Part shown: positions 1 to 64,000 of the stretch, piece after piece
How positions within the stretch are numbered: position 1 is the stretch's first letter
Layout: the number at the start of each line of letters is the position of its first letter
NCBI GenBank assembly: GCA_002839315.1
Contig: PGXV01000009.1
Coordinates: forward strand, 124,001 to 188,000
Direction of reading: 5' to 3'
Length of the DNA: 64,000 nucleotides
From: Spirochaetae bacterium HGW-Spirochaetae-3
GTDB taxonomy: Bacteria > Spirochaetota > Spirochaetia > Treponematales > UBA12059
The notes under the pieces: generated by a model
The model's input: the letters and a program-made list of their open reading frames with translations, nothing else
Databases searched by the model: none
Told to the model about the DNA's origin: nothing
Made by a program: the position numbers and the translations under genes

Positions 1-888
1 GCCGCCCTGGGGATTCCTGAAGAAGGAGTTCTTCGGGATCAGCACGCCGACGACCGCCGCGAGGTAGATCAGCGTCGCGATGCCGGCGGCCCTGAGGCCC
101 TTCTTCTCGACGTCGGAGACGCCCATGCTGGTTTCCTGGACCGCGAAGCCGGCCTTGGGGGTATAGGGGCCCATCTTCTTCTCGACCGACGTCGCCACCC
201 AGGTGCCGACGACCGTCAGGACCAGCGTCGACGCTATCATGAAGTAGTAATTGACGGCCGGATTAACCGTAATGGTCGCGTCGATGATCTTGGCCGCTTC
301 CTGGGTAATGCCGGCGAGCAACGCGTCGGTGCCGACGATGATCAGGTTGGCGGTGAAGCCGGCGCAGGCGGCCGAGTAGCCGACGGCGATACCGACGAGC
401 GGGTTGCGCTTGGCCGCGTAGAAGATCATGCCGGCCAGCGGCGGGATGATGATCACGGCCGCGTCGGAAGCGATGTTGCCGCAGATGCCGACCAGCATGA
501 TGATCGGGACGAGCAGCTGCTTGGGCGCTCCGAGGATGAATCGTTTCATCATGGCGTTCATCAGGCCGACCTGCTCGGCGAGGCCTATGCCGAGCATCAT
601 CGTCAGCACGAGTCCCAGCGGGGCGAAGCCGACGAAGTTCTTGGTCAGGTTGATGAACATGTACTTGATGCCTTCGGCCGACAGGAGGCTCTTTATCGCG
701 ACCATCGAATCCTTTGACGGATGCTTGACCTCGATCTTGAACATCGCGAGTACGGCGGAAAGCACGACGACCGTGACCATCAGGATCACGAACATCATGA
801 ATGGGTGGGGGAGCTTGTTTCCGGTTCGCTCTACCCAGTCGAGGAAGCGGTAGAATACCGGCTTCCTCGCTATTTTTTCTTGTTTCAC
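1..888 (-). CDS. AbgT family transporter (3' end outside window)
   Basis: Membrane transporter of the AbgT family (p-aminobenzoyl-glutamate or related antimetabolite carriers). 296 codons are visible, the N-terminal part of a family usually near 500 residues; the rest lies left of the window. The protein opens with a short basic stretch and RFLDWVERTGNKLPHP, typical of AbgT N-termini, then a membrane helix (FMMFVILMVTVVVLS). The family signature region NPLVGIAVGYSAACAGF is present, followed by further helices. The start is GTG at 886-888, chosen because AGGAGG lies 7 nt upstream; no ATG fits. Substrate cannot be told from sequence. Family call is firm, specificity is not. Confidence 0.85.
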   Translation of the reverse strand, partial: MKQEKIARKPVFYRFLDWVERTGNKLPHPFMMFVILMVTVVVLSAVLAMFKIEVKHPSKDSMVAIKSLLSAEGIKYMFINLTKNFVGFAPLGLVLTMMLGIGLAEQVGLMNAMMKRFILGAPKQLLVPIIMLVGICGNIASDAAVIIIPPLAGMIFYAAKRNPLVGIAVGYSAACAGFTANLIIVGTDALLAGITQEAAKIIDATITVNPAVNYYFMIASTLVLTVVGTWVATSVEKKMGPYTPKAGFAVQETSMGVSDVEKKGLRAAGIATLIYLAAVVGVLIPKNSFFRNPQGG

Positions 889-948
889 AGAGAGCCTCCT
901 TGCCGTATGGGGCATGTTATGGCCATATTTCAGACATGGCCGATACTG

Positions 949-977
949 TATGTACCATGATATTATTTACCCGTCAA
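949..977 (-). promoter_or_regulatory. Putative promoter of the AbgT-type gene
   Basis: On the minus strand TTGACG (977-972), a 17-nt spacer and TACATA (954-949) sit about 60 nt before the GTG start. The -35 is good and the -10 weak. Confidence 0.4.
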
Positions 978-1025
978 CGTTTTTGTTTCCGTTTTGCCGG
1001 AAAGATGGCCGCTTGAATATACAAA

Positions 1026-1051
1026 GCCCGCCCCGGGTTGCCGGAGCGGGC
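1026..1051 (-). terminator. Intrinsic terminator of trpB
   Basis: Inverted repeat GCCCGC...GCGGGC with an inner CCGG/CCGG pairing. On the minus strand it is followed by TTTGTAT, and it lies 35 bp after the trpB stop codon. Confidence 0.65.
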
Positions 1052-1085
1052 CGTTCCTCGACGCCGTACCCGAGGCGCGGGTAAT

Positions 1086-2282
1086 TCAGCGGAATCCGTA
1101 TTTTCCTATTACGAAATCGATGTCCTTGTCGCCGCGGCCGGACAGGTTGACGAGTATGGAGCGGCGGGGCTGCTCCTTGGCGAGCTTCATCGCGAAGGCG
1201 ACCGCGTGGGCGCTCTCGAGGGCGGGTATGATGCCTTCCTTGCGGCTGAGAGCGTAGAACGCGTCGATGCATTCCTCGTCGGTCACCGATGTATAGTTGA
1301 CCTTGCCCAGGTCGTGGAGCATCGAATGCTCGGGACCGACGCCGGGGTAGTCGAGCCCGCTCGCTATGGAGTAGACGGGCGACGGCTCGCCCTTCTCGTC
1401 CTGTAGCAGGTAGCACTTGAAGCCGTGGATCATGCCCGGCTTGCCGTAGGTGATGGTAGCGGCGTTGTCGCCCGTCTTCGGTCCGCGTCCCATAGGCTCG
1501 ACGCCGTATAGCGTGACGCTTCCGTCCTCGAGGTACGCCGAGAATATGCCCATCGCGTTGGATCCGCCGCCGACGCACGCGACGACGTCGTCCGGGTGCT
1601 CGCCGGTCATGTCGAAGAACTGCTCCCTGGCCTCGATGCCGACGACGCGCTGGAAATCGCGTACCATCATCGGGAACGGGTGGGGGCCGACGACCGAGCC
1701 TATGCAGTAGATGCTCGTTATCGGGTCGGCCATGTACGCCTCGAAAGCGGAGTCGACGGCCTCCTTGAGCGTCCTGAGCCCGCGGGACACGGGCACGACC
1801 GTGGCGCCCAGTATCTTCATCCTGGTGACGTTCGGCGCTTCCTTCTCGATATCTACCTCGCCCATGTGTATCTCGCACTCGAGCCCGAAGTACGCCGCCG
1901 CCGTCGCGAGCGCGACGCCGTGCTGGCCGGCGCCCGTCTCGGCTATCAGCCGTTTCTTGCCCAGGTACTTGGCCAGCAAGGCTTCGCCCATGCAGTGGTT
2001 GAGCTTGTGCGCGCCTGTATGGTTCAGGTCCTCGCGCTTCAGGTAGATACGCCCTCCGCATTCGTCTGATAGCGTCTTGGCGAAGTAGACCGGTGTCGGC
2101 CTGCCCTGGAAATGCGTGCGAATATTCCGTAGCTCCGATATGAACTCGTGCGACTTGCTTATGGAGAAGTACGCGTCGGCGATCTTGTCCATCTCCGCCT
2201 GGAGGTTCGGAGGTATGAAGCTACCGCCGAAATCGCCGTAGTTGCCTTTACTGTCCGGGAAAGTCTTAAAATAATCGCCCAT
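1086..2282 (-). CDS. trpB: Tryptophan synthase beta chain, stand-alone
   Basis: 398-residue PLP enzyme that condenses indole with serine to give tryptophan. Visible motifs: [12 protein letters not shown] with the Schiff-base lysine, AETGAGQHG with the catalytic glutamate, [10 protein letters not shown] phosphate loop, GVEPMG, and NLSGRGDKD near the C-terminus. Overall pattern and length match type 1 TrpB. The start at 2282 has AGGAG 7 nt upstream, and the longer reading from 2372 runs through the promoter. No trpA or other trp gene lies in the window; neighbours are a transporter and a divergent PadR regulator. This suggests indole salvage or a separately located trpA. Family very sure, physiology open. 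Confidence 0.93.
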
Positions 2283-2310
2283 ATGATTCTCCTTGTAAGA
2301 ACAATAAGGC

Positions 2311-2339
2311 ATGGTAGCGTGTATATACGTATCTGTCAA
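2311..2339 (-). promoter_or_regulatory. trpB promoter
   Basis: Perfect TTGACA (2339-2334), 17-nt spacer, TACCAT (2316-2311); the predicted mRNA leader is about 25 nt and contains the AGGAG site. Confidence 0.6.
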
Positions 2340-2391
2340 TAGAAACAAATGACAAGAATCGTCTACTTGCATGGGGCCAGGTCATTAAATA

Positions 2392-2405
2392 AAGACCCGC
2401 GTCTT
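2392..2405 (+). promoter_or_regulatory. Palindrome overlapping the padR promoter
   Basis: AAGAC-CCGC-GTCTT, a perfect 5-4-5 inverted repeat. It touches the -35 hexamer at 2404 and is a candidate PadR operator in the trpB/padR intergenic space. Confidence 0.35.
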
Positions 2406-2433
2406 GACAGGTTTCGGATACGGCTTCTACTGT
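2404..2433 (+). promoter_or_regulatory. padR promoter, probably giving a leaderless mRNA
   Basis: TTGACA (2404-2409), 18-nt spacer, TACTGT (2428-2433). The first base of the ATG start is 7 nt after the -10, and no Shine-Dalgarno sequence is present. Confidence 0.45.
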
Positions 2434-2439
2434 AGCGGC

Positions 2440-3015
2440 ATGGATAAAAAGAACGGCGGATCGATATCCAGGCATTATTCCGACATACGCCCCGAATTCG
2501 TACCGCTCGGGTTCCTCGTCGAGGAGCCGACGCACGGATACGAGGTCTACAGGCGTTTCAGCGATAGCCTCGCGGGATTGTGGCGTATCAGCGAAAGCCA
2601 GATGTACGCTACCCTGAAGCGCCTCGAGGAACGGGGTTGTCTTGACGGCTCGCCTCCCGAGAAGGGAACGGCCGCGTCGAGGCGCGTGCTGTCGCCGAGC
2701 GCCGCGGGGCTGGAAATGTTCGCGGCCTGGCTCGAGGGACCGACCGTTTGCAGCCCGCGGATACTCCGCCTCGAATTCCTCACGCGCCTGTTCTTCGCGC
2801 GACGCCTGGCGCCGGACTCTGTCGCCGCCCTGGCGGAATCCCAGCGAGCCTCCGTCGCCGGCGCGCTCGAGCGGCTGTCGGCGAATCGTACCGCCCATGG
2901 CGATGGATTCGACGTGTTCGATCTCGCCTTGGCGTTCAGCGAGAGCCAGCTCCGCTCGGCCCTCGAGTGGATCGAGTCGAGCGTATCCCCGGCGCTAGGC
3001 CCGGGAGGTCGATAG
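2440..3015 (+). CDS. PadR family transcriptional regulator
   Basis: 191-residue regulator. The N-terminal winged helix carries the PadR pattern FLVEEPTHGYEVYRRF, then ISESQMYATLKRLEERG (recognition helix and wing), then a C-terminal helical dimerisation part. PadR proteins usually repress nearby genes and themselves in response to small aromatic or other ligands. It is divergent from trpB with a palindrome in the shared spacer, so self-control or control of trpB is a reasonable inference. Start chosen at the ATG at 2440; an in-frame TTG at 2404 is the promoter -35. Effector unknown. Confidence 0.8.
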   Translation: MDKKNGGSISRHYSDIRPEFVPLGFLVEEPTHGYEVYRRFSDSLAGLWRISESQMYATLKRLEERGCLDGSPPEKGTAASRRVLSPSAAGLEMFAAWLEGPTVCSPRILRLEFLTRLFFARRLAPDSVAALAESQRASVAGALERLSANRTAHGDGFDVFDLALAFSESQLRSALEWIESSVSPALGPGGR

Positions 3016-3046
3016 GAGGTTCCGCGCCGGTCGGGCGCGTCCGGCG

Positions 3047-5476
3047 CTACGGCATCCCTTCGTCGACGCGGACTCCTCCGAGCGCGGCGAGGCTGGCGAC
3101 TATAAGGCTCTCCTCCGCGTCCGACGCCTTCGGGTTCGCCGCGGCGAATTCTCGACGTATGCGCTTGTATACGTCCTCGATCGCGGCCGGCCTCATGAAG
3201 TGGAAACCCTGTAGCGAGCCGCAATCGCGCTCGGCGAAGTAGTCCCATTGGGCCCGCGTCTCTATGCCCTCGGCCACGATATCCAGGTCCAGGCTATGTC
3301 CCAGGTTGATGATCGCGTTGACGACCTTCTCGTTCTGGGGCTCCGCGAGGTTCATGACGAAGGAAATATCGATCTTGAGCGCGTCTACCGGGAGGCGCGC
3401 CAGGTAGGCTAGCGAAGAATAGCCGGTGCCGAAGTCGTCTACCATGAACGCTATGCCCGGAAGCCGCTGCTTGATGTCCTTTATCCGCTCGATGGCGTCC
3501 TTGGTGTTCCTCATGATCGTCGATTCGGTGAGCTCCAGCTTGAGCCTCGACGGCGACAGGCCCGATCCTTTTACGATGGCCTCGAGGTCCTCGGCGTAGT
3601 TCGGGCGCTCGAACTGCTGGCTCGAGACGTTGACCGAGACGTATATGTTGGTGAAGCCCTTCTCGTGGATGCGACGGGTATCGTAGCACGCCCGCCTCAG
3701 GGCCCATTCGCCGAGCTGCAGTATCATGCCCGTTTCCTCGGCGACGGGGATGAATTCCATCGGCGGCACCTGTTGCCCGCCGGGCCGGTGCCAGCGCGCG
3801 AGCGCCTCCATGCCCATGACGCAGCCGTTCCGGTCTACGATGGGTTGATAGAGCAGGTTGAAGCCTCCGCTCTGCAGCGCGGTCTTCATCTCCTGCTCCA
3901 GATGCCAGCGCTCGGTGGTCTTCTCGCTGACCCGGGAATCGAAGAGCGTATACCGGTTCTTGCCGCTCTCCTTGGAGCAGTACATCGCGATGTCGGCGCT
4001 TTTCGTCGCGTCCTCTATCGTGCGTCCGTGGTCGGGTATGATAGCGACTCCGATAGACACCCCGACGCTGACGCTACCGCCCGACGACAGGTCCTTGGAG
4101 CGAAGTATGTACGGATGCGCGACGCTGGATAGTATGCGCTCGGAAACGAGCACCCCGTCGGAGATGTCCTTTATCCCCGTAAGCACGACGACGAATTCGT
4201 CGCCGCCGAACCGGTACGCGGTGTCCGTATCGCGCAGGCAGACGCGCAGGCGCCTCGCCGTCTCCACGAGAAGCTCGTCGCCCGCGTCGTGGCCGAGCGT
4301 GTCGTTTACGTGCTTGAAACCGTCCAGGTCGAGGAACAGCACGCAAGCCCGCCACGATTCGTCGCGCTCGATGGTCTGGAAATGCGTCGTCATGTCGTCA
4401 TTGAAGAGGTCGCGGTTGCCCAGGCCCGTGAGCTTGTCGTGGTACGCGAGATGGCGTAGCTTGCGCTCGATCGTCTTGCGCTGGGTAATATCCCGTATGA
4501 CGCAGGTAAGCGTACGGCCCTTGTTCTCCTTGGAGTTGCCGAAGGACATCTCCATGGGGGCCACGCCGCGATGCTTCGTCGTACCGAGGAATTCGAAGGT
4601 GCGCTTGAGCCCTAGCGCCATGCGGTCCTGGTCGTCGATATAGAAGTACTTGCGGAATTCGGTCTCGTGCTTCGCGAAGACCTCGGGCGGGAAAAGCACG
4701 CTGAACGGTTTGCCTAACACCTCTTCGCGTTCCCAGCCGAAGGTGTTCTTTATGCCCGAATTGGCGAAGATGATCGTGAACTGGTCGTCGAGCCGGAAGA
4801 TCGCCTCGGTAATGGTCTCCGACAGCGCGACGTAATGCTCCCTCGTCTCCTTGAGCTGCAGGAACAGCGCGTGGTCGAACGACAGGTCCCTGATCAGGGC
4901 GATGACCGCCGGCTCCCCGCGAAGCTGTATAGCCGACAGCAGGCAGTCCATGGAAACGACCGTGCCGTCGTGGCGCTTGCCGCGGAACGCGAGTATATCC
5001 TCCGCCGTCGCCGCGTGGGGCGTATCTCCCCGCATCGAGAATTCCGCGAGCCGGGTGTGGAAGGCTCCGCGGTATTCCTCCGGTAGCAACTCGAATATCG
5101 GCTTGCCTATCAGCTCGCCCTTGTCGTAGCCGAACGTCAGGTAGAAGGCCTGGTTAGCCTCGACGATCCTGCCCGTAGGGGACATGATGAGGACCGAATC
5201 GGATACGCCGTCGAGCAGGATCTCGAGGCTGGCGTCCGATTCCTCCGACTCGTACTCGAGCTTGAGCGCGTATCCCTGTAATATCCGCTCGAGGAGCTGA
5301 GAGAATATCGACTCCCCGACGTTGGACGGCGAATCGGCGTCTCCCTGGGAGGAAGTGCCCCCGCCCTGGACGCTGGAACCGAGTCCGAAGATTCCGGCCA
5401 TGCTTTCTGGTATGGATTCTGGAGAAGAGGATTCGATGGATTCCAGGAGCGAGTGCATATCGAGCTGTTGTTTCAT
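3047..5476 (-). CDS. PAS-PAS-GGDEF-EAL cyclic di-GMP protein
   Basis: 809-residue cytoplasmic sensor for c-di-GMP turnover. Order: low-complexity Ser/Gly-rich N-terminus (1-80), PAS domain (about 83-200), second PAS (about 212-330), GGDEF domain with intact FGGDEF (about 421) and HDKLTGLGNRDLF, then EAL domain with EALARWH (about 556) and DDFGTGYSS (about 678). Both catalytic signatures look intact, so it could make and degrade c-di-GMP; the net direction cannot be read from sequence. No membrane segment is seen, so it senses an internal signal. Start at 5476 has AGGAGG 11 nt upstream. Another c-di-GMP enzyme (HD-GYP) lies just upstream on the same strand. Confidence 0.9.
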   Translation of the reverse strand: MKQQLDMHSLLESIESSSPESIPESMAGIFGLGSSVQGGGTSSQGDADSPSNVGESIFSQLLERILQGYALKLEYESEESDASLEILLDGVSDSVLIMSPTGRIVEANQAFYLTFGYDKGELIGKPIFELLPEEYRGAFHTRLAEFSMRGDTPHAATAEDILAFRGKRHDGTVVSMDCLLSAIQLRGEPAVIALIRDLSFDHALFLQLKETREHYVALSETITEAIFRLDDQFTIIFANSGIKNTFGWEREEVLGKPFSVLFPPEVFAKHETEFRKYFYIDDQDRMALGLKRTFEFLGTTKHRGVAPMEMSFGNSKENKGRTLTCVIRDITQRKTIERKLRHLAYHDKLTGLGNRDLFNDDMTTHFQTIERDESWRACVLFLDLDGFKHVNDTLGHDAGDELLVETARRLRVCLRDTDTAYRFGGDEFVVVLTGIKDISDGVLVSERILSSVAHPYILRSKDLSSGGSVSVGVSIGVAIIPDHGRTIEDATKSADIAMYCSKESGKNRYTLFDSRVSEKTTERWHLEQEMKTALQSGGFNLLYQPIVDRNGCVMGMEALARWHRPGGQQVPPMEFIPVAEETGMILQLGEWALRRACYDTRRIHEKGFTNIYVSVNVSSQQFERPNYAEDLEAIVKGSGLSPSRLKLELTESTIMRNTKDAIERIKDIKQRLPGIAFMVDDFGTGYSSLAYLARLPVDALKIDISFVMNLAEPQNEKVVNAIINLGHSLDLDIVAEGIETRAQWDYFAERDCGSLQGFHFMRPAAIEDVYKRIRREFAAANPKASDAEESLIVASLAALGGVRVDEGMP

Positions 5477-5505
5477 TCGAAGAACAGCCTCCTACTTTTG
5501 TATCG

Positions 5506-5534
5506 ATTATACATGATTCCCGGTAAATAGCCAA
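5506..5534 (-). promoter_or_regulatory. Promoter of the GGDEF-EAL gene
   Basis: TTGGCT (5534-5529), 17-nt spacer, consensus TATAAT (5511-5506), about 30 nt before the start. A second TATAAT lies at 5549-5544 on the same strand, so tandem promoters are possible. Confidence 0.55.
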
Positions 5535-5624
5535 AAAAACTGGATTATACGGGATCGGCCGCGGCGAACGTCCTTATGACCCCTCCCGGGACATAGCCCG
5601 CCCGGCCGAGGCGCAGCGCCGCGG

Positions 5625-7004
5625 TCAGGCCCAGATCTCCGTGAATTCAGCGATATGGGTACGGAAGAGATCCACGAGGTCCGCGTCGAACTGCCGGCCT
5701 CGCTGGCTTACGATATACTCGAGCGCGGCTTCCTCGCTCCAGGCCGACTTATACGGGCGGTCGGAGACGAGGGCGTCGAAGACGTCGACGATGCTCACGA
5801 TGCGTCCCGGTAGCGGTATGGCCTCTCCCGACAGGCCACGGGGGTAGCCGTTCCCGTCCCAGCGCTCGTGGTGGGTAAGGGCTATCGTCGCTCCCTGGGA
5901 TAGGTAGTGGCTATTCGAATCCTTGAGGAGTTCGTAGCCGATGAGCGTATGCCTCTTCATGACGGAGAATTCTCCGGGGTCGAGCTTCCCCGGTTTCTGG
6001 AGTATGGCCTCGGGAATCGCGATCTTCCCTATATCGTGCAACGTCGAGCTTTTCAGGATCAGGTCCTCCTCCTCCGGGCCCTGTCCGAGGAGGCGCGCGA
6101 ACAAGGCCGAGAGGGCGCCGATACGCTTGAGGTGCGCGCCTGTCTTCTCGTCGTTGAAGTCCGAGATCCTCCCGAGGAGGAAGAGCGTCTCGACCTCGCG
6201 CAGGACGGCCGTCTCGCGAGCCTCCCTCTCCGCCTTGTTGGACTCCGAGAGCATGAGGTTCTGCGCCTCGAGGGAGGATACCATTACGTTGAAGCGGCTC
6301 GCGAGGCCTCCGATCTCGTCCTTGGATTCAACGGTAGCGCGAAGCGAGAGGTCCCCGGTATCGGCGATGCGCGAGATCGCGCCCGATAGCCGCTCGAGCG
6401 GGCCTATGAGGCGCCGCAGGTACGCGGCCGTGAGGATAGCCGCGCACAATAGCGCGACGGCGAGCATGAGGACGTTCCCGCGAAGGATGCCGTCCACGTC
6501 CGAGAAGAACCGGGCGCTAAGCTCCGAGATAGCGATGGTCCACCCGAAGGGCTCGAAGGAGAACGATATACCGACGCGGTCCTCTCCGAGCACCTCCCGG
6601 GAGAACCATCCCGCGGGTAGGCTGACGCGCGTCTCCGTCGCCCCGTCCGCGAACGGCTCTTCCCTCGCGCCGCGCGCCTCGATCCGGTACGCCGGAACCC
6701 CCGAGGCGTCGATGACGAGGACCTGCTCCGTATCGCTCCGCAGCAGCGAATACGCGTACGAGCGGAAGGATTCCTCCTGGGCCTCGCGGTAGGCTTCCTC
6801 TCCGGCGAGGCCGAGGGAGTTTATGACCTCCCACTCGTTGTTTATATAGTCGCGGAGCTGCTCGGCCTTGTATGCAAGGTGCCTGTTGGCGAGGCGGGTC
6901 AGGGCGACGCGCGACTCGAGGAACGTCGAGTATCCGCTGACGACGACCGCCGCGACGACGACGGGAAGAAGTGTGAGGTAGGTCCTAAGCCGTAGACTTT
7001 TCAT
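5625..7004 (-). CDS. Membrane HD-GYP domain phosphodiesterase with HAMP
   Basis: 459-residue membrane receptor. TM1 is at about 8-28, an extracytoplasmic sensing region follows (30-175), TM2 at about 178-200, HAMP at about 202-255, then an HD-GYP domain with LHDIGKIAIPE (about 321) and HHERWDGNGYP (about 376). HD-GYP enzymes hydrolyse c-di-GMP, and the metal-binding His/Asp residues and the GYP triad are present. It reads away from a divergent coiled-coil gene and toward the GGDEF-EAL gene, 148 bp away, which has its own promoter. Start at 7004 has an AGGA site 5 nt upstream. The ligand of the periplasmic region is unknown. Confidence 0.88.
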   Translation of the reverse strand: MKSLRLRTYLTLLPVVVAAVVVSGYSTFLESRVALTRLANRHLAYKAEQLRDYINNEWEVINSLGLAGEEAYREAQEESFRSYAYSLLRSDTEQVLVIDASGVPAYRIEARGAREEPFADGATETRVSLPAGWFSREVLGEDRVGISFSFEPFGWTIAISELSARFFSDVDGILRGNVLMLAVALLCAAILTAAYLRRLIGPLERLSGAISRIADTGDLSLRATVESKDEIGGLASRFNVMVSSLEAQNLMLSESNKAEREARETAVLREVETLFLLGRISDFNDEKTGAHLKRIGALSALFARLLGQGPEEEDLILKSSTLHDIGKIAIPEAILQKPGKLDPGEFSVMKRHTLIGYELLKDSNSHYLSQGATIALTHHERWDGNGYPRGLSGEAIPLPGRIVSIVDVFDALVSDRPYKSAWSEEAALEYIVSQRGRQFDADLVDLFRTHIAEFTEIWA

Positions 7005-7069
7005 CGTGTTCCTAGTCTATACTACAAGACGTTCGTAACCAATATCCGGCAAGGAATGAGCGGAGACGC

Positions 7070-7984
7070 ATGGGGAAACCAAAAGTAGCGGGGCGCAGGC
7101 TCTACGCTCCTCTTATCGCTATCAATATCGTGATCCTCGCCGGCGCGGCGCTGTTCCTCGCCTCGTCCGACATGTCCTATAAGAACCGTGTTAAGGCCGA
7201 GACCCTCAGGGATAGCAAGTTCCTTACTACCGAGTGGCGCCTTATGAAGGAGCTCAAGGAGAGGACGGACCGCGAGTTGCTGGACAAGGATCGCGAGATC
7301 GCGGAGTTGCGATCGCGCTACCTAAGCCTGAAAGGTTCCGGATCGCCGACCGAGCTTATCGCCGCCATAGAGAAAGAGATGAGGAAGGCCGAGGACGAGC
7401 GCGAGGCCCTCCTTACGGCTCGTCTCGAGGCGACGGTCAACCCGCCATCCGCGACGTCGACTCCCGCCTCCCCCGCGCGACGGACGCCTCCCGCGGGTTC
7501 GGCGCTCCCCGCGGGCAAGGATACCGCCCTGAGCGCGTTGCTGAGGGAGCGGATAACGGGCCTCGAGGCGGCGCTACTGGCGAGTCGGGAGGGCGCGTCC
7601 GCAATAGAGGACGAGCTCGAGAGCCTCAGGCGGAGCGCGGCGTTCGCCGGCATCCCCGCTACGGCCCCCCCGCAGGCGGCCGTAGCCCCCGGGCCGATAG
7701 GCGACGAGGCGTTCACGCTCATACTCGACTCGCTCGCGCGGGAACGGGACGCCCTCGACGACCCTGACGCGGTGCTCGGCATCGCCGACCTCAAGACCCG
7801 CGCCCTCCTGCGAGCCATCGTCCGCACGCCCGCCATACGCGCCGAGTACCCCGAGCTCCTCGAGTCCCTCGACCGCTACCTGGCGCTCGCGGGCCGGGAG
7901 GAATACCTCCGCGGCAAGCGGGCGGCCTACGACGAGCTTATCGGGAACCTGGAGGCGCTCAAGGCAAAGGCGGAAGAGAAATAA
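7070..7984 (+). CDS. Membrane-anchored coiled-coil protein, unknown function
   Basis: 304 residues. A basic N-terminus and one hydrophobic segment (about 12-32) are followed by a long charged heptad-rich stretch (45-115), a Pro/Ala/Thr-rich linker (120-150), a second coiled coil (155-190) and a C-terminal helical region (210-300). This looks like an inner-membrane anchored structural or scaffolding protein; I recognise no family. It is divergent from the HD-GYP gene (65 bp gap), so co-regulation is possible. Its last 26 bp overlap the convergent lipoprotein gene. A GGAG site lies 7 nt upstream of the ATG. Confidence 0.7.
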   Translation: MGKPKVAGRRLYAPLIAINIVILAGAALFLASSDMSYKNRVKAETLRDSKFLTTEWRLMKELKERTDRELLDKDREIAELRSRYLSLKGSGSPTELIAAIEKEMRKAEDEREALLTARLEATVNPPSATSTPASPARRTPPAGSALPAGKDTALSALLRERITGLEAALLASREGASAIEDELESLRRSAAFAGIPATAPPQAAVAPGPIGDEAFTLILDSLARERDALDDPDAVLGIADLKTRALLRAIVRTPAIRAEYPELLESLDRYLALAGREEYLRGKRAAYDELIGNLEALKAKAEEK

Positions 7985-8600
7985 AGGCGGGAACTGACTC
8001 GTAGGACCCCGAGACGGCATAAAGCATATAGCTGTAGGTTGAAGCAGGAATTAAATCATTATCCGGGTTGCTGTATGCGGTCTCTGATGCATTCGGTTCT
8101 TTTGTAATCGTATACGCTTGTCCGTCTACGGAGCATTCGAGACGGTACTTGTCAATGATCGTCGTGTCAGCATAGGACCATTCGAGTTGCACTGTATTGC
8201 CGGAGCCCGTTCTTGTCCCGCTGGTAAAAATCGGCGCGGGCGGCAGTACCGTTACGTAGGCGATTGCGCTCGAACCGGCCGCATCGGTGACGGTGATTCG
8301 TATCCGGCCTATTGCCCTCCCCGCGGTATAGGTTAATCCGGAGAAGGATCCCGTGTCTTGCGTATTGGTCCCCGAATACAGGTCGTAGCCCGCTTCCTCG
8401 AACGTGTAGGGCGCCGTCCCGCCGCTCGGCGTCAACCCAACGGTGCCGATCAGCCTCTCGACCGTGGTCCTGTCGACCGCCAGTGTCAGCCTTTCGTCCG
8501 GTAGCGTAAACTGGTCGAGCAGCGAGAACGAGTCGCAGGCCGTCGACGCGAGCGCGCATAGAAGCACGAAGGGCGATAGCCACGATACGGTTCCTCTCAT
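7959..8600 (-). CDS. Putative lipoprotein with Ig/fibronectin-like domains
   Basis: 213 residues. The signal peptide ends at LASTACDS; the lipobox is loose, with Ser at -3, as spirochetes often allow. The mature part has a beta-rich stretch with GGTAPYTFEEAGYDLYSGTN and VTDAAGSSAIAYVTV, typical of cadherin/Ig-like repeats, then a fibronectin type III-like part (VQLEWSYADTT, IIDKYRLECSVDG). Probably a surface or periplasmic lipoprotein. It starts 1 nt after the stop of the envelope protein gene upstream, so the two form an operon. Its 3' end overlaps the convergent coiled-coil gene by 26 bp. Function unknown. Confidence 0.65.
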   Translation of the reverse strand: MRGTVSWLSPFVLLCALASTACDSFSLLDQFTLPDERLTLAVDRTTVERLIGTVGLTPSGGTAPYTFEEAGYDLYSGTNTQDTGSFSGLTYTAGRAIGRIRITVTDAAGSSAIAYVTVLPPAPIFTSGTRTGSGNTVQLEWSYADTTIIDKYRLECSVDGQAYTITKEPNASETAYSNPDNDLIPASTYSYMLYAVSGSYESVPAFISLPPLP

Positions 8601-8601
8601 G

Positions 8602-9594
8602 CTAGAATTCCTTGCATAGCGATACGGTCGGGGCTACGGCCATGATGACGACGCTTCCCTCGAAGATAGCGACGAAGCGAAGGTCTCCGCCGAGGAAGAA
8701 GTCCTTGCCCAGCGGGAAGCCAGCCTGCAGTCCTGCGTCGCCGTACGGGACCGTCTTGGTCATGAGCCCCGAGTCTCCGGCGACGGTTATGAATGCCGCG
8801 CCTCCCGAGGCGCAGAACGACAGGCGTTGCGACTGGGCCGCGCCGACCCCGAGTTGCAGGTCGAGGCCGAGGGTGCTCAGATAGATATCGCCGCCCTCGA
8901 CGCCCTCGTTCAGGAAGGCGCGGGTCGTCGTGGCGCGGGGGCCGGCCGAGAGGCTCCAGGATGGCTGTAGGTAGAGTATCCCCGCGTCGAGCGAGGCTCC
9001 GGCCCCGAAGCGGGCGTACGACGAGAAGTCCCCTACGAAGTACAAGCCGCCCCCGTAGGCGAGCGCCTCGACCCTGCGCGTCTTCCTCGTCCTCATGGTG
9101 TCGGCCACGGTGATAAGGTCCGACGAGAAGAGCCCGCCTATATTCGTAGCGGCGTCGCTTCCCGCGGGGCGGTCGAGGGCGGCGAGCTCGAGGAGGCGTA
9201 GCAGCGCGTCGGATAGCTCGGCGTCGAAAGCGAGTCCTAGACTGAGCACCGCGTCGACGGTGGCCAAGGCGGCTCCGTCGCCCTGGGCGGCTACGAGCGA
9301 GAGGCGCACGTCCGCCGAAGATCCGCGGACCGCGTACTTGGTAGTCAGGATATAGTCGGCTCGGGGCGACGACGTGGCGCTCGAGTAGCCCATATCCGCG
9401 AGGGCGACGCCGGCCGTCAGGTACAGCACCGACTCGAGCTCGGCGTCGGGCCGCTCCGACGAGAAGCGCTGCACTATAAGGTCGTCCGCGGCGGCGAGGC
9501 CGGGGAACGCGTACAGGCACGCCAGCGCGAGGACGAGGTGAATAGCGAATCGTCGGGGTAGCGGACCTTGTTCCGCCTCGGTGCGCCGTTGCAT
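8602..9594 (-). CDS. Putative outer-membrane or periplasmic protein
   Basis: 330 residues with a signal peptide (about 15-36, ending AAADD). The first half of the mature protein resembles a soluble helper domain with a short-lived alternation of helices and strands. From about residue 190 it consists of alternating Gly- and aromatic-rich strands (YGGGLYFVGDF, SLDAGILYLQPSW, QAGFPLGKDFFLGGDL), as in a small beta barrel. Start taken at the ATG at 9594, which gives the better signal peptide; an upstream in-frame TTG at 9633 coincides with a TTGACA promoter hexamer. Operon with the lipoprotein gene that follows. Not assigned to a family. Confidence 0.6.
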   Translation of the reverse strand: MQRRTEAEQGPLPRRFAIHLVLALACLYAFPGLAAADDLIVQRFSSERPDAELESVLYLTAGVALADMGYSSATSSPRADYILTTKYAVRGSSADVRLSLVAAQGDGAALATVDAVLSLGLAFDAELSDALLRLLELAALDRPAGSDAATNIGGLFSSDLITVADTMRTRKTRRVEALAYGGGLYFVGDFSSYARFGAGASLDAGILYLQPSWSLSAGPRATTTRAFLNEGVEGGDIYLSTLGLDLQLGVGAAQSQRLSFCASGGAAFITVAGDSGLMTKTVPYGDAGLQAGFPLGKDFFLGGDLRFVAIFEGSVVIMAVAPTVSLCKEF

Positions 9595-9614
9595 TGCGCG
9601 ATGATACTCTTTCG

Positions 9615-9626
9615 GGAAGCGCTTCC
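9615..9626 (-). promoter_or_regulatory. 12-bp perfect palindrome in a promoter region
   Basis: GGAAGCGCTTCC lies just downstream of TTGACA (minus strand, 9633-9628) and about 20 bp before the start at 9594. Candidate operator for the envelope protein operon. Confidence 0.3.
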
Positions 9627-9659
9627 GTGTCAATGACGTGACGGAGCCCGAGCCTGAGG

Positions 9660-10820
9660 CTATTTTTTTCGCAGGAGCGCGGCGAAGGGATTGTAGGTGT
9701 CGCTTTCCGCCCCGCTTTCCAGGTACTTCTTCGCCGTTTCATCTTCCTCGAGCGAGGAGGCCTGCTTCAACGAAATCCTTTTTCCAGCGGCGTCGACGTT
9801 CAGGATCTGTACCGTGAGAAGCTGCCCGAGCTTTACGTTTACTCCCGAGTTACCGTACTTGCCCTCGCTCCGCATCGCCGAGACGTGGATAAGCCCGTCC
9901 AAGCCGCTTTCCAGCGAGACGAACGCGCCGAAATCGGTAACGCGGACTACCTTTCCGGTATGCTTCGATCCTTCGGGGTATTTCTCGAGCGCGTGATCCC
10001 ATGGATCCGCTTCCAGGTTCTTCGTGCTCAGCGAGATCCGCTCTTTTTCCCAGTCCATCTTGATTACGGTAGCTTCTATTTCCTGCCCGACCGTCAAGAC
10101 CGCGTTGATATCCTCGACGCGGGCCCTGCTGATCTCTGAAATGGGAAGCAACGCCTGAATCCCCTCGATATCGACGAAGGCCCCGAATTCCTGAATCGAC
10201 GATATCGACCCTTTGACGAGCATGCCTTCGCTAAGCGTTTTCTTCAATGCTTCTATTTTTTCTTTGCGGGTTTCTTCGTGTATCGCCCGGTTGGACACTA
10301 GTATATCGCGGCCGTTTGCCTTGAATTCCTGTATTTTAAAGGCGAGGCGCTTCCCGACGTAGACTTCCGCGTTTTCGGTCCGCCTTTGCCCCATCTGGGA
10401 AAAGGGGCAGAACGCACGGATCTCGCCAATCTTCACTTCGTATCCGCCCTTGATTTCTTTTTCGACGACGCCTTCGACGGGGATTCCGTTCCTGTACGCG
10501 CTTTCGAGCATCGCCGGGTCCGCTTTGTCTCCGCTGAGCCTGGTGGTGAAATTCATCTCCCCGTTCTTTGAATTGAGGAAATAGACTTTAACCGTATCGC
10601 CTTCCCTGACGGAGAGCTTCCCGTCCTGGTCCGCGAGTTCCGCCCGTTCGAGCACGCCTTCGCTCTTGCCGCTCAACTGCAGGAAGATAGAGTCCTTTGA
10701 AATGGAGACGATTTGCGTTTCCACCATTTGCCCGGGCCGCAAGCGTTCCATCCTGGTAAGGGTGCTTTCAAAAAGGGACGCGAAATCGCTAGTGGTTTTA
10801 TCGTTATCGTGTTGCTTCAT
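9660..10820 (-). CDS. S1 RNA-binding domain protein (ribosomal protein S1-like)
   Basis: 386 residues made of four S1 (OB-fold) repeats at about 30-100, 115-185, 198-270 and 285-355, seen from repeated patterns such as GSISSIQEFGAFVDIEG and GKVVRVTDFGAFVSLESG. S1 proteins bind single-stranded mRNA and help initiation on the 30S subunit. With four repeats it is shorter than the six-repeat enterobacterial S1 and may be the main S1 or an accessory homologue. Good GGGGAG ribosome site before the ATG at 10820. It lies downstream of groEL on the same strand, but a strong terminator separates them. Confidence 0.85.
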   Translation of the reverse strand: MKQHDNDKTTSDFASLFESTLTRMERLRPGQMVETQIVSISKDSIFLQLSGKSEGVLERAELADQDGKLSVREGDTVKVYFLNSKNGEMNFTTRLSGDKADPAMLESAYRNGIPVEGVVEKEIKGGYEVKIGEIRAFCPFSQMGQRRTENAEVYVGKRLAFKIQEFKANGRDILVSNRAIHEETRKEKIEALKKTLSEGMLVKGSISSIQEFGAFVDIEGIQALLPISEISRARVEDINAVLTVGQEIEATVIKMDWEKERISLSTKNLEADPWDHALEKYPEGSKHTGKVVRVTDFGAFVSLESGLDGLIHVSAMRSEGKYGNSGVNVKLGQLLTVQILNVDAAGKRISLKQASSLEEDETAKKYLESGAESDTYNPFAALLRKK

Positions 10821-10940
10821 GCGTTATCTCCCCGATAGCGAGCAGTATAGCAGGAAATCGCTTGCCGGATCAGGCCCCCGTGAGCGCTACGCGCCCGCGC
10901 CGCGGCCGATCAGTCGCATGGGCGTCATGGGCGGCGCAAT

Positions 10941-10972
10941 AAACAAAAGCCGCGCCTCTTGCGAGGCGCGGC
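10941..10972 (-). terminator. Intrinsic terminator of groEL
   Basis: Perfect 10-bp stem GCCGCGCCTC/GAGGCGCGGC with a 4-nt loop (10949-10972), followed on the minus strand by TTTTGTTT. Confidence 0.8.
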
Positions 10973-10998
10973 CGCATTAGCGTATATCAGCGCTGGAT

Positions 10999-12837
<1,839 letters not shown>

Positions 12838-12894
12838 TCAACGCTAAAAAGACGAAATACGCCGTCGGCGGTATCCCGAACCGCGTCGGATCGC

Positions 12895-12900
12895 TATAAT
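12895..12900 (+). promoter_or_regulatory. -10 box of the RluA-family gene
   Basis: Consensus TATAAT ends 8 nt before the ATG at 12909 and no ribosome binding site lies between, so the mRNA would be leaderless. No clear -35 is seen. Confidence 0.5.
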
Positions 12901-12908
12901 AGTAGCCT

Positions 12909-13622
12909 ATGAACGAAGAAATAACGGTTCTCCATGAAGATGATTCGCTGCTCGCCGTCAACAAACCGTCGGGTATCCTGTCCGCGCCGGATCGCTACGA
13001 ACCCGACGCGAGGGCGGTCTCGCGGGAGCTCGGGATGGAACGGGGCCGACTATGGCCGGTCCATCGCCTGGACGGGGATACGAGCGGCGTCCTCCTGTTC
13101 GCCCGCGACGAGGAGACGTACCGGGCGCTGTCCGTCCTCTTCGAGGAGCGCGAGGTCGAGTCGACGTACCATACGGTCGTAACCGGCCGGCCGTCGTGGA
13201 CCGAGACGGCGTGCGAATTCTCGCTGACCCAGGACGGGGACCGGATGCACCGGACCATCATCGACGGGGCCGGCAAGCCGTCCGTCACCGATTTTACCGT
13301 GCTCGGCTGCCACTCCAAGATGGCCATCGTCGAGGCGCGACCCAGGACGAACCGCGTCCATCAGGTACGCGTCCATCTGGCGGCTCTGGGCTATCCTGTC
13401 GCCTGCGACCCGCTCTACGGCGACGGCAAGCCCGTGTTCCTGTCGAAAATCAAGCGGCGATGGAAGGGCGACGACTCGAAGGAACGTCCGTTGATATCCC
13501 GAACCGCGATACACGCGTTTTCCATCAAGTTCGTCCATCCGTCGACCGGGACCCCGATTCTCATCGAGGCGCCGTATCCTAAGGACTTCAAGGCGCTCGT
13601 CGTGCAGTTGCGCAAGATGTAG
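12909..13622 (+). CDS. RluA-family RNA pseudouridine synthase
   Basis: 237 residues. Converts uridine to pseudouridine in rRNA or tRNA. The catalytic motif HRLDGDTSG (about 52-60) carries the nucleophilic Asp; TNRVHQVRVHLAALGYPVACDPLYG matches the family C-terminal core in two parts. There is no N-terminal S4 domain, so it resembles the short RluA/TruC-like forms rather than RluD. The second family member in this window (50285) does have S4. Target site not predictable. Transcription appears to start at or next to the ATG. It is divergent from groEL, with 245 bp between the starts. Confidence 0.88.
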   Translation: MNEEITVLHEDDSLLAVNKPSGILSAPDRYEPDARAVSRELGMERGRLWPVHRLDGDTSGVLLFARDEETYRALSVLFEEREVESTYHTVVTGRPSWTETACEFSLTQDGDRMHRTIIDGAGKPSVTDFTVLGCHSKMAIVEARPRTNRVHQVRVHLAALGYPVACDPLYGDGKPVFLSKIKRRWKGDDSKERPLISRTAIHAFSIKFVHPSTGTPILIEAPYPKDFKALVVQLRKM

Positions 13623-13654
13623 GCTCGTCTCGCACGCTCGCCCGAGCGGCGTGC

Positions 13655-13683
13655 TTGTCCTTCGCGCGGCTTGTCTATATCCT
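13655..13683 (+). promoter_or_regulatory. Promoter of the FKBP lipoprotein gene
   Basis: TTGTCC (13655-13660), 17-nt spacer, TATCCT (13678-13683). The -10 sits inside a GTCTA-TATCC-TAGAC inverted repeat (13673-13687). Confidence 0.45.
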
Positions 13684-13686
13684 AGA

Positions 13687-13724
13687 CCGAGCCCCTGTAG
13701 CGGGCTCGGCGCGCTTTGCGCGCC
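13687..13724 (+). promoter_or_regulatory. Two overlapping hairpins in the FKBP leader
   Basis: CCGAGCCC/GGGCTCGG (13687-13709) and GGCGCGC/GCGCGCC (13708-13724) share two bases, so they could only partly coexist. No U tract follows, so a 5'-UTR structure is more likely than a terminator. Confidence 0.4.
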
Positions 13725-13750
13725 TATCCAGCAATCCTTTCGGAAGTATC

Positions 13751-14449
13751 ATGAAGAAGACCGTACTTGTAGCCGCCGCCATCGCGGCGATTTCCTTCTC
13801 CATCGTTTCATGCGGCGCCAAGGACGGCGCCAAGGACGCCGCGACCGGCTCAAAGGCGGACGTGTCCTACGCCTTCGGCGTCGCGATCGGTTCCAGCCTC
13901 AAGGATACCGGCGTAGAGATCGACTACGCCAAGTTCGTCGACGGCATGAAGGACGTCATCGAGAAGGACAAGCCCTCCATTACCATGGAAGACGCCCAGA
14001 TGACCATCCAGGCCGCCATCATGCAGGCCATGCAGGCCGTCGCCGCGAGGAACTCCGAGGCCGAGGCCGCGTTCCTCGCCGAGAACGGCAAGAAGGCCGG
14101 CGTTACCACGACCGCAAGCGGTCTGCAGTACGAGGTGATAAAGGACGGCACGGGTTCCAAGCCCACGCTGGCCGACACCGTTCGCGTTAATTACGTCGGT
14201 ACCTTCATCGACGGCAAGCAGTTCGACAGCTCCGCCGAATCGGAGGAGCCGGTCGTATTCCCCGTGGCGATGGTCATACCCGGCTGGGTCGAGGGAATAC
14301 AGCTGATGCCCGTCGGCTCGAAGTACAAGTTCTATATACCGTCCATGCTGGCCTACGGCGAGCAGGGGTCGCAGGGCGGTATCGAGCCTAACAAGACGCT
14401 CATATTCGAGGTCGAGCTGCTCGCTATCGAGCCCCCCGCGGCCGAATGA
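13751..14449 (+). CDS. FKBP-type peptidyl-prolyl isomerase lipoprotein
   Basis: 232 residues. Lipoprotein signal MKKTVLVAAAIAAISFSIVSC with Cys as the new N-terminus, then a helical N-terminal dimerisation part (about 30-115) as in Mip/FkpA proteins. The FKBP domain (about 125-230) shows TVRVNYVGTFIDGKQFDSS, VIPGWVEGIQLMPVGSKYKF and IPSMLAYGEQG. It isomerises X-Pro bonds and assists folding of envelope proteins, anchored in the periplasm or outer membrane. Start chosen at 13751 because it gives the signal peptide; the upstream extension reads through the promoter and leader hairpins. Single gene. Confidence 0.9.
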   Translation: MKKTVLVAAAIAAISFSIVSCGAKDGAKDAATGSKADVSYAFGVAIGSSLKDTGVEIDYAKFVDGMKDVIEKDKPSITMEDAQMTIQAAIMQAMQAVAARNSEAEAAFLAENGKKAGVTTTASGLQYEVIKDGTGSKPTLADTVRVNYVGTFIDGKQFDSSAESEEPVVFPVAMVIPGWVEGIQLMPVGSKYKFYIPSMLAYGEQGSQGGIEPNKTLIFEVELLAIEPPAAE

Positions 14450-14487
14450 CGGCGAGGCGACCCGCTGGAACCTTTCCTGGGGTCGCC

Positions 14488-15210
14488 TTACAGCCTGAAT
14501 ATCTTCCGTAGATCGGCGCCGCGCAGGACCCTGCCGTGCAGGTAGAACAGGAAAATGGCTACCGGTACTAAGGCGAGCGCGGCTACGATCGACCAGTATG
14601 GTCGCACGCTGGTGCGTAGGCCTAGTCGAATTATGGCCTCGAGCGCGATCAGGTAGAAGGCCAGTCCGAGAGCGCCTATGCCGAGGGTGTTCAATCCCTT
14701 TATCGACCTCGCCCGTATGACCGCGGCCGTCGCGAAGATGGCCGCGTAGCTCACCAGCGTTATCGGCGCGCCGAGCGTTAGCGACCAGCCGATACTCCCG
14801 TCCATCACGTCCAGGGCGAACAGGAACGCGACTCCGGCCGTACCGATCGCCGTCAACCACGCCTTGGGCCTGCCGTACAGCACGAGCGGCGCTATCGATG
14901 CGATCCACCCGAGCGCGATCGACGCGACCGCGTAGCGCGACCATCCCAGATGGGCGTCGGGTAACAGGTCGACGAGGAACAGCGCGGCGCTCGCCAGGCA
15001 GCCGGCCAGGGATAGGAGCTCGACGGCGATTCGCCTGCGTTCCGCCCGGGATAGCCGATAGGTATCCTCGGGGTCGATGATGTGCTGCGGGTATGGCCCG
15101 CTACCTCTCTTGGGCGTCGGCGCTTCGAGGCTCTGTATCGGGGCCGCGCACAGCGGGCAGGCCTCGACTCCTTCGTCCGCCTCGACGCCGCACCTACTAC
15201 AATACGGCAT
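14488..15210 (-). CDS. Zinc-ribbon multi-pass membrane protein (DUF6320-like)
   Basis: 240 residues. N-terminal zinc ribbon (CSRCGVEADEG...CPLC, residues 4-21), a Pro-rich linker, then about six membrane helices between residues 65 and 230. The start overlaps the end of the condensation-domain gene by 14 bp, so the two are translated together. I associate this zinc-ribbon/six-helix form (DUF6320) with alcohol acetyltransferase-like partners; the link is from memory. Role unknown, perhaps membrane anchoring or lipid modification with its partner. Confidence 0.65.
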   Translation of the reverse strand: MPYCSRCGVEADEGVEACPLCAAPIQSLEAPTPKRGSGPYPQHIIDPEDTYRLSRAERRRIAVELLSLAGCLASAALFLVDLLPDAHLGWSRYAVASIALGWIASIAPLVLYGRPKAWLTAIGTAGVAFLFALDVMDGSIGWSLTLGAPITLVSYAAIFATAAVIRARSIKGLNTLGIGALGLAFYLIALEAIIRLGLRTSVRPYWSIVAALALVPVAIFLFYLHGRVLRGADLRKIFRL

Positions 15211-16582
15211 TCGTATGTTCCTTTCCGTGGCCGAGGGGCAGGTTCGACTCGACCTTGACCCGGAGCCCGTCCTTGACGAGGCGCGTGAAGAACGCGCGCT
15301 CCAGATCGTTTCGCTCTATGACGCTGCCGAAGCTGACGGACAGCGAGTCTCGATGGCTGAGTATGCCGGCTACGGTCTTGAGGCCCGGCGTCGACGGCAG
15401 GATCACGTCGATGCGCTTCACCCTGTCCGCGAACGATTCGGGTAGCTTGGCCTGCCCGACGTTGGTCGACAGGCTCGTGTATAGGTTCTCTCCGTGCGTC
15501 TTGTAGACGGCGCGCATCATGGGATTCTTTATCGCCAACGGTATGATCCTGATAAAAGGGTTCTTGGTAGTCGTCACGTTCCGCGTGATGGTGCGCCGCA
15601 GTTCCTTGGGATCGAACGCCAGCGTCATCATCGCCTTCACGCGGGTCACGATCTCGCCGAATTCGTAATGACCGAGCCTCGTGTCCAGGTCCGGTAGCGC
15701 GTAGAGGCTGAAGTTGCGCAGCGTCCTCGACGGGAAGAAGTTGCGTAGGTTGGCGGGTACCTGCAATCGGAGTTTCTTCCGCTTCCGCCTGTCGGCGCAC
15801 TGGGGGTCGGCGTCCTGGACGTCCTGGAGCGCCGCCAGGTACACCGACGACAGGTAGACGGTCAGCGTCGCGCCGTGCGTCTTGGCCTTCGCGAGCGCGG
15901 CGGACAGCGATAGCTCGCCGGTCGTAACGCGCATGGTATGGATCGGTAGAGCCATCCCGGGCAGGTGCCACGCCGATTTGCCCCTCGTCGGCTTGGGCGC
16001 CCCGGGCGTCGCGTAGCGCGAGAAGGCGTCCTCCCACTCGTAGTCCTCGGGCGCGCCGGCGGGATCGAGCACGCCGTCTCCGTAGGGCGTCGGGATGCCC
16101 TGTAGCCGATAGTATTCCGCCAGCAGCGTCCTGAAGAATATGAGGGCGCCGTACCCGTCCGTAAGGATGTGGCACATCTCGAGGGCGACGCGGTTCTCGT
16201 GCGTCCTGACTCGATACAGGTACACGCCGCGCCGTTTCGTCGACAGCTTCTGCATAGGGAATTTCGAGTCCTGGGCTATCCGCTGCGGCTGGTCGTTGCG
16301 CTCGAAGAAGAACCAGAAGAACCCTTTCCGCAGTTCCGTCTGAAAGTACGGGAAGCGCGGCCTGACGGTATCGAGGGCGGTCTGGAGTAGCTCGGTGTCT
16401 ACCGGTTCGTCGAGCGTCGCCTGTATTCTATAGTATGCGCTTACCCTGTCGGACAGGATTGGCGGATATATCAGGGCCGCGTGGTCGAGCGCGTACCAGG
16501 GATGAGCGTCCGAGTGCGCACGCTCGTGCGAGTACGCACGCTCGTGCGTCGGTGGAGCTGAATTCGGCCTTTTCTTCGTCAT
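15197..16582 (-). CDS. Condensation/acyltransferase-like protein
   Basis: 461 residues with the fold signature of chloramphenicol acetyltransferase/condensation enzymes: EMCHILTDGYGA holds the HxxxDG active-site motif (about residue 150), and a late SLSVSFGSV-type strand region matches DFGWG-like segments weakly. It likely transfers an acyl group onto an alcohol or amine, as alcohol acetyltransferases or lipid-modifying homologues do. Residues 11-25 contain a short tandem repeat (HERAYSHERAHS). Start set at 16582; a longer reading from 16636 lacks support. TACACT lies 8 nt before the ATG with no ribosome site, so it may be leaderless. Operon with the DUF6320-like gene. Confidence 0.7.
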   Translation of the reverse strand: MTKKRPNSAPPTHERAYSHERAHSDAHPWYALDHAALIYPPILSDRVSAYYRIQATLDEPVDTELLQTALDTVRPRFPYFQTELRKGFFWFFFERNDQPQRIAQDSKFPMQKLSTKRRGVYLYRVRTHENRVALEMCHILTDGYGALIFFRTLLAEYYRLQGIPTPYGDGVLDPAGAPEDYEWEDAFSRYATPGAPKPTRGKSAWHLPGMALPIHTMRVTTGELSLSAALAKAKTHGATLTVYLSSVYLAALQDVQDADPQCADRRKRKKLRLQVPANLRNFFPSRTLRNFSLYALPDLDTRLGHYEFGEIVTRVKAMMTLAFDPKELRRTITRNVTTTKNPFIRIIPLAIKNPMMRAVYKTHGENLYTSLSTNVGQAKLPESFADRVKRIDVILPSTPGLKTVAGILSHRDSLSVSFGSVIERNDLERAFFTRLVKDGLRVKVESNLPLGHGKEHTNAVL

Positions 16583-16583
16583 C

Positions 16584-16612
16584 AGAGTCGAGTGTAGCGA
16601 TAAATCGACTCT
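16584..16612 (-). promoter_or_regulatory. 8-bp-arm inverted repeat framing a -10 box
   Basis: AGAGTCGA (16584-16591) and TCGACTCT (16605-16612) flank the TACACT element of the condensation-domain operon and end 1 bp from the ATG. Candidate operator, or a 5' hairpin. Confidence 0.4.
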
Positions 16613-16675
16613 TTGGACATGGCATGAGCCCCCCAACTATGCAAACCGGGCGATAAACGTCACAATGGTATACAC

Positions 16676-17503
16676 ATGATAGACTTGCATACGCATTCTA
16701 CGGCCAGCGACGGGGCGCTATCTCCCTCTGCCCTCGTCGAGAAGGCCGTTTCGAGCGGGCTTACAGCCCTGGCGCTGACGGACCACGACTCGCTCGACGG
16801 ACTGGTCGAGGCCGGGGGCGCCGCGAGTCGCGCGGGGATACGCTTCGTTCCGGGCATCGAGATAGAGATTGCCTTCGAGCCTGGCGAGTTCCACCTGCTC
16901 GGGCTCGACCTCGTGGATATCAAGGATCCGCTTCGCGCGGCCGCGACCCGCCTCGCCGCCTCCCGCGAGGATCGCAACCGCGCCGTCGTCGACCTGCTAC
17001 GCGCCGACGACGTCGATATCGACTACGGGGAACTACGGGCCCTGGCCGGGACCGGGATGATAGGTCGGCCCCATATCGCCGAGCTCCTGGTCTCCAAGCG
17101 GGTCGTCAGGACCAAGCAGGCCGCGTTCGACAAGTACCTGGCCAAGGGGCGACCGTATTACGTGCGCAAGGCGTGCATCGAGCTGCCCGAGGCGATACGC
17201 GTAGTGCGCGACTCGGGCGGCCTCGCCTTCGTGGCCCACCCGATGTCGCTGTTCGCCAGCTGGAAGCGGCTCCGTTCGCTTTTCGAGGAATGGAAAGAAC
17301 TGGGCATAGACGGAATAGAGGCCTGGCATCCGACGGCGCGGCTCGTCGATTGTACGCGGCTTGACGCGATGGCCCGCGAATTCGGGTTTCGCGTCAGCGC
17401 GGGTAGCGACTACCACGGCGCCGTGCGTCCGGACCGTCGCCTCGGGCATACCGCCGGCAATCGCCCGATAGGCGAGGAATTCCTGGCTTGCCTGGACCGG
17501 TAA
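16676..17503 (+). CDS. PHP-domain phosphoesterase (RNase AM / YciV-like)
   Basis: 275 residues. Metal-dependent phosphoesterase of the PHP family, whose close relatives remove 5' nucleotides from short RNAs or hydrolyse 3',5'-nucleoside bisphosphates. Motifs: DLHTHSTASDG (residues 3-13), LTDHDS (about 34-39), GIEIEI (about 61), FVAHPM (about 186) and GSDYHG (about 241), together giving the trinuclear metal site. Length matches the family. It is convergent with the zinc-ribbon gene and separated from it by the heptad repeat. Start at 16676 lacks a ribosome site. Confidence 0.87.
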   Translation: MIDLHTHSTASDGALSPSALVEKAVSSGLTALALTDHDSLDGLVEAGGAASRAGIRFVPGIEIEIAFEPGEFHLLGLDLVDIKDPLRAAATRLAASREDRNRAVVDLLRADDVDIDYGELRALAGTGMIGRPHIAELLVSKRVVRTKQAAFDKYLAKGRPYYVRKACIELPEAIRVVRDSGGLAFVAHPMSLFASWKRLRSLFEEWKELGIDGIEAWHPTARLVDCTRLDAMAREFGFRVSAGSDYHGAVRPDRRLGHTAGNRPIGEEFLACLDR

Positions 17504-17513
17504 GTCCCGTGAG

Positions 17514-17593
17514 TAATCTGTGATCTGTGATCTGTGATCTGTGATCAAGATAGCGTATCTTCCACTGATTACTGATTACTGATTACTGATTAC
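17514..17593. repeat. Heptad repeat element, copy 1
   Basis: Four TGATCTG-type heptads on the left, a perfect AAGATA-GCG-TATCTT palindrome in the centre (17547-17561), and four TGATTAC heptads on the right. The arms are partly complementary, so a long imperfect hairpin can form. It lies between the 3' ends of convergent genes. A degenerate copy with the same core lies at 38947-39008. Confidence 0.8.
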
Positions 17594-17607
17594 TTCTCCT
17601 TTCGCGC

Positions 17608-18033
17608 TTACCCCCGCCTGCAGCCTGAGCAGCCCAGTACGTGGACGTGGCGATGGCCGGGTTTCTCGAAGTAGCGCGCAAGGAGGTAGCCGTCGCGCGG
17701 TACGATCTTCTCGCAGACGGGGCAGACCCTGCGGTACTCGGTGTTCTCAGGCCAGCAGTATGGGCAACCGTAGATCTGCATGACCTTGTCGGGTCCGGAA
17801 CTCTTGAAAACTTTCGACTTGACGAGGGCGCCGGGGCCCAGTTTCTCTCCGCAGACGGGGCAGCTCCTGACGCCGACGCCCTTCTCCCGCATCTCGCCCC
17901 GCCCGTCCGGGACGAAGCGCGGGCTGGTCCTCTCCTTGCGCTCCGCGTACGGGCGGTAGAGGAGGGCCCAGAACAGCCAGAGGAGCACGGCGCCGATGGA
18001 GGCGAGTATCGTCGCGAAGATGAGATCGTCCAT
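17608..18033 (-). CDS. Small membrane protein with two zinc ribbons
   Basis: 141 residues. One membrane helix (about 5-27), a basic linker, then cysteine pairs CPVCGEKL, CPYC, CPVCEKI and CSGC, which would bind two zinc ions on the cytoplasmic side. No family recognised. Start set at 18033 by the membrane helix; the longer frame to 18231 overlaps the divergent rsmI. TATACT ends 6 nt before the ATG with no ribosome site, consistent with a leaderless mRNA. It is divergent from rsmI with 55 bp between starts. Confidence 0.7.
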   Translation of the reverse strand: MDDLIFATILASIGAVLLWLFWALLYRPYAERKERTSPRFVPDGRGEMREKGVGVRSCPVCGEKLGPGALVKSKVFKSSGPDKVMQIYGCPYCWPENTEYRRVCPVCEKIVPRDGYLLARYFEKPGHRHVHVLGCSGCRRG

Positions 18034-18053
18034 CTGCGCAGTATAGCACGACG

Positions 18054-18082
18054 TTGACGATCGCGGTCGCTCCGGCCATACT
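18054..18082 (+). promoter_or_regulatory. rsmI promoter
   Basis: TTGACG (18054-18059), 17-nt spacer, CATACT (18077-18082); the ATG is 7 nt downstream, preceded only by AGGGGA. Confidence 0.45.
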
Positions 18083-18088
18083 AGGGGA

Positions 18089-18769
18089 ATGTCTACGCTA
18101 TTCATGGTCGCGACGCCGATCGGCAACCTCGAGGATATAACGATACGCGCCGTCAGGGTGCTCGGCGAGGTCGACGCCGTCGCTTGCGAGGATACCCGGC
18201 ATACGCTCAAGCTGCTCAACCACCTGAACATCCGGAAACAGCTCGTCGCGTGCTACGCGTACGAGGAGGAGAAGGGGTCCGCGCGCATCCTCGGTCTCCT
18301 CGAGCAAGGCAAGAACGTCGCCTACTGCTCGGATGCGGGCACTCCCTGCCTCTCCGACCCGGGCATCCTCGCGGCGGCCCGCGCTCGGGAGGCCGGCCAC
18401 GATGTCGTGCCGATACCGGGCCCCAGCGCGTTCGCGGCGCTCGTCTCCGCTTCGGGCATCTTCTACAAGGCCGTTACCTTCGACGGGTTCCCGTCGCCCA
18501 AGCCCGGTAGGCGCCGTTCCAGGGCCGCGGAGCTCATGTCGCGCCAGGAAGCCTTCATCATGTACGAATCGCCTCATAGGATAGTCAAACTCCTGACGGA
18601 TATTGCCGATATTGATCCTGAGAGGCGCCTGTGCGTCGGCCGGGAGATGACGAAGATCCACGAGGAATTCCTCGTGGGGACGGCGGTCGAGGTCAGGGAC
18701 GCGCTCGCGGCGAGACCGGAGGTCAAGGGCGAGATCGCGCTACTTGTGTCCGGCGCTAAAAAGGGTTAA
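18089..18769 (+). CDS. rsmI: 16S rRNA 2'-O-ribose C1402 methyltransferase RsmI
   Basis: 226 residues. Methylates the ribose of C1402 in the 16S decoding centre, using SAM. Family motifs: VATPIGNLEDIT (7-18), ACEDTRHTLKLLNHL (32-46), SDAGTPCLSDPG (80-91) and IPGPSAFAALV. It is shorter at the C-terminus than E. coli RsmI (286 residues), lacking the extra C-terminal domain, which many homologues also lack. The start is nearly leaderless. FlgM follows 52 bp downstream on the same strand and may be co-transcribed. Confidence 0.93.
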   Translation: MSTLFMVATPIGNLEDITIRAVRVLGEVDAVACEDTRHTLKLLNHLNIRKQLVACYAYEEEKGSARILGLLEQGKNVAYCSDAGTPCLSDPGILAAARAREAGHDVVPIPGPSAFAALVSASGIFYKAVTFDGFPSPKPGRRRSRAAELMSRQEAFIMYESPHRIVKLLTDIADIDPERRLCVGREMTKIHEEFLVGTAVEVRDALAARPEVKGEIALLVSGAKKG

Positions 18770-18821
18770 ACTAATCCAGAGGCGTTGCCGATATTGACTA
18801 TGTGAAAGGCAGGGGCCACCG

Positions 18822-19100
18822 ATGACGATTGACAGGCTGAACCCGCTGGATCCGATCCAGCCCAAGAAACCCTCCGGCGTTACCCGCGCCGACAGGAATT
18901 CGGGGAACGATTCCGTGAGCCTGTCCTCGGAGGCGGTAGAGAAAGCCGAGCTCTTCAAGGCGCTCGAGCTGGCCAAGGCCGCGCCGGAGATCAGGATGGA
19001 TCGCGTCGCCGAACTCAAGGCGAAGATAGACGATCCGAACTATATAAACGACGCCATCCTGAACGCCACCGCGGATCGTATCCTCGACCAGCTGCTGTAA
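18822..19100 (+). CDS. flgM: FlgM-like anti-sigma-28 factor
   Basis: 92 residues. FlgM binds the flagellar sigma factor FliA and holds late flagellar genes off until the hook is built. Matching features: disordered N-terminus starting MTIDRLNPLDPIQ, DSVSLSSEAVEKAE, and the C-terminal helices RMDRVAELKAKIDDPNY and ILDQLL, matching the pattern RxxKVxxLKxxIxxGxY. Here the usual Gly of GxY is replaced (DDPNY). It is followed by a strong terminator. With CheD this supports a motile organism. Confidence 0.82.
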   Translation: MTIDRLNPLDPIQPKKPSGVTRADRNSGNDSVSLSSEAVEKAELFKALELAKAAPEIRMDRVAELKAKIDDPNYINDAILNATADRILDQLL

Positions 19101-19120
19101 TATCCTATGCGATCGATACA

Positions 19121-19152
19121 AGGGCGGAGGCGTATACCTCCGTCCTTTTTTT
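19121..19152 (+). terminator. Intrinsic terminator after flgM
   Basis: AGGGCGGAGG/CCTCCGTCCT stem (one G-U pair), 6-nt loop, then seven T. Confidence 0.85.
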
Positions 19153-19201
19153 ATTATGGCGAGGCGTTCGCTTCGTCGCGGCGCGAGTAGGAGTACGTCG
19201 T

Positions 19202-20362
19202 ATGGCTGATTTCAGGTTCCACGTCCCCGCCGACTGCTTCATCGGGCAGGACGCCCTCTATAAACTACCGCTCGTGCTCGAGGGCGGCCCGGAACGCGCC
19301 ATCCTCGTCGCCGATCCCGGCCTCCGCGAGGCCAAGACGACGGAACGGCTCGTCGCGATACTCGAGGGCCGCGGGATGCAGCTCATCACGTTCGACGATA
19401 TAGCCGAGCGGCCGTCGTCGGCCGCCGTCGAGGACGCCGTGACGCTCGCGAGAGGCTCCAGGGCGCCCCTCGTCATAGGTCTCGGCGGCATCCGCGCCCT
19501 GCACGTCGCCAAGGCGGTCGCGGCGCTCGCTACGAGCGACGCCTCGGGCGAAACCTCCGTGGACGCGTGGATGGACGGAGAGCCGCCCCTTCGGCAGCCT
19601 CTTCCGCTCGTGCTCGTGCCTACCAGCTACCGCGACCCGTTCCTGCTGTCGGGCGGGCTCGTGCTTACCGACGCGCGTACCGGCGGAGCCTCGTTCCTGC
19701 AGGCGCGCCGCGGCGTGGAGACCGCCGTCGTGCTCGACCCCAACGCGCTCGGCGGTATGTCCGCCAAGGCGGCGGCCGCGGCCCTTCTCGACGGCGCGAT
19801 GGGCGCGATAGAGGGCTACGCGTCGTCGCGCGAGGGCTTCCTGTCCGATATGGCGCTAAAAGAGGCGGTCGGCCTCTATATCAGGGCGCTCGACGTTACG
19901 ATACAGCGGCCCGAGGATCCACAGGCGAAGATGGACGCCGTGCGCGCCTGCTTCCTGTCCGCCCTCGGCCTCGCCGCGTCGTCGCCGGGGCTCGGCACGG
20001 CCATATCCTTCGCGGTCAACGCCCGCTGGGGCGTGCCCAAGGCCAACCTGGCCGCGGTCATACTGCCGTACCTCCTGGAGTCGCTGTCGCGGTCGCGGCC
20101 GGAGAAGATAGCGGCGCTGGCGCCGCTGTTCTGCGAGGTCGATCCCGAGGAGGGCGCGGCCGGAGCGGCGGCGAGGGCCGTGGAATCGATGCGCACGAGG
20201 CTGGGACTGCTCAAGATACCCAGCCGCCTCAAGGACTTCGAGCTTCCGCTGGAGCGCCTCGTGGAGACGGCCGAGGCCGCGCGTAAATTCGACTTCATGA
20301 ATTTCCTGCCGCGTACGATGACCGTCGACGACGTCTTCGACTTCATAAAAACCGTCTACTGA
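19202..20362 (+). CDS. Iron-containing alcohol dehydrogenase homologue, metal site lost
   Basis: 386 residues with the Fe-ADH two-domain layout. The NAD-loop, usually GGGSxxDxAK, reads GLGGIRALHVAKAV (about 98-110). The metal-site helix, usually DxxxHAIEAY, reads DGAMGAIEGY (about 200-209), keeping Asp but losing His. The second His region, usually containing GlxHALAH, reads GLGTAISFA (about 261-269). The C-terminal FDFMNFLPRTMTVDDV keeps the family pattern. So the fold is clear but at least two metal-binding His residues are absent, and classic dehydrogenase activity is doubtful. It starts an apparent pair with the SpoU methyltransferase 4 bp downstream. AGGAG lies 8 nt before the ATG. Confidence 0.75.
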   Translation: MADFRFHVPADCFIGQDALYKLPLVLEGGPERAILVADPGLREAKTTERLVAILEGRGMQLITFDDIAERPSSAAVEDAVTLARGSRAPLVIGLGGIRALHVAKAVAALATSDASGETSVDAWMDGEPPLRQPLPLVLVPTSYRDPFLLSGGLVLTDARTGGASFLQARRGVETAVVLDPNALGGMSAKAAAAALLDGAMGAIEGYASSREGFLSDMALKEAVGLYIRALDVTIQRPEDPQAKMDAVRACFLSALGLAASSPGLGTAISFAVNARWGVPKANLAAVILPYLLESLSRSRPEKIAALAPLFCEVDPEEGAAGAAARAVESMRTRLGLLKIPSRLKDFELPLERLVETAEAARKFDFMNFLPRTMTVDDVFDFIKTVY

Positions 20363-20366
20363 CCTC

Positions 20367-21203
20367 ATGATAGCCGTACGGAAGTTGATGACGCTCTCGC
20401 CCCTGCACCGGGCGCGCAAGGCGGCCCAAGTACTGGGGCACGCGGAGGCCGATTACCGGCTGGGCGATACGGGCGCGGGCGCGTGGGTCTCCCAGCTCGC
20501 CGCCGCCCTCTCCGCCGACGAGTCCCTGACGGCGGAGCTGCGCGCGCTCGCGGCCGAGGCCTCGGGCGAGGCGGGGCTGGCGGCCCTGTCGTCGCCGGAG
20601 GCGGGAATAAGAATAATAAACAGGCTCGCGAGGGGGCTCGAGGCCCACGCCGGACTCACTCCGGCAGACTGGGACCTGCGAGAACCGCTGGGGCTCTCCC
20701 TCGCCGCCGGCGCGCGGAGAGTCTTCCCCGGCGTCCGCGCCTTCCTCGAGGACCTGCGCTCCCCCTTCAACGTCGGGTCTATATTCAGGAGCGCCGACGC
20801 GTTCGGGGCCGCTGAGATCATACTGTCCGGCTTCACCGCCGACCCCGGGCACCCGAGGGCCGCGCGATCGGCTATGGGCGCCGTCGACATCGTGCCGTGG
20901 CGCCGAGCCGGCCTCGAGGCCCTCGCCGGGGGCGGCGAGGCGTTCGCGCTGGAACTGCGCGGGGAGCCTATCGATACCTTCGTGTTTCCCGAGCGCGGCG
21001 TCGTCGTCGTAGGCTCGGAGGAATTGGGCGTATCGCCCGAGGCGATGGCGCTGTGCTCGCGTACGGTCAGCATACCGATGCTCGGCGCCAAGGGCAGCCT
21101 CAACGCGGGCGTCGCGTTCGGCGTCCTCATGGACGCGTGGAGGCGGTCGCTGGCCGCCAGGGGCGTCGAGCCCGTCCTGCCCGGTAGCGGACGTATCGTT
21201 TGA
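20367..21203 (+). CDS. TrmH/SpoU-family RNA 2'-O-methyltransferase
   Basis: 278 residues. A variable N-terminal helical part (1-115) is followed by a SPOUT domain with motif 1 DLRSPFNVGSIFRSADAFG (about 126-144), motif 2 VVVVGSEELGVSP (about 213-225) and motif 3 SIPMLGAKGSLNAGVAFGVL (about 232-251). These form the knotted SAM site and the catalytic Arg/Asn set. It methylates a ribose in tRNA or rRNA; which one cannot be told. Starts 4 bp after the Fe-ADH homologue, so translationally coupled. Its stop codon overlaps the TTGACA promoter of the next gene. Confidence 0.85.
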   Translation: MIAVRKLMTLSPLHRARKAAQVLGHAEADYRLGDTGAGAWVSQLAAALSADESLTAELRALAAEASGEAGLAALSSPEAGIRIINRLARGLEAHAGLTPADWDLREPLGLSLAAGARRVFPGVRAFLEDLRSPFNVGSIFRSADAFGAAEIILSGFTADPGHPRAARSAMGAVDIVPWRRAGLEALAGGGEAFALELRGEPIDTFVFPERGVVVVGSEELGVSPEAMALCSRTVSIPMLGAKGSLNAGVAFGVLMDAWRRSLAARGVEPVLPGSGRIV

Positions 21204-21227
21204 CAATTCGGCGTATCGCCCGTAAAC
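21199..21227 (+). promoter_or_regulatory. Promoter of the sugar ABC ATPase gene
   Basis: Perfect TTGACA (21199-21204), 17-nt spacer, TAAACT (21222-21227); leader about 35 nt with AGGAGG before the ATG. Confidence 0.65.
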
Positions 21228-21267
21228 TGGCCCTCATAAGATAAGCTCTGGGAAAGAGGAGGGCCTG

Positions 21268-22392
21268 ATGGCCAAGGTAATTCTCAAGGACGTCACCAAG
21301 ATATACGACGGTGACGTGAAGGCGGTAGATTCCGTCAACATCGAGATCGAGGACAAGGAATTCGTCGTGTTCGTCGGTCCGTCGGGTTGCGGTAAGTCCA
21401 CGACCCTGCGCATGGTCGCCGGGCTCGAGGAGATCTCGGGCGGAGAGATCAGCATCGACGGCCAGGTCGTCAACGACGTACCGCCCAAGGACCGGAACAT
21501 CGCGATGGTGTTCCAGAACTACGCGCTGTATCCGCATATGAGCGTATACGACAACATGGCGTTCGGGCTCAAGATCCGCAAGCTGCCCAAGGCCGAGATC
21601 GATCAGCGCGTCCGCGAGGCCGCGAGGATACTCGATATCGAGAAGTACCTCGACCGCAAGCCCAAGCAGCTTTCCGGCGGCCAGCGCCAGCGCGTCGCCG
21701 TCGGCCGCGCCATCGTGCGGAATCCCAAGGTGTTCCTGTTCGACGAGCCGCTGTCGAACCTGGACGCCAAGCTCCGCGTGCAGATGCGCGCCGAGATCAT
21801 CGACCTTCACCAGAGGCTCCAGGCGACGATGATATACGTCACCCACGACCAGGTCGAGGCGATGACGATGGGCGACAAGATCGTCGTTATGAAGGACGGC
21901 CTCGTACAGCAGATCGGTTCGCCTCTGTACCTGTACAACCATCCTATAAACAAGTTCGTCGCGGGCTTCATCGGCTCGCCGCCGATGAATTTCCTCACCG
22001 TCAAGGTCGCGAGCGACGGGAACGGGATCGTCCTGGACGAGGGATCCGGCAAGTTGCGCCCGGCCGAGGTTCACGCGGCGGCCTTGAAGCCCTACGTCGG
22101 CAAGGAAATCATACTCGGCCTCCGCCCCGAGGACATCCCGTACGACGAGACGGCCAAGGGTTTCAAGACGACCATCATCGTCGTCGAGCCCCTCGGCGCA
22201 GAGATACACCTCTGGGCCAAGACGGCTTTCAGCCAGATGGTGTCCAAGGTGCCGCCGCACCATACCTTCAAGATAGGCGACGATGTCTGTTTCGCGCCCG
22301 TCATGGAGAAGGCCAGGTATTTCGAGCTCGATTCCGAGAAGTCCATACTTCCCGTGGCCGTCGTCGAGGGAGACTCCCCCGCGGCGAACTAG
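21268..22392 (+). CDS. Sugar ABC transporter ATPase (MsmK/UgpC type)
   Basis: 374 residues, the normal length for carbohydrate-importer ATPases with a C-terminal regulatory OB domain. Walker A GPSGCGKST (about 38-46), Q-loop FQNYALYPHMSVYDNM, signature LSGGQRQR (about 135), Walker B VFLFDEPLSNLDAK, and H-loop THDQVEAM; the MalK-like C-terminal part follows (about 240-370). It powers import of sugars or glycerol-phosphate. No permease or binding protein gene is nearby, so it is probably a shared ATPase serving several importers, as MsmK/MsiK do. AGGAGG before the ATG; strong hairpin after the stop. Confidence 0.92.
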   Translation: MAKVILKDVTKIYDGDVKAVDSVNIEIEDKEFVVFVGPSGCGKSTTLRMVAGLEEISGGEISIDGQVVNDVPPKDRNIAMVFQNYALYPHMSVYDNMAFGLKIRKLPKAEIDQRVREAARILDIEKYLDRKPKQLSGGQRQRVAVGRAIVRNPKVFLFDEPLSNLDAKLRVQMRAEIIDLHQRLQATMIYVTHDQVEAMTMGDKIVVMKDGLVQQIGSPLYLYNHPINKFVAGFIGSPPMNFLTVKVASDGNGIVLDEGSGKLRPAEVHAAALKPYVGKEIILGLRPEDIPYDETAKGFKTTIIVVEPLGAEIHLWAKTAFSQMVSKVPPHHTFKIGDDVCFAPVMEKARYFELDSEKSILPVAVVEGDSPAAN

Positions 22393-22420
22393 GGCGCGTC
22401 GCGCGCCGGGCTATGATGAA

Positions 22421-22450
22421 GAACGGGCCGTCCGAAAGGACGGCCCGTTC
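22421..22450 (+). terminator. Hairpin terminator after the ABC ATPase gene
   Basis: Perfect 13-bp stem GAACGGGCCGTCC/GGACGGCCCGTTC with a GAAA loop, followed by TTGT. Confidence 0.75.
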
Positions 22451-22486
22451 TTGTAACGACGGCCCGGATTCTCTATAGTAAATAGT

Positions 22487-24217
22487 ATGATCGAAACCCA
22501 TGCGGCAACTGTGCTGGAACTGGTCGGCAGGATAGACGCTATCGAGCGGGAGACGGAATCCATCTACCTCAGGCTCGGCGAGGTGTTCCGCACGGTCAAG
22601 GCTGCGGTGGATTCCAGTTCCCGTGGCGCTGAAGAGGCCATCTCTGCGATACTAAGCGACTATCGGGGCGGGGTCAGCGCCGATATCGCCAAGCGGCGCT
22701 CGACGGAATTCATCGAGGACTCGATGCGGTATTTCCATAAGGCGTCCGTCATCGAGCGGCAGTTCCTCGACAGCGTCGAGTCCGGCATCCAGAGCCTTTC
22801 CCGGCTCGACGATATTATCGATCGCATCCGCGCCGATTCCGAGGAGATGGAGCTCGTATCGCTGAACGCGATGACGGTAGCTCTCAAGTCGGGCACCGCC
22901 GGCCGGGCGTTCTCGGTAATTACGGACGAGCTGAAACGCCTTTCCGGTCGTACGATAAGGCACGCCGACGATCTGTCCAAGGCCGGCACCACGCTCCTGG
23001 AGCGGCTCGAAGAGCTCAAGGGTACGCTCGGCTCGTTGACGGAGATGCAGTCGTCGTTTTTCGAAGCCGCCAGGGCGGCGCTTGAAAGCGGTTTCATCGC
23101 GCTGGACAGGGAAGTCGAAGAGGCCGCCACTAGTATCAGGACGCTCTCGGAAGGCGCCTCGGGTGTCCGGGCGCCCATCGCGTCGATCATGCAGGAAGTA
23201 CAGCTCCAGGATATCATCAGGCAGTCCCTGGACCACGTGCGGCTGTCGCTGATGGCCGCCAAGCCGGAAGGTTCGGAGCCGAGCGTCGAAGCGATCGATC
23301 CGGAGGAGGAACGGGCCTTCCTCGCCGAGATAAGCCGGCTCTCGGCTTCCCTCCTCGACGACGTCTCCGGTCAGGTCCGCGCCAGCCTCGATCGCTTCAA
23401 CGGCGGTATAGCCGGGGTGAACGACGTCATGGATTCCGTCGAGGTTTCCCGGAGCCAGATAATCGCCGCGAGGAACGGCGACGGCGACGGCGGCGATTAC
23501 CGCTCCAAGGCGGATGCATACATAGCGACCAAGGAGAGCGCGTTCTCGAGCGCGTCTACCATATCGGACGGGGTCAAGCGGCTTGACGACCGATTCAAGG
23601 AGATGGATACGATCCTGGCCAGGTTCAAGAGCATCGTGACGGCCTCGCGCATAGAGACCGCGCGGAACAAGGCTCTGGCCATCGTGACCAATACCGTCAT
23701 GGGCATGATGGACCTGACGGAGCAGCTAGCCGAGGACGTCGCCTCCGCGGGCGGCGTGACGCGATCGTTCGGCAAGTCCCTGGCCTCGGGTATGTCCGAC
23801 TACCTGTCCGGAGCCGAGCGATACATGGAGGCCCTCAGGGTGCAGACCGACGCGCTCCATGGCAAATTCGTTCATATCGGTGAATCCAGGAAGCAGCTGT
23901 GGTCGACGGAGTCCGATTTCAGGCCCTTCTCCGATGATTTCTCCAAGGCGATCGGCGAGGCCTCCGTATTGGTCGATCGTATAGCGGCGCTCGCCCTCGA
24001 GCTCGAGGACATGCGCGACGACCTGACGGCCTACGCGGATTCCGCGTCGGGCGCGGCCGGCGCCGGCGCGGCATCGAGCATCCATAGCGAGCGCCTGAGG
24101 ACGATAGTAGACCGGTTCACCATATTCGCGCACAAGCAGACCGCCGCGAGGATCACCAGGTTCGAGACCGATACCGACGATGCTACGGCCGAGTCCGGCG
24201 ACGTCACGTTGTTCTGA
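22487..24217 (+). CDS. Soluble chemoreceptor-like coiled-coil protein
   Basis: 576 residues, almost wholly helical, with no membrane segment. Residues about 118-165 (EEMELVSLNAMTVALKSG, GRAFSVITDELKRLSG) match the hairpin tip of methyl-accepting chemotaxis proteins, where CheA and CheW bind, though with several changes. Two long coiled coils flank it. It probably scaffolds or modulates chemotaxis signalling in the cytoplasm. The last residues, AESGDVTLF, nearly equal the tail of CheD encoded 33 bp downstream (AESGSVTLFDR). Operon with cheD. Function beyond this is inference. Confidence 0.72.
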   Translation: MIETHAATVLELVGRIDAIERETESIYLRLGEVFRTVKAAVDSSSRGAEEAISAILSDYRGGVSADIAKRRSTEFIEDSMRYFHKASVIERQFLDSVESGIQSLSRLDDIIDRIRADSEEMELVSLNAMTVALKSGTAGRAFSVITDELKRLSGRTIRHADDLSKAGTTLLERLEELKGTLGSLTEMQSSFFEAARAALESGFIALDREVEEAATSIRTLSEGASGVRAPIASIMQEVQLQDIIRQSLDHVRLSLMAAKPEGSEPSVEAIDPEEERAFLAEISRLSASLLDDVSGQVRASLDRFNGGIAGVNDVMDSVEVSRSQIIAARNGDGDGGDYRSKADAYIATKESAFSSASTISDGVKRLDDRFKEMDTILARFKSIVTASRIETARNKALAIVTNTVMGMMDLTEQLAEDVASAGGVTRSFGKSLASGMSDYLSGAERYMEALRVQTDALHGKFVHIGESRKQLWSTESDFRPFSDDFSKAIGEASVLVDRIAALALELEDMRDDLTAYADSASGAAGAGAASSIHSERLRTIVDRFTIFAHKQTAARITRFETDTDDATAESGDVTLF

Positions 24218-24250
24218 CGGCCGAAGGCCGAAAGTTAGCTGGGGAAACCG

Positions 24251-24835
24251 TTGTACGAGCATAAGCTGAGCCTCTTCGAGCAGAGCATCCTGACCATCCA
24301 TCCGGGCGAGTACCATATGTCCGGCGACGACGTCATAATCGCGACGGTACTGGGCTCCTGCGTGTCCGTCGCCTTCTGGGACGCCCGGCTCCGGCAGGGC
24401 GGGCTCAACCACTTCATGCTGCCCGGGGATCTCGACGACGATGACCTGATAAAGAGTCCGAACGCGAAATACGGCATGTTCGCGATAGAGCTGCTATACA
24501 ACGAGCTGCTCAAGGCCGGGTCGAGGAAATGCGATATCGTCGCCAAGGTCTTCGGCGGCGCGTCGGTGCTACGGGTGGCCGGCGGGTCGACGAAGATATC
24601 CAAGGGCAACGTCGACTTCGCCGTCGCGTACCTCCGCAAGGAGAATATCCCCGTCATCGCCAACGATACGGGCGGCATCCTGCCGCGCAAGATATTCTTC
24701 TTCGCCCGGACCGGCAAGGTGCTCCTCAAGCGAATAGCCGGTACGATGGCCAGCTCCGTGGAGCGCGACGAAGAGGCCTACCTCGACAAGATCAAGCGCG
24801 CGGAGAGCGGCAGCGTCACGCTGTTCGACCGGTAG
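24251..24835 (+). CDS. cheD: Chemoreceptor glutamine deamidase CheD
   Basis: 194 residues. CheD deamidates glutamines on chemoreceptors and binds CheC. Catalytic signature: TVLGSCVSVAFWD with the nucleophilic Cys (about residue 38) and GGLNHFMLP with the His (about 55); a following conserved Thr lies in the NDTGG-like region. TTG start at 24251, supported by GGGGA 6 nt upstream and the fit with other CheD N-termini (HPGEYHMSGDD). The C-terminal tail after residue 183 shares AESGxVTLF with the upstream receptor-like protein. Co-transcribed with that gene. Confidence 0.92.
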   Translation: MYEHKLSLFEQSILTIHPGEYHMSGDDVIIATVLGSCVSVAFWDARLRQGGLNHFMLPGDLDDDDLIKSPNAKYGMFAIELLYNELLKAGSRKCDIVAKVFGGASVLRVAGGSTKISKGNVDFAVAYLRKENIPVIANDTGGILPRKIFFFARTGKVLLKRIAGTMASSVERDEEAYLDKIKRAESGSVTLFDR

Positions 24836-24878
24836 GCGCCACCCTGCCCGCGTCGCGCCGTACCGCGCCGCGGCAACG

Positions 24879-25757
24879 TCACTCGGCCGCCGCGTCGCCC
24901 TGCGTCACGTAGATCCGGGATCCGGGCGGCAGGGACGAGGTCAGCCACACGTTGCCGCCCACGACGCAGCCGGAGCCTATCACCGTCTTGCCGCCGAGTA
25001 TCGTCGCCCCTGAATAGATGGTCACGTCGTCCTCTATGGTCGGATGGCGCTTCCTGTCGCTCTCGCTCTTGCGGACGCTCAGCGCCCCTAGCGTGACGCC
25101 CTGGTATATCTTTACGTTATCGCCGATGACGGCGGTCTCGCCTATGACGACGCCGGTGCCGTGGTCTATGAAGAAGCGCTCGCCTATGGTCGCGCCGGGG
25201 TGGATGTCTATGCCGGTCTTCGCGTGCACGTACTCGCTCATCATCCGCGGGATCAGGGGGATGCCGCGCCTCCATAGGAAGTTGGCGCACCGGTGCACGG
25301 TCAGGGCCTCGAGCCCGGGGTAGGAGAGTATTACCTCCTCCGCCGACTTGGCCGCGGGGTCTCCCGCTACCGCCGCCTCGACGTCGCCCATCAGGGTCTT
25401 CCTGATGGAGGGGAACGCGTCGAAGAATTCCTGCACCGCCTCCTTCGCCTCGATGTGGCATGCGGCCGGGCACCCTTTCTTGCCCGCCAGCCGGTACGAG
25501 TACTCCAGGCTCTTCGAGACCTCGTTAACGAGGGCCCCGGCGCTGCGGTGGGCCAGCTGGCCTATGACGAAGGCGGCGTTCCGGTCGTCTATCCCGTCGG
25601 CCTGCCTGTAGCCAGGGAAGGCCAGCGTCTCGAGGTCGACGACGATGGCGTGGACGGCCTCCTTCGACGGTAGGTTCTGCCCCGTCCGGTGGTTTATGCC
25701 GCCTATCGTGTCGTATGACGATATGATCGCCTCTATAGAACGCGTGAACGCTTCCAT
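24879..25757 (-). CDS. cysE: Serine O-acetyltransferase (EpsC/CysE type)
   Basis: 292 residues. Transfers acetyl from acetyl-CoA to serine, the first step of cysteine synthesis. An N-terminal helical domain (1-170) precedes a left-handed beta-helix of hexapeptide repeats: HAKTGIDIHPGATIGERFF, IDHGTGVVIGETAVIG, IYQGVTLGALS. The catalytic Asp/His pair fits DIHPGA and DHGTGVV. The long N-terminus places it with the EpsC-like group. Start at 25757 follows the MFS gene stop by 8 bp, so it closes the galK-MFS-cysE operon, an odd metabolic company. Confidence 0.9.
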   Translation of the reverse strand: MEAFTRSIEAIISSYDTIGGINHRTGQNLPSKEAVHAIVVDLETLAFPGYRQADGIDDRNAAFVIGQLAHRSAGALVNEVSKSLEYSYRLAGKKGCPAACHIEAKEAVQEFFDAFPSIRKTLMGDVEAAVAGDPAAKSAEEVILSYPGLEALTVHRCANFLWRRGIPLIPRMMSEYVHAKTGIDIHPGATIGERFFIDHGTGVVIGETAVIGDNVKIYQGVTLGALSVRKSESDRKRHPTIEDDVTIYSGATILGGKTVIGSGCVVGGNVWLTSSLPPGSRIYVTQGDAAAE

Positions 25758-25765
25758 GGTCGCCT

Positions 25766-27100
25766 TCAGGCCTTGACCTCTTCGTCTGCGGCGTCTCCCG
25801 GCTCGCCCTTGCGAACCTTGGCCATCACGAAGAACGCGGCGACCTGCAATACGCAGGCGAACGCGAATATGCCCGTGTACTGATACTCGGGCGCCGGCTT
25901 GAACAGCATGGTCAGGTCGATGATCAGGCCGGTTATAGGCGGCGCCAGTATGTTGGCCGCCTGCGAGAAGGTATAGTACAGGCCCGTGAAGATGCCTATG
26001 TTGCCGAACGTCGACATCTGCCACAGCATCGGGAACGAGTTCGTTATCACCGAACCCCAGAAGACGCCGTAGACGAGCATCATGCCCATGAACAGGTAGA
26101 AGGCCGGGGCGCCGGTCAGCCCGATCGACGGGCCGAGCAGGTTGATCAGCGTAAAGAGCGCGGTCAGCGTGAAGAGTCCGACGAGGCAGGCGCGTATGGT
26201 CGTTCTTCGTCCGTACTTATGCGCGATGTAGCCCATCGGGATGGCGGTCAGCGCATAGCTGATGCCCGCCACGCCCTGGGGCAGGGCCATCTGGCCGGAA
26301 CTGGCGCCCAGCACGTCCCGGACGTACAGGCCGAGGAACAGCACGACGCCGGCGTGCGCGGAGAACCACAGGAACAGCGACACGAGGATATAGAGGGCGC
26401 TCTTGTCCTCCTGGGCGACGACGGCCTTGATCGACGCTATAACCGGGACGCGTTCCTCTAGTTTCTCGCCGTCGTGGTTACGCTCGTGGACGAAGAAGAA
26501 CAGTACGAATACGGCTAGTATCACGAAGACGCCGGCTATCGGGAACGGCAGCATGTCCTTCGTACGACCGATGATGGGCAACACGACGTCCAGGTCCATG
26601 AGGCGCGCCAGGGCGAGCGTGCCGATTATCGTGCCCACGCCGCCCATCGTATTGATGACGCCGTTGGCCTCGGACCGGAACTCGCCGGGGATCGTATCGG
26701 GCATCAGCGCTACGACCGGTCCGCGGACGCTCGTCTTGAACAGGTTGAGGAGGAATATCATCGTGATCAGGGCTCCGAGCGATACCCCCGCCGACCACGG
26801 GATGAGCCCGAAGAACACGGCGGACGCCGGTAGCATGACGAGTATGAACGGCATGCGCCGGCCTATCCTCGTACGCGTCCTGTCGCTCCATACGGCGACG
26901 ATCGGGATGAGGAACAGCTGGAGCACGTTGTCCAGCGTCATCACCGCGCCGACGAGCGTCTTGGACGAGATGTACCGCCCCAGGAAGGCGGGCAGGTAGG
27001 TGTCGTACAGCGGATCCATCAGTCCCATCGTGAAGAAGCCGAAGCCGATGAGGAAGGTCAATCCCATGTAGCGCCTGAATCCCTCTTTTTTTACGGTCAT
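25766..27100 (-). CDS. MFS/GPH-type sugar transporter
   Basis: 444 residues with about 12 membrane helices. Between helices 2 and 3 the sequence VWSDRTRTRIGRRMPFI matches the conserved loop of GPH (melibiose-type) and SLC45-type sugar symporters. It likely imports a galactoside or sugar with H+ or Na+. Its ATG overlaps the galactokinase stop (4 bp), which supports galactose or a galactoside as substrate. cysE follows 8 bp later. Confidence 0.8.
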   Translation of the reverse strand: MTVKKEGFRRYMGLTFLIGFGFFTMGLMDPLYDTYLPAFLGRYISSKTLVGAVMTLDNVLQLFLIPIVAVWSDRTRTRIGRRMPFILVMLPASAVFFGLIPWSAGVSLGALITMIFLLNLFKTSVRGPVVALMPDTIPGEFRSEANGVINTMGGVGTIIGTLALARLMDLDVVLPIIGRTKDMLPFPIAGVFVILAVFVLFFFVHERNHDGEKLEERVPVIASIKAVVAQEDKSALYILVSLFLWFSAHAGVVLFLGLYVRDVLGASSGQMALPQGVAGISYALTAIPMGYIAHKYGRRTTIRACLVGLFTLTALFTLINLLGPSIGLTGAPAFYLFMGMMLVYGVFWGSVITNSFPMLWQMSTFGNIGIFTGLYYTFSQAANILAPPITGLIIDLTMLFKPAPEYQYTGIFAFACVLQVAAFFVMAKVRKGEPGDAADEEVKA

Positions 27101-28380
27101 ACAGATGCCTCTCCGGCCCCGTCGGGCCTTATATGCAGGATAGTCGTAGCGCCCCGTCCGAATCGGGCGTCCATGAAATCGGCGTATTCCTCGGCCCTGT
27201 CAACCGCGACGTAGGCCTGTATCGTACCCGCGAAGCCGCCGCCGTGCACCCTGGCCGCGCCCTTCTTGCCGATGAAGGCGGTGGACAGCTCTATGGCGAC
27301 GGCGAGCGACTGGTCCCTGCCGGCGTTCGGCGGCATCACGTTCTGGAGCAGCCTCCATGAGGAGTCGCCGGAGCGTTTGACCAGCTTCAGGTATTTCTTG
27401 ATCTTGCCGTCGCCGAGGGCCTTGGCCATGGCCTCGGCGCGTTCGTTCTCGTTGACGAAATGGATGGCCCGGAGGAGCGCGCGATCCCCGGCTGCCTCGC
27501 GTATCTCTGACGACTTTCGCATCAGCTTGTCCAGGGACAGCTTGCGGAGGCTCGGCAGGCCGAACAGCTCGGCTACGGCGCGCATCTCCGCGGGTATCGC
27601 CGCGTACGCGTCGGTCAGGTCGGCATGGCTGCCCCCGGCGTTTACCACCGCCAGCGCGTAGCCCGCCTTCTCGAAGTCGAACGGGACGCGGGACCAGCGC
27701 GGCTTTTCGGGCCGTCCGAAGTCTATCGCGGAGATGCCGCCGAGCGCGCAGGCCATCTGGTCCATCAGCCCGCAGGGCTTACCGAAATAGAGGTTCTCAG
27801 CTTCCTTGCCGACCATCGCCATCTCGGCCGGCGGCAAGCCGCCCCGGTTGTACAGCGTATTCTGTATCTGCCCGAAAAGCACCTCGACGGCCGCCGAGCT
27901 CGAGAGGCCCGAGCCGGCGGGCACGGCGGACGTCATCCGGCCGGAGAATCCGCCTATCGCGCCCCCGCGCCGCGATATGGCCGCCGCGACGCCGCGGATA
28001 AGCGCCTCGGGCTTGCCCCGCTCCGAGGGCCGCGGCTCGAGATCGCCCAGGTCGACGCGGAACGGCTCGTCCCAGCCCTCCGAGTACAGCTCGACGGTCG
28101 GCTCGTCGCGGGGCGCCACGCAGGCGAGCGCGTCGAGGTGGACGGCGGCGCAGAGCACCCTGCCGTCGTTATGGTCGGTGTGGTTGCCGCCGAGCTCGGT
28201 GCGTCCGGGACTAGACACGAAGGTCAGCTCGGGGGCGCCGAAGGACGCGAGCGTCAGCTCCGCCAGCCGTTCCCATCTAGCGACCTCCGTAGAGACGCGG
28301 GAATCGCCGTACCAGCGCGCGAGCAGCTTCCTGCCATCCCGCGAGCGGGGGAATTTGAAAAGGGCGTCTGGATCGTGCAC
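27097..28380 (-). CDS. galK: Galactokinase (GHMP kinase)
   Basis: 427 residues. Phosphorylates galactose at C1 with ATP, first step of the Leloir pathway. Motifs: GRTELGGNHTDHNDG (about 60-74), the galactokinase sugar-binding signature (here T where most have I at the ninth position); PAGSGLSSSAAVEV, the GHMP ATP loop (about 152-165); HGGGFAGT near the C-terminus. Slightly longer than E. coli GalK (382). GTG start at 28380 with AGGAGG 4 nt upstream. First gene of galK-MFS-cysE; galT and galE are not in the window. A related GHMP sugar kinase cannot be wholly excluded. Confidence 0.88.
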   Translation of the reverse strand: MHDPDALFKFPRSRDGRKLLARWYGDSRVSTEVARWERLAELTLASFGAPELTFVSSPGRTELGGNHTDHNDGRVLCAAVHLDALACVAPRDEPTVELYSEGWDEPFRVDLGDLEPRPSERGKPEALIRGVAAAISRRGGAIGGFSGRMTSAVPAGSGLSSSAAVEVLFGQIQNTLYNRGGLPPAEMAMVGKEAENLYFGKPCGLMDQMACALGGISAIDFGRPEKPRWSRVPFDFEKAGYALAVVNAGGSHADLTDAYAAIPAEMRAVAELFGLPSLRKLSLDKLMRKSSEIREAAGDRALLRAIHFVNENERAEAMAKALGDGKIKKYLKLVKRSGDSSWRLLQNVMPPNAGRDQSLAVAIELSTAFIGKKGAARVHGGGFAGTIQAYVAVDRAEEYADFMDARFGRGATTILHIRPDGAGEASV

Positions 28381-28464
28381 GGTTCCTCCTGGGACGCGGC
28401 GCGCGGCGCGCGAAGTCGATGAACGATAGCACGGTTTCGTCCCTTGGGAAAGCGATGCGGACGC

Positions 28465-28497
28465 GGAGAGGGCCGCCCCCGCGGGACGGCCCTCTCC
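28465..28497. terminator. Hairpin between the small gene and galK
   Basis: Perfect 11-bp stem GGAGAGGGCCG/CGGCCCTCTCC. There is no U tract on the minus strand, so terminator function for the small minus-strand gene is only probable. Confidence 0.5.
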
Positions 28498-28528
28498 GTA
28501 TCGACTTTATCTATCAGGCGTTGCGGCT

Positions 28529-28723
28529 CTAGGCGGACTGCTCGTATATGTACCCGGTTCTCATGCAGGTCTCGAACAGTTCGCGAGTCATGAACTCCTC
28601 GCTGACGTCGTCCCAGTCGTCCCGATGCCTGACGATGCGTACGACGTACCCGTCCTCGATCTCGCTCATCAGCTCCAGCATCGAGGGCGTCCGATCCGTG
28701 CTCTTTATTGAAAAGGTCTTCAT
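28529..28723 (-). CDS. Small acidic protein, unknown
   Basis: 64 residues: MKTFSIKSTDRTPSMLELMS, then EIEDGYVVRIVRHRDDWDD and SEEFMTRELFETCMRTGYIY. Strong ribosome site (GGAGG 6 nt before the ATG) and low gene overlap support a real gene. One likely beta strand pair and an acidic helix; no family recognised. It is a single gene with a hairpin downstream. Confidence 0.7.
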   Translation of the reverse strand: MKTFSIKSTDRTPSMLELMSEIEDGYVVRIVRHRDDWDDVSEEFMTRELFETCMRTGYIYEQSA

Positions 28724-28921
28724 CGTGATCCTCCGATCGACGCGCTAGCGTCCATGACTATAGTTTCGGCGTTTCCCGGCGAGGGTTTAGGCTTTGTTGC
28801 CCCGCGCGCACTGGACTATCGCGGCCGCGACGCAGTATAGTCTCCGTATTCCGCGGGACCGGCTCCCCATCGTCGATTCGTTTCCCGCGGGTCCATACGT
28901 CCCCTACTATTAAGGATACCG

Positions 28922-30784
28922 ATGCCTTCTCCTACCTTCGCCGACTTCGGCTTCTCCGCGCCCGTGCTCGAGGCGCTAACCAAAAAGGGCTTCGAAGAGC
29001 CCACGCCCATCCAGGCGCTCGCCATCCCGCTCCTGCTCCATGGCACGGCGCACCTCGTCGCCCGCGCGCGCACCGGCACCGGCAAGACCGCCGCGTTCGG
29101 CCTGCCGCTCGTAGAGAAGCTGTCGACGCCGGGTCCCAAGGTCCGCGCGCTGATACTCGTGCCGACGCGCGAGCTGGCCGTCCAGGTCGCCGGCGAGATA
29201 TCCAGCTTCGCGCCGGGCCCGACGCCGCGCATCGCGACGGTCTACGGCGGCGCGTCGATGGGCGAGCAGCTCCGTCGGCTGTCGCGCGGCGTCGATATCG
29301 TCGTCGGCACGCCCGGCCGCGTCATCGACCATATCGACCGCAAGACCCTCGACCTGTCCGGGCTGGAATGGCTCATCCTCGACGAGGGCGACGAGATGCT
29401 CGACATGGGCTTCATCGAGGATATCGAGAAGGTCATGGACGCCGCCAATCCCGACCGGCGCGTCGTGCTCTTCTCGGCGACCATGCCGTACGCCATAACG
29501 CGCATCGCCCGCGAGCGGCTCGGCACCTTCGAGACCGTCGAGGACACGACCAATCCGGTGCAGGCCGGGCTGACCGACCAGATATGGCTGGAAGTCCGCG
29601 AGCGGGACAAGCTCGAGGCCCTGTGCCGCATCGTCGACGCGGAGGACGAGTTCTACGGGCTCGTGTTCTGCCACACCAAGATAGAGACCGACGCCGTGGC
29701 GCGCGCGCTGTCCGAGCGCGGCTACGCCGCCGAGGCGCTGCACGGCGACGTGTCCCAGGACATGCGCGAGCGCACGCTCGGCCGTTTCCGCGAGAAGAAG
29801 ACGCTCGTCCTCGTGGCGACCGACGTCGCCGCGCGCGGCATAGACGTCGAGCGCCTGACCCACGTCGTCAACTTCAACCTGCCGTTCGATCCGGAATCGT
29901 ATACGCACCGCATCGGCCGTACCGGCCGCGCCGGCAACAAGGGCACGGCGATCACCTTCGTGACGCCCGAGGAGTACCGCCGCCTGTTCGCTCTCAGGCG
30001 CGCGTCGGGCGACGGCCTGCACAAGGGCACCGTGCCCTCCGTCTCCGACGTCATAGACGCCAAGCGTTCCCGCATCATAGCCAAGGCCTCTGAGGCGGCG
30101 CGCGAGGTGCTCGGGTTGGAGCTCCCGTCGCACGTCGACGAGAGCGAGGCTCAAGAGGAAGGATCGACCGAAACCGGCGGATCGTCCGCTGACGAGGCGC
30201 CCGAGAACGAGGCGCCCGAGGGCGATGAGCCCAAAGCCCGGTCGAAACCGAAGGCCGTAAAGAAACCGAATCCCAACGTCGCGGCGTTCTACGCGCTGGC
30301 CGACGAGCTGCTGGTATCGTTGCCTCCCCGGGAAGCGCTCGCGTCGCTGGCCGCCGCCGCGTATTCGGGCGACCTCGATCCCAGCCGCTACGGCGAGGTG
30401 CGCGACGTGTCCGTGGATACGGCCGCCACCGCCCGGCTCTACGTCGGGATAGGCAAGCAGGACGGCGCCTGGCCCAAGGACGTCGCCGCGGTCGTCAAGC
30501 GCCTGACGGGGCTTCCCGACCGGCTCATCGACGACGTCGAGGTCCTAGAGCGCTTCTCGTTCGCCAGCGTGCCGTTCGAGGCGGCGGAGAAGGCGATAGC
30601 CGAGGCCAGGAAGCAGCGGGGCGCGCCGCCGGTGCGCATAGCGACGCCCAAGGGCGGCCCCGGCGGTCCCAAGCGATCGTACGGGCCCAAGGGCGGCTAC
30701 GACAAGCCCCGTCCGTACCGCCCCCGCGGCGTAGGCCTCGGCGATTCCGGCAAGCCGTACCGAAAGCCGCGCCCGGCGAAGTAG
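28922..30784 (+). CDS. DEAD-box RNA helicase with DbpA-type RNA-binding domain
   Basis: 620 residues. ATP-dependent RNA unwinding, likely in ribosome assembly or RNA decay. Motifs: Q motif PTPIQ, motif I ARTGTGKT (about 48), PTRELAVQ, motif II reading LDEGDE (about 154) instead of DEAD, motif III SAT, motif VI HRIGRTGRAG (about 331). An acidic low-complexity linker (about 405-440) is followed by a helical region, a DbpA-like RRM (about 500-575, TARLYVGIGKQDG) and a basic Gly/Pro/Arg tail. The second Glu and Asp of the Walker B box are kept, so ATPase is likely intact. AAGGA before the ATG. Confidence 0.9.
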   Translation: MPSPTFADFGFSAPVLEALTKKGFEEPTPIQALAIPLLLHGTAHLVARARTGTGKTAAFGLPLVEKLSTPGPKVRALILVPTRELAVQVAGEISSFAPGPTPRIATVYGGASMGEQLRRLSRGVDIVVGTPGRVIDHIDRKTLDLSGLEWLILDEGDEMLDMGFIEDIEKVMDAANPDRRVVLFSATMPYAITRIARERLGTFETVEDTTNPVQAGLTDQIWLEVRERDKLEALCRIVDAEDEFYGLVFCHTKIETDAVARALSERGYAAEALHGDVSQDMRERTLGRFREKKTLVLVATDVAARGIDVERLTHVVNFNLPFDPESYTHRIGRTGRAGNKGTAITFVTPEEYRRLFALRRASGDGLHKGTVPSVSDVIDAKRSRIIAKASEAAREVLGLELPSHVDESEAQEEGSTETGGSSADEAPENEAPEGDEPKARSKPKAVKKPNPNVAAFYALADELLVSLPPREALASLAAAAYSGDLDPSRYGEVRDVSVDTAATARLYVGIGKQDGAWPKDVAAVVKRLTGLPDRLIDDVEVLERFSFASVPFEAAEKAIAEARKQRGAPPVRIATPKGGPGGPKRSYGPKGGYDKPRPYRPRGVGLGDSGKPYRKPRPAK

Positions 30785-30822
30785 GATCGAGCCGAGCCGA
30801 GCCGTGCGGGCTCGGCCTGGGC

Positions 30823-31629
30823 CTAGGCCAGGGCGAGCGCCTTGTCCATGGTGGCCTGGAGCGTCTTGCGGATGAAGGCGCGAAGCTTGATCCGCTTGTC
30901 GTCGTTGACGCTCGCCGGTTCGAACATCAGCACGGATATCGACCCTACGCCCTGCACCTCGGTGTTGCCGACGACGACGCCGTTGACGATGACGCGGACG
31001 CCCTTGAGGTTGAGCTGCAGGTCCTTGAGCCTGGAGCCCGCCTTGGGCGTCGCGCACCCGACGAAGACGGCCGACAGGCCCACGGAGCTCAGGTCCCGTA
31101 TCCAGCCGCGCAGTACGCCCTCGTCGGTCGCGCAGCTGAAATCGGTGGCGTCGGGGGGGCAGGCCGCGCGTACGTACCGCCTGCGCCCGCGGGCCTCGTT
31201 GGCCTCCAGCATGCGCAGCAGTATCTCCGTCGTCTTGGCGGCGCCTATCTTGACCACGATGAATCCGCATTCTATGCCGAGGTCCATCAGGTAGTAGCCG
31301 CGCTTGTCCTCGTCGTCAAGCATCGTGATGACGCCGAACGCCGCGGCCCTCGAAGCCTCGTCGTCGCGGATCGACTTGACCCACGCGCGCCAGACGTTCT
31401 CGTCGTCGCCCTCGTCTATGTTGACGAAGGTCAGGCACTCCGGCTCCTTGCGCAGGAACCGGGCCAGCTTCGCGTGGTCGCGCGTGGCGTATACCTCGAA
31501 CTCGGCCTCGGCCAAGGCCGTCGCGACCTCGCCTATTACCGGCGGCGGATTGAGGAAGAATACTTTTTTGCCGAACGCGCTCTTCCCGAGCCCCGTTGGG
31601 GCGGCGGCCCGGCCGGATTCGTTTTCCAT
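30823..31629 (-). CDS. PilZ-domain protein with receiver-like N-terminus
   Basis: 268 residues. The first 125 residues look like a degenerate response-regulator fold (KVFFLNPPPVIGEVATALAE..., alternating strands and helices) without a clear phospho-acceptor set. The C-terminal part (about 145-265) is a PilZ domain: basic RGRRRYVRA followed by DLSSVGLS, the RxxxR and (D/N)xSxxG c-di-GMP contacts. It would sense c-di-GMP made or broken by the three enzymes elsewhere in this window. Start chosen at the ATG at 31629; a longer frame to 31665 adds 12 residues without a ribosome site. Confidence 0.75.
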   Translation of the reverse strand: MENESGRAAAPTGLGKSAFGKKVFFLNPPPVIGEVATALAEAEFEVYATRDHAKLARFLRKEPECLTFVNIDEGDDENVWRAWVKSIRDDEASRAAAFGVITMLDDEDKRGYYLMDLGIECGFIVVKIGAAKTTEILLRMLEANEARGRRRYVRAACPPDATDFSCATDEGVLRGWIRDLSSVGLSAVFVGCATPKAGSRLKDLQLNLKGVRVIVNGVVVGNTEVQGVGSISVLMFEPASVNDDKRIKLRAFIRKTLQATMDKALALA

Positions 31630-31680
31630 GGGACAAAGAGTATCGCCGCGCGGGACGAAGCGCAAGCGTCGCCCGAGCGC

Positions 31681-32199
31681 CTAATCCAGCCGGCGGTACC
31701 CTCGCGCCTCGCGCGCCAGCCTGACGTACTCGCGCGCGTTCGCGAGGTTGTGCTCGTATTCCTCGTCGCTTACCTCGCGCACGAGCCGGGCCGGGCTGCC
31801 CATGATCATCGACCTGGCAGGGAATCGCTTGCCCTGGGTGACGAGCGACCCCGCGCCGACGATGGAGCCGGGGCCGATCTCCGAGCCGTTCAGCAGTACG
31901 GCGCCCATGCCTATGAGGCAATCGTCGCCGACGACGCAGCCGTGCAGTATCGCGCGGTGCCCCACCGTGACGTTGTCGCCGACGATGCAGGGGACGTCGA
32001 CGTTAACGTGCACGACCGTACCGTCCTGCAGGTTCGACCCCGCCCCTATCCTGACCTCGGCGATGTCGGCGCGTACGGTCACGCCGAACCAGACCGACGA
32101 GCCCTCGCCAATGACGGCGTCGCCGGCGACCTCCGCGTTCCACGCGACGAACGCGTCCGGGGCCACGACCGGCTCCGCGTCGCCGATAGCGTGTATCAT
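31681..32199 (-). CDS. Gamma carbonic anhydrase-like hexapeptide protein
   Basis: 172 residues of left-handed beta-helix repeats. Conserved zinc-ligand positions are present: NLQDGTVVHVNV (first His) and VTVGHRAILHGC (second and third His). The family includes true gamma carbonic anhydrases and homologues (YrdA, PaaY, CaiE) of thioesterase or unknown activity; the short form here is YrdA-like. The PilZ gene starts about 50 bp downstream on the same strand. Ends with a charged C-terminal helix typical of the family. Confidence 0.88.
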   Translation of the reverse strand: MIHAIGDAEPVVAPDAFVAWNAEVAGDAVIGEGSSVWFGVTVRADIAEVRIGAGSNLQDGTVVHVNVDVPCIVGDNVTVGHRAILHGCVVGDDCLIGMGAVLLNGSEIGPGSIVGAGSLVTQGKRFPARSMIMGSPARLVREVSDEEYEHNLANAREYVRLAREARGYRRLD

Positions 32200-32380
32200 G
32201 AGTCCCTCCTCGCCTCCGGGAGGCGTACCTCCCCGGGCGCTCCAGTATCGCCGCCGTGGCGAACCTTGTCAAAACCCGCGAATTCCGGGATTATCGCGCT
32301 ATGCAAAGAAAAAAAATCTTTTAGGCTACGCATCGACGCCATACGGTCGATAGGATATACTAGGTGCTTAAGGAGAATCG

Positions 32381-33610
32381 ATGTTGTCCGAGGCGAGCGA
32401 AGTACAGCAGATTATCCAGATCGACTCCGAGCTGAACAAGATACGCGACTACGACATCCTGCTCGAGCGCGTCCTCCTGGAGGCGAGGCGGGTCGTCCAC
32501 GCCGACGCCGGTTCCATCTACGTTAAAGAGGGCGACGTCATATCGATCAAATTCGCCCATAACGACACCAAGCAGAAGAGCCTGCCCCCGGGCGAGAAGC
32601 AGGCGTATCCGCACTTCAGCATCCCGATAAACGACCAGAGCATCTCCGGCTACGTCGCGATGACCGGCGAGCTCCTGAACATCCCGGACGTCTACAACCT
32701 GCCCGAGGGGTTGCCGTTCAGCTACGCCACCGCGTACGACGCCAAGGTCAACTACAAGACGACGTCGATGCTCACCGTACCGCTCAAGAGCCAGAACAAC
32801 GTGGTCCTCGGCGTCATCCAGATCATCAACGCGATGGGGCCCGACGGCGAGGTCGAGGCCTTCACGAAGCAGGACGAGTCGCTCGTCACCCATTTCGCCG
32901 CCAACGCCACGGTCGCCCTGCAGCGGGCGTACATGACCCGCGCGATGATCATACGCATGATACGCATGGCCGAGCTGCGCGATCCCAAGGAGACCGGCGC
33001 CCACGTCAACCGCGTAGCCGGCTACGCCGTCGAGATATACGAACGCTGGGCGTACAAGCACGGCGTCGAGAAGGACGAGCTGGACAAGAACAAGGACCTC
33101 CTCAAGCTGGCCGCGATGCTCCACGACGTGGGCAAGGTGGCCATCAGCGACTTGATACTCAAGAAGCCCGCCAGGTTCACGCCGGAAGAGTACGTCATCA
33201 TGCAGACGCATACCTGCTCCGGCGCGCGGCTCTTCGACGACCCCCAGTCCGACTTCGATACCATAGCCGCCGAGGTCTCGCTGACCCACCACGAGAACTG
33301 GGACGGCACCGGCTATCCCGGCTGGGTAGACCCGGTATCGGGCGAGGTGCTGCGGAAGGACGCGGAGGGCAGGCCGGTCAAGCGCAAGGGCGGCGAGATA
33401 CCCCTGTGGGGCCGCATCGTCGCGATAGCCGACGTCTACGACGCGCTTATGTCGCGTCGCGTCTACAAGGAAGCCTGGGACGAGGACGCCGTGCTCGCCG
33501 AGATACGCTCCTGCTCCGGCACTAAATTCGACCCTGAGCTGATCGAGGCGTTCTTCGACGTGCTGCCGCGCATACACGATATACGCGAGCGCCACCCTGA
33601 CGAGGAATAG
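32381..33610 (+). CDS. GAF-HD-GYP phosphodiesterase
   Basis: 409 residues, cytoplasmic. GAF domain at about 20-185 (HADAGSIYVKEGD, LTVPLKSQNNVVLGVIQIIN), then HD-GYP at about 190-400 with MLHDVGKVAISD (about 245) and HHENWDGTGYPGW (about 303). The GAF part binds a small ligand or senses redox; the HD-GYP part would hydrolyse c-di-GMP. An insert between GYP and the next helix (DPVSGEVLRKDAEGRPVKRK) is longer than in the membrane HD-GYP protein of this window. AAGGAG precedes the ATG and TATACT lies nearby upstream. Single gene. Confidence 0.9.
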   Translation: MLSEASEVQQIIQIDSELNKIRDYDILLERVLLEARRVVHADAGSIYVKEGDVISIKFAHNDTKQKSLPPGEKQAYPHFSIPINDQSISGYVAMTGELLNIPDVYNLPEGLPFSYATAYDAKVNYKTTSMLTVPLKSQNNVVLGVIQIINAMGPDGEVEAFTKQDESLVTHFAANATVALQRAYMTRAMIIRMIRMAELRDPKETGAHVNRVAGYAVEIYERWAYKHGVEKDELDKNKDLLKLAAMLHDVGKVAISDLILKKPARFTPEEYVIMQTHTCSGARLFDDPQSDFDTIAAEVSLTHHENWDGTGYPGWVDPVSGEVLRKDAEGRPVKRKGGEIPLWGRIVAIADVYDALMSRRVYKEAWDEDAVLAEIRSCSGTKFDPELIEAFFDVLPRIHDIRERHPDEE

Positions 33611-33629
33611 TCGCGCCCTTCGGGCACGG

Positions 33630-33731
33630 CGCGCCAGTAGGCACGTCGCGCCGGTAGGCACGTCGCGCCGGTAGGCACGTCGCGCTAGTAAGCACGTCGC
33701 GCTAGTAAGCACGTCGCGCTAGTAAGCGCGG
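33630..33731. repeat. Six tandem copies of a 17-bp repeat
   Basis: Units of CGCGCC(A/G)GTAGGCACGT in the first three copies and CGCGCTAGTAAGCACGT in the next, the last ending GCGCGG. Each unit can form a tiny stem (GCGCC/GGCaC). Fills the convergent spacer between the GAF-HD-GYP gene and the permease gene. Confidence 0.85.
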
Positions 33732-33740
33732 TCGCCTCGG

Positions 33741-34871
33741 CTACTCCGGGAGCCCGCCGTCTTCGTCGTCCGGCGCCCGCCGCCTTGCCTTGCCGTACAG
33801 CTTCCCGAAGATATCGACGCTCGAGAAGAACATGACGATGAGGATAGGGCCCAGGATCAACCCGTTTACCCCGAACGCCTCTATGCCGCCTATTATCGAG
33901 ATGAAGATAAGCAGGGGGTGTAGCTTTATGCGCGAGTGGAGCAGCAGCGGCCGTACGAAGTTATCCAGGCTGGATATGAGGACGGCGCAGAGCGCGAACA
34001 AGAGGACGGCCTGCGCCAACGGCCCGGTGGCCAGGCGCAGCAGCACGACCGGGAACCAGACGATGCTGGCGCCGGCTATGGGCACGATGCTAGCCACGGC
34101 GCACATGAGCGCCAGCGGGATAGGGGCCGGGACGCGCATGATAGAGAACACGATGAACGCCATCACCCCCTGGAACGCGGCCATGAGCGCGTAGCCTATG
34201 ACGAGGTCCCTGCCGGTATCCCTGAACTTGCGCATGAAGCCGACCGTGTACGCGTTGCGCAGCGGTATCGCGTCCATGAGCATCAGCATCAGCTCCTTGC
34301 CGTCTACGTACAGGAAGAACAGCACGAACGCGAAGAACGCCAGCTGCAGCGCTAGCCCGGCGACGTTGCGGATGGCGCCGGCCGACAGGCTTATGATCCG
34401 CTCGGCGTAGCCTCCGAGCAGCGACGACGCCTGTCCGGCCAGGTCGACGCCCCCCGCGTCGATCGCGCCCCCCGATATCTCGGAGAGCCTCGCCGCCATG
34501 CGCGCCGCGCCGTCGCCCCGGAAGAAGCGCTCGCCCTGGGCCAGCAGGTCCATGGCGACGCGGAACAGCTCCTTGAGCTGGCCTATCATGGCCAGGGACA
34601 GCAGCGCGACCGGCAGGACGATCAGCGCCATCGAGCCCACGGCGAAGCCGGCCGCCAGCAGCGAGCGCGCCTTCCTGCCGCGCGGCCCGCCGCCCTTGCG
34701 CGTCGCGGCCATACGGTACAGCGGTTGCGTCAGCCCGTATACGACGCTGGCCCACAGCAGGATAGAGAAGAACGGCCTGACCAGCACGGCTATCATCGCG
34801 AAGAGCGCCGCGAACAGCGCGAGGAAGAGTATTCGCTGGACCTTGATCCCCTCGGAGTTTTCCTTGACCAT
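33741..34871 (-). CDS. AI-2E family (PerM-like) membrane protein
   Basis: 376 residues with about eight membrane helices, including the long early helices (ILFLALFAALFAMIAVLVRP) and the late conserved block (GGIEAFGVNGLILGPI, near residue 335). The AI-2E family includes TqsA-like exporters and sodium/proton antiporters; no specific function can be assigned. Start set at 34871 (GGGGG 7 nt upstream); a GTG at 34898 is an alternative. The 3' end meets the tandem repeat. C-terminus is basic then acidic. Confidence 0.8.
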   Translation of the reverse strand: MVKENSEGIKVQRILFLALFAALFAMIAVLVRPFFSILLWASVVYGLTQPLYRMAATRKGGGPRGRKARSLLAAGFAVGSMALIVLPVALLSLAMIGQLKELFRVAMDLLAQGERFFRGDGAARMAARLSEISGGAIDAGGVDLAGQASSLLGGYAERIISLSAGAIRNVAGLALQLAFFAFVLFFLYVDGKELMLMLMDAIPLRNAYTVGFMRKFRDTGRDLVIGYALMAAFQGVMAFIVFSIMRVPAPIPLALMCAVASIVPIAGASIVWFPVVLLRLATGPLAQAVLLFALCAVLISSLDNFVRPLLLHSRIKLHPLLIFISIIGGIEAFGVNGLILGPILIVMFFSSVDIFGKLYGKARRRAPDDEDGGLPE

Positions 34872-34938
34872 CGATATGCCCCCGGTCGACTCTAGCACGA
34901 CTAGCCCCGCCGCGCCATGTTACCGGCGCGACGCGCCA

Positions 34939-34968
34939 TTGACCGACGGCGGGCGTAATTATTACTAT
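34939..34968 (+). promoter_or_regulatory. alaS promoter, leaderless
   Basis: TTGACC (34939-34944), 18-nt spacer, TACTAT (34963-34968). The ATG follows after 9 nt with no ribosome site. Confidence 0.55.
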
Positions 34969-34977
34969 CGTCCCACT

Positions 34978-36765
34978 ATGATTACCCCAGACCAGCTACG
35001 AACCAAATATCTGGACTTCTTCAAGTCGAAGGACCACGCGGTCATCTCCGGCAAGTCGCTGCTGCCCGAGAACGATCCTACCGTGCTGTTCACCACCGCG
35101 GGCATGCACCCGCTGGTGCCGTACCTGCTCGGCGAGAGCCATCCCGCCGGCAAGCGCCTGGTCGACTACCAGAAATGCGTGCGCACCGGCGACATCGACG
35201 AGGTCGGGGATCCCGCGCACCTGACCTGCTTCGAGATGCTCGGCAACTGGTCCCTCGGCGACTACTTCAAGAAGGACTCCATAGCGTACTCGTGGGAATT
35301 CCTGACGTCCGGGGACTGGCTGGCGCTCGACCCGCGCAAGCTGTCCGTGACGGTGTTCATGGGCGACGACAACGCGCCGCGCGACGACGAGTCGGCGACG
35401 CACTGGAAGTCCGTCGGCATGCCCGATGACCGCATCGCCTACCTGCCCGCCAGCGACAACTGGTGGGCGGCCGGCCCGACGGGTCCATGCGGCCCCGATA
35501 CGGAGATATTCTACTGGGTCGGCGACGGGCTCCCCCCCGCGGGCTCCAACAAGGGTACCGACCCCGCCAACTGGATGGAGATATGGAATAACGTCTTCAT
35601 GCAGTTCAACCGCGTCGACGAACGGACCCTGGTCAAGCTACCCGCGCAGAACGTCGACACCGGCATGGGCCTCGAGCGTACCGTCACCGTGCTCAACGGC
35701 AAGACGAGCGTCTACCAGACCGAGATATTCCAGCCCATCATAGCCGCGATCGAGCACGTGTCGGGCTACGCGTACGGGACCGACCCGGCCAAGGACGCTT
35801 CCGTGCGCATCATCGCCGACCACGTCCGCGCGTCTACCTTCATCATAGGCGACCCCAAGGGCGTGTCCCCGTCCAACGTCGGGGCGGGCTACGTCGTCCG
35901 CCGCCTGATACGGCGCGCGGTGCGCCACGGCAAGAAGCTCGGCATAGAGGGCTCCTTCCTCGCCGGCCCCGCGATGATAGTCATCGAGCGCTTCGGCGGC
36001 GCCTACCCCGAGCTCGTGGAGAACCGCGCCCGCGTGCTCAAGGAGCTGGAGCGCGAGGAGGCCAAATTCCTCGAGACCCTGCAGAAGGGCGAGCACGAAT
36101 TCGAGAAGATGCTGCCCAACCTGCTGCGCAACCCGCAGAAGATCATGTCGGGCCGGCTCGCGTTCAAGCTGTACGACACCTACGGCTTCCCGATAGAGCT
36201 GACCGACGAGCTCGCCTCCGAGAACGGCATGAAAGTAAACAGGCCCGAGTTCGACGAGGCCTTCAAGAAGCACCAGGAGCTATCGCGCGCCGGCGCCGAG
36301 CAGACCTTCAAGGGAGGCCTGGCCGACCAGTCCGAGCAGACGACCAAGTACCATACGGCGACCCACCTCCTGCAGAAGGCGCTGCGCATGGTGCTCGGCG
36401 ACCACGTCGCGCAGAAGGGCTCGAATATCACCGTCGAGCGCATGCGCTTCGACTTCGCGCATCCCGCCCCGATGACGGCCGACGAGGTCGCGCGGGTGCA
36501 GGCCATCGTCAACGAGCAGATAGCCCGCGACCTCCCGGTGACGATGGAGATGATGGGCCTCGAGGACGCCAAGGCCTCGGGCGCGACGGCGCTGTTCGGC
36601 GAGAAGTACGAATCCGTCGTCAAGGTATACACGATAGGCGACTTCAGCAAGGAAGTCTGCGGCGGCCCCCACGTGGAGCGCACCGGCCTCCTCGGGAAGT
36701 TCGTCATCCAGAAGGAACAGAGCTCGTCCGCCGGCGTCCGGCGCATACGGGCGGTCCTGGAGTAG
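34978..36765 (+). CDS. alaS: Alanyl-tRNA synthetase, short form
   Basis: 595 residues. Charges tRNA-Ala. The class II aminoacylation core opens with KYLDFFKSKDHAVI and contains TTAGMHPLVPYL and the conserved WNNVFMQFNR. The editing domain shows HTATHLLQKALR (about 459) and CGGPHVERTG (about 561), with the four zinc ligands. The protein stops right after the editing domain (IRAVLE), lacking the oligomerisation and C-Ala domains of the usual 870-residue enzyme; spirochetes are known for this form. ATG at 34978 gives the canonical N-terminus; upstream in-frame codons overlap the permease gene. Confidence 0.95.
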   Translation: MITPDQLRTKYLDFFKSKDHAVISGKSLLPENDPTVLFTTAGMHPLVPYLLGESHPAGKRLVDYQKCVRTGDIDEVGDPAHLTCFEMLGNWSLGDYFKKDSIAYSWEFLTSGDWLALDPRKLSVTVFMGDDNAPRDDESATHWKSVGMPDDRIAYLPASDNWWAAGPTGPCGPDTEIFYWVGDGLPPAGSNKGTDPANWMEIWNNVFMQFNRVDERTLVKLPAQNVDTGMGLERTVTVLNGKTSVYQTEIFQPIIAAIEHVSGYAYGTDPAKDASVRIIADHVRASTFIIGDPKGVSPSNVGAGYVVRRLIRRAVRHGKKLGIEGSFLAGPAMIVIERFGGAYPELVENRARVLKELEREEAKFLETLQKGEHEFEKMLPNLLRNPQKIMSGRLAFKLYDTYGFPIELTDELASENGMKVNRPEFDEAFKKHQELSRAGAEQTFKGGLADQSEQTTKYHTATHLLQKALRMVLGDHVAQKGSNITVERMRFDFAHPAPMTADEVARVQAIVNEQIARDLPVTMEMMGLEDAKASGATALFGEKYESVVKVYTIGDFSKEVCGGPHVERTGLLGKFVIQKEQSSSAGVRRIRAVLE

Positions 36766-36796
36766 CGTCAACGACACGACGCCCCGGGACGGGATC

Positions 36797-36974
36797 CACG
36801 ACACGACGCCCCGGGACGGGTTCGGGAATTCAGAAAGGCCTCGTTAATCATCTCGGAGGGGCCTGACCATGGATAAACGGCCATCGCTGCGCGACGGCGC
36901 GTTTTCCATGGTCACCCTCCTCCGCGTGCATGCGAGGCTTGTTAGGAACAAGGGTTAAGGGGCGTCGTGTCGTG
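36797..36974 (+). repeat. Repeat element copy A with 16-bp terminal inverted repeats
   Basis: 178 bp bounded by CACGACACGACGCCCC (36797-36812) and its exact reverse complement (36959-36974). It contains a 51-nt hairpin (36864-36914) with 10 perfect outer pairs, TGACCATGGA/TCCATGGTCA, and a small CTTGTT/AACAAG hairpin (36938-36952). MITE-like; no transposase. A 29-codon open frame with GGAGGGG ahead starts at the internal ATG (36869). Confidence 0.75.
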
Positions 36975-36999
36975 CCTTTGGCGCGGGAAGATAGGGACC

Positions 37000-37173
37000 C
37001 ACGACGCCTCGGGACGGGTTCGGGATCACTGTAAGGCCTTTGTTAATCATGACGGCGGGGCCTGACCATGGATAAACGGCCATCGCTGCGCGACGGCGCG
37101 TTTTCCATGGTCACCCTCCTCCGCGTGCATGCGGGGCCTGTTAGGAACAAAGGTTAAGGGGCGTCGTGTCGTG
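37000..37173 (+). repeat. Repeat element copy B
   Basis: About 200 bp after copy A and highly similar. The same hairpin lies at 37063-37113. The right end repeats GGGGCGTCGTGTCGTG (37158-37173), while the left end keeps only CACGACGCC. The 29-codon frame stays open (start 37068). Confidence 0.75.
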
Positions 37174-37199
37174 CCTTTAGCGCGGGTAAGATAGGGACC

Positions 37200-37345
37200 C
37201 ACGACGCCCCGGGACGGGTTCGGGAATTCTGAAAGGCCTCGTTAATCATCTCGGGGGGCCTGTCATACGAAAATGGCCTTCGCTGCGCGAAGGTCGATTT
37301 TCTTATGACACCCTCCTCCGCGTGCATGCGAGGGCTTTGGTGCGG
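37200..37345 (+). repeat. Repeat element copy C, diverged
   Basis: Same left half as copies A and B. Its hairpin (37261-37310) differs at many stem bases but keeps pairing (TGTCATA/TATGACA). The right terminal repeat is missing; the sequence runs into the module at 37433-37459. Confidence 0.7.
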
Positions 37346-37591
37346 AAGATAGGGTATCGGGTGCACTACTGCCGGCTCGCGAGACGCCGCCGTTGACCTG
37401 CGAGCGCAACGAGTCAGGTCGAACGACGGCTAGCGATCGCCGCGCCAGTCGGCGATCGCGGCTTTTGCGCGGGTGAGTATCAGCTGCGTGGATCAAGGCT
37501 CGGGGGTAGGGGAGAAGCGTATGAAGGATTTAGTGGAACAGGGGACGAGCGGTTCAGCTACCCATCTGTCGATCCGCTAGTCCACTCGGGG
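37346..37591. other. Intergenic spacer before the Abi gene, with a 9-bp-arm hairpin module
   Basis: Contains GCGATCGCC-N9-GGCGATCGC (37433-37459) followed by GGCTTTTGCGCGGGT. The same module recurs beyond the Abi gene (38811-38857). The remaining bases (37473-37591) hold no gene I can support. Confidence 0.6.
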
Positions 37592-38539
37592 CTACTGCAA
37601 GCCGCGGTGTGCATCTTTCGCGAACAAGGGCTGCGATTCCCAGTCTCCTGGAAATCCGAGAGATGGCAACTGCCCGGGACGTAGTCTCGCTATGAGCGAA
37701 CGTAGCGTATCGTCGATACGTACTTCTGGCGATGCCGCTCGTAGAAGTTTTACCACGATGCAGAGCGATGCATAGATTCGGTTGTGGTTTGGCCAGTAAT
37801 CCACCCATGGCGGGGTGCTTCCGGTCGGGAAGATCGGGGTTACTTTTAGAATCCTGCTGAAAAGCCTGCCATGATGAGCGCAGATATTACGCACGAGATT
37901 GAGGTGGTGGAACCAGTTGACGAGCACCTTGGTCGATGCGCGAGAGAAGCCCCAGAATCCGGCTATTCTCTGCTTGCAGGGCAAGGCGAGATTCAAATTA
38001 CTATAATACCTTGAAAGTATTCCAAGCGATGTCGTCTCAAGGATTTTCCAGGCCGGGGGAGGATCATTATCGTCGTATGTACTCTTATGATGCTCGACGA
38101 ATACTTCCTTGGACCTTTCCCAATCGGCGTAGAGGTCCTTGATATCTCTAGACCATGCCGCGCGATTGAAAAAGAGCGATGAATCCGCATACCACCGCGC
38201 TCCATGATCCAAGGAAACCTGGAGGACGAGCTGGGTTCTCAATGAGACCTCGACTCGCTCTATCGCATCGAATACGAGAGCGCGAAGATCGCGATCGAAT
38301 TCGTAGTCATACTGTATCCAGTTCCATTGCGCGCCATCGAAGAATGGCGTGTCGGGGAGGGTATTGTCCTGGTACGGGTAGGTGTAACCTCGCCAGCGAT
38401 AGTAGCTTACTCGACCGAGAACGGCGATTAAATCGGGCTTGGCTATGCCTTGAAGTCCCCTGTTAAGTAGGAGGTCGGCTTGCGCTTCTAGAGGAAGCGG
38501 CGGCTTAGCGTAGATCGGCTTTGATGTATTATCAGACAA
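37592..38539 (-). CDS. Abi_2/AbiF-type abortive-infection HEPN protein
   Basis: 315 residues. The sequence fits the Abi_2 family (AbiD/AbiF): early YAKPPLPLEAQADLLLNRGL, then LGRVSYYRWRGYTYPY, RDLRALVFDAIERVEVSLRT, and late LNLVRNICAHHGRLFSR (about 207-223), which carries the R-x4-H HEPN ribonuclease motif. These proteins abort phage infection, probably by cutting RNA; I recall that AbiF members pair with a small RNA antitoxin and are related to Cas13. TTG start at 38539 with GAGGA 8 nt upstream. A structured RNA candidate lies just upstream. Lower GC than neighbours; flanked by repeats, so acquired. Confidence 0.82.
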   Translation of the reverse strand: MSDNTSKPIYAKPPLPLEAQADLLLNRGLQGIAKPDLIAVLGRVSYYRWRGYTYPYQDNTLPDTPFFDGAQWNWIQYDYEFDRDLRALVFDAIERVEVSLRTQLVLQVSLDHGARWYADSSLFFNRAAWSRDIKDLYADWERSKEVFVEHHKSTYDDNDPPPAWKILETTSLGILSRYYSNLNLALPCKQRIAGFWGFSRASTKVLVNWFHHLNLVRNICAHHGRLFSRILKVTPIFPTGSTPPWVDYWPNHNRIYASLCIVVKLLRAASPEVRIDDTLRSLIARLRPGQLPSLGFPGDWESQPLFAKDAHRGLQ

Positions 38540-38561
38540 GGGTAGATCCTCGCCTTAGGGC

Positions 38562-38621
38562 AAAAAAAGAACCCCTCTGGGTGCGCTTGCGAGCAGAGGC
38601 GCGAGGGGTCTCGTTACCCAG
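38562..38621 (-). ncRNA. Candidate structured antitoxin-like RNA with terminator
   Basis: Upstream of the Abi gene on its strand. TTGTAG-17-TATAGT (38650-38622) is followed by a G/C-rich stretch ending in seven U (38568-38562). Pairings: ACCCCU (38609-38604) with AGGGGU (38576-38571), the terminator stem; CUGGGU (38621-38616) with ACCCAG (38582-38577). Their order is interlaced, so both together make an H-type pseudoknot; GCGC/GCGC forms an inner hairpin. The TATAGT promoter would start near 38615, leaving out CUGGGU, so the pseudoknot needs a slightly longer transcript. Layout (promoter, short RNA, terminator, toxin) resembles type III toxin-antitoxin loci. Confidence 0.45.
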
Positions 38622-38714
38622 ACTATACAGCATGCCGGAGCTATCTACAAGGCTATTCATACATACTAATAGGGCTAAGTGTAGGCTCATACGGGCTGGT
38701 GTCAAGGAAAAGAT

Positions 38715-38929
38715 CCACGACGCGACGCCCCGGGACGGGTTCGGGAATTCAGAAAGGCCTCGTTAATCATCTCGGAGGGGCCTGTCATACGAAAATGGCC
38801 TTCGCTGCGGGCTAGCGATCGCCACGCCAGTCGGCGATCGCGGCTTTTGCGCGGGTAAGATAGGGTGTCGGGTGCCCGATAGTGTAACTGAACCACTGAA
38901 CCCCTTCTTCTAGCCTGGCGTCGTGTCGT
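38715..38929 (+). repeat. Repeat element copy D, hybrid
   Basis: The left part equals copies A and C up to the apex of the hairpin (TGTCATACG... to about 38809), then jumps to the GCGATCGCC hairpin module (38811-38857). It ends with GGCGTCGTGTCGT (38917-38929), matching the right terminal repeat of copies A and B. Confidence 0.65.
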
Positions 38930-38946
38930 ACCTATGGCGCGGAGGA

Positions 38947-39008
38947 AGTGATCCGTTATCTGTAATCAGTGACCACGATACCGTATCTTCCACAGATCAC
39001 AGGTCACT
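38947..39008. repeat. Heptad repeat element, copy 2 (degenerate)
   Basis: GTGATCC, GTTATCT, GTAATCA, GTGACC heptads, then core ATACCGTATCTTCCAC, shared with copy 1 except one base, then CAGATCACAGGTCAC. It overlaps the 3' end of the next gene. Confidence 0.65.
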
Positions 39009-39500
39009 CTTCATCTTCCGCAACAGCTGCACGGCGGTCTTGCCGTCCTCGCGGACGAGCCTGAGCGTCAGCTCGCCTTCGCCGGCGGCCTTGGTCCACC
39101 AGGCCTCGCGGGCGAACCACTCTATGGAATCGGCTAGCCAACCGTCGACGGCTGGGCCCTCGACGTCGGCGGGCTTGCGGTCCTGGGTAAAGAGGTACTG
39201 GCCTGGTTCCAGCCGTTCCGCGTCGGAGGTGGCGTCCCCGGAGTCGGCGTCTCCGGGGGGGGCGATGAGGCCGGACGCGGCGATCCTGGCGGGCGGGGGC
39301 AGGGGGCGCCTGGCGGAGGGGCCGTCGTCGCAGGCGGGATCGACGAGCGCGTCCCAGTCCCACGCCATGGTCAGCTCGGAGCCCTCGGGGGCTTTCGCGA
39401 TGGCCTCTATCGCGTCGGTCGGGGAGCGGACGGCGGCGCGTTCGGCTTGGCTACGGTACCATTCCAGCCGTTTGTGCAGGTTGAGCGTCAGTAGTGTCAT
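38997..39500 (-). CDS. Hypothetical protein
   Basis: 167 residues. Starts MTLLTLNLHKRLEWYRSQAE, has a Pro/Ala/Asp-rich middle (65-100), then a conserved-looking C-terminus with W-rich DSIEWFAREAWWTKAAGEGE and LTLRLVREDGKTAVQLLRK. No family recognised. The C-terminal codons are within heptad repeat copy 2, so the natural tail may have been altered by repeat insertion. Divergent from dxs (71 bp gap). CATACT lies 6 nt before the ATG, another possible leaderless start. Confidence 0.6.
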   Translation of the reverse strand: MTLLTLNLHKRLEWYRSQAERAAVRSPTDAIEAIAKAPEGSELTMAWDWDALVDPACDDGPSARRPLPPPARIAASGLIAPPGDADSGDATSDAERLEPGQYLFTQDRKPADVEGPAVDGWLADSIEWFAREAWWTKAAGEGELTLRLVREDGKTAVQLLRKMKSDL

Positions 39501-39571
39501 TACGGCAGTATGTAGGCTTTTGCGGTCCGGGTATAGTCCCGTAGACGTTCAGCGTGATAGACTAGGGCCTC

Positions 39572-41548
39572 ATGTCAATCCTGGAACGCGTCGGGAGCCC
39601 CGACGATATAAAGCGCCTGTCGGTCCGCGAGCTGTATAGGCTCGCCGCCGAGATACGCGGCCTTATCATCTCTACGGTCACCGTCAACGGCGGCCATCTC
39701 GCGTCCAACCTCGGCGTCGTCGAATTGACGCTGGCCCTGCATCGCGTGTTCGATACGCCGCGGGACTCGATCGTGTGGGACGTCGGCCATCAGAGCTATA
39801 CGCACAAGATCATCACGGGCCGATTGGGCTCGTTCCGACAGATCAGGCGTTCCGGGGGCTTGTCCGGCTTCCCGAAGCGTTCGGAGAGCGTCCATGACGC
39901 GTTCGACGCCGGGCACGCGTCGACGTCTATATCGGCGGCGCTCGGCCTGCTGGCCGCGAACGCCAGGCTCGGCGACCCGGGATCGGTCATAGCGGTCATC
40001 GGGGACGGCGCCCTGACCGGCGGCATGGCCTACGAGGCGATGAGCCACGCCGGCCAGCTCGGCCTGCCCTTGATCGTCGTGCTCAACGATAACGCCATGT
40101 CCATATCCCGCAACGTCGGCGCCGTCTCCAGGTACCTCTCGCGCCTGTCCGCGACCGTCCGCTACCAGAAGATCCGGCGCCTCGTCGACAAGGTCATCCT
40201 CGGCGTACCGTACTTCGGCCCGCATCTGCATCCGATAGTGCTGAGGATAAAGCGCGCCGCCAAGGCTATATTCTTCAAGGAGAGCCTGTTCTCCGACCTG
40301 GGCTTCGAGTATGCGGGGCCGATCGACGGTCATAATATACAGGTGCTTACCGACGTATTCGCCCAGGCCAGGGCTATCCGCAAGCCGGTCGTCGTCCACG
40401 TCGTTACCAAGAAGGGCAAGGGGCACCCCGCGGCCGAGCTGAATCCCGCGGCCTTCCATGGCGTGTCGCCTGAAATACAGTCGTCGCCTGCAGTACAGTC
40501 GTCGCCTGAAATACAGTCGTCCGATCCTCTGGATCCGGCCGGGGCCCCCGCGGCGAAGCGCCCGACCTTCACCGCGGCCTTCGGCCGGGCGATGGTCGCG
40601 GCGGCGGCGGCCGATCCTCGGGTCGTCGGCGTGACCGCCGCGATGTCATCCGGCACCGGGCTAGGCGATTTCCAGAGGGCCTATCCGGCGAGGTTCTTCG
40701 ACGTAGGCATTGCCGAGGAGCACGCGGTGACCTTCGCGGCCGGCATGGCCGCCGGCGGCCTCAGGCCCGTCGTCGCCATCTATTCTACCTTTATGCAGCG
40801 GGTCTTCGACCAGGTCCACCACGACGTCGCGCTCGAGGGGCTGCCCGTCGTGTTCGCGCTGGACAGGGCGGGCGCCGTCCCCGACGACGGCGAGACCCAC
40901 CAGGGTATATACGATATCCAGGCCTACAGGGCCGTGCCCGGCCTGGCGATCATCGCTCCGGCCAGCGCATCCGAGCTCGATCAGGCGTTGCGATGGGCGC
41001 TCTCCGCGTCCGGTCCGACGATGATTCGCTATCCCAAGGCCGTATGCCCGCCCGAGCGGCCGGTGTACGCGGAACCGTTCGTCGCCGGCAAGGGCGTATT
41101 CGTCCGAAAGAGCGATTCGGCCGCTTCGATACTGTTCGTCGCGTCGGGCGCGCTGGTCGACGAATCCCTGCGCGCCGCCACCGCCTGCGCCTCCTCCGGC
41201 GTCGCTGCCGACGTCTACCACCTGCGCTTCCTGAAGCCGGTAGATACGGCCGCCTTCGTCGAGGTAGCCCGGCGCTACGGCCTCGTCGTGATAGCCGAGG
41301 AAGGCGTGCTGACCGGCAGCGTAGCATCCGATCTCGCCGCCGCGGTTATCGCCGCGGGAGGCGATACCAAGGCTGTCGCGCTCGGCTTCGACGAGCGCCC
41401 GCTGCCCCAGGCCCGGCGCGAGGAACTGCTCTCCGCGGCAGGCCTGTCCGCCTCGGGACTCGCGGTGACGGCGCTTTCGGCCATGGCCGCCAGCGCGATC
41501 GCCATCGGCGCCAGGAACGCCGGAGCCTCCTCGAGGAGCGGCGCCTGA
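39572..41548 (+). CDS. dxs: 1-deoxy-D-xylulose-5-phosphate synthase
   Basis: 658 residues. TPP-dependent first enzyme of the MEP isoprenoid pathway, joining pyruvate and glyceraldehyde-3-phosphate. N-domain TPP motif GDGALTGGMAYEAMSHAG with LNDN (about 149-172); HQSYTHKIITGR (about 73-84); DVGIAEEHAVTFAAGMAAGG (about 376); DRAGAVPDDGETHQG (about 430). A linker between the first two domains (about residues 299-316) is made of a 6-residue tandem repeat coded by three 18-bp DNA repeats. First gene of a nine-gene operon; folP overlaps its stop. Confidence 0.95.
   Translation: MSILERVGSPDDIKRLSVRELYRLAAEIRGLIISTVTVNGGHLASNLGVVELTLALHRVFDTPRDSIVWDVGHQSYTHKIITGRLGSFRQIRRSGGLSGFPKRSESVHDAFDAGHASTSISAALGLLAANARLGDPGSVIAVIGDGALTGGMAYEAMSHAGQLGLPLIVVLNDNAMSISRNVGAVSRYLSRLSATVRYQKIRRLVDKVILGVPYFGPHLHPIVLRIKRAAKAIFFKESLFSDLGFEYAGPIDGHNIQVLTDVFAQARAIRKPVVVHVVTKKGKGHPAAELNPAAFHGVSPEIQSSPAVQSSPEIQSSDPLDPAGAPAAKRPTFTAAFGRAMVAAAAADPRVVGVTAAMSSGTGLGDFQRAYPARFFDVGIAEEHAVTFAAGMAAGGLRPVVAIYSTFMQRVFDQVHHDVALEGLPVVFALDRAGAVPDDGETHQGIYDIQAYRAVPGLAIIAPASASELDQALRWALSASGPTMIRYPKAVCPPERPVYAEPFVAGKGVFVRKSDSAASILFVASGALVDESLRAATACASSGVAADVYHLRFLKPVDTAAFVEVARRYGLVVIAEEGVLTGSVASDLAAAVIAAGGDTKAVALGFDERPLPQARREELLSAAGLSASGLAVTALSAMAASAIAIGARNAGASSRSGA
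40466..40519 (+). repeat. Three 18-bp tandem repeats inside dxs
   Basis: Copies at 40466, 40484 and 40502; the middle one differs at 2 bases. In frame, they encode (SPEIQS)-type units in the inter-domain linker. Confidence 0.85.
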
Positions 41549-42420
41549 GCCCCCGCGTCCTGACGCTGCCCCGCGGGCGCTCGCTCGACCTGGGCGGGCG
41601 CGCCGTCGTGATGGGCATAGTCAACGCGACCCCCGACTCGTTCTACGCTCCCAGCCGCGTGTCCGGCCCCGACGGGCGCGCGGCTGTCGTCGATACCGTC
41701 GCCGGGATGCTCGACGCGGGCGCGGCCGTCATAGACGTGGGCGGAGAGAGCACGCGGCCGGGCTCGGAGTACGTCGGCGCCGACGAGGAAGCCTCCCGCG
41801 TCGTGCCGGCGATAGAGGCCATCCGCTCGCGCTGGGACGTCGCCGTCTCCATAGACACGCGGAAGGCTTCCGTGGCCACCGCCGCGCTCGACGCGGGCGC
41901 CGATATCGTCAACGACGTCGCGGCACTCGGCGACGACCCCGCGCTGGCGTCGTTGTGCGGCGAGCGTGGCGTCCCGGTCGTGCTGATGCACAAGAAGGGC
42001 GCGCCCGCCGACATGCAGGACTCGCCCTGGTACGTCGACTGCGTCGCCGAGGTCGTCGCCTTCCTCGTCGCCGCGGCCGGTCGCGCAATAGCCGCGGGGG
42101 TCGCGGCCGACCGTATCGTCGTCGACCCGGGCATCGGCTTCGGCAAGCGGCTCGAGGATAACCTGGCGCTACTGTCTCGACTTGATGAAATAGCCTCGTC
42201 GGGCTATCCTGTCCTCGTGGGGCTGTCGCGAAAGTCGTTCATAGGGGCGATAAGCGGTATGGGTCCCGACGGAAGGCTCCCCGGTAGCCTGGCGGCCGCC
42301 TGCGCCGCCCGCGCGAAGGGCGCCGTCATATTCAGGGTGCACGACGTAGCGGAGACGGTCCAGGCGCTGGCCGTATTCGACGCGGCGCGGGGATGGGTCG
42401 TCCCGCCCGCGTCCGCATAG
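41545..42420 (+). CDS. folP: Dihydropteroate synthase, probable CTG start
   Basis: 291 residues. Condenses pterin-CH2-PP with p-aminobenzoate in folate synthesis, the sulfonamide target. Motifs: MGIVNATPDSF, VIDVGGESTRPGSE, VSIDTRKASVATAALDAG, IVVDPGIGFGKRLEDN and VGLSRKSFIG. The usual N-terminal strand (SLDLGGRAVVMGIVN) lies upstream of the first in-frame GTG (41608) and ATG (41611). The only start-like codon before it that is well placed is CTG at 41545, overlapping the dxs stop (CTGA), with GAGGAG 6 nt upstream. It is translationally coupled to dxs. Enzyme assignment firm, start codon inferred. Confidence 0.9.
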   Translation: MSPRVLTLPRGRSLDLGGRAVVMGIVNATPDSFYAPSRVSGPDGRAAVVDTVAGMLDAGAAVIDVGGESTRPGSEYVGADEEASRVVPAIEAIRSRWDVAVSIDTRKASVATAALDAGADIVNDVAALGDDPALASLCGERGVPVVLMHKKGAPADMQDSPWYVDCVAEVVAFLVAAAGRAIAAGVAADRIVVDPGIGFGKRLEDNLALLSRLDEIASSGYPVLVGLSRKSFIGAISGMGPDGRLPGSLAAACAARAKGAVIFRVHDVAETVQALAVFDAARGWVVPPASA

Positions 42421-42448
42421 CGACGAGGGAAGGCGGACGGTCGGAACG

Positions 42449-43249
42449 ATGGGCATACAGGCGTTCATAAGCGTTCTCGGTCGTTGGGTCAGCCCCGCGC
42501 TCGACGTCATCATCCTCGCGTACCTCATATACGCCACGTACCGGCTTCTCATAAAGACCCAGGCGGTCCAGCTCGCGAAGGGCGCCGGCCTGCTCGTCGT
42601 CGTCTACGCCGGAGCCTTCTTCTTCAAGCTCGAGACCCTGTCGTGGGTGCTCAACCTGCTGGCCCCCGGCCTCGTCATAGCGCTCGCCATCATCTTCCAG
42701 CCGGAGCTACGCAAGATATTCATAAAGCTCGGCCAGGGCGGCATCTTCAAGCGCGGCCACGGCCCGCGGTCGACGCAGCTCGACGCCATACTGCACGCCG
42801 CCGAGCTGCTCGCCGAGAAGCGGCGGGGCGCCCTCCTGGCGTTCGTCCGCTACGTCGCCCTCGACGAGATCATAGAACGAGGCACGAGGATAGACGGCGA
42901 GGTGAGCTCCGCGCTTATCCTGTCCATATTCGAGTACGATACGCCGCTGCACGACGGCGCGCTCATCATAAAGGAAGGGCGCATCGTCGCCGCCGGCTGC
43001 TTCCTGCCCCTGTCCGAGCAGCGCGACATCAAGCGCAGCTTCGGCACGAGGCACCGAGCCGCGCTCGGCCTGACGGAGGTCGCCGACGCCGTCGTGCTGA
43101 TCGTCTCGGAGGAGACGGGCGCCATATCGCTCGCCCACGACGCCAGGCTGTACTACAACCTCAGCCTGCCGACGCTCCGCAAGCGTCTCGGGCAGCTGCT
43201 CGAGTCGTCGGGAGGTCCGTTGAGCGACGAGGGGGCCTTCGATGACTAA
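42449..43249 (+). CDS. cdaA: Diadenylate cyclase CdaA
   Basis: 266 residues. Makes c-di-AMP from two ATP. Three N-terminal membrane helices (about 10-75), then a DAC domain with YDTPLHDGALIIK (DGA motif, about 171) and GTRHRAALG (RHR motif, about 194). It sits in the membrane with its regulator CdaR encoded next (8-bp overlap). c-di-AMP controls osmolyte and potassium uptake and wall homeostasis. The usual glmM is not next to it here. Confidence 0.95.
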   Translation: MGIQAFISVLGRWVSPALDVIILAYLIYATYRLLIKTQAVQLAKGAGLLVVVYAGAFFFKLETLSWVLNLLAPGLVIALAIIFQPELRKIFIKLGQGGIFKRGHGPRSTQLDAILHAAELLAEKRRGALLAFVRYVALDEIIERGTRIDGEVSSALILSIFEYDTPLHDGALIIKEGRIVAAGCFLPLSEQRDIKRSFGTRHRAALGLTEVADAVVLIVSEETGAISLAHDARLYYNLSLPTLRKRLGQLLESSGGPLSDEGAFDD

Positions 43250-44219
43250 GTCGCGGCCGGAGCGCTTCGAGCGCTTCTTCGCCGATTGGCCCGCGAAGGT
43301 CCTGTCCCTCGCGCTCGCCGGCGCGCTCGCGTACTTCTTCCAGATGAACCGGCTCGAGGAGCGCCCGATGTCCGTGCCGCTCACCGTCGTCTCGAACAAC
43401 GACTTCGTGCCCGCGAGCCAATACCCGCGCACGGTCAGGCTCGTGCTACGCGGCGAGTCGAACGCTATATACGCGGTGCTCGAGGGCGATATCGAGGCGA
43501 CGCTCGACCTGCGCGGCTATACGAGCGCCGGCGTCTGGCGGGTGCCGGTGCGCATAGAGAAGCTGGGGAGCGCCCTGGGCATAGATCCTCTGGAGATAAG
43601 CGTCGACCCGTCGGACATAGCGCTGTCGATAGAGCCGCGCGTCGTCAAGGAGGTGCAGGTCGTGCCCAGCTTCCGCGGCTACCTGGAGCCGGGCTACGAG
43701 CTGGCCGGATTCGCGCTGTCGCCGCCCAGGGTGGAGGTCTTCGGCCCCGCCGGCGTCATGGAGAAATTCGTAGACGCCGCCACGGAGCCGATAGAGCTGA
43801 CCGGCCGCTCGGACAACTTCACCGCGAATACGAAGATAGCGTTACGCGATCCCTTCGTCGGTCTCCTGTCCGCCAACTCGATAGAGTTCTCCGCGCAGGT
43901 GAAGAAGGCCATGGTTTTCCGGAACTACCAGGATCTCGAGATCGGCTTCGTAGGCCTCCGCGAAGGGCTCAGGATGAACGCGCCCTCGCTGTCCGGATCG
44001 GCCAGGGTCGCAGCGTCGAGCGCCGAGCTCGAGGCGTTCGTTCCGGCTCCCGGGGCGCTCGAGGTCGACCTGTCGAGCATAGAGGGGCCCGGCGTCTACG
44101 TCGTCGCGGTCGTGCCGCGTTTCCCGGCCGGATTCGACGTGGAGTCGTGGTCGCCGGCGGCCGCCACCGTGACCGTAGAGGCCGAGCAGGCGGAAACCAG
44201 GGCGGAGGCCCGACGGTGA
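43242..44219 (+). CDS. cdaR: CdaR (YbbR-domain) regulator of CdaA
   Basis: 325 residues. One N-terminal membrane helix (about 18-34) and a large extracytoplasmic part built of YbbR repeats, with patterns such as VPLTVVSNNDFVPASQYPRT and LRGYTSAGVWRVPV. It binds CdaA and tunes c-di-AMP synthesis. ATG overlaps the end of cdaA. Isoleucine usage is striking: 10 of 12 codons are ATA. The stop overlaps the GTG of acpS. Confidence 0.88.
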   Translation: MTKSRPERFERFFADWPAKVLSLALAGALAYFFQMNRLEERPMSVPLTVVSNNDFVPASQYPRTVRLVLRGESNAIYAVLEGDIEATLDLRGYTSAGVWRVPVRIEKLGSALGIDPLEISVDPSDIALSIEPRVVKEVQVVPSFRGYLEPGYELAGFALSPPRVEVFGPAGVMEKFVDAATEPIELTGRSDNFTANTKIALRDPFVGLLSANSIEFSAQVKKAMVFRNYQDLEIGFVGLREGLRMNAPSLSGSARVAASSAELEAFVPAPGALEVDLSSIEGPGVYVVAVVPRFPAGFDVESWSPAAATVTVEAEQAETRAEARR

Positions 44220-44587
44220 TACTCGGCATAGGCGTCGACGTCGTACACGTGCGGCGGATAGCGCACTGGCTGTCCGTGCCCGGCCTCCCGGAGCGGTTCT
44301 TCCATCCCGACGAGCTGTCGTCCGCCCGTTCGAGGGGCACGAGCACCGCCCTGTCGCTGGCCGCGCGCTTCGCGGCCAAGGAGGCCTTCGGCAAGGCCAT
44401 CGGTACGGGCCTCCGCGGCGTCAGGCTCGCGGATATCCGCGTCATCAACAATCATAACGGCAGGCCGGATATGAGGCTGTACGGTAGCGCCCTCGAGAAA
44501 TTCAGGGCCCTCGGCTGTTCGTCCATCCATCTTTCGCTGACCCACGAGAGCGACAACGCTATCGCGATGGTCGTCCTGGAGGCCTAG
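44216..44587 (+). CDS. acpS: Holo-[acyl carrier protein] synthase
   Basis: 123 residues. Transfers phosphopantetheine from CoA to ACP. LGIGVDVVHVRRI holds the Mg-binding Asp and FAAKEAFGKAIG the Glu (about residue 57-58). Length is normal. GTG start at 44216 overlaps the cdaR stop (GTGA), with GGAGG 7 nt upstream. Confidence 0.93.
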   Translation: MILGIGVDVVHVRRIAHWLSVPGLPERFFHPDELSSARSRGTSTALSLAARFAAKEAFGKAIGTGLRGVRLADIRVINNHNGRPDMRLYGSALEKFRALGCSSIHLSLTHESDNAIAMVVLEA

Positions 44588-44588
44588 C

Positions 44589-45470
44589 GTGTACAAGATA
44601 CAGACGGCGAAGAAACCCGAGAAGGACCGCAAGGTAACGTTCTCCGCCAAGGAAGCGACCCGTTGCCCCGTCTGCGACGCGAGTTTCCATCGCGAGGAGC
44701 TGTTCTCCGGCCGCGTAAGCGCAGACGAGATGACCGACGAGCTCCATCGTACCTATAAGCCGCTCCACGCGTTCGGCGAGGTGCATCCGCTCGTCTACGA
44801 GCTGGAGACCTGCCCGTCGTGCTTCTATTCCGCCTTCAGGCAGGATTTCCTGCCGGCGGGCGCTAAGTTCTCGTCGGAGCTGAGGGATCGCATCGAGTCG
44901 AGGACGGAGGAGGCGGCGAAGGTCTTCACGCCGCTCGACTACCAGTCGCCCCGGGGCCTCCTCTCCGGCGCGGCGAGCTACTACCTGGCGCTGCATTGCT
45001 ACGAGCTGTTCTCCAAGGAATTCGCGCCGACCATCAAGTGCGCCATATCGTCGGTCCGCGCGGCCTGGCTCTGTCACGACCTGCACGCCAGGGCGCCGAA
45101 CGAGAACTGGGACTACGTCACCGGGCTCTTCTACCGCAAGGCGCGCTTCTATTACAAGGCCGCCATAGAGCTCGAGCAGACGGGCAAGGAACCGTACTCG
45201 TCGCAGCGCTACCTGGGGCCCGACACGGACAAGAACTACGGCCACGAGGGCGTGCTGTACATGGCTGCCATACTCGAGCTCAAGTACGGCCCGACGGACG
45301 ACCAGGCGGCGCGGCACGAGCGGCTGAAGGCGGCCAAGGTGTCGGTGGCGAGGATGTTCGGATTCGGCAAGAAGAATAAATCGAAGCCCGGCCCCCTGCT
45401 GGACAAGGCGCGCGACCTCTACGAGCGCCTCAAGACGGAGCTCCAGGAGGGCGACGACGAGAATGAGTGA
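44589..45470 (+). CDS. DUF2225 protein
   Basis: 293 residues. N-terminal Cys pair CPVCDASFHREELFSG (about 26-41) and CPSCFYSA (about 78-85) suggest a zinc site, followed by TPR-like helices (NENWDYVTGLFYRKARFYYKAA). DUF2225 is common in Firmicutes and spirochetes; function unknown. GTG start with GGAGG upstream, 1 nt after acpS. Its end overlaps truA by 8 bp. Confidence 0.82.
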   Translation: MYKIQTAKKPEKDRKVTFSAKEATRCPVCDASFHREELFSGRVSADEMTDELHRTYKPLHAFGEVHPLVYELETCPSCFYSAFRQDFLPAGAKFSSELRDRIESRTEEAAKVFTPLDYQSPRGLLSGAASYYLALHCYELFSKEFAPTIKCAISSVRAAWLCHDLHARAPNENWDYVTGLFYRKARFYYKAAIELEQTGKEPYSSQRYLGPDTDKNYGHEGVLYMAAILELKYGPTDDQAARHERLKAAKVSVARMFGFGKKNKSKPGPLLDKARDLYERLKTELQEGDDENE

Positions 45471-46278
45471 TCGCGTCGTCAGGATCGTAGTCGCGTACGA
45501 CGGGACCGACTTCTGCGGATGGCAGCGGCAGGCCGGGGCGCGGACCGTGCAGCAGGAGATAGAGTCGGCTCTCGCCAGGATGCACGGCCACCCCGTGCCT
45601 ATCGTGGGCGCCGGTCGCACCGACTCCGGGGTGCACGCCGCGGGCCAGGTCGCCCACTTCGTCACCGATATCGCGAGCATCCCGGCCGACCGCTTCGAGC
45701 CGGCGCTTAACAGGCTGATGCCGAGGGACGTCCGCATCGTCCGCGCGGCCGACGCCCATCCGGATTTCCACGCCCGCTTCGACGCGCGGCTGCGCCGCTA
45801 CAAGTACTATATCCGCGTCGGGCCGGCCCAGCTGCCGCACCTCGACCGCTACGCGTGGCACGTATTCAGGCGACCCGATCTCGCGAGGCTCAACCGCCTG
45901 GCGGCATGCCTCCGCGGCGAGATCGACTGCGAGGCGTTCGCCGCCGCGAAGGATCCGAGCGAGAACCGTTTCCGGTACCTGCATCACGCCGCGTTCTACG
46001 TCGAAGGCGACGCCATCGTCTTCGATATAGCCGCCAACGCGTTCCTGTGGCGCATGGTACGGTCGCTCGTCGGGACGCTGGTGGAGCTGGACGCGTCCGG
46101 GGCGCCCGAGACGGCGATGCGCGATATACTGGAATCGCGAGAACGGGGCCGCGCGGGCGTTACCGCGCCGGCCCGCGGCTTGTTCCTGTGGAACGTGGAG
46201 TATTACGACCCGCCTACGGGGTCGCGCCGCCGGTCCGACGAGGCGACGGCGGCTATGGAGGAACCTGATGATGAATAG
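45463..46278 (+). CDS. truA: tRNA pseudouridine(38-40) synthase TruA
   Basis: 271 residues. Isomerises uridines 38-40 of the tRNA anticodon arm. Catalytic GAGRTDSGVHAAGQVAHF (Asp in RTDSGVHA, about residue 52), YKYYI and ANAFLWRMVRSLVGTL near the C-terminus. Normal length. ATG overlaps the DUF2225 gene; its own end overlaps the DUF4349 gene by 11 bp. Confidence 0.95.
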   Translation: MSDRVVRIVVAYDGTDFCGWQRQAGARTVQQEIESALARMHGHPVPIVGAGRTDSGVHAAGQVAHFVTDIASIPADRFEPALNRLMPRDVRIVRAADAHPDFHARFDARLRRYKYYIRVGPAQLPHLDRYAWHVFRRPDLARLNRLAACLRGEIDCEAFAAAKDPSENRFRYLHHAAFYVEGDAIVFDIAANAFLWRMVRSLVGTLVELDASGAPETAMRDILESRERGRAGVTAPARGLFLWNVEYYDPPTGSRRRSDEATAAMEEPDDE

Positions 46279-47149
46279 GCGCTCGCTTATGTCGGCCCTC
46301 GCCGTCGTAGCCCTCTCGGCGCTCGGAGCCTCGTGCTCGCGCGCTGAGTACGCCGAGGCGGCGGCGTTCGGGGACGCCGCGCCGGCGTCGATGAAGTCGG
46401 CGGCTCGGGACGCCGGCCCCGCCCGCGGCGAGGCCGTCCCGGCCGACGCCGGCCGCAAGCTGGTATACCGCGCCGACATGACCGTGGAGGTCGACGACCC
46501 GGCCGTGGCGGAGGCCGCCGCGGTCGCGGCGGTCAAGGAGGCCGGCGGCTACGTTTCCGTGCGCCGCGACGAGGCCGATTCCGCGTACCTGGAGCTCCGG
46601 GTGCCTGTCGCCTCGCTCGAAGCGCTGATGGACGCCTTCGCCGGCGCCGGCAAGACGCGTTCTCGCTCGGTGTCCGCGGAGGACGTCACCGACTCCTATT
46701 TCGACCTGGACGGGCGGCTCCGCAACAAGCGCCTCCTCGAGGAACGGTACCGCGACTACCTGCGCAAGGCGCAGAGCGTCGAGGACATGCTCGCCGTCGA
46801 GGCGCGGCTGTCGGAGACCACGAACGACATAGAGCGCCTCGAGGGCGCCTTCCGCGACCTCGGCGATCGCATAGACCTCGCGACGCTGTCCCTGTCCATC
46901 AGGGCGGCGAGATCGGCCGACCCGTCGCGGCCCACCCTGGGCGAGTCGCTCGGGCGCCTGTTCGATGGCGTAGCCGACGCGTTCCGCGTCGCTGTAGTCG
47001 CGCTCGTGGGCCTCGTCGTCTACGGCGTGCCCGCCGCGCTGGCGCTAGCGGCGCTGTGGTGGCTGGCGTTCGGGCGGCTAGGCCTCGTACGCAGGCTGTT
47101 CTCCCTGGTACGGGCCGGGACCGCCCGGAAGGCCGGCTCCGGTGATTGA
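46268..47149 (+). CDS. DUF4349 lipoprotein
   Basis: 293 residues. Lipobox LGASC at about residue 23, then a beta domain (65-135), a coiled coil (SETTNDIERLEGAFRDLGDR, about 180) and a C-terminal membrane helix (about 245-268). DUF4349 proteins are envelope proteins of unknown role. Operon member, overlapping truA and the HAD gene. Confidence 0.8.
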   Translation: MMNRRSLMSALAVVALSALGASCSRAEYAEAAAFGDAAPASMKSAARDAGPARGEAVPADAGRKLVYRADMTVEVDDPAVAEAAAVAAVKEAGGYVSVRRDEADSAYLELRVPVASLEALMDAFAGAGKTRSRSVSAEDVTDSYFDLDGRLRNKRLLEERYRDYLRKAQSVEDMLAVEARLSETTNDIERLEGAFRDLGDRIDLATLSLSIRAARSADPSRPTLGESLGRLFDGVADAFRVAVVALVGLVVYGVPAALALAALWWLAFGRLGLVRRLFSLVRAGTARKAGSGD

Positions 47150-47867
47150 CGGCGAGCGAACGGCGGCGGCCGCGCGTAGACGGGTCGCCGCCGTGCTCTT
47201 CGACATGGACGGGACCCTGCTCGACTCCGAGCCGGCGTACTACGCGAGCGACCGCGACTTCCTCGCGGGATACGGCATCGACTATACCGAGGAGCTGAAC
47301 GCGTCGTTTACCGGGCGCGGCGCGTACGAGATGATGCGCGCGCTCGAACGGATGTATCCCGATAGTCCGATACGCGCCCTTTCCCTGGAGGAGCGTATCA
47401 GGATGAAGGACGAAGCGTACGCGCGCTACGCGCCGTCCCGGGTCAAGGCGTTCCCCGCCGTCGAGGCGTTCGCCCGTGAGTTGTCGCGCCGCGGCGTCGG
47501 ATTGGCGATAGCGTCGGGCTCGTCCCCCGAGGTGATAGAGCTGATGATCAGGGGCAACGGCTTGGACGGGCTGTTCGCCGTTCGCGTGTCTTCCGCCGAG
47601 GTGCCCCGAGGCAAGCCCGAGCCCGACGTGTTCCTCGAGGCGGCGAGGCGACTGGGCGTCGAGCCGGGCTCGTGCCTCGTGCTCGAGGACTCCCGCTACG
47701 GCGTCGCGGCGGCCAGGGCCGCCGGCATGTCCTGCATAGCCCTGCCCGTCGCCGGGTCGCGGGCTATGGAGGAATTCGGATCGGCGGATATCGTCGTCGA
47801 GGGCGGCGCCGTCGCCTTCGATCCGGAGGCGGCGCTGCGCGCGTTCGACTGGGAGCGGAGGGCCTAG
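47142..47867 (+). CDS. HAD hydrolase, beta-phosphoglucomutase/phosphatase type
   Basis: 241 residues. Phosphatase or phosphomutase of the HAD superfamily. Motif I FDMDGTLLDSEPA (about 20-32), motif II ASGSS (about 125), motif III RGKPEPDVFLEAARRLG (about 156), motif IV LEDSRYGVAAARAAGM (about 183). A helical cap domain (about 35-100) makes it subfamily IA. Substrate unknown. GTG start at 47142 overlaps the previous gene. Last gene of the dxs operon; its stop overlaps the stop of the convergent cNMP gene. Confidence 0.9.
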   Translation: MIDGERTAAAARRRVAAVLFDMDGTLLDSEPAYYASDRDFLAGYGIDYTEELNASFTGRGAYEMMRALERMYPDSPIRALSLEERIRMKDEAYARYAPSRVKAFPAVEAFARELSRRGVGLAIASGSSPEVIELMIRGNGLDGLFAVRVSSAEVPRGKPEPDVFLEAARRLGVEPGSCLVLEDSRYGVAAARAAGMSCIALPVAGSRAMEEFGSADIVVEGGAVAFDPEAALRAFDWERRA

Positions 47868-48310
47868 GTCCGGACGCCCGAGGCGCCGATCAGCGCGTCG
47901 TTGGTCTCCCTGAAGCGCGTTACGACGATAGGCAGTATGGATATAGCGACCTCGGGGTGGGCCTTCATGAAGGACGTGAACTCCCAGGACGCCAGCACGA
48001 GGCACTTCGTCGCCTCGGTGGCGGTGACGGTGGCCGTGCGCTTGGCGCCGTCCAGCACCGCGAACTCGCCCATCACGTCGCCGGGGCCGTTCGAGGCTAT
48101 CTCCACGGACTTCCCCGAGGCGTTCGTCTTCTCGATCTTTACCTTGCCGGAGAGGATGATGAAGAGGCCTATGCCGTCTTCTCCCTGCCTCATCAGCTGG
48201 TCTCCCGCCTTGAAATCCCTCTCGGTGCAGATCTGGGCGATTCCCTTGATATATTTCGCCTCGAGGTTCGAGAACAGGCTTACCTTGGCGAGTTCGTTTT
48301 CGTAGCTCAT
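47864..48310 (-). CDS. Cyclic nucleotide-binding domain protein
   Basis: 148 residues consisting of one CNB domain: FKAGDQLMRQGEDGIGLFII, LSGKVKIEKTN, then the phosphate-binding cassette GDVMGEFAVLDGAKRTATV (about 80-98), where the usual Arg that contacts cAMP phosphate is Lys-Arg. No DNA-binding helix-turn-helix follows, so it is not a Crp regulator; it may be a ligand sensor for a partner. GGAGG before the ATG. Single gene. Confidence 0.85.
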   Translation of the reverse strand: MSYENELAKVSLFSNLEAKYIKGIAQICTERDFKAGDQLMRQGEDGIGLFIILSGKVKIEKTNASGKSVEIASNGPGDVMGEFAVLDGAKRTATVTATEATKCLVLASWEFTSFMKAHPEVAISILPIVVTRFRETNDALIGASGVRT

Positions 48311-48387
48311 GCGGTTCCTCCGTTTTTATCGCCGGACATAGCCGCCGGCGTCAGTCCAAGATACGACGTAGGCGGCGAACCGTCAAT

Positions 48388-48412
48388 AAAAAGAGCCCCG
48401 GCGAGGCGGGAC
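48388..48412 (-). terminator. Terminator of the mscS operon
   Basis: On the minus strand GTCCCG/CGGGGC (one G-U pair), 6-nt loop, then CT followed by a T5 run. Confidence 0.6.
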
Positions 48413-48419
48413 TAATCGC

Positions 48420-49346
48420 CTATGAGCGGTTCTTTCCGCGAGCCGGAGAGGCGTTGGGGACGGGAAGAGCCGGTCTTGGCAGGACGGTCATCGTCGGATA
48501 CGCGAACTCGATGCCCTCGGCGTCGAAGCGCTTCTTCACGGCTATGTACATGTCGTTGTTGCCGTCGAACCACTCGGCCGTGGCGAACCAGACGCCGAAG
48601 AACAGGCCGATGCCGCTGTCCTTGAAACCGGTCATCATGAATACCGGCTCGGGATTCCTGAGCGCGTTCGGATCCTCGGCCGCGACGTCCATGAGTATGG
48701 CCCTCGCGCGCTCGACGTCGGTGTCGTAGGTCACGAGTATATCCATGTTGAGCCGACGTACCGGGAAGCGCGTGATGTTCGACACGTTGGACTTGATGAG
48801 CGTCTCGTTGGGTATGCGTATCAGCTGGTTGTCGAAGGTCCGCAGCTTCACCGACATCGCGTCGATGGAATAGACGAGGCCCGTTTTTCCGTCGACGTTG
48901 ATGACGTCGCCGTGCGTGAAGGTCTTCTCGGAAACGATGAAGAAGCCGCTTATGAAATTCGACACCGAGGTCTGGGCGGCGAAGCCGATCGCGATGCCGG
49001 CTATGCCCGCGGCGCCCAGCAGCGCCGAGAGGTTGACGTCGGCGGCCTCGAGGGTGCTGATTATGATGAACGCGAATCCCAGGTACTGGGCGACCTTGAT
49101 GACGAGCCCCCCGGTCCTGGGGTCCGTCCGCTTCTTTATCAGGCGCTTGAGCACGGTAATGACGAGACCGACGAGGATGAGGCCCAGGACGAAGGCGAGC
49201 GCTACGCGCGCGGCCTTGATGGCGGCGTCGACGGTGAACAGGCTGTCGAAGATGGCGTTCTTCGGGATGATCTCCCCGAGCCTGGACGAGAACGGGGTCG
49301 CTTCGGTCCTTGCCGCGGTCTCGGCGGCGACGGTGCTAGGGTCCAT
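48420..49346 (-). CDS. mscS: Small-conductance mechanosensitive channel MscS
   Basis: 308 residues. Channel that opens on osmotic downshock. Three membrane helices; pore helix region AGIAGIAIGFAAQTSVSNFISGFF (TM3, shown here from about residue 110, split by its glycines), then the beta domain (GDVINVDGKTGLVYSIDAMS) and C-terminal alpha/beta domain. Length near E. coli MscS (286). It follows the unknown gene at 49348 by 1 bp, so the two form an operon. Confidence 0.93.
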   Translation of the reverse strand: MDPSTVAAETAARTEATPFSSRLGEIIPKNAIFDSLFTVDAAIKAARVALAFVLGLILVGLVITVLKRLIKKRTDPRTGGLVIKVAQYLGFAFIIISTLEAADVNLSALLGAAGIAGIAIGFAAQTSVSNFISGFFIVSEKTFTHGDVINVDGKTGLVYSIDAMSVKLRTFDNQLIRIPNETLIKSNVSNITRFPVRRLNMDILVTYDTDVERARAILMDVAAEDPNALRNPEPVFMMTGFKDSGIGLFFGVWFATAEWFDGNNDMYIAVKKRFDAEGIEFAYPTMTVLPRPALPVPNASPARGKNRS

Positions 49347-49347
49347 G

Positions 49348-50148
49348 TCAGATCCTCGTTATGGTCTTGAACAGCTCGAAGGAGCGTTCTATGAAGCGTT
49401 CCTCCCCGGAGACCGACGGCTTGGCGACGGTCCTCGCCCCCCGGGGCAGGGGAGCCTGTCCGTCGAGGCTCATGCGGACGCCCGAGGAGCTGAACGCGAA
49501 CAGGAGCTTCTCGCTCTGCAGCATCGACTCGACGCCGAAGATGGAGAGCTGCTCGCCGTATATGCACAGGTCGCTGACCACGACGGGCGTCGCCGACACG
49601 TTCTTCAGCCGTACCGGATGCGCGACGAACCGGGGATCGGCGTGGAGCGACGAGACGATGGGCTCGGCCGTCGCGAGGAACTCCGCCTCGTCGTACCTGC
49701 AGACGACGCCTGCGTCGGGCGGGCCGTACAGCGTCTTGGCCGGCCGCGTGAGCGGGTAGGATACGACCGAGGTATCTCCTACCCGTATGCAGGCCTCTAT
49801 GCGCGAGAATATCCAGCCCTCGAGCGTAGACCCCGGAGGCAGCGAGAATGGGTCCTTGAGCCGGACGCAGGTAGGGATGGGCGGATAGGCGGGCACGATC
49901 TCGTAGTCGCCCCTGCTGCCCATGTAGAATCGGGTCCACGCCCGATCCGAAAGGGACGGCAGCGCCAGGTTGGCCGGGATCCGGGGCTTCTTCCTGGTCT
50001 CCGTAGGGCGGTCGGGATAGATAGGCAGGGCCGCGAGGATATCTCCGTCGCCCGCCATGTCGACGGCTATGCATATGCGCATGTCGCCGAACTGGTGCAG
50101 GCGGGTTCCTTCGTTCCTGGGCAGATCCCACCGTTTCCACGTTATCAT
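49348..50148 (-). CDS. Hypothetical protein, partner of mscS
   Basis: 266 residues, no signal peptide or membrane helix. Beta-rich with ILAALPIYPDRPTETRK, WTRFYMGSRGDYEIVPAYPP and LKNVSATPVVVSDLCIYGEQ. It may be a DUF432-type protein, which I associate with MscS genes, but this is from memory and weak. Strong ribosome site (GGGAG 5 nt before the ATG). The tight coupling to mscS points to a role in osmotic response. Confidence 0.65.
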   Translation of the reverse strand: MITWKRWDLPRNEGTRLHQFGDMRICIAVDMAGDGDILAALPIYPDRPTETRKKPRIPANLALPSLSDRAWTRFYMGSRGDYEIVPAYPPIPTCVRLKDPFSLPPGSTLEGWIFSRIEACIRVGDTSVVSYPLTRPAKTLYGPPDAGVVCRYDEAEFLATAEPIVSSLHADPRFVAHPVRLKNVSATPVVVSDLCIYGEQLSIFGVESMLQSEKLLFAFSSSGVRMSLDGQAPLPRGARTVAKPSVSGEERFIERSFELFKTITRI

Positions 50149-50170
50149 GATCGCTCCCTACGCGCTTCGA

Positions 50171-50199
50171 TTGTACCGTCCCCGCATTATCCGTATACT
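50171..50199 (+). promoter_or_regulatory. rluD promoter
   Basis: TTGTAC (50171-50176), 17-nt spacer, TATACT (50194-50199); leader of about 80 nt before the ATG. Confidence 0.6.
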
Positions 50200-50284
50200 A
50201 CTGGCGGCCCCGAGGGCGGTCCGCTCCTCGTAGCCAGTATAGACGTTCTGGACGCAGGGGTAAAGCGTACCCCGGAAAAGGCCT

Positions 50285-51211
50285 ATGGAGCGGGTAGAGG
50301 GCACGGTGCAGGCTAAGGGAGCCGTCAGGTTCGACAAGTACGTCTCCGAGGAGATGCGGCTGCTCACGAGGAGCCAGCTCAAGGCCAGGCTCGTCGCGCT
50401 GAGCGTGAACGGCAAGGCCGCCAAGCCGTCCCGGCTCGTGAGCGAAGGCGACCGGTTCGTGGCGGAGCTCCGCGACGAGGAGGACCGTAGCTCGGCGTCG
50501 TTGCCCGAGGCTATACCCCTGTCGGTGCTGTACGAGGACGAGTACGTCATCGTCATGGACAAGCCGCAGGGCATGGTCGTCCATCCGGCCCACGGCAACT
50601 GGTCGGGTACGCTCGCGAACGCGCTGCTCGGCAGGTTCGCGGCCGGTGGGCTCGCCGCGCCATCCAGGGCGGGCATAGTACACAGGCTCGACAAGGATAC
50701 GTCAGGCGTCATCATCGCTGGAAAGACCGCCGCCGCGCAGGAATTCCTCTCGGCCCAGTTCCGCGGCAGGACGACGGTGAAAACGTACGTAGCCATAGTC
50801 AGGCGCGCGCCCAAGGCCGACTCGGGGCGGATCGACGGGTGGCTCGCCCGCGATCCCAAGGACCGCAAGCGGTTCGCGCCGTCCGAGGAAGGCGCGGGCA
50901 AGCGCGCGATAAGCGAATGGCGGGTCGTCGCCAAGGCGGGCGGCTACTCCGTGCTGGCGCTGGGATTGCGGACGGGCCGTACCCATCAGCTGCGCGTCCA
51001 TTGCAAGGCGCTAGGCTGCCCGATACTGGGCGACCCTATCTACGGCGAGAAGGACGGCCGGTTCCCGGACGCGACGCTGATGCTCCACGCGCTGGAGCTT
51101 CGCATACGGCTGCCGGGAGCGGAGGCCGAGTCTTCGTTCAGGGCTCCGATCCCCGGGCGGTTCCTGGCTATCGCCTCGGCGCTCGGGATGGAGCCCTTCC
51201 CGTCGGTCTAG
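50285..51211 (+). CDS. rluD: Pseudouridine synthase RluD-like
   Basis: 308 residues. N-terminal S4 RNA-binding domain (about 15-75: RFDKYVSEEMRLLTRSQLK), then the catalytic domain with HRLDKDTSGVIIAGK (about 123-137) and RTGRTHQLRVHCKALGCPI (about 229). Probably makes the helix-69 pseudouridines of 23S rRNA, as RluD does; other RluA-family targets are possible. Its stop overlaps the convergent RRM gene by 4 bp. Confidence 0.87.
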   Translation: MERVEGTVQAKGAVRFDKYVSEEMRLLTRSQLKARLVALSVNGKAAKPSRLVSEGDRFVAELRDEEDRSSASLPEAIPLSVLYEDEYVIVMDKPQGMVVHPAHGNWSGTLANALLGRFAAGGLAAPSRAGIVHRLDKDTSGVIIAGKTAAAQEFLSAQFRGRTTVKTYVAIVRRAPKADSGRIDGWLARDPKDRKRFAPSEEGAGKRAISEWRVVAKAGGYSVLALGLRTGRTHQLRVHCKALGCPILGDPIYGEKDGRFPDATLMLHALELRIRLPGAEAESSFRAPIPGRFLAIASALGMEPFPSV

Positions 51212-51483
51212 TAGCGCCGGGGATCGGAATCCCGCGGTTTTTCCTGCGCTTCGTTGACCCTGAGCTTGCGGCCCTCGAAATCCTGTCCGTCGAGCTTCCC
51301 GATGGCCGCCATAGCCGCCTCGTCGCTGTCCATCTCTACGAATCCGAAGCCCTTGGCCCGTCCGGTCGCGCGATCCATGATGACCGCGACCGAGTCGACG
51401 ACGCCGAATTGCCCGAACAGTTCCCGGAGGCTGTCCTCCGTCGTCGCGTAATTCATGTTCCCGACATAGATTTTCTTGGACAT
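51208..51483 (-). CDS. RRM-type RNA-binding protein
   Basis: 91 residues, a single RRM with RNP2 IYVGNM (5-10) and RNP1 KGFGFVEM (44-51), then a short charged tail. Such small RRM proteins occur in cyanobacteria and spirochetes and bind RNA, sometimes in cold response; the target is unknown. GGAGA 7 nt before the ATG. Confidence 0.92.
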   Translation of the reverse strand: MSKKIYVGNMNYATTEDSLRELFGQFGVVDSVAVIMDRATGRAKGFGFVEMDSDEAAMAAIGKLDGQDFEGRKLRVNEAQEKPRDSDPRRY

Positions 51484-51672
51484 AGTGAAGTCTCCGTGCG
51501 TCGGCTCGCTGGCCGTGTTATATCGCGACCCGCCGATGCGGATCGATGACCGCCGACTCCGGGATCGGAGGTCGACGATTCAAGACGATGATAATACGCG
51601 GCTTCCCAGCCGTCAACGACGATCGGCGGCTATCTATGCCGCCCGTGCCGAGGCGTTCTCCGACATGTTTTC

Positions 51673-51700
51673 TTGACAAAGACCATCCGTTCACTATAAT
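51673..51700 (+). promoter_or_regulatory. rny promoter, full consensus
   Basis: TTGACA (51673-51678), 16-nt spacer, TATAAT (51695-51700). Strongest promoter in the core region. Confidence 0.8.
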
Positions 51701-51733
51701 GATGCTGATATTCTATTAAAACAGGAGGATAGG

Positions 51734-53260
51734 ATGGCTATACTGTACATAGCCCTTCCTCTTGCCGGTCTTTTCCTGGGATGGATGATCCGCTGGCTTT
51801 ACGCCAGATTTCAACTTACGGCCGCTGAGCAGAGGGCGGCGCGTATAACGCAAGAAGCGGTAAAACAGGCCGAGGCGCAGAAGCGCGAGATACTGCTCGA
51901 GGCCAAAGATCAGCTCATCAGGGAGAGAAACCAGCAAGAGCGGGATACCCGCGAACGAAGAGCGGAGATTCAGCGTTACGAACGCCGTCTCGTCCAAAAA
52001 GAAGAGAACCTGGACAAGAAGGTAGAGACTCTCGAGAAGCAGGAAGAGGCCTTGGATGAGCGTAACAAGGTCATAGGCGCCAAGGAAGAATTCCTTTCGG
52101 GCCAAGAGGAACGCTATCGCAAGGAACTCGAACGCATATCCGGACTCAGCCCGGAAGAAGCCAAGCGACTCATCATCCAGGGGCTCGAGAACGAGGCCCG
52201 CCATGACGCGCAGGCGTTGCTGAACAAGATCGAGCAGGAAGCGCAGACGGGCGCCGAGAAGCGTACGCGCGATATCCTCGTTACGACGATGCAGCGCCTG
52301 GCCGCCGACGTCACCGCCGAGGTGACCGTGACCAGCGTGGCGTTGCCCGGCGACGAGATGAAAGGACGCATCATCGGTCGAGAGGGCCGCAATATCCGCA
52401 CCCTCGAGACCCTGACCGGCGTCGACGTGATCATAGACGACACGCCCGAGGCCGTCGTCATCTCGTGCTTCGACCCCGTGCGGAGGGAGATCGCCCGCGT
52501 ATCGCTCGAGCGCCTCATCGTCGACGGTCGCATACACCCGGCCCGCATCGAGGAAGTCGTCCAGAAGGTCAGCCGCGAGATATCGCAGAGGATCTACGAG
52601 GAGGGCGAGAAGGTCGTCTTCGACCTGGGCCTCCACAACATGAACCCGGAGCTTATACGGGCTCTCGGGCGGTTGCATTTCCGCACCAGCTACGGCCAGA
52701 ACGTGCTGTCGCACTCCAAGGAAGTGGCCGTCATCGCGGGCATGCTCGCGGCCGAGATCGGCGCCAACAGGGATCTCGCCAAGCGCGGCGCCCTGCTGCA
52801 CGATATCGGCAAGGGCATAGAGACCGACTCCGACCAGAACCACGCCGAGGTCGGCATGGACCTGGCCCGCAAGCTCGGCGAGGATCCCCGCGTCGTCAAC
52901 GCGATCGGGTCCCACCACGCCGATATCGAGCCGATCTGCCTCGAGAGCGTGCTGTGCCAGATCGCCGACGCCATATCCGCCGCGAGGCCGGGAGCCAGGC
53001 GGGAGACGCTCGATAACTACGTGAAGCGCCTCGAGAGCCTCGAGAGCATCGCGGAGAGCTTCTCCGGCGTCGACAAGGCGTTCGCCATCCAGGCCGGGCG
53101 TGAACTGCGCATCATGGTCAACAACGAGAAGGTATCGGACGAAGACGCCAAGGAACTCGGCAAATCCATCGCCAAGAAGATAGAGACCGACATGCGCTAT
53201 CCGGGCAGGATCAAGGTAACGATCATCCGCGAGACGCGGATCGTCGAGTACGCGAGATAA
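51734..53260 (+). CDS. rny: Ribonuclease Y
   Basis: 508 residues. Membrane-anchored endoribonuclease that starts mRNA decay. N-terminal membrane helix (about 4-22), long coiled coil (30-180), KH domain with GRIIGREGRNIRTLETLTGVD split by its GxxG loop (about 209-229), HD domain with LLHDIGKGIETDSDQNHAEVG (His-Asp pair near 356). Length is standard. Strong ribosome site AGGAGG. Followed by a strong terminator, then ymdB; the rny-ymdB order is widely conserved. Confidence 0.96.
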   Translation: MAILYIALPLAGLFLGWMIRWLYARFQLTAAEQRAARITQEAVKQAEAQKREILLEAKDQLIRERNQQERDTRERRAEIQRYERRLVQKEENLDKKVETLEKQEEALDERNKVIGAKEEFLSGQEERYRKELERISGLSPEEAKRLIIQGLENEARHDAQALLNKIEQEAQTGAEKRTRDILVTTMQRLAADVTAEVTVTSVALPGDEMKGRIIGREGRNIRTLETLTGVDVIIDDTPEAVVISCFDPVRREIARVSLERLIVDGRIHPARIEEVVQKVSREISQRIYEEGEKVVFDLGLHNMNPELIRALGRLHFRTSYGQNVLSHSKEVAVIAGMLAAEIGANRDLAKRGALLHDIGKGIETDSDQNHAEVGMDLARKLGEDPRVVNAIGSHHADIEPICLESVLCQIADAISAARPGARRETLDNYVKRLESLESIAESFSGVDKAFAIQAGRELRIMVNNEKVSDEDAKELGKSIAKKIETDMRYPGRIKVTIIRETRIVEYAR

Positions 53261-53282
53261 GCGTATTTCCGCATACGATACG

Positions 53283-53310
53283 GGCCGCCCTCCTGGGCGG
53301 CCTTTTTTTT
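53283..53310 (+). terminator. Intrinsic terminator after rny
   Basis: GGCCGCCC-TCCT-GGGCGGCC followed by eight T. Confidence 0.92.
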
Positions 53311-53320
53311 CGCCCGCCGG

Positions 53321-53352
53321 GCGCCAGGCGCGTCTTGCGCCAGGCGCGTCTT
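53321..53352. repeat. Two 16-bp tandem repeats
   Basis: GCGCCAGGCGCGTCTT twice, each able to fold GGCGC-GTCTT-GCGCC with the start of the next. Lies between the rny terminator and ymdB. Confidence 0.6.
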
Positions 53353-53402
53353 GCGCCACCCTACCCGGCGCGGATAGGATAGGGGCGGAAGGCGGATAAT
53401 CG

Positions 53403-54179
53403 ATGGCGAAGGTTTTCAGGGTCCTGATGCTCGGGGACGTGATAGGCGATTCCGGCATCAAGGCCATCCGCGAGCGATTGCCGTCGCTGGCGCGGGAACG
53501 GCGGGCCGATCTGGTCGTGGCCAACGGCGAGAACGCCGCGGGAGGCTTCGGCCTGACCGCGGAGAACGCCGACGCGCTGTTCTCGGCCGGCGTCGACGTC
53601 ATAACGAGCGGCAACCATATATGGGAGAAAAAGGGCGCCTCCGAGCTGCTCGACGGCGGACGGCGCGTACTCCGACCGGCCAACTACCCCGCGATGGCCG
53701 CCGGACGCGGCGTAGCGGAGCTGGAGAAGGGCGGCGCCCGTTGGGCCGTCGTCAACCTGCAGGGGCGCGAGGGCATGAGCCCCATAGACTCGCCGTTCGC
53801 CAGGGCGGACGAACTGATCGCGGCGCTGCCCGCGGGTAGCCTGGTCGTCGTCGATTTCCACGCCGAGTCCTTCCCGGAGAAGGAGGCGTTGGCGCTGTAC
53901 CTTGACGGCCGCGTCTCGGCCTTCGCCGGTACGCATACCCACGTACAGACCGCCGACGAGAGGATCCTGCCGGCCGGGACGGGGTATATCGGCGACCTGG
54001 GCATGTCCGGGCCGACGGATTCGGTGATAGGCGTCAACGTCGACATATGCCTGCGGCGCAACCTCAGCCAGATGCCCCTGAAGATGGAAGTAGCCGAGGG
54101 CGATTCCGTCATCTCCGGCGCGCTTTTCGAAATAGGCGAAGACGGCCGCTGCGTAGCGATCGCGCGCGTTACGGCCTGA
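53403..54179 (+). CDS. YmdB-type metallophosphoesterase
   Basis: 258 residues. Family of phosphodiesterases acting on 2',3'-cAMP (YmdB of Bacillus). Two-metal site: GDVIGDSG, ANGENAAGGFGLT, ITSGNHIWEKK, VDFHAESFPEK and GTHTHVQTAD all present. Length is typical. It follows rny, as in many bacteria, which links it to RNA turnover. A terminator and tandem repeats lie between the two genes, so it may be read from its own weak promoter. Confidence 0.92.
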   Translation: MAKVFRVLMLGDVIGDSGIKAIRERLPSLARERRADLVVANGENAAGGFGLTAENADALFSAGVDVITSGNHIWEKKGASELLDGGRRVLRPANYPAMAAGRGVAELEKGGARWAVVNLQGREGMSPIDSPFARADELIAALPAGSLVVVDFHAESFPEKEALALYLDGRVSAFAGTHTHVQTADERILPAGTGYIGDLGMSGPTDSVIGVNVDICLRRNLSQMPLKMEVAEGDSVISGALFEIGEDGRCVAIARVTA

Positions 54180-54189
54180 CCGGGCGGGC

Positions 54190-54930
54190 TTACGGCCCGA
54201 GCCTCAGGTCGATAAGGGCGACCGTCGACGCGGCCGGGTCGAATCGATCGCGGTTCCACGACGCGTAGACGCCGAGCGCCGAGAAGCCGGCGGCCCCGGC
54301 CGCCGCGAGCGCCTCGTCTACGGTGAACGGCGTCAGGACCGTCTCACCGCGCTCGGGATTCTCGGCGCCGCCCGTTTCCGATAGCTCCGTCGCGAATACG
54401 ACCGAGCCGTCGTCCCCGTACCGGTACGACCGGCGGAAGAGCCACGATCCGGCACGGATGTCCGGCAGCGACGCGGGCCGCTCGGCGAGCAGCTTGGCGT
54501 AGTTGAGCATCTGTACGACGAGGCGCCCCTCCGGTTCCAACGTCTCGGCCGATCGAGAGAAGAACCCGCCGAGCTCCGATCGTCCGAGATGCGGAAGGGT
54601 ATTACCTACGCAGAGTATCATGGACGCGGAACCCGGAGGCGCCAGCCCGTCGACGTCCTGCATCGATCCCGTCGCGAACCGTATTCCCGCCAGGTCGCCG
54701 TGGCGCTCGTTAGCCGCCGCGATCATCGCGGCGGACGGGTCTACGCCGAGCGCCGACCACCCCGTCCCCGCCAGTAGCGCGACGTGCGCGCCGGTAGCGC
54801 AGCCGAGGTCTATGGCCAGCGCGGGGCGCCCGGCCCGCTTCGGCCGAGCGTAGCCGAAGAAGGCTTGCGCGGCCGGGGCCGGCGGAAAGAGTTCGTCATA
54901 GGCCGTAACGAGCGTTTCGTATATTCCCAT
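54190..54930 (-). CDS. SAM-dependent class I methyltransferase
   Basis: 246 residues. Motif I AIDLGCATGAHVALLAGTG (about 40-58), GVDPS acidic loop (about 62), and CVGNTLPHLGR (about 107-117), typical of small-molecule methyltransferases. Substrate unknown. Convergent with ymdB (10-bp gap). TATCTT lies 7 nt before the ATG with no ribosome site. Confidence 0.82.
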   Translation of the reverse strand: MGIYETLVTAYDELFPPAPAAQAFFGYARPKRAGRPALAIDLGCATGAHVALLAGTGWSALGVDPSAAMIAAANERHGDLAGIRFATGSMQDVDGLAPPGSASMILCVGNTLPHLGRSELGGFFSRSAETLEPEGRLVVQMLNYAKLLAERPASLPDIRAGSWLFRRSYRYGDDGSVVFATELSETGGAENPERGETVLTPFTVDEALAAAGAAGFSALGVYASWNRDRFDPAASTVALIDLRLGP

Positions 54931-55234
54931 GCTACAGAAGATACTTTGGAATGCGCGTCGCGCAAAACGGCGTGGCGACCTTGCATTCGGCTACGCCCCG
55001 ACTACACCATGCCCATGGCTCGAACGAGGAGGCGAGGCCCAAGGGCGAGGCCGAACCGCGGATTCCGTATGCGCTCTTGGGCGAAGGCGCTTAGAAGGGC
55101 GCCGCGGAGGGATATAATGCGATATAGCGAAAGGCGTTACCTGGGGTTCGCGACGGCGCTAGCCGCCGCTTCGGCCGTTCGCTTCAGTTTGACAAATCGG
55201 GCTTTCCGCGGGGATACTGGTCCCGGAGGCGCCC
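54931..55234. other. Intergenic region, 304 bp
   Basis: No supported gene. It contains a consensus TATAAT (55113-55118) with only a poor -35, several GC-rich short hairpins, and the promoter of the PII-like gene at its right end. A small RNA starting near 55125 is possible but not supported by a terminator. Confidence 0.4.
55189..55218 (+). promoter_or_regulatory. Promoter of the PII-like gene
   Basis: TTGACA (55189-55194), 18-nt spacer, GATACT (55213-55218); GGAGG then precedes the GTG. Confidence 0.55.
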
Positions 55235-55582
55235 GTGAAATTACTCGTACTCGTGCTTAATGACGAGCGGCACATGGAAGGGGTCCTCGAGGCCTATATC
55301 GAGGCCGGCGTACCGGGAGCCACGATACTCGACTCGGAGGGCATGGGACGGTTCCTCGCCTACAAGGTTCCCCTCTTCGCCGATTTCAAGGAATTCATGA
55401 AGGGAAACAAACCGAAGAACAAGACTATCCTGGCGGTCGTGCGCGACGACGGCGTGCTCGATAGGCTGAGGCCGCTGATAGACGCCGTCATAGGCGGCCT
55501 GTCCGTTCCCGGCAACGGCATCATGTTCACGGTTCCGGTAGACTGGTTCGCGGGCCCCGAACGCGCCGTAGAGGAGGCATAG
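55235..55582 (+). CDS. PII/CutA-like small ferredoxin-fold protein
   Basis: 115 residues. The strand-helix-strand order MKLLVLVLNDERHMEGVLEA, GVPGATILDSEGMG, KTILAVVRDDGVLDRLRPLI, IMFTVPVDW resembles PII and CutA trimers; the long loop after the second strand could be a T-loop counterpart. No uridylylation Tyr can be placed. GTG start with GGAGG 5 nt upstream. The EIIA gene follows after 1 bp, so a regulatory pair is likely. Confidence 0.6.
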   Translation: MKLLVLVLNDERHMEGVLEAYIEAGVPGATILDSEGMGRFLAYKVPLFADFKEFMKGNKPKNKTILAVVRDDGVLDRLRPLIDAVIGGLSVPGNGIMFTVPVDWFAGPERAVEEA

Positions 55583-55583
55583 C

Positions 55584-56060
55584 GTGCCTACGCTGTCCGC
55601 GTATTTCGGCCCGGATCGATGCGCCGTCGACGTGAGCGCTCCCACCAAGGCCGACGCTGTCGCCGCTCTCGTCGACCTGCTGGCCGCGGCCGGCAAGGCT
55701 CCCGATCGCGACGCCCTCGTGCGTGCCGTCATGGAGCGGGAGGCGCTGGCCCCGACCGGCCTCGGCTCCGATTGCGCCATCCCCCACGCCCAGACCGACG
55801 CCGTCACGGAAACCTCGCTGGCTGCCATCAGGCTCGCGGAACCCCTGGATTTCAGCGCCCCCGATGGCACGCCCGCCCGGCTCGTCTTTCTCATAGCGGG
55901 ACCCAAGGACTCCGCAGCGCTGCACCTCCGGCTCCTGTCCAGGCTTGCGCGCACCTTGTGCGATCCCGCGTTCAGGGCGGCGGCGATCGCCGCTCCTGAC
56001 GCGTCCTCGTTCGCGGCGGCCTTCCTGGCGACCGACCCGCCGGAAAACGTCACTGCTTGA
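55584..56060 (+). CDS. PTS EIIA domain protein (PtsN/fructose type)
   Basis: 158 residues. Single EIIA domain with the phosphorylated His in GLGSDCAIPHAQTDAV (about residue 69) and the preceding MEREALAPTGLG. No EIIB or EIIC domain, so it is more likely regulatory (EIIA-Ntr) than a sugar-transport component. GTG start, GGAGG upstream. Its stop codon overlaps the promoter of tRNA-Leu. Confidence 0.82.
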   Translation: MPTLSAYFGPDRCAVDVSAPTKADAVAALVDLLAAAGKAPDRDALVRAVMEREALAPTGLGSDCAIPHAQTDAVTETSLAAIRLAEPLDFSAPDGTPARLVFLIAGPKDSAALHLRLLSRLARTLCDPAFRAAAIAAPDASSFAAAFLATDPPENVTA

Positions 56061-56086
56061 CAGATCCGCCTGGTTTCAGGTATAAA
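56057..56086 (+). promoter_or_regulatory. tRNA-Leu promoter
   Basis: TTGACA (56057-56062), 18-nt spacer, TATAAA (56081-56086), about 40 nt before the tRNA. Confidence 0.7.
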
Positions 56087-56129
56087 CTTCCCCGTCGAGC
56101 GATGCCCAGCGCCGCTCGTCGAACTGCCC

Positions 56130-56210
56130 GCGGCGATGGTGGAATTGGCAGACACGCTAGCTTGAGGTGCTAGTGCCGAGAGGCATGGAGGTTCAAGTCC
56201 TCTTCGCCCT
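56130..56210 (+). tRNA. tRNA-Leu (anticodon GAG), integration site
   Basis: D-arm 56139-56155, anticodon stem CTAGC/GCTAG with loop TTGAGGT (GAG at 56164-56166), long variable arm TGCC-GAGA-GGCA, and T-arm GGAGG/CCTCT with loop TTCAAGT. The acceptor pairs well at positions 3-7, but position 2 is C opposite C and position 1 is G opposite U; the base after the stem is T, where Leu tRNAs need A73. CCA is not encoded. The integrase gene directly downstream explains this: the 3' end seems to come from the integrated element. Confidence 0.88.
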
Positions 56211-56223
56211 TTTTGGGGAGTCG

Positions 56224-56244
56224 ATGTTGACCAAATGTTGACCA
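56224..56244 (+). repeat. Two direct repeats beside the attachment site
   Basis: ATGTTGACCA at 56224-56233 and 56235-56244, 11 bp apart (one helix turn). Candidate arm-type integrase sites. Confidence 0.5.
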
Positions 56245-56391
56245 CTTCCTGCAAGCGTCCTGAATTGCCCTAAAACGCCTCAAAATCCAGAAAAGAGGCG
56301 AAAACGAGCATAGTTAAAGGTGGCGGGCATGATGAACCGTATAAGGTCGTCATTCCTGCCTAAAAACTATGACAAAGAGGGGTGAACGGAC

Positions 56392-57576
56392 ATGGCAAAG
56401 TACAAAGCACCATTTCGATTGGTGAAACCTACGAAAAAGGGCGGTATCTACTACTATCGGTTGGGTGATGACCCAAAAAGAACAAGACATTCGACTGGTT
56501 GCCGGACAGAGAAAGACGCTCAAGCATACTGCCAGAAGATCACAGCGGTCGATGAAAACGGTGTCAAGGAAGTATTGTTCGGTGATTTCAGTGCTAATAT
56601 GTTTATCGTAGGAAAGTGTCCATACCTTGCGAATAAGGTCAGTGATGGGAAACCAGTCACCGCCAAGCTTACTGCTGACTACCGAGCATATATTGAGAAC
56701 TACATCCTTCCGTATTTCAAGGAGATGCTTCTATCGTCAATTACTCCTGCGGAAGTTCGACGCTGGAGGAATTCGATCATGGATGGCTCTTTCAAGCCAA
56801 AATCACTGAGAGCATCTCCTCCTGCACATGAAACTATGAATAAAGTACGTCGGGTATTTGAGATAGTTATGAATGAGGCAGAAGATGAAGGATTGATAAA
56901 ATCGAATCCAGTGTCCAAAGTGAGTCCACTTTCGAAGCAAGTTTATAAGAAAAGGGACGCTCTAACCAAAGAAGAGGTTGATCTTCTTTTTCCAGATAAT
57001 GATGAAGACCTGCTTAGGATTTGGGGAGATTATGAAAAAGCCTCCATGCTTTACCTTGTTCTTACAAGCGGGATGAGGTCTGGAGAGCTTAGAGCCTTAA
57101 AGTGGTCTGACATTGACTGGAAGAATAAGGGTGTACGAGTTACAAAAGCTATCACCGCAGAGCAAAAGCTTGGTCCGACAAAGGGAAAGAAAGCTCGCGG
57201 CACTGTCCCTCCCAGTCGTACATTTGAGTTATTGAAGAAGTGGCTTGAGTTAGCAGGTAAAAGTGAACCTGACGCATTCGTGTTTGCTGGAAGTGATGGA
57301 TTTTCTCCATCATCATCTGGAAGGCTGAGGTGTGCTTTACGAAATGCAATGCAACATGCAGGAATCAATACAGATGGTCGCAAAAATATCGTTGTACATT
57401 CACTTAGGCATACTTATAACACCTTACTCTATACTGTTCTTCCATCCGATGCACTTCGTGGAACAATAGGACATGAATCAGAAGCTATGACCCAACGCTA
57501 CGCTCACTTAACGCCAGATGAAGCGATTAAGCAATACGGGAAGAAGTATCGAAAAGCCATCGAGAAAACATGGTGA
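56392..57576 (+). CDS. int: Tyrosine recombinase (phage-type integrase)
   Basis: 394 residues. N-terminal arm-binding region (1-60), SAM-like core-binding domain (about 85-180), catalytic domain (195-385) with Arg I in SGMRSGELRALKW (about 228), HSLRHTYNT (His-x-x-Arg, about 336) and the nucleophile Tyr in AMTQRYAHL (about 369). All catalytic residues are visible. It inserts and excises the element at tRNA-Leu. It reads away from the tRNA. Terminator after the stop. Confidence 0.95.
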   Translation: MAKYKAPFRLVKPTKKGGIYYYRLGDDPKRTRHSTGCRTEKDAQAYCQKITAVDENGVKEVLFGDFSANMFIVGKCPYLANKVSDGKPVTAKLTADYRAYIENYILPYFKEMLLSSITPAEVRRWRNSIMDGSFKPKSLRASPPAHETMNKVRRVFEIVMNEAEDEGLIKSNPVSKVSPLSKQVYKKRDALTKEEVDLLFPDNDEDLLRIWGDYEKASMLYLVLTSGMRSGELRALKWSDIDWKNKGVRVTKAITAEQKLGPTKGKKARGTVPPSRTFELLKKWLELAGKSEPDAFVFAGSDGFSPSSSGRLRCALRNAMQHAGINTDGRKNIVVHSLRHTYNTLLYTVLPSDALRGTIGHESEAMTQRYAHLTPDEAIKQYGKKYRKAIEKTW

Positions 57577-57597
57577 GTAGTTGTTTCTAAACCATGA

Positions 57598-57625
57598 AGG
57601 TGCCGATAAAAACGGCACCTTTTTT
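57598..57625 (+). terminator. Terminator of the integrase gene
   Basis: AGGTGCCG-7 nt-CGGCACCT followed by T6. Confidence 0.85.
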
Positions 57626-57826
57626 CAATGTACCAAGATAATCTATGAACCTTACACCACCCGCCCAACGCTTACTCCTCCGCCTCTGCTTTGAATCAGA
57701 AGCAGGGTTGAACCTCACCTTGGCGTACCTTTCTCTCATTGGTTGACTCTTCGCACCACGACTTAAACAAAAATCGAACGATTTCCAGAAATTTTCGAAA
57801 GATAACCCATAGGAGGACACGAACCT

Positions 57827-58258
57827 ATGGAGTTTATCAAAGCACTAAAGACAGCCGCAGTTAAAAGCAAGCGGCGGTCTGGCGTCAAAGCCTACTACTC
57901 GGGTGGGCAAGTTCAATTCTCAAGGCTATTCGGGTATCAGCGTGTAGGGGATCGATATGAGCCTGATCCGAAGTTTCAGAAAGCCATTACGATAATATTT
58001 GAACGATTGGCTGAAGGAAAGTCCATTCCAGAAATAAAAGCCGAACTCGACACTTTGAAAGCAAGGGATTCATCAGGTAACCGCTATAGCCATAGCCGAA
58101 TATGCGGGATTGCTGAACGATCAATCTACGCGGGGTATCTACAACAAGGCTTGAGACTTCGAAAGGTCGAAAACCTGACGCCAATCATAAACCTTGACCT
58201 ATGGCGGAAGGCTCAGAGGCAGGTTAGGATTGAAAAAAAGAAGATGCTTGGTTCATAA
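57827..58258 (+). CDS. Stand-alone 'Recombinase' domain of a serine recombinase
   Basis: 143 residues. Residues about 33-135 (LFGYQRVGDRYEPDPKFQKA, IIFERLAEGKSIPEI, YSHSRICGIAERSIYAGYL, INLDLWRKAQ) match the DNA-binding Recombinase domain of large serine integrases. There is no N-terminal resolvase domain, so no catalytic Ser; the upstream bases do not encode one. Basic N-terminus. AGGAGG 10 nt before the ATG. It ends 5 bp from the end of a convergent gene with the same domain. Could be a DNA-binding regulator, or a decay product. Confidence 0.65.
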   Translation: MEFIKALKTAAVKSKRRSGVKAYYSGGQVQFSRLFGYQRVGDRYEPDPKFQKAITIIFERLAEGKSIPEIKAELDTLKARDSSGNRYSHSRICGIAERSIYAGYLQQGLRLRKVENLTPIINLDLWRKAQRQVRIEKKKMLGS

Positions 58259-58263
58259 AGCAT

Positions 58264-60015
58264 TCAGTCTATATCTCTATAATCAAATTCTTTCTCAGAC
58301 TTCAGCAAGGACAATGCTTCCTCAATACCCATCTCCTTGCGAACTCCCCGAGTCGGTAGTTTATAGGCTTTTACTTTTCCTTCTTCTATGATGAAGGCTA
58401 TTCTTTCATTTCCCACCTTAAAATACTCAAAATTCGCTCCATAAAACCATTCAGGTAGGCGATGGATGTATCGTGAATTAATATAATGCTTGCCAGAGAC
58501 TAAAATCGTGAGAACTGTTTTTAAATCATTGACTGTGCTTGTAATGAGTCTTTCACCATTGGAATCTATATAGATACCACCAGCATGGTTCACTTGATAG
58601 GGCAAGGCACCCTTGATTGTGGTTGCTGTATCATCGATATTTATAAAATTGGCTCTTTCATAATAATATTTGTAAGGAGTCTTATGTTTTTCGAAGAAGG
58701 CAAATTGAATCTGGTTTGCCTCCTGTATTATAACGAATTCATCAGCATAGTATTGCTGAGTTGTTTTATACTCTAAAAATGGGATCAGTTCATCAAGAAC
58801 CTTTTGAAAGATTTCGAGATCGCCACCAAAGAGTTTTTTTGAAGTATGTGCATTAATTTTCTGTTTCAATTCTAATGTCAGTTTATGCGGATTGATAATT
58901 ACTGTTTGCTGTGTCCCAAGTAAGAAAGTTATACGATTGTTGTATACAGTTATTTCTTCAAATAGACTTCTGACTGCATTAAAGTAATCAGGCTTTTTTC
59001 TTGAAACAATTGCTTGGAATGTTTCCTCGATGTATTTATTGAACTCCTTAATCAATAAAGAATTTGAATCATTTATTTTTTCAAAAAGAGTATCAACTTG
59101 TTCGCCAGATTCTTTGTCAAACGGGTTAAGAAAAAGCTGGTTGATGATGAATCTATAGGGATCAAATAGGTCAAGGAAAATTAAAGATTCATTAGTTTTT
59201 TTGTCGCCCCAAGACCGAAGGTAATTTTGGTAAAAATTATAGTCTTTAATAAGGTCTGCACGATACTTCTTTGATGTCAGCATGTCTATCATGATCATCA
59301 TTGAAATGCGTTCTAAAGGCTCTGCTTTTATATATGTGCTATTGTTGCATTGATGATTAGTGCGTGAATGTTGGTAATACGGAGATAGCGAACTACCGCT
59401 CTTAGTGCTTTTCTTTGGATATTCTCTTGCCTTTCTATAGAAGTCATTACAACATATGGGGCATTTTATAAAACCTGATAATGGGAACTCCAACTGATTC
59501 TTGCTTCCATAACCTTCAAATCGTCTGTAGTTAACGATTGCTACAGCCTTTTGCCAAAGCGTCACATCGATTATCGGATCAGTATACAAAGTAGATTTCT
59601 TCAAAATACCTGAATAATCATATGAAAATCCGCAGTATGCTGGGTTTCTTATGATCCGAAGTAGCATGTAGGCATTGAACTTGAACTCACTAAGATGGTG
59701 ATACTTTTTATCTATTATTTCGGCAAGTATATAAATCGGTTGTTGTTCATCAACCAGCTGTTTAAAAATATCTTCCACACATTCTGCTTCATTATCAGCT
59801 TTAACATTTTTCCCAGTTGCTGGATCAAGTTGATACCCGAAAAACGGTTCTGTAGGTTTTTCTACCACTACAGACATTTTATCAAGAGATATATCCCTGC
59901 TGAGATAATTGAATGGTGGGAATAGCATACCTTCCTCATAATTATTCCAATGTGCATAAAGAATAGCTCCTGTCTGGCAAGTGATCAATAAGGTTTCAAA
60001 CACGATAAATGGCAT
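58264..60015 (-). CDS. Large serine-recombinase relative lacking the catalytic domain
   Basis: 583 residues. Recombinase domain at about 55-160 (PFFGYQLDPATGKNV, IFKQLVDEQQPIYILAEIID, RIIRNPAYCGFSYDY, VTLWQKAVAI), then zinc ribbon-like FIKCPICCNDFY with YYQHSRTNHQC (about 185-225), then a coiled-coil region (about 330-380) and a long C-terminal part with no clear match (about 400-583). No resolvase domain or catalytic Ser. Very AT-rich, more so than the rest of the element, suggesting separate origin. Start taken at ATG 60015; an in-frame TTG at 60096 would add 27 residues through the promoter region. Confidence 0.65.
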   Translation of the reverse strand: MPFIVFETLLITCQTGAILYAHWNNYEEGMLFPPFNYLSRDISLDKMSVVVEKPTEPFFGYQLDPATGKNVKADNEAECVEDIFKQLVDEQQPIYILAEIIDKKYHHLSEFKFNAYMLLRIIRNPAYCGFSYDYSGILKKSTLYTDPIIDVTLWQKAVAIVNYRRFEGYGSKNQLEFPLSGFIKCPICCNDFYRKAREYPKKSTKSGSSLSPYYQHSRTNHQCNNSTYIKAEPLERISMMIMIDMLTSKKYRADLIKDYNFYQNYLRSWGDKKTNESLIFLDLFDPYRFIINQLFLNPFDKESGEQVDTLFEKINDSNSLLIKEFNKYIEETFQAIVSRKKPDYFNAVRSLFEEITVYNNRITFLLGTQQTVIINPHKLTLELKQKINAHTSKKLFGGDLEIFQKVLDELIPFLEYKTTQQYYADEFVIIQEANQIQFAFFEKHKTPYKYYYERANFINIDDTATTIKGALPYQVNHAGGIYIDSNGERLITSTVNDLKTVLTILVSGKHYINSRYIHRLPEWFYGANFEYFKVGNERIAFIIEEGKVKAYKLPTRGVRKEMGIEEALSLLKSEKEFDYRDID

Positions 60016-60118
60016 CAATATGCGTCTTAAAGTGTTGTATAGTAAGCAAATAAATTTTGTTTTTAGTGGATTTTCTGATACAATAGAAAGTATCAAATGG
60101 GCGAGGGAGGAAGCAGGG

Positions 60119-60463
60119 ATGCTGGTAGCAAAACGGATTTACTTATGCTTGCGGAACGAAAATTATAGTATCTCCCTTCCTCTCTCGTTGCAAGTATCTG
60201 AAGGAGAGGTTGAGTTAAAGAGCAGTCTTAGATTGCTTGCCACTCTCATTCGCCACGGTATGGCAAGGAGTGTCCATCTCTCTGCCCATGAGACCATTTT
60301 AGTGATCGCATCTGGAAACAGTCGAATTGGCTTTTTCTGGAAACTGATGCCTTCAGGAAAACTGCTTTTACGGGACATCCAGAATATGGATGAGTTCAAG
60401 GTAGCAGTGGCTTCCACAAAGGTCATTCCCTTTTCGAAGGTTCGAAAAGGAGTAGCCGCATGA
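60119..60463 (+). CDS. Hypothetical protein
   Basis: 114 residues: MLVAKRIYLCLRNENYSISL, then LRLLATLIRHGMARSVHLSA, SRIGFFWKLMPSGKLLLRD. A small alpha/beta protein of unknown role. Start at 60119 has GGGAGG 8 nt upstream; a longer frame to 59981 overlaps the divergent recombinase-like gene. Divergent from that gene, with 103 bp between starts. Confidence 0.6.
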   Translation: MLVAKRIYLCLRNENYSISLPLSLQVSEGEVELKSSLRLLATLIRHGMARSVHLSAHETILVIASGNSRIGFFWKLMPSGKLLLRDIQNMDEFKVAVASTKVIPFSKVRKGVAA

Positions 60464-60625
60464 TCAGCCAGTCTGCGGCTAACACTAAGCCGCCATAGGC
60501 TAACACCAAACAGGTTCATTTCTCTGCCTTTAAGAAAGATGGTCGTTGACCACCTACAGGCGAGGTCTGTCCAAAGGATTTTACAGATTCCGTATGGGGT
60601 CTGAAGCATGGATGAAGGAGTCTAT
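60464..60625. other. Intergenic region with repeats and an inverted repeat
   Basis: GGCTAACAC(T/C)AA occurs twice (60477-60488 and 60498-60509). An imperfect CAGATTCC/GGGGTCTG hairpin lies at 60584-60603, related to the one at 61111-61130. No gene seen. Confidence 0.55.
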
Positions 60626-61021
60626 ATGTCGCGTAAGAATCGTAAGCCTAAGTTCACTAATTCTGGAACCTTGTTATCAGTAACTATTCCAGCTAATCAG
60701 AGTGGTATGGACGCGATAATGCCTTTCTTTCAAATGCTTGAGCAAGCTGGCGTCTATACAAATGAAGAACTCGATAGCCGCACTTTGTCAAATAGGAAAG
60801 AGCGGATCGAGATAGTTCGCTGGATTCAACTGAGGAAATGCTTCCATGAAGTATTTGTCACAAACGAAACTCGTGATGGGTTAACCCGAGTTATCTGGGA
60901 TGGGCAGAAAACAGACGAGCGTTGGATTGACCTTTCTGCTCTGTATGCCTCCGGTCAGATAAATTTTGAGGGGAAACCAACTCTTAACCTTCTGCCGCCG
61001 AGGGGCTGGGAGTTTGATTGA
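60626..61021 (+). CDS. Hypothetical protein
   Basis: 131 residues. MSRKNRKPKFTNSGTLLSVT, then AMPFF-like helix and KCFHEVFVTNETRDGLTRVI, WDGQKTDERWIDLSALYASG. Unknown. Start at 60626 chosen because AAGGAG lies 5 nt upstream; an ATG at 60608 has no ribosome site. Followed by a long hairpin. Confidence 0.6.
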   Translation: MSRKNRKPKFTNSGTLLSVTIPANQSGMDAIMPFFQMLEQAGVYTNEELDSRTLSNRKERIEIVRWIQLRKCFHEVFVTNETRDGLTRVIWDGQKTDERWIDLSALYASGQINFEGKPTLNLLPPRGWEFD

Positions 61022-61026
61022 GCGAT

Positions 61027-61081
61027 CTTTGGTTGGGAACGGCAAGTTATACGAGCAATGCTCGCTGTTGCCCAGCCAAAG
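61027..61081 (+). other. Long nested hairpin between element genes
   Basis: Outer stem CTTTGGTTG/CAGCCAAAG (61027-61035 with 61073-61081), then GGCAA/TTGCC, then CGAGC-AAT-GCTCG at the tip. No U tract. Possible RNA structure, attenuator or protein-binding site. Confidence 0.55.
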
Positions 61082-61110
61082 TCAGAAATTGGCGTAAGGA
61101 AAGAGTTCTA

Positions 61111-61130
61111 CAGATTCCGTAGGGAATCTG
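61111..61130 (+). repeat. Perfect inverted repeat before the next gene
   Basis: CAGATTCC-GTAG-GGAATCTG, 20 bp before the ATG at 61151; a related imperfect copy lies 23 bp before the 60626 gene. Confidence 0.6.
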
Positions 61131-61150
61131 AAAGTTCTTAGGAGGATGCA

Positions 61151-61675
61151 ATGAAAGCTTATCACTACACGGTGTCTGATCGGATTGCTTCGATTAGGAA
61201 GCATGGAATAAAACTGGCTGGGGCTGGTGTTCTTGGCTTAGAAAAGCATGCAGTTTGGTTTTCTACAAACCCCGTCTATGAAACGACGGCATGCAAGGCG
61301 GGGACAAGCTCTCTTCAAGGCATGATCGACTTTGGTTTTACGCCTGTTCGATTTGTCGTTGATCGAGAGATGTTTGATTGGAAGTACCACAAGGCTCACA
61401 GCGGAATCAAATCTGCAATCGCAAGGGGATTGGAAGAAGCAGGAAAGCAAACAAATGCCAATCCATCTGAGTGGTTTGCGGTCTACGAGCCGGTCAAAGA
61501 ATGGTTGGCTATCGAAGTCTACCGTAACGGGCAGTGGGTAGAACTGGAAGAAGACGAGATCGAGAATCTGGCGAAACAGAAGACTCCTTTTCCTCTTCCA
61601 ATCGACGAGGATGAAGGATTCACCATCTCGATGTCTGTTGGGGAGTTCCTCAGCCAGATGAGAAGGGCAGGATAA
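61151..61675 (+). CDS. Hypothetical protein with ADP-ribosyltransferase-like start
   Basis: 174 residues. The first 60 residues, MKAYHYTVSDRIASIRKHGI and then HAVWFSTNPVYETTACKAG, resemble the H-Y-T / GI / WFSTNP pattern of small ADP-ribosyltransferase-fold proteins (DarT-like and phage proteins). Resemblance is short and unproven; no catalytic Glu can be fixed. The C-terminal part is acidic with a late SMSVGEFLSQM. AGGAGG 5 nt before the ATG. Confidence 0.5.
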   Translation: MKAYHYTVSDRIASIRKHGIKLAGAGVLGLEKHAVWFSTNPVYETTACKAGTSSLQGMIDFGFTPVRFVVDREMFDWKYHKAHSGIKSAIARGLEEAGKQTNANPSEWFAVYEPVKEWLAIEVYRNGQWVELEEDEIENLAKQKTPFPLPIDEDEGFTISMSVGEFLSQMRRAG

Positions 61676-61682
61676 GTAGAAG

Positions 61683-61740
61683 TTGGAGGGACTGTGAATA
61701 GTCCCTCCAATAAATCCCATGGAACCCGACTGTTAGTCGG
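61683..61740 (+). other. Two perfect hairpins in tandem
   Basis: TTGGAGGGACT/AGTCCCTCCAA (11-bp stem, 61683-61710) and CCGACT-GTT-AGTCGG (61726-61740). Neither has a clear U tract. They separate two same-strand genes. Confidence 0.65.
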
Positions 61741-61769
61741 TCAATGAATTTATGACTTTGGAGGATGAT

Positions 61770-62579
61770 ATGGCACAGCTGCTGAAAAACTTTGATGTAG
61801 AGCTGGCGAAGATGCGTTCTTTGAGAAAGTTTGATGAAGGAGTATATAAGAACTTCATAAACTCTTCCTTCAATTCAGGCAACATGGATATAAACGAGAC
61901 ACAGTGCAAGCTCGGCTTATATCCATTCATAGCCTTTCCCCGTATTGAGAGTTATGAAGTTGATATGGCAATCCCGCTACCTCAACTCAATCAAGCGGAG
62001 TTTGATGACGTTATCGATCACTATGATTTTCGCCGCCCTTGGTTGATGGAAATGACTGAGCAGAATGGACGAGGAAAACTAATTCTTCACTCAGGCGGAG
62101 TAAAGCATGGTCTTGATTTTACAGAGGTGACGCAACTTCCTAATGGTCGCTTTGCTTACTCCGTTCTCCGCCTTAAAGATAGTGTCGTCAAGATAGCGAC
62201 GAGTCAAGGCAATGAAGAGGAACTCTTGGAGACTTTCTACTGGATTGCCAAGCTGTTTCATGCGAAGCACATGAAGGACTATCTCGATGTCTCAGGTGGC
62301 AAGAAGAAGCACAAGTTTTCCGGAAAATCTCAGTTCGGCAATGTGACCATCAAGATTTCTCTCTCTGCGAAGGCAAAGAAATATCATTACCCGCATCAAC
62401 TAACACAAAACCCTAACTACACGAATGGAAAATGTGAGATAGAACATCAAGTTCCTTCTCATACGCGTAGGATTCGTTGTGGAAAAGGACGAACGCAAAT
62501 CAAGGAAGTTCCAGTCAAGTCGTTTAAGCGGACTTACTGGATCGTTCCAAGGGATAAGGTAACGAAGATTGTCGCGTAA
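61770..62579 (+). CDS. Hypothetical protein
   Basis: 269 residues. N-terminal helical part, central FDDVIDHYDFRRPWLMEMTE, C-terminal basic region ending KSFKRTYWIVPRDKVTKIVA. The last 40 residues have two Cys/His-type spots (KCEIEHQVPSHTRRIRCGKG), possibly a nucleic-acid contact. Unknown family. Start at 61770 has GGAGG 5 nt upstream; ATG at 61752 lacks one. Confidence 0.6.
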   Translation: MAQLLKNFDVELAKMRSLRKFDEGVYKNFINSSFNSGNMDINETQCKLGLYPFIAFPRIESYEVDMAIPLPQLNQAEFDDVIDHYDFRRPWLMEMTEQNGRGKLILHSGGVKHGLDFTEVTQLPNGRFAYSVLRLKDSVVKIATSQGNEEELLETFYWIAKLFHAKHMKDYLDVSGGKKKHKFSGKSQFGNVTIKISLSAKAKKYHYPHQLTQNPNYTNGKCEIEHQVPSHTRRIRCGKGRTQIKEVPVKSFKRTYWIVPRDKVTKIVA

Positions 62580-62607
62580 ATGAGCCTGTGTGAGCAAGGA
62601 GGTTGTT

Positions 62608-62796
62608 GTGAATAGAATAGGTATACGAAAGCGATTACAAAGGCATGGCTACATCCTTGCGAAACGGCAAGTTGGGTATGTGATCTTTGATGAGAAGCTC
62701 CGTTGCCTTGCTTTAGGTGGTGTGTTCACTCCTTATGCACTGACTTTGAAAGAAGCAGAGGCTTGGATGCTTGATATGATATGGAGGAACAAATGA
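62608..62796 (+). CDS. Small hypothetical protein
   Basis: 62 residues, GTG start with GGAGG 5 nt upstream. Basic N-terminus (MNRIGIRKRLQRHGYILAKR), then VGYVIFDEKLRCLALGGVFT. Unknown. Overlaps the methyltransferase gene start by 4 bp, so it is translationally coupled to it. Confidence 0.6.
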   Translation: MNRIGIRKRLQRHGYILAKRQVGYVIFDEKLRCLALGGVFTPYALTLKEAEAWMLDMIWRNK

Positions 62797-63599
62797 AATT
62801 CCGACCCTACAACGAAGACTGCATTACTGGGGCGAGAAGGATCAAGGCAGAGTCTATCGACTGCATGATTTGTGATTCTCCATTTGGTATTGGCGAAGAC
62901 AAGCTTGATGCTGTGTACAATCGTAAGAGCAAGCATGTCATAAAAGGGTATGTCACAGCACCTGTTGACTACTATGATTTCTCTTATCGTTGGCTTAAAG
63001 AAGCCTACAGGATACTCAAACCAACCGGGACGCTCTATGCAGTCTCTGGGACGACTAATCTTGATCACATGATCAAAGCGGCAAAGAACTGTGGATTTAA
63101 GGTCTTGAACCAAATTGTATGGCATTACAATTTCGGTGTTTATACAGAAAAGAAGTTTGTTGCTTCTCATTATGTGATCCTACGACTTGCGAAGTGCAAG
63201 TACCCAACATTTTACCGAGAATGCCGGTTCAAGGCACATGAGCATGATGATGCTGGTCTCTCTCTTCTTTACCGAGACCTTCAGGACGTTTGGATTATTA
63301 AGAAAGAGTTTTCCCGTGGGAAAACCAAAAATCCAAACAAACTCCCAGATGAGTTGGTCAAGAAGATGATCCAGTACGCAACAAAGGAGGGTGATACTGT
63401 CTGCGATTTCTTCATGGGAAACTTCACCACCGCTTACGTTGCTCGTGGACTGAACCGCAAGGTCATCGGTTTTGAGTTGAATAAGGAGGCGTTTGATTAC
63501 CACGTTCCACGACTGAAAATGCTTAAGGCTGGGTACATGCTGAATCAGGATCGTAAGAAGGATCAGAAGAAGGATGAAGATCAGTTGAAGGCGGCGTGA
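62793..63599 (+). CDS. Phage-type DNA methyltransferase (N4/N6 family)
   Basis: 268 residues. Motif IV is DSPF (28-31), a variant of (D/N)PP(Y/F); the SAM region VCDFFMGNFTTAYVARGLNR (about 200) with VIGFEL is motif I placed after motif IV, the beta-class order. The C-terminus is Lys/Asp-rich. Methylates an exocyclic amine of adenine or cytosine. No restriction gene is adjacent, so likely an orphan enzyme protecting the element. Start at 62793 by GGAGG 5 nt upstream. Confidence 0.8.
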   Translation: MKFRPYNEDCITGARRIKAESIDCMICDSPFGIGEDKLDAVYNRKSKHVIKGYVTAPVDYYDFSYRWLKEAYRILKPTGTLYAVSGTTNLDHMIKAAKNCGFKVLNQIVWHYNFGVYTEKKFVASHYVILRLAKCKYPTFYRECRFKAHEHDDAGLSLLYRDLQDVWIIKKEFSRGKTKNPNKLPDELVKKMIQYATKEGDTVCDFFMGNFTTAYVARGLNRKVIGFELNKEAFDYHVPRLKMLKAGYMLNQDRKKDQKKDEDQLKAA

Positions 63600-63644
63600 T
63601 TCAGTTCCAATCTGGTTGGACAGCAATATTTATTTGGAGGACAC

Positions 63645-64000
63645 ATGAAAGCGAAGCCGTATGAGTGTTTCGGATGTGAATTAGAATTCACTGGTTCACA
63701 AGAAAATTGGGATTACATCTCTGAAGCACTTGCAAAGCACAAGATCGATGCAGAGAAGGAGCTTGATTTTGCAAAGGCAGAATATGCCAAATCGGTTGAA
63801 AGAGAGGAGCGAGTGAAGTTGCTGATGACAGAAAGGGAGCATAGCGAACACCTTTTCTATAAAATCCATTTATTCTTGACACAATACTTTGAAGAGGCAG
63901 ATGCAGAACGCTTAGCCACAAATATTATATTTCTTCGTAATCCACCTCAATCATTACATGGGATGGTACATCGTACGATCAAGAAAGAAGGGCTAACCCT
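63645..64000 (+). CDS. Hypothetical protein, cut by the window edge
   Basis: 118 codons visible, no stop before the edge. MKAKPYECFGCELEFTGSQE has a CxxC pair (8-11), then a charged coiled coil (about 35-70) with AEKELDFAKAEYAKSVEREE. GGAGG 4 nt before the ATG. Unknown. Confidence 0.55.
   Translation, partial: MKAKPYECFGCELEFTGSQENWDYISEALAKHKIDAEKELDFAKAEYAKSVEREERVKLLMTEREHSEHLFYKIHLFLTQYFEEADAERLATNIIFLRNPPQSLHGMVHRTIKKEGLT

Follow-up and report, generated by a model that had tools for sequence, protein, structure and literature searches.

AbiF proteins are bacterial phage-defence toxins of the Abi_2 family, with a HEPN domain, that work together with small structured RNAs. The AbiF of Clostridioides difficile is toxic by way of its R/H motif; binding of its RNA, whether in cis or in trans, neutralises the protein, and this neutralisation depends on the RNA stem (PMC12373285). 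PbAbiF takes up one ncRNA per monomer, and the RNase is inhibited by nucleotides of the RNA bulge (PMC12737573). AbiF has also been linked to the ancestry of Cas13 (PMC12165695). The RNA partners are represented in Rfam by RF03085, and further AbiF-RNA covariance models, those of Zilberzwige-Tal et al., are cited in PMC12804078.

We analysed a 64-kb stretch of DNA (hereafter the window) from Spirochaetae bacterium HGW-Spirochaetae-3, in which the first-pass annotation had proposed an AbiF-type HEPN gene preceded by its own structured RNA and an intrinsic terminator. Covariation and a covariance model built without the window both supported this proposal. The kind of system is already described, and the window contains an additional AbiF/abiF RNA locus, with a single motif that scores below the Rfam cut-off. 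We estimate at roughly 0.9 the probability that the locus encodes a single-motif AbiF toxin together with its abiF RNA antitoxin, working as set out below. Its features are as follows.

37592..38539, minus strand: abiF gene, encoding an Abi_2-family HEPN protein of 315 aa with a TTG start and R217-x4-H222
38562..38616, minus strand: abiF RNA (RF03085-like), with leader, hairpin with 3' bulge, and U-run, delimited by the held-out covariance model
38616-38610, minus strand: conserved leader UAACGAG within the abiF RNA
38603..38609, minus strand: 5' arm of the outer stem, ACCCCUC (7 pairs, each with compensatory changes in relatives)
38599..38601, minus strand: 5' arm of the inner stem, CGC (covariation and held-out model)
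38584..38586, minus strand: 3' arm of the inner stem, GCG (covariation and held-out model)
38578..38583, minus strand: 3' bulge CACCCA, its position kept in the alignment of relatives
38571..38577, minus strand: 3' arm of the outer stem, GAGGGGU, doubling as terminator stem (covariation and held-out model)
38562..38568, minus strand: U7 tract, part of the intrinsic terminator that separates the RNA from the gene (from the sequence; U-runs are likewise placed in relatives)
38622..38627, minus strand: TATAGT, -10 box of the probable promoter of the RNA; 6 nt separate it from the conserved leader, as in most relatives whose box is of this type
38645-38650, minus strand: -35-like TTGTAG, with a 17-nt spacer to TATAGT (weak, 3/6)
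38705-38678: second promoter-like site, TTGACA-16-TACACT, upstream of the first
38616..38621, minus strand: CUGGGU, the proposed first arm of a pseudoknot, following the -10 box and preceding the expected start (about 38615)

The assignment of the gene to the Abi_2 family was borne out. The protein matched Pfam Abi_2 (PF07751) with an E-value of 4.9e-43 and 148 bits (cut-off 25.6), as a single Abi_2 domain within the 315 residues, and it matched the AbiD model of PADLOC with an E-value of 5.9e-55. A sequence search of the PDB gave one convincing relative, the PbAbiF dimer with its ncRNA (8vz6; E 9.7e-37, residues 12-306). The fold predicted with AlphaFold2 from 40 aligned sequences had a pLDDT of 93.6; employing it as a Foldseek query, we found 8vz6 far ahead of all other structures (E 1.9e-18, TM 0.86/0.91), the runner-up having an E-value of 0.34. 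The R-x4-H motif claimed near residue 213 is present but lies at R217-NICA-H222. R217, N218 and H222 are invariant, the invariance of R217 and H222 being judged in alignments of 20 and of 40 sequences.

To examine the segment before the gene, upstream regions of relatives were gathered by protein similarity alone; in the search of genome contigs, a single-protein query returned no relatives and an alignment query returned 80. These upstream regions showed the same order of elements: a -10 box, an AAYAA-like leader, a stem, CGCCUCU, a loop, GCGCACC, the second stem arm and a U-run. In the window, the GC-rich segment noted on first inspection is present, as is the run of seven Ts before the gene (38568-38562). 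The RNAs of 46 relatives were aligned without that of the window. Covariation extends to all 10 base pairs, each of which has changes on both sides in some relatives. Paired cells amounted to 99.1%, compared with 84.9% after shuffling and 29-47% in slid controls, and compensatory cells numbered 53 versus 8.3 after shuffling; the rows had first been chosen with a structural template that required a stem, which favours pairing, while the letters of leader, loop and bulge lay outside the template. RNAalifold independently recovered the identical structure. The leader, the CGCCUCU at the start of the loop and the GCGCACC at the bulge are conserved as sequence across phyla.

A covariance model built from these 46 RNAs, from which the window was excluded, gave one match in the 64-kb window (E up to 10), at 38616-38562 on the minus strand, full length, with 55.5 bits and an E-value of 1.5e-12. 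All 10 pairs are intact in this copy. Over the 3.9-Mb genome the window RNA was the only clear match (E 8.5e-11; next 0.5). The model also found the RNA in 47 of 53 relatives outside the training set, nearly always immediately upstream of the gene and on the same strand. Of 33 loci that are more divergent, 17 had a match with E below 0.01, a count that includes the copy in the window itself. Clearly, a conserved structure upstream of homologues, for which the first-pass annotation had suggested searching, exists, and the segment before the abiF gene is an abiF RNA of the RF03085 type. The proposed role as RNA antitoxin is likely, by analogy with characterised systems. One relative, L020, carries tandem abiF RNA motifs (1285-1346 and 1418-1484) before one Abi_2 gene, like RCd22 of C. 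difficile.

The conserved stem runs into the U-run and is able to terminate transcription, and the C. difficile RNA also lowers abiF expression in cis (PMC12373285). The hairpin and terminator might accordingly be a cis-acting attenuator only, limiting transcription of abiF without binding the protein. We consider this very unlikely: the leader, CGCCUCU and GCGCACC, kept as sequence across phyla, would be superfluous for a terminator, and homologous RNAs bind protein and act in trans (PMC12373285; 8VZ6).

Against RF03085 itself, the window RNA scored 25 bits when a stretch of 81 bases was scanned, aligned end to end; the gathering score of 37 bits is a threshold set by the database and does not define the RNA biologically. 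No abiF match came from Rfam scans of 16 kb or 241 bases, nor from RF03085 over the whole genome. As the match appeared only in the 81-base scan, the 16-kb and 241-base negatives are probably filter losses. Among the 20 close relatives, all of which have the motif upstream, five reach the RF03085 cut-off, so a score below it is usual in this group; L013, L009 and L020 are among the relatives that exceed it. Routine annotation would therefore miss the window RNA.

The promoter claimed for the RNA, TTGTAG-17-TATAGT, is present letter for letter (38650-38645 and 38627-38622), although its -35 box is weak. The -10 box lies 6 nt ahead of the leader in the window and in the commonest class of relatives; Bacteroidota-type boxes (TAnnTTTG) mostly lie 4-5 nt ahead. 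From this spacing, transcription is expected to start at about 38615, which would leave CUGGGU untranscribed. The 5' end is not certain, given the weak -35 box and the second promoter-like site at 38705-38678.

The position of CUGGGU matters for the H-type pseudoknot that had been proposed from two interlaced 6-bp pairings. Both pairings exist as letters: CUGGGU (38621-38616) is complementary to ACCCAG (38582-38577), and ACCCCU (38609-38604) to AGGGGU (38576-38571). Only the latter, which is the main conserved stem, exceeds chance. Two interlaced 6-bp helices occurred in 23 of 3000 dinucleotide shuffles, though one of the helices in the window is a real stem; as for the other, 3.8% of random 12-mers from the window paired equally well with the loop and bulge. 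In an alignment of 30 sequences, the window included, CUGGGU/ACCCAG was paired in 44.4% of cells versus 40.0% after shuffling and 29-43% in slid controls, as compared with 98.7% for the main stem. We further exchanged flanks and bulges among 117 distinct relatives. The 5' flank formed a mean helix of 2.86 with its own bulge and 2.84 with the bulges of others; stem pairing in this test is not independent evidence, because the template had picked those stems for pairing.

A ToxI-like antitoxin in which the two pairings form a toxin-inhibiting H-type pseudoknot is thus extremely unlikely. Both are exact 6-bp Watson-Crick helices that would stack end to end, and the upstream promoter-like site could yield a longer transcript containing the 5' arm. 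However, CUGGGU/ACCCAG shows no covariation, 5' flanks do not prefer their own bulges, and in L013 and L043, which are near relatives, this pairing is all but absent. The conserved leader follows 6 nt after the -10 box, and by pairing, CUGGGU would sequester the bulge plus one base of the main stem. We rejected the pseudoknot on the lack of covariation and the flank exchange; what relatives retain is a simple hairpin that is bulged on its 3' side. The weak point conceded when the pseudoknot was proposed, that the start would fall just inside the first pairing arm, was well taken: the CUGGGU arm, which comes after the -10 box but before the conserved 5' end (AACRA), is probably untranscribed.

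A longer transcript from 38705-38678 that carries CUGGGU could also serve as a locus-specific two-promoter switch, in which CUGGGU could pair with ACCC segments close by, disrupt the hairpin of antitoxin and terminator and so switch on the toxin. The 60-nt form folded alone has a different lowest-energy structure, and the relatives show no CUGGGU-type pairing. Such a switch seems barely plausible.

We therefore return to the single-motif toxin with its RNA antitoxin. The anatomy and structure of the RNA are conserved, and it is probably transcribed. Most transcripts from the promoter at 38650-38622 would begin at about 38615 and end in the U-run, at 38562, so that an RNA of some 54 nt would be made in abundance. 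Occasional read-through would produce the abiF mRNA, presumably translated from the TTG at 38539. The protein is predicted to have a HEPN RNase fold and, by homology, to form a dimer in which the R217/H222 sites cut single-stranded RNA. As in PbAbiF (8VZ6) and C. difficile AbiF/RCd22, one RNA would be bound per monomer and the 3' bulge would block activity; by homology, CACCCA would correspond to the single-stranded RNase-inhibiting bulge of PbAbiFr (PMC12737573). Phage infection or stress might lower the level of the RNA, and the freed toxin would then halt growth. Toxicity and neutralisation at this locus are thus expected from the characterised homologues.

The abiF module is accessory. Between alaS and a neighbour gene encoding a 167-aa protein there are 2231 bp in this genome (36766-38996), holding abiF and repeat copies. 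In two genomes of the same genus (G016 and G018) the two genes end 16-31 bp apart with no abiF, and in two others (G017 and G013) they are separated by 0.4-0.6 kb of other sequence; the site resembles a hot spot for insertions. A protein tree placed the window protein in an eight-member clade (100/100) with proteins from Treponema, Fibrobacter and other members of the same phylum or class, while the AbiF proteins of the genus and family to which it belongs (L003 and L002) branch far away. This placement points to horizontal acquisition of the module between alaS and its neighbour.

Members of one repeat family lie on both sides of the module, at 36793-37477 and 38712-38859. The left side has three copies in tandem, spaced about 199 bp; the right side has a composite copy whose blocks are 96-100% identical to the left-hand copies and for which the genome has 19 matches, several of them at the ends of contigs. 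The 167-aa protein (38997-39500, minus strand) is encoded beside dxs, is present in 18 of the 23 genomes of the family and had no match in NCBIfam. The repeat-rich insertion site, the TTG start and the weak -35 box would suit a decayed module whose gene or RNA no longer works in this genome, but the open frame is full-length with all invariant residues kept, the fold is confidently predicted and none of the 10 RNA pairs is broken, so decay is very improbable.

Among known systems, type III toxin-antitoxin loci (ToxIN, TenpIN and CptIN) have in common with the window an RNA antitoxin before the toxin gene and a terminator between them. They have a ToxN-like toxin, a tandem-repeat antitoxin and a pseudoknot, whereas the window has a HEPN protein, one motif and an unsupported pseudoknot. 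Of the type III layout claimed for the locus, the order promoter-RNA-terminator-toxin stood. The locus has neither a tandem repeat nor a ToxN-like protein: the held-out model found a single motif in the window, and PbAbiF was the only significant match among solved structures. Compared with the RF03085 consensus, the window RNA has the same outer stem, 1-nt spacer, 3-bp inner stem, 6-nt 3' bulge and downstream Abi_2 gene, with the bulge reading CACCCA instead of CAAAUC. The AACRA/AAYAA leader, found in the window and upstream of Abi_2 genes in relatives L004-L142, is not covered by the Rfam model; it coincides with the expected start of transcription and offers a concrete 5' end for binding studies. 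The locus is thus a compact single-motif case that the present Rfam model misses.

C. difficile AbiFCd-RCd22 (PMC12373285) has the same order of promoter, abiF RNA, intrinsic terminator and Abi_2 toxin gene, and shares the R/H motif and the RF03085-type hairpin. RCd22 is part of the lysis module of a prophage and contains two abiF motifs, whereas the single motif of the window belongs to an insertion between chromosomal genes. Identity between the window protein and its homologue in phage phiC2 is only 25%. PbAbiF-AbiFr (PDB 8VZ6; Zilberzwige-Tal et al., Cell 2025) matches over nearly the full length of the fold, both proteins being Abi_2 HEPN proteins, and has a cis-encoded ncRNA with a single-stranded bulge as in the window, the RNAs being likened from the description in a review (PMC12737573). 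The window protein is 28% identical to PbAbiF and may have a similar activity. Cas13 of type VI CRISPR shares HEPN RNase ancestry with the window protein (PMC12165695) but has two HEPN domains per protein instead of one, and no guide array was seen beside the abiF gene. Since AbiF with its RNA is the proposed precursor of Cas13 with its guide RNA, well-supported members from further lineages are useful for tracing this transition.
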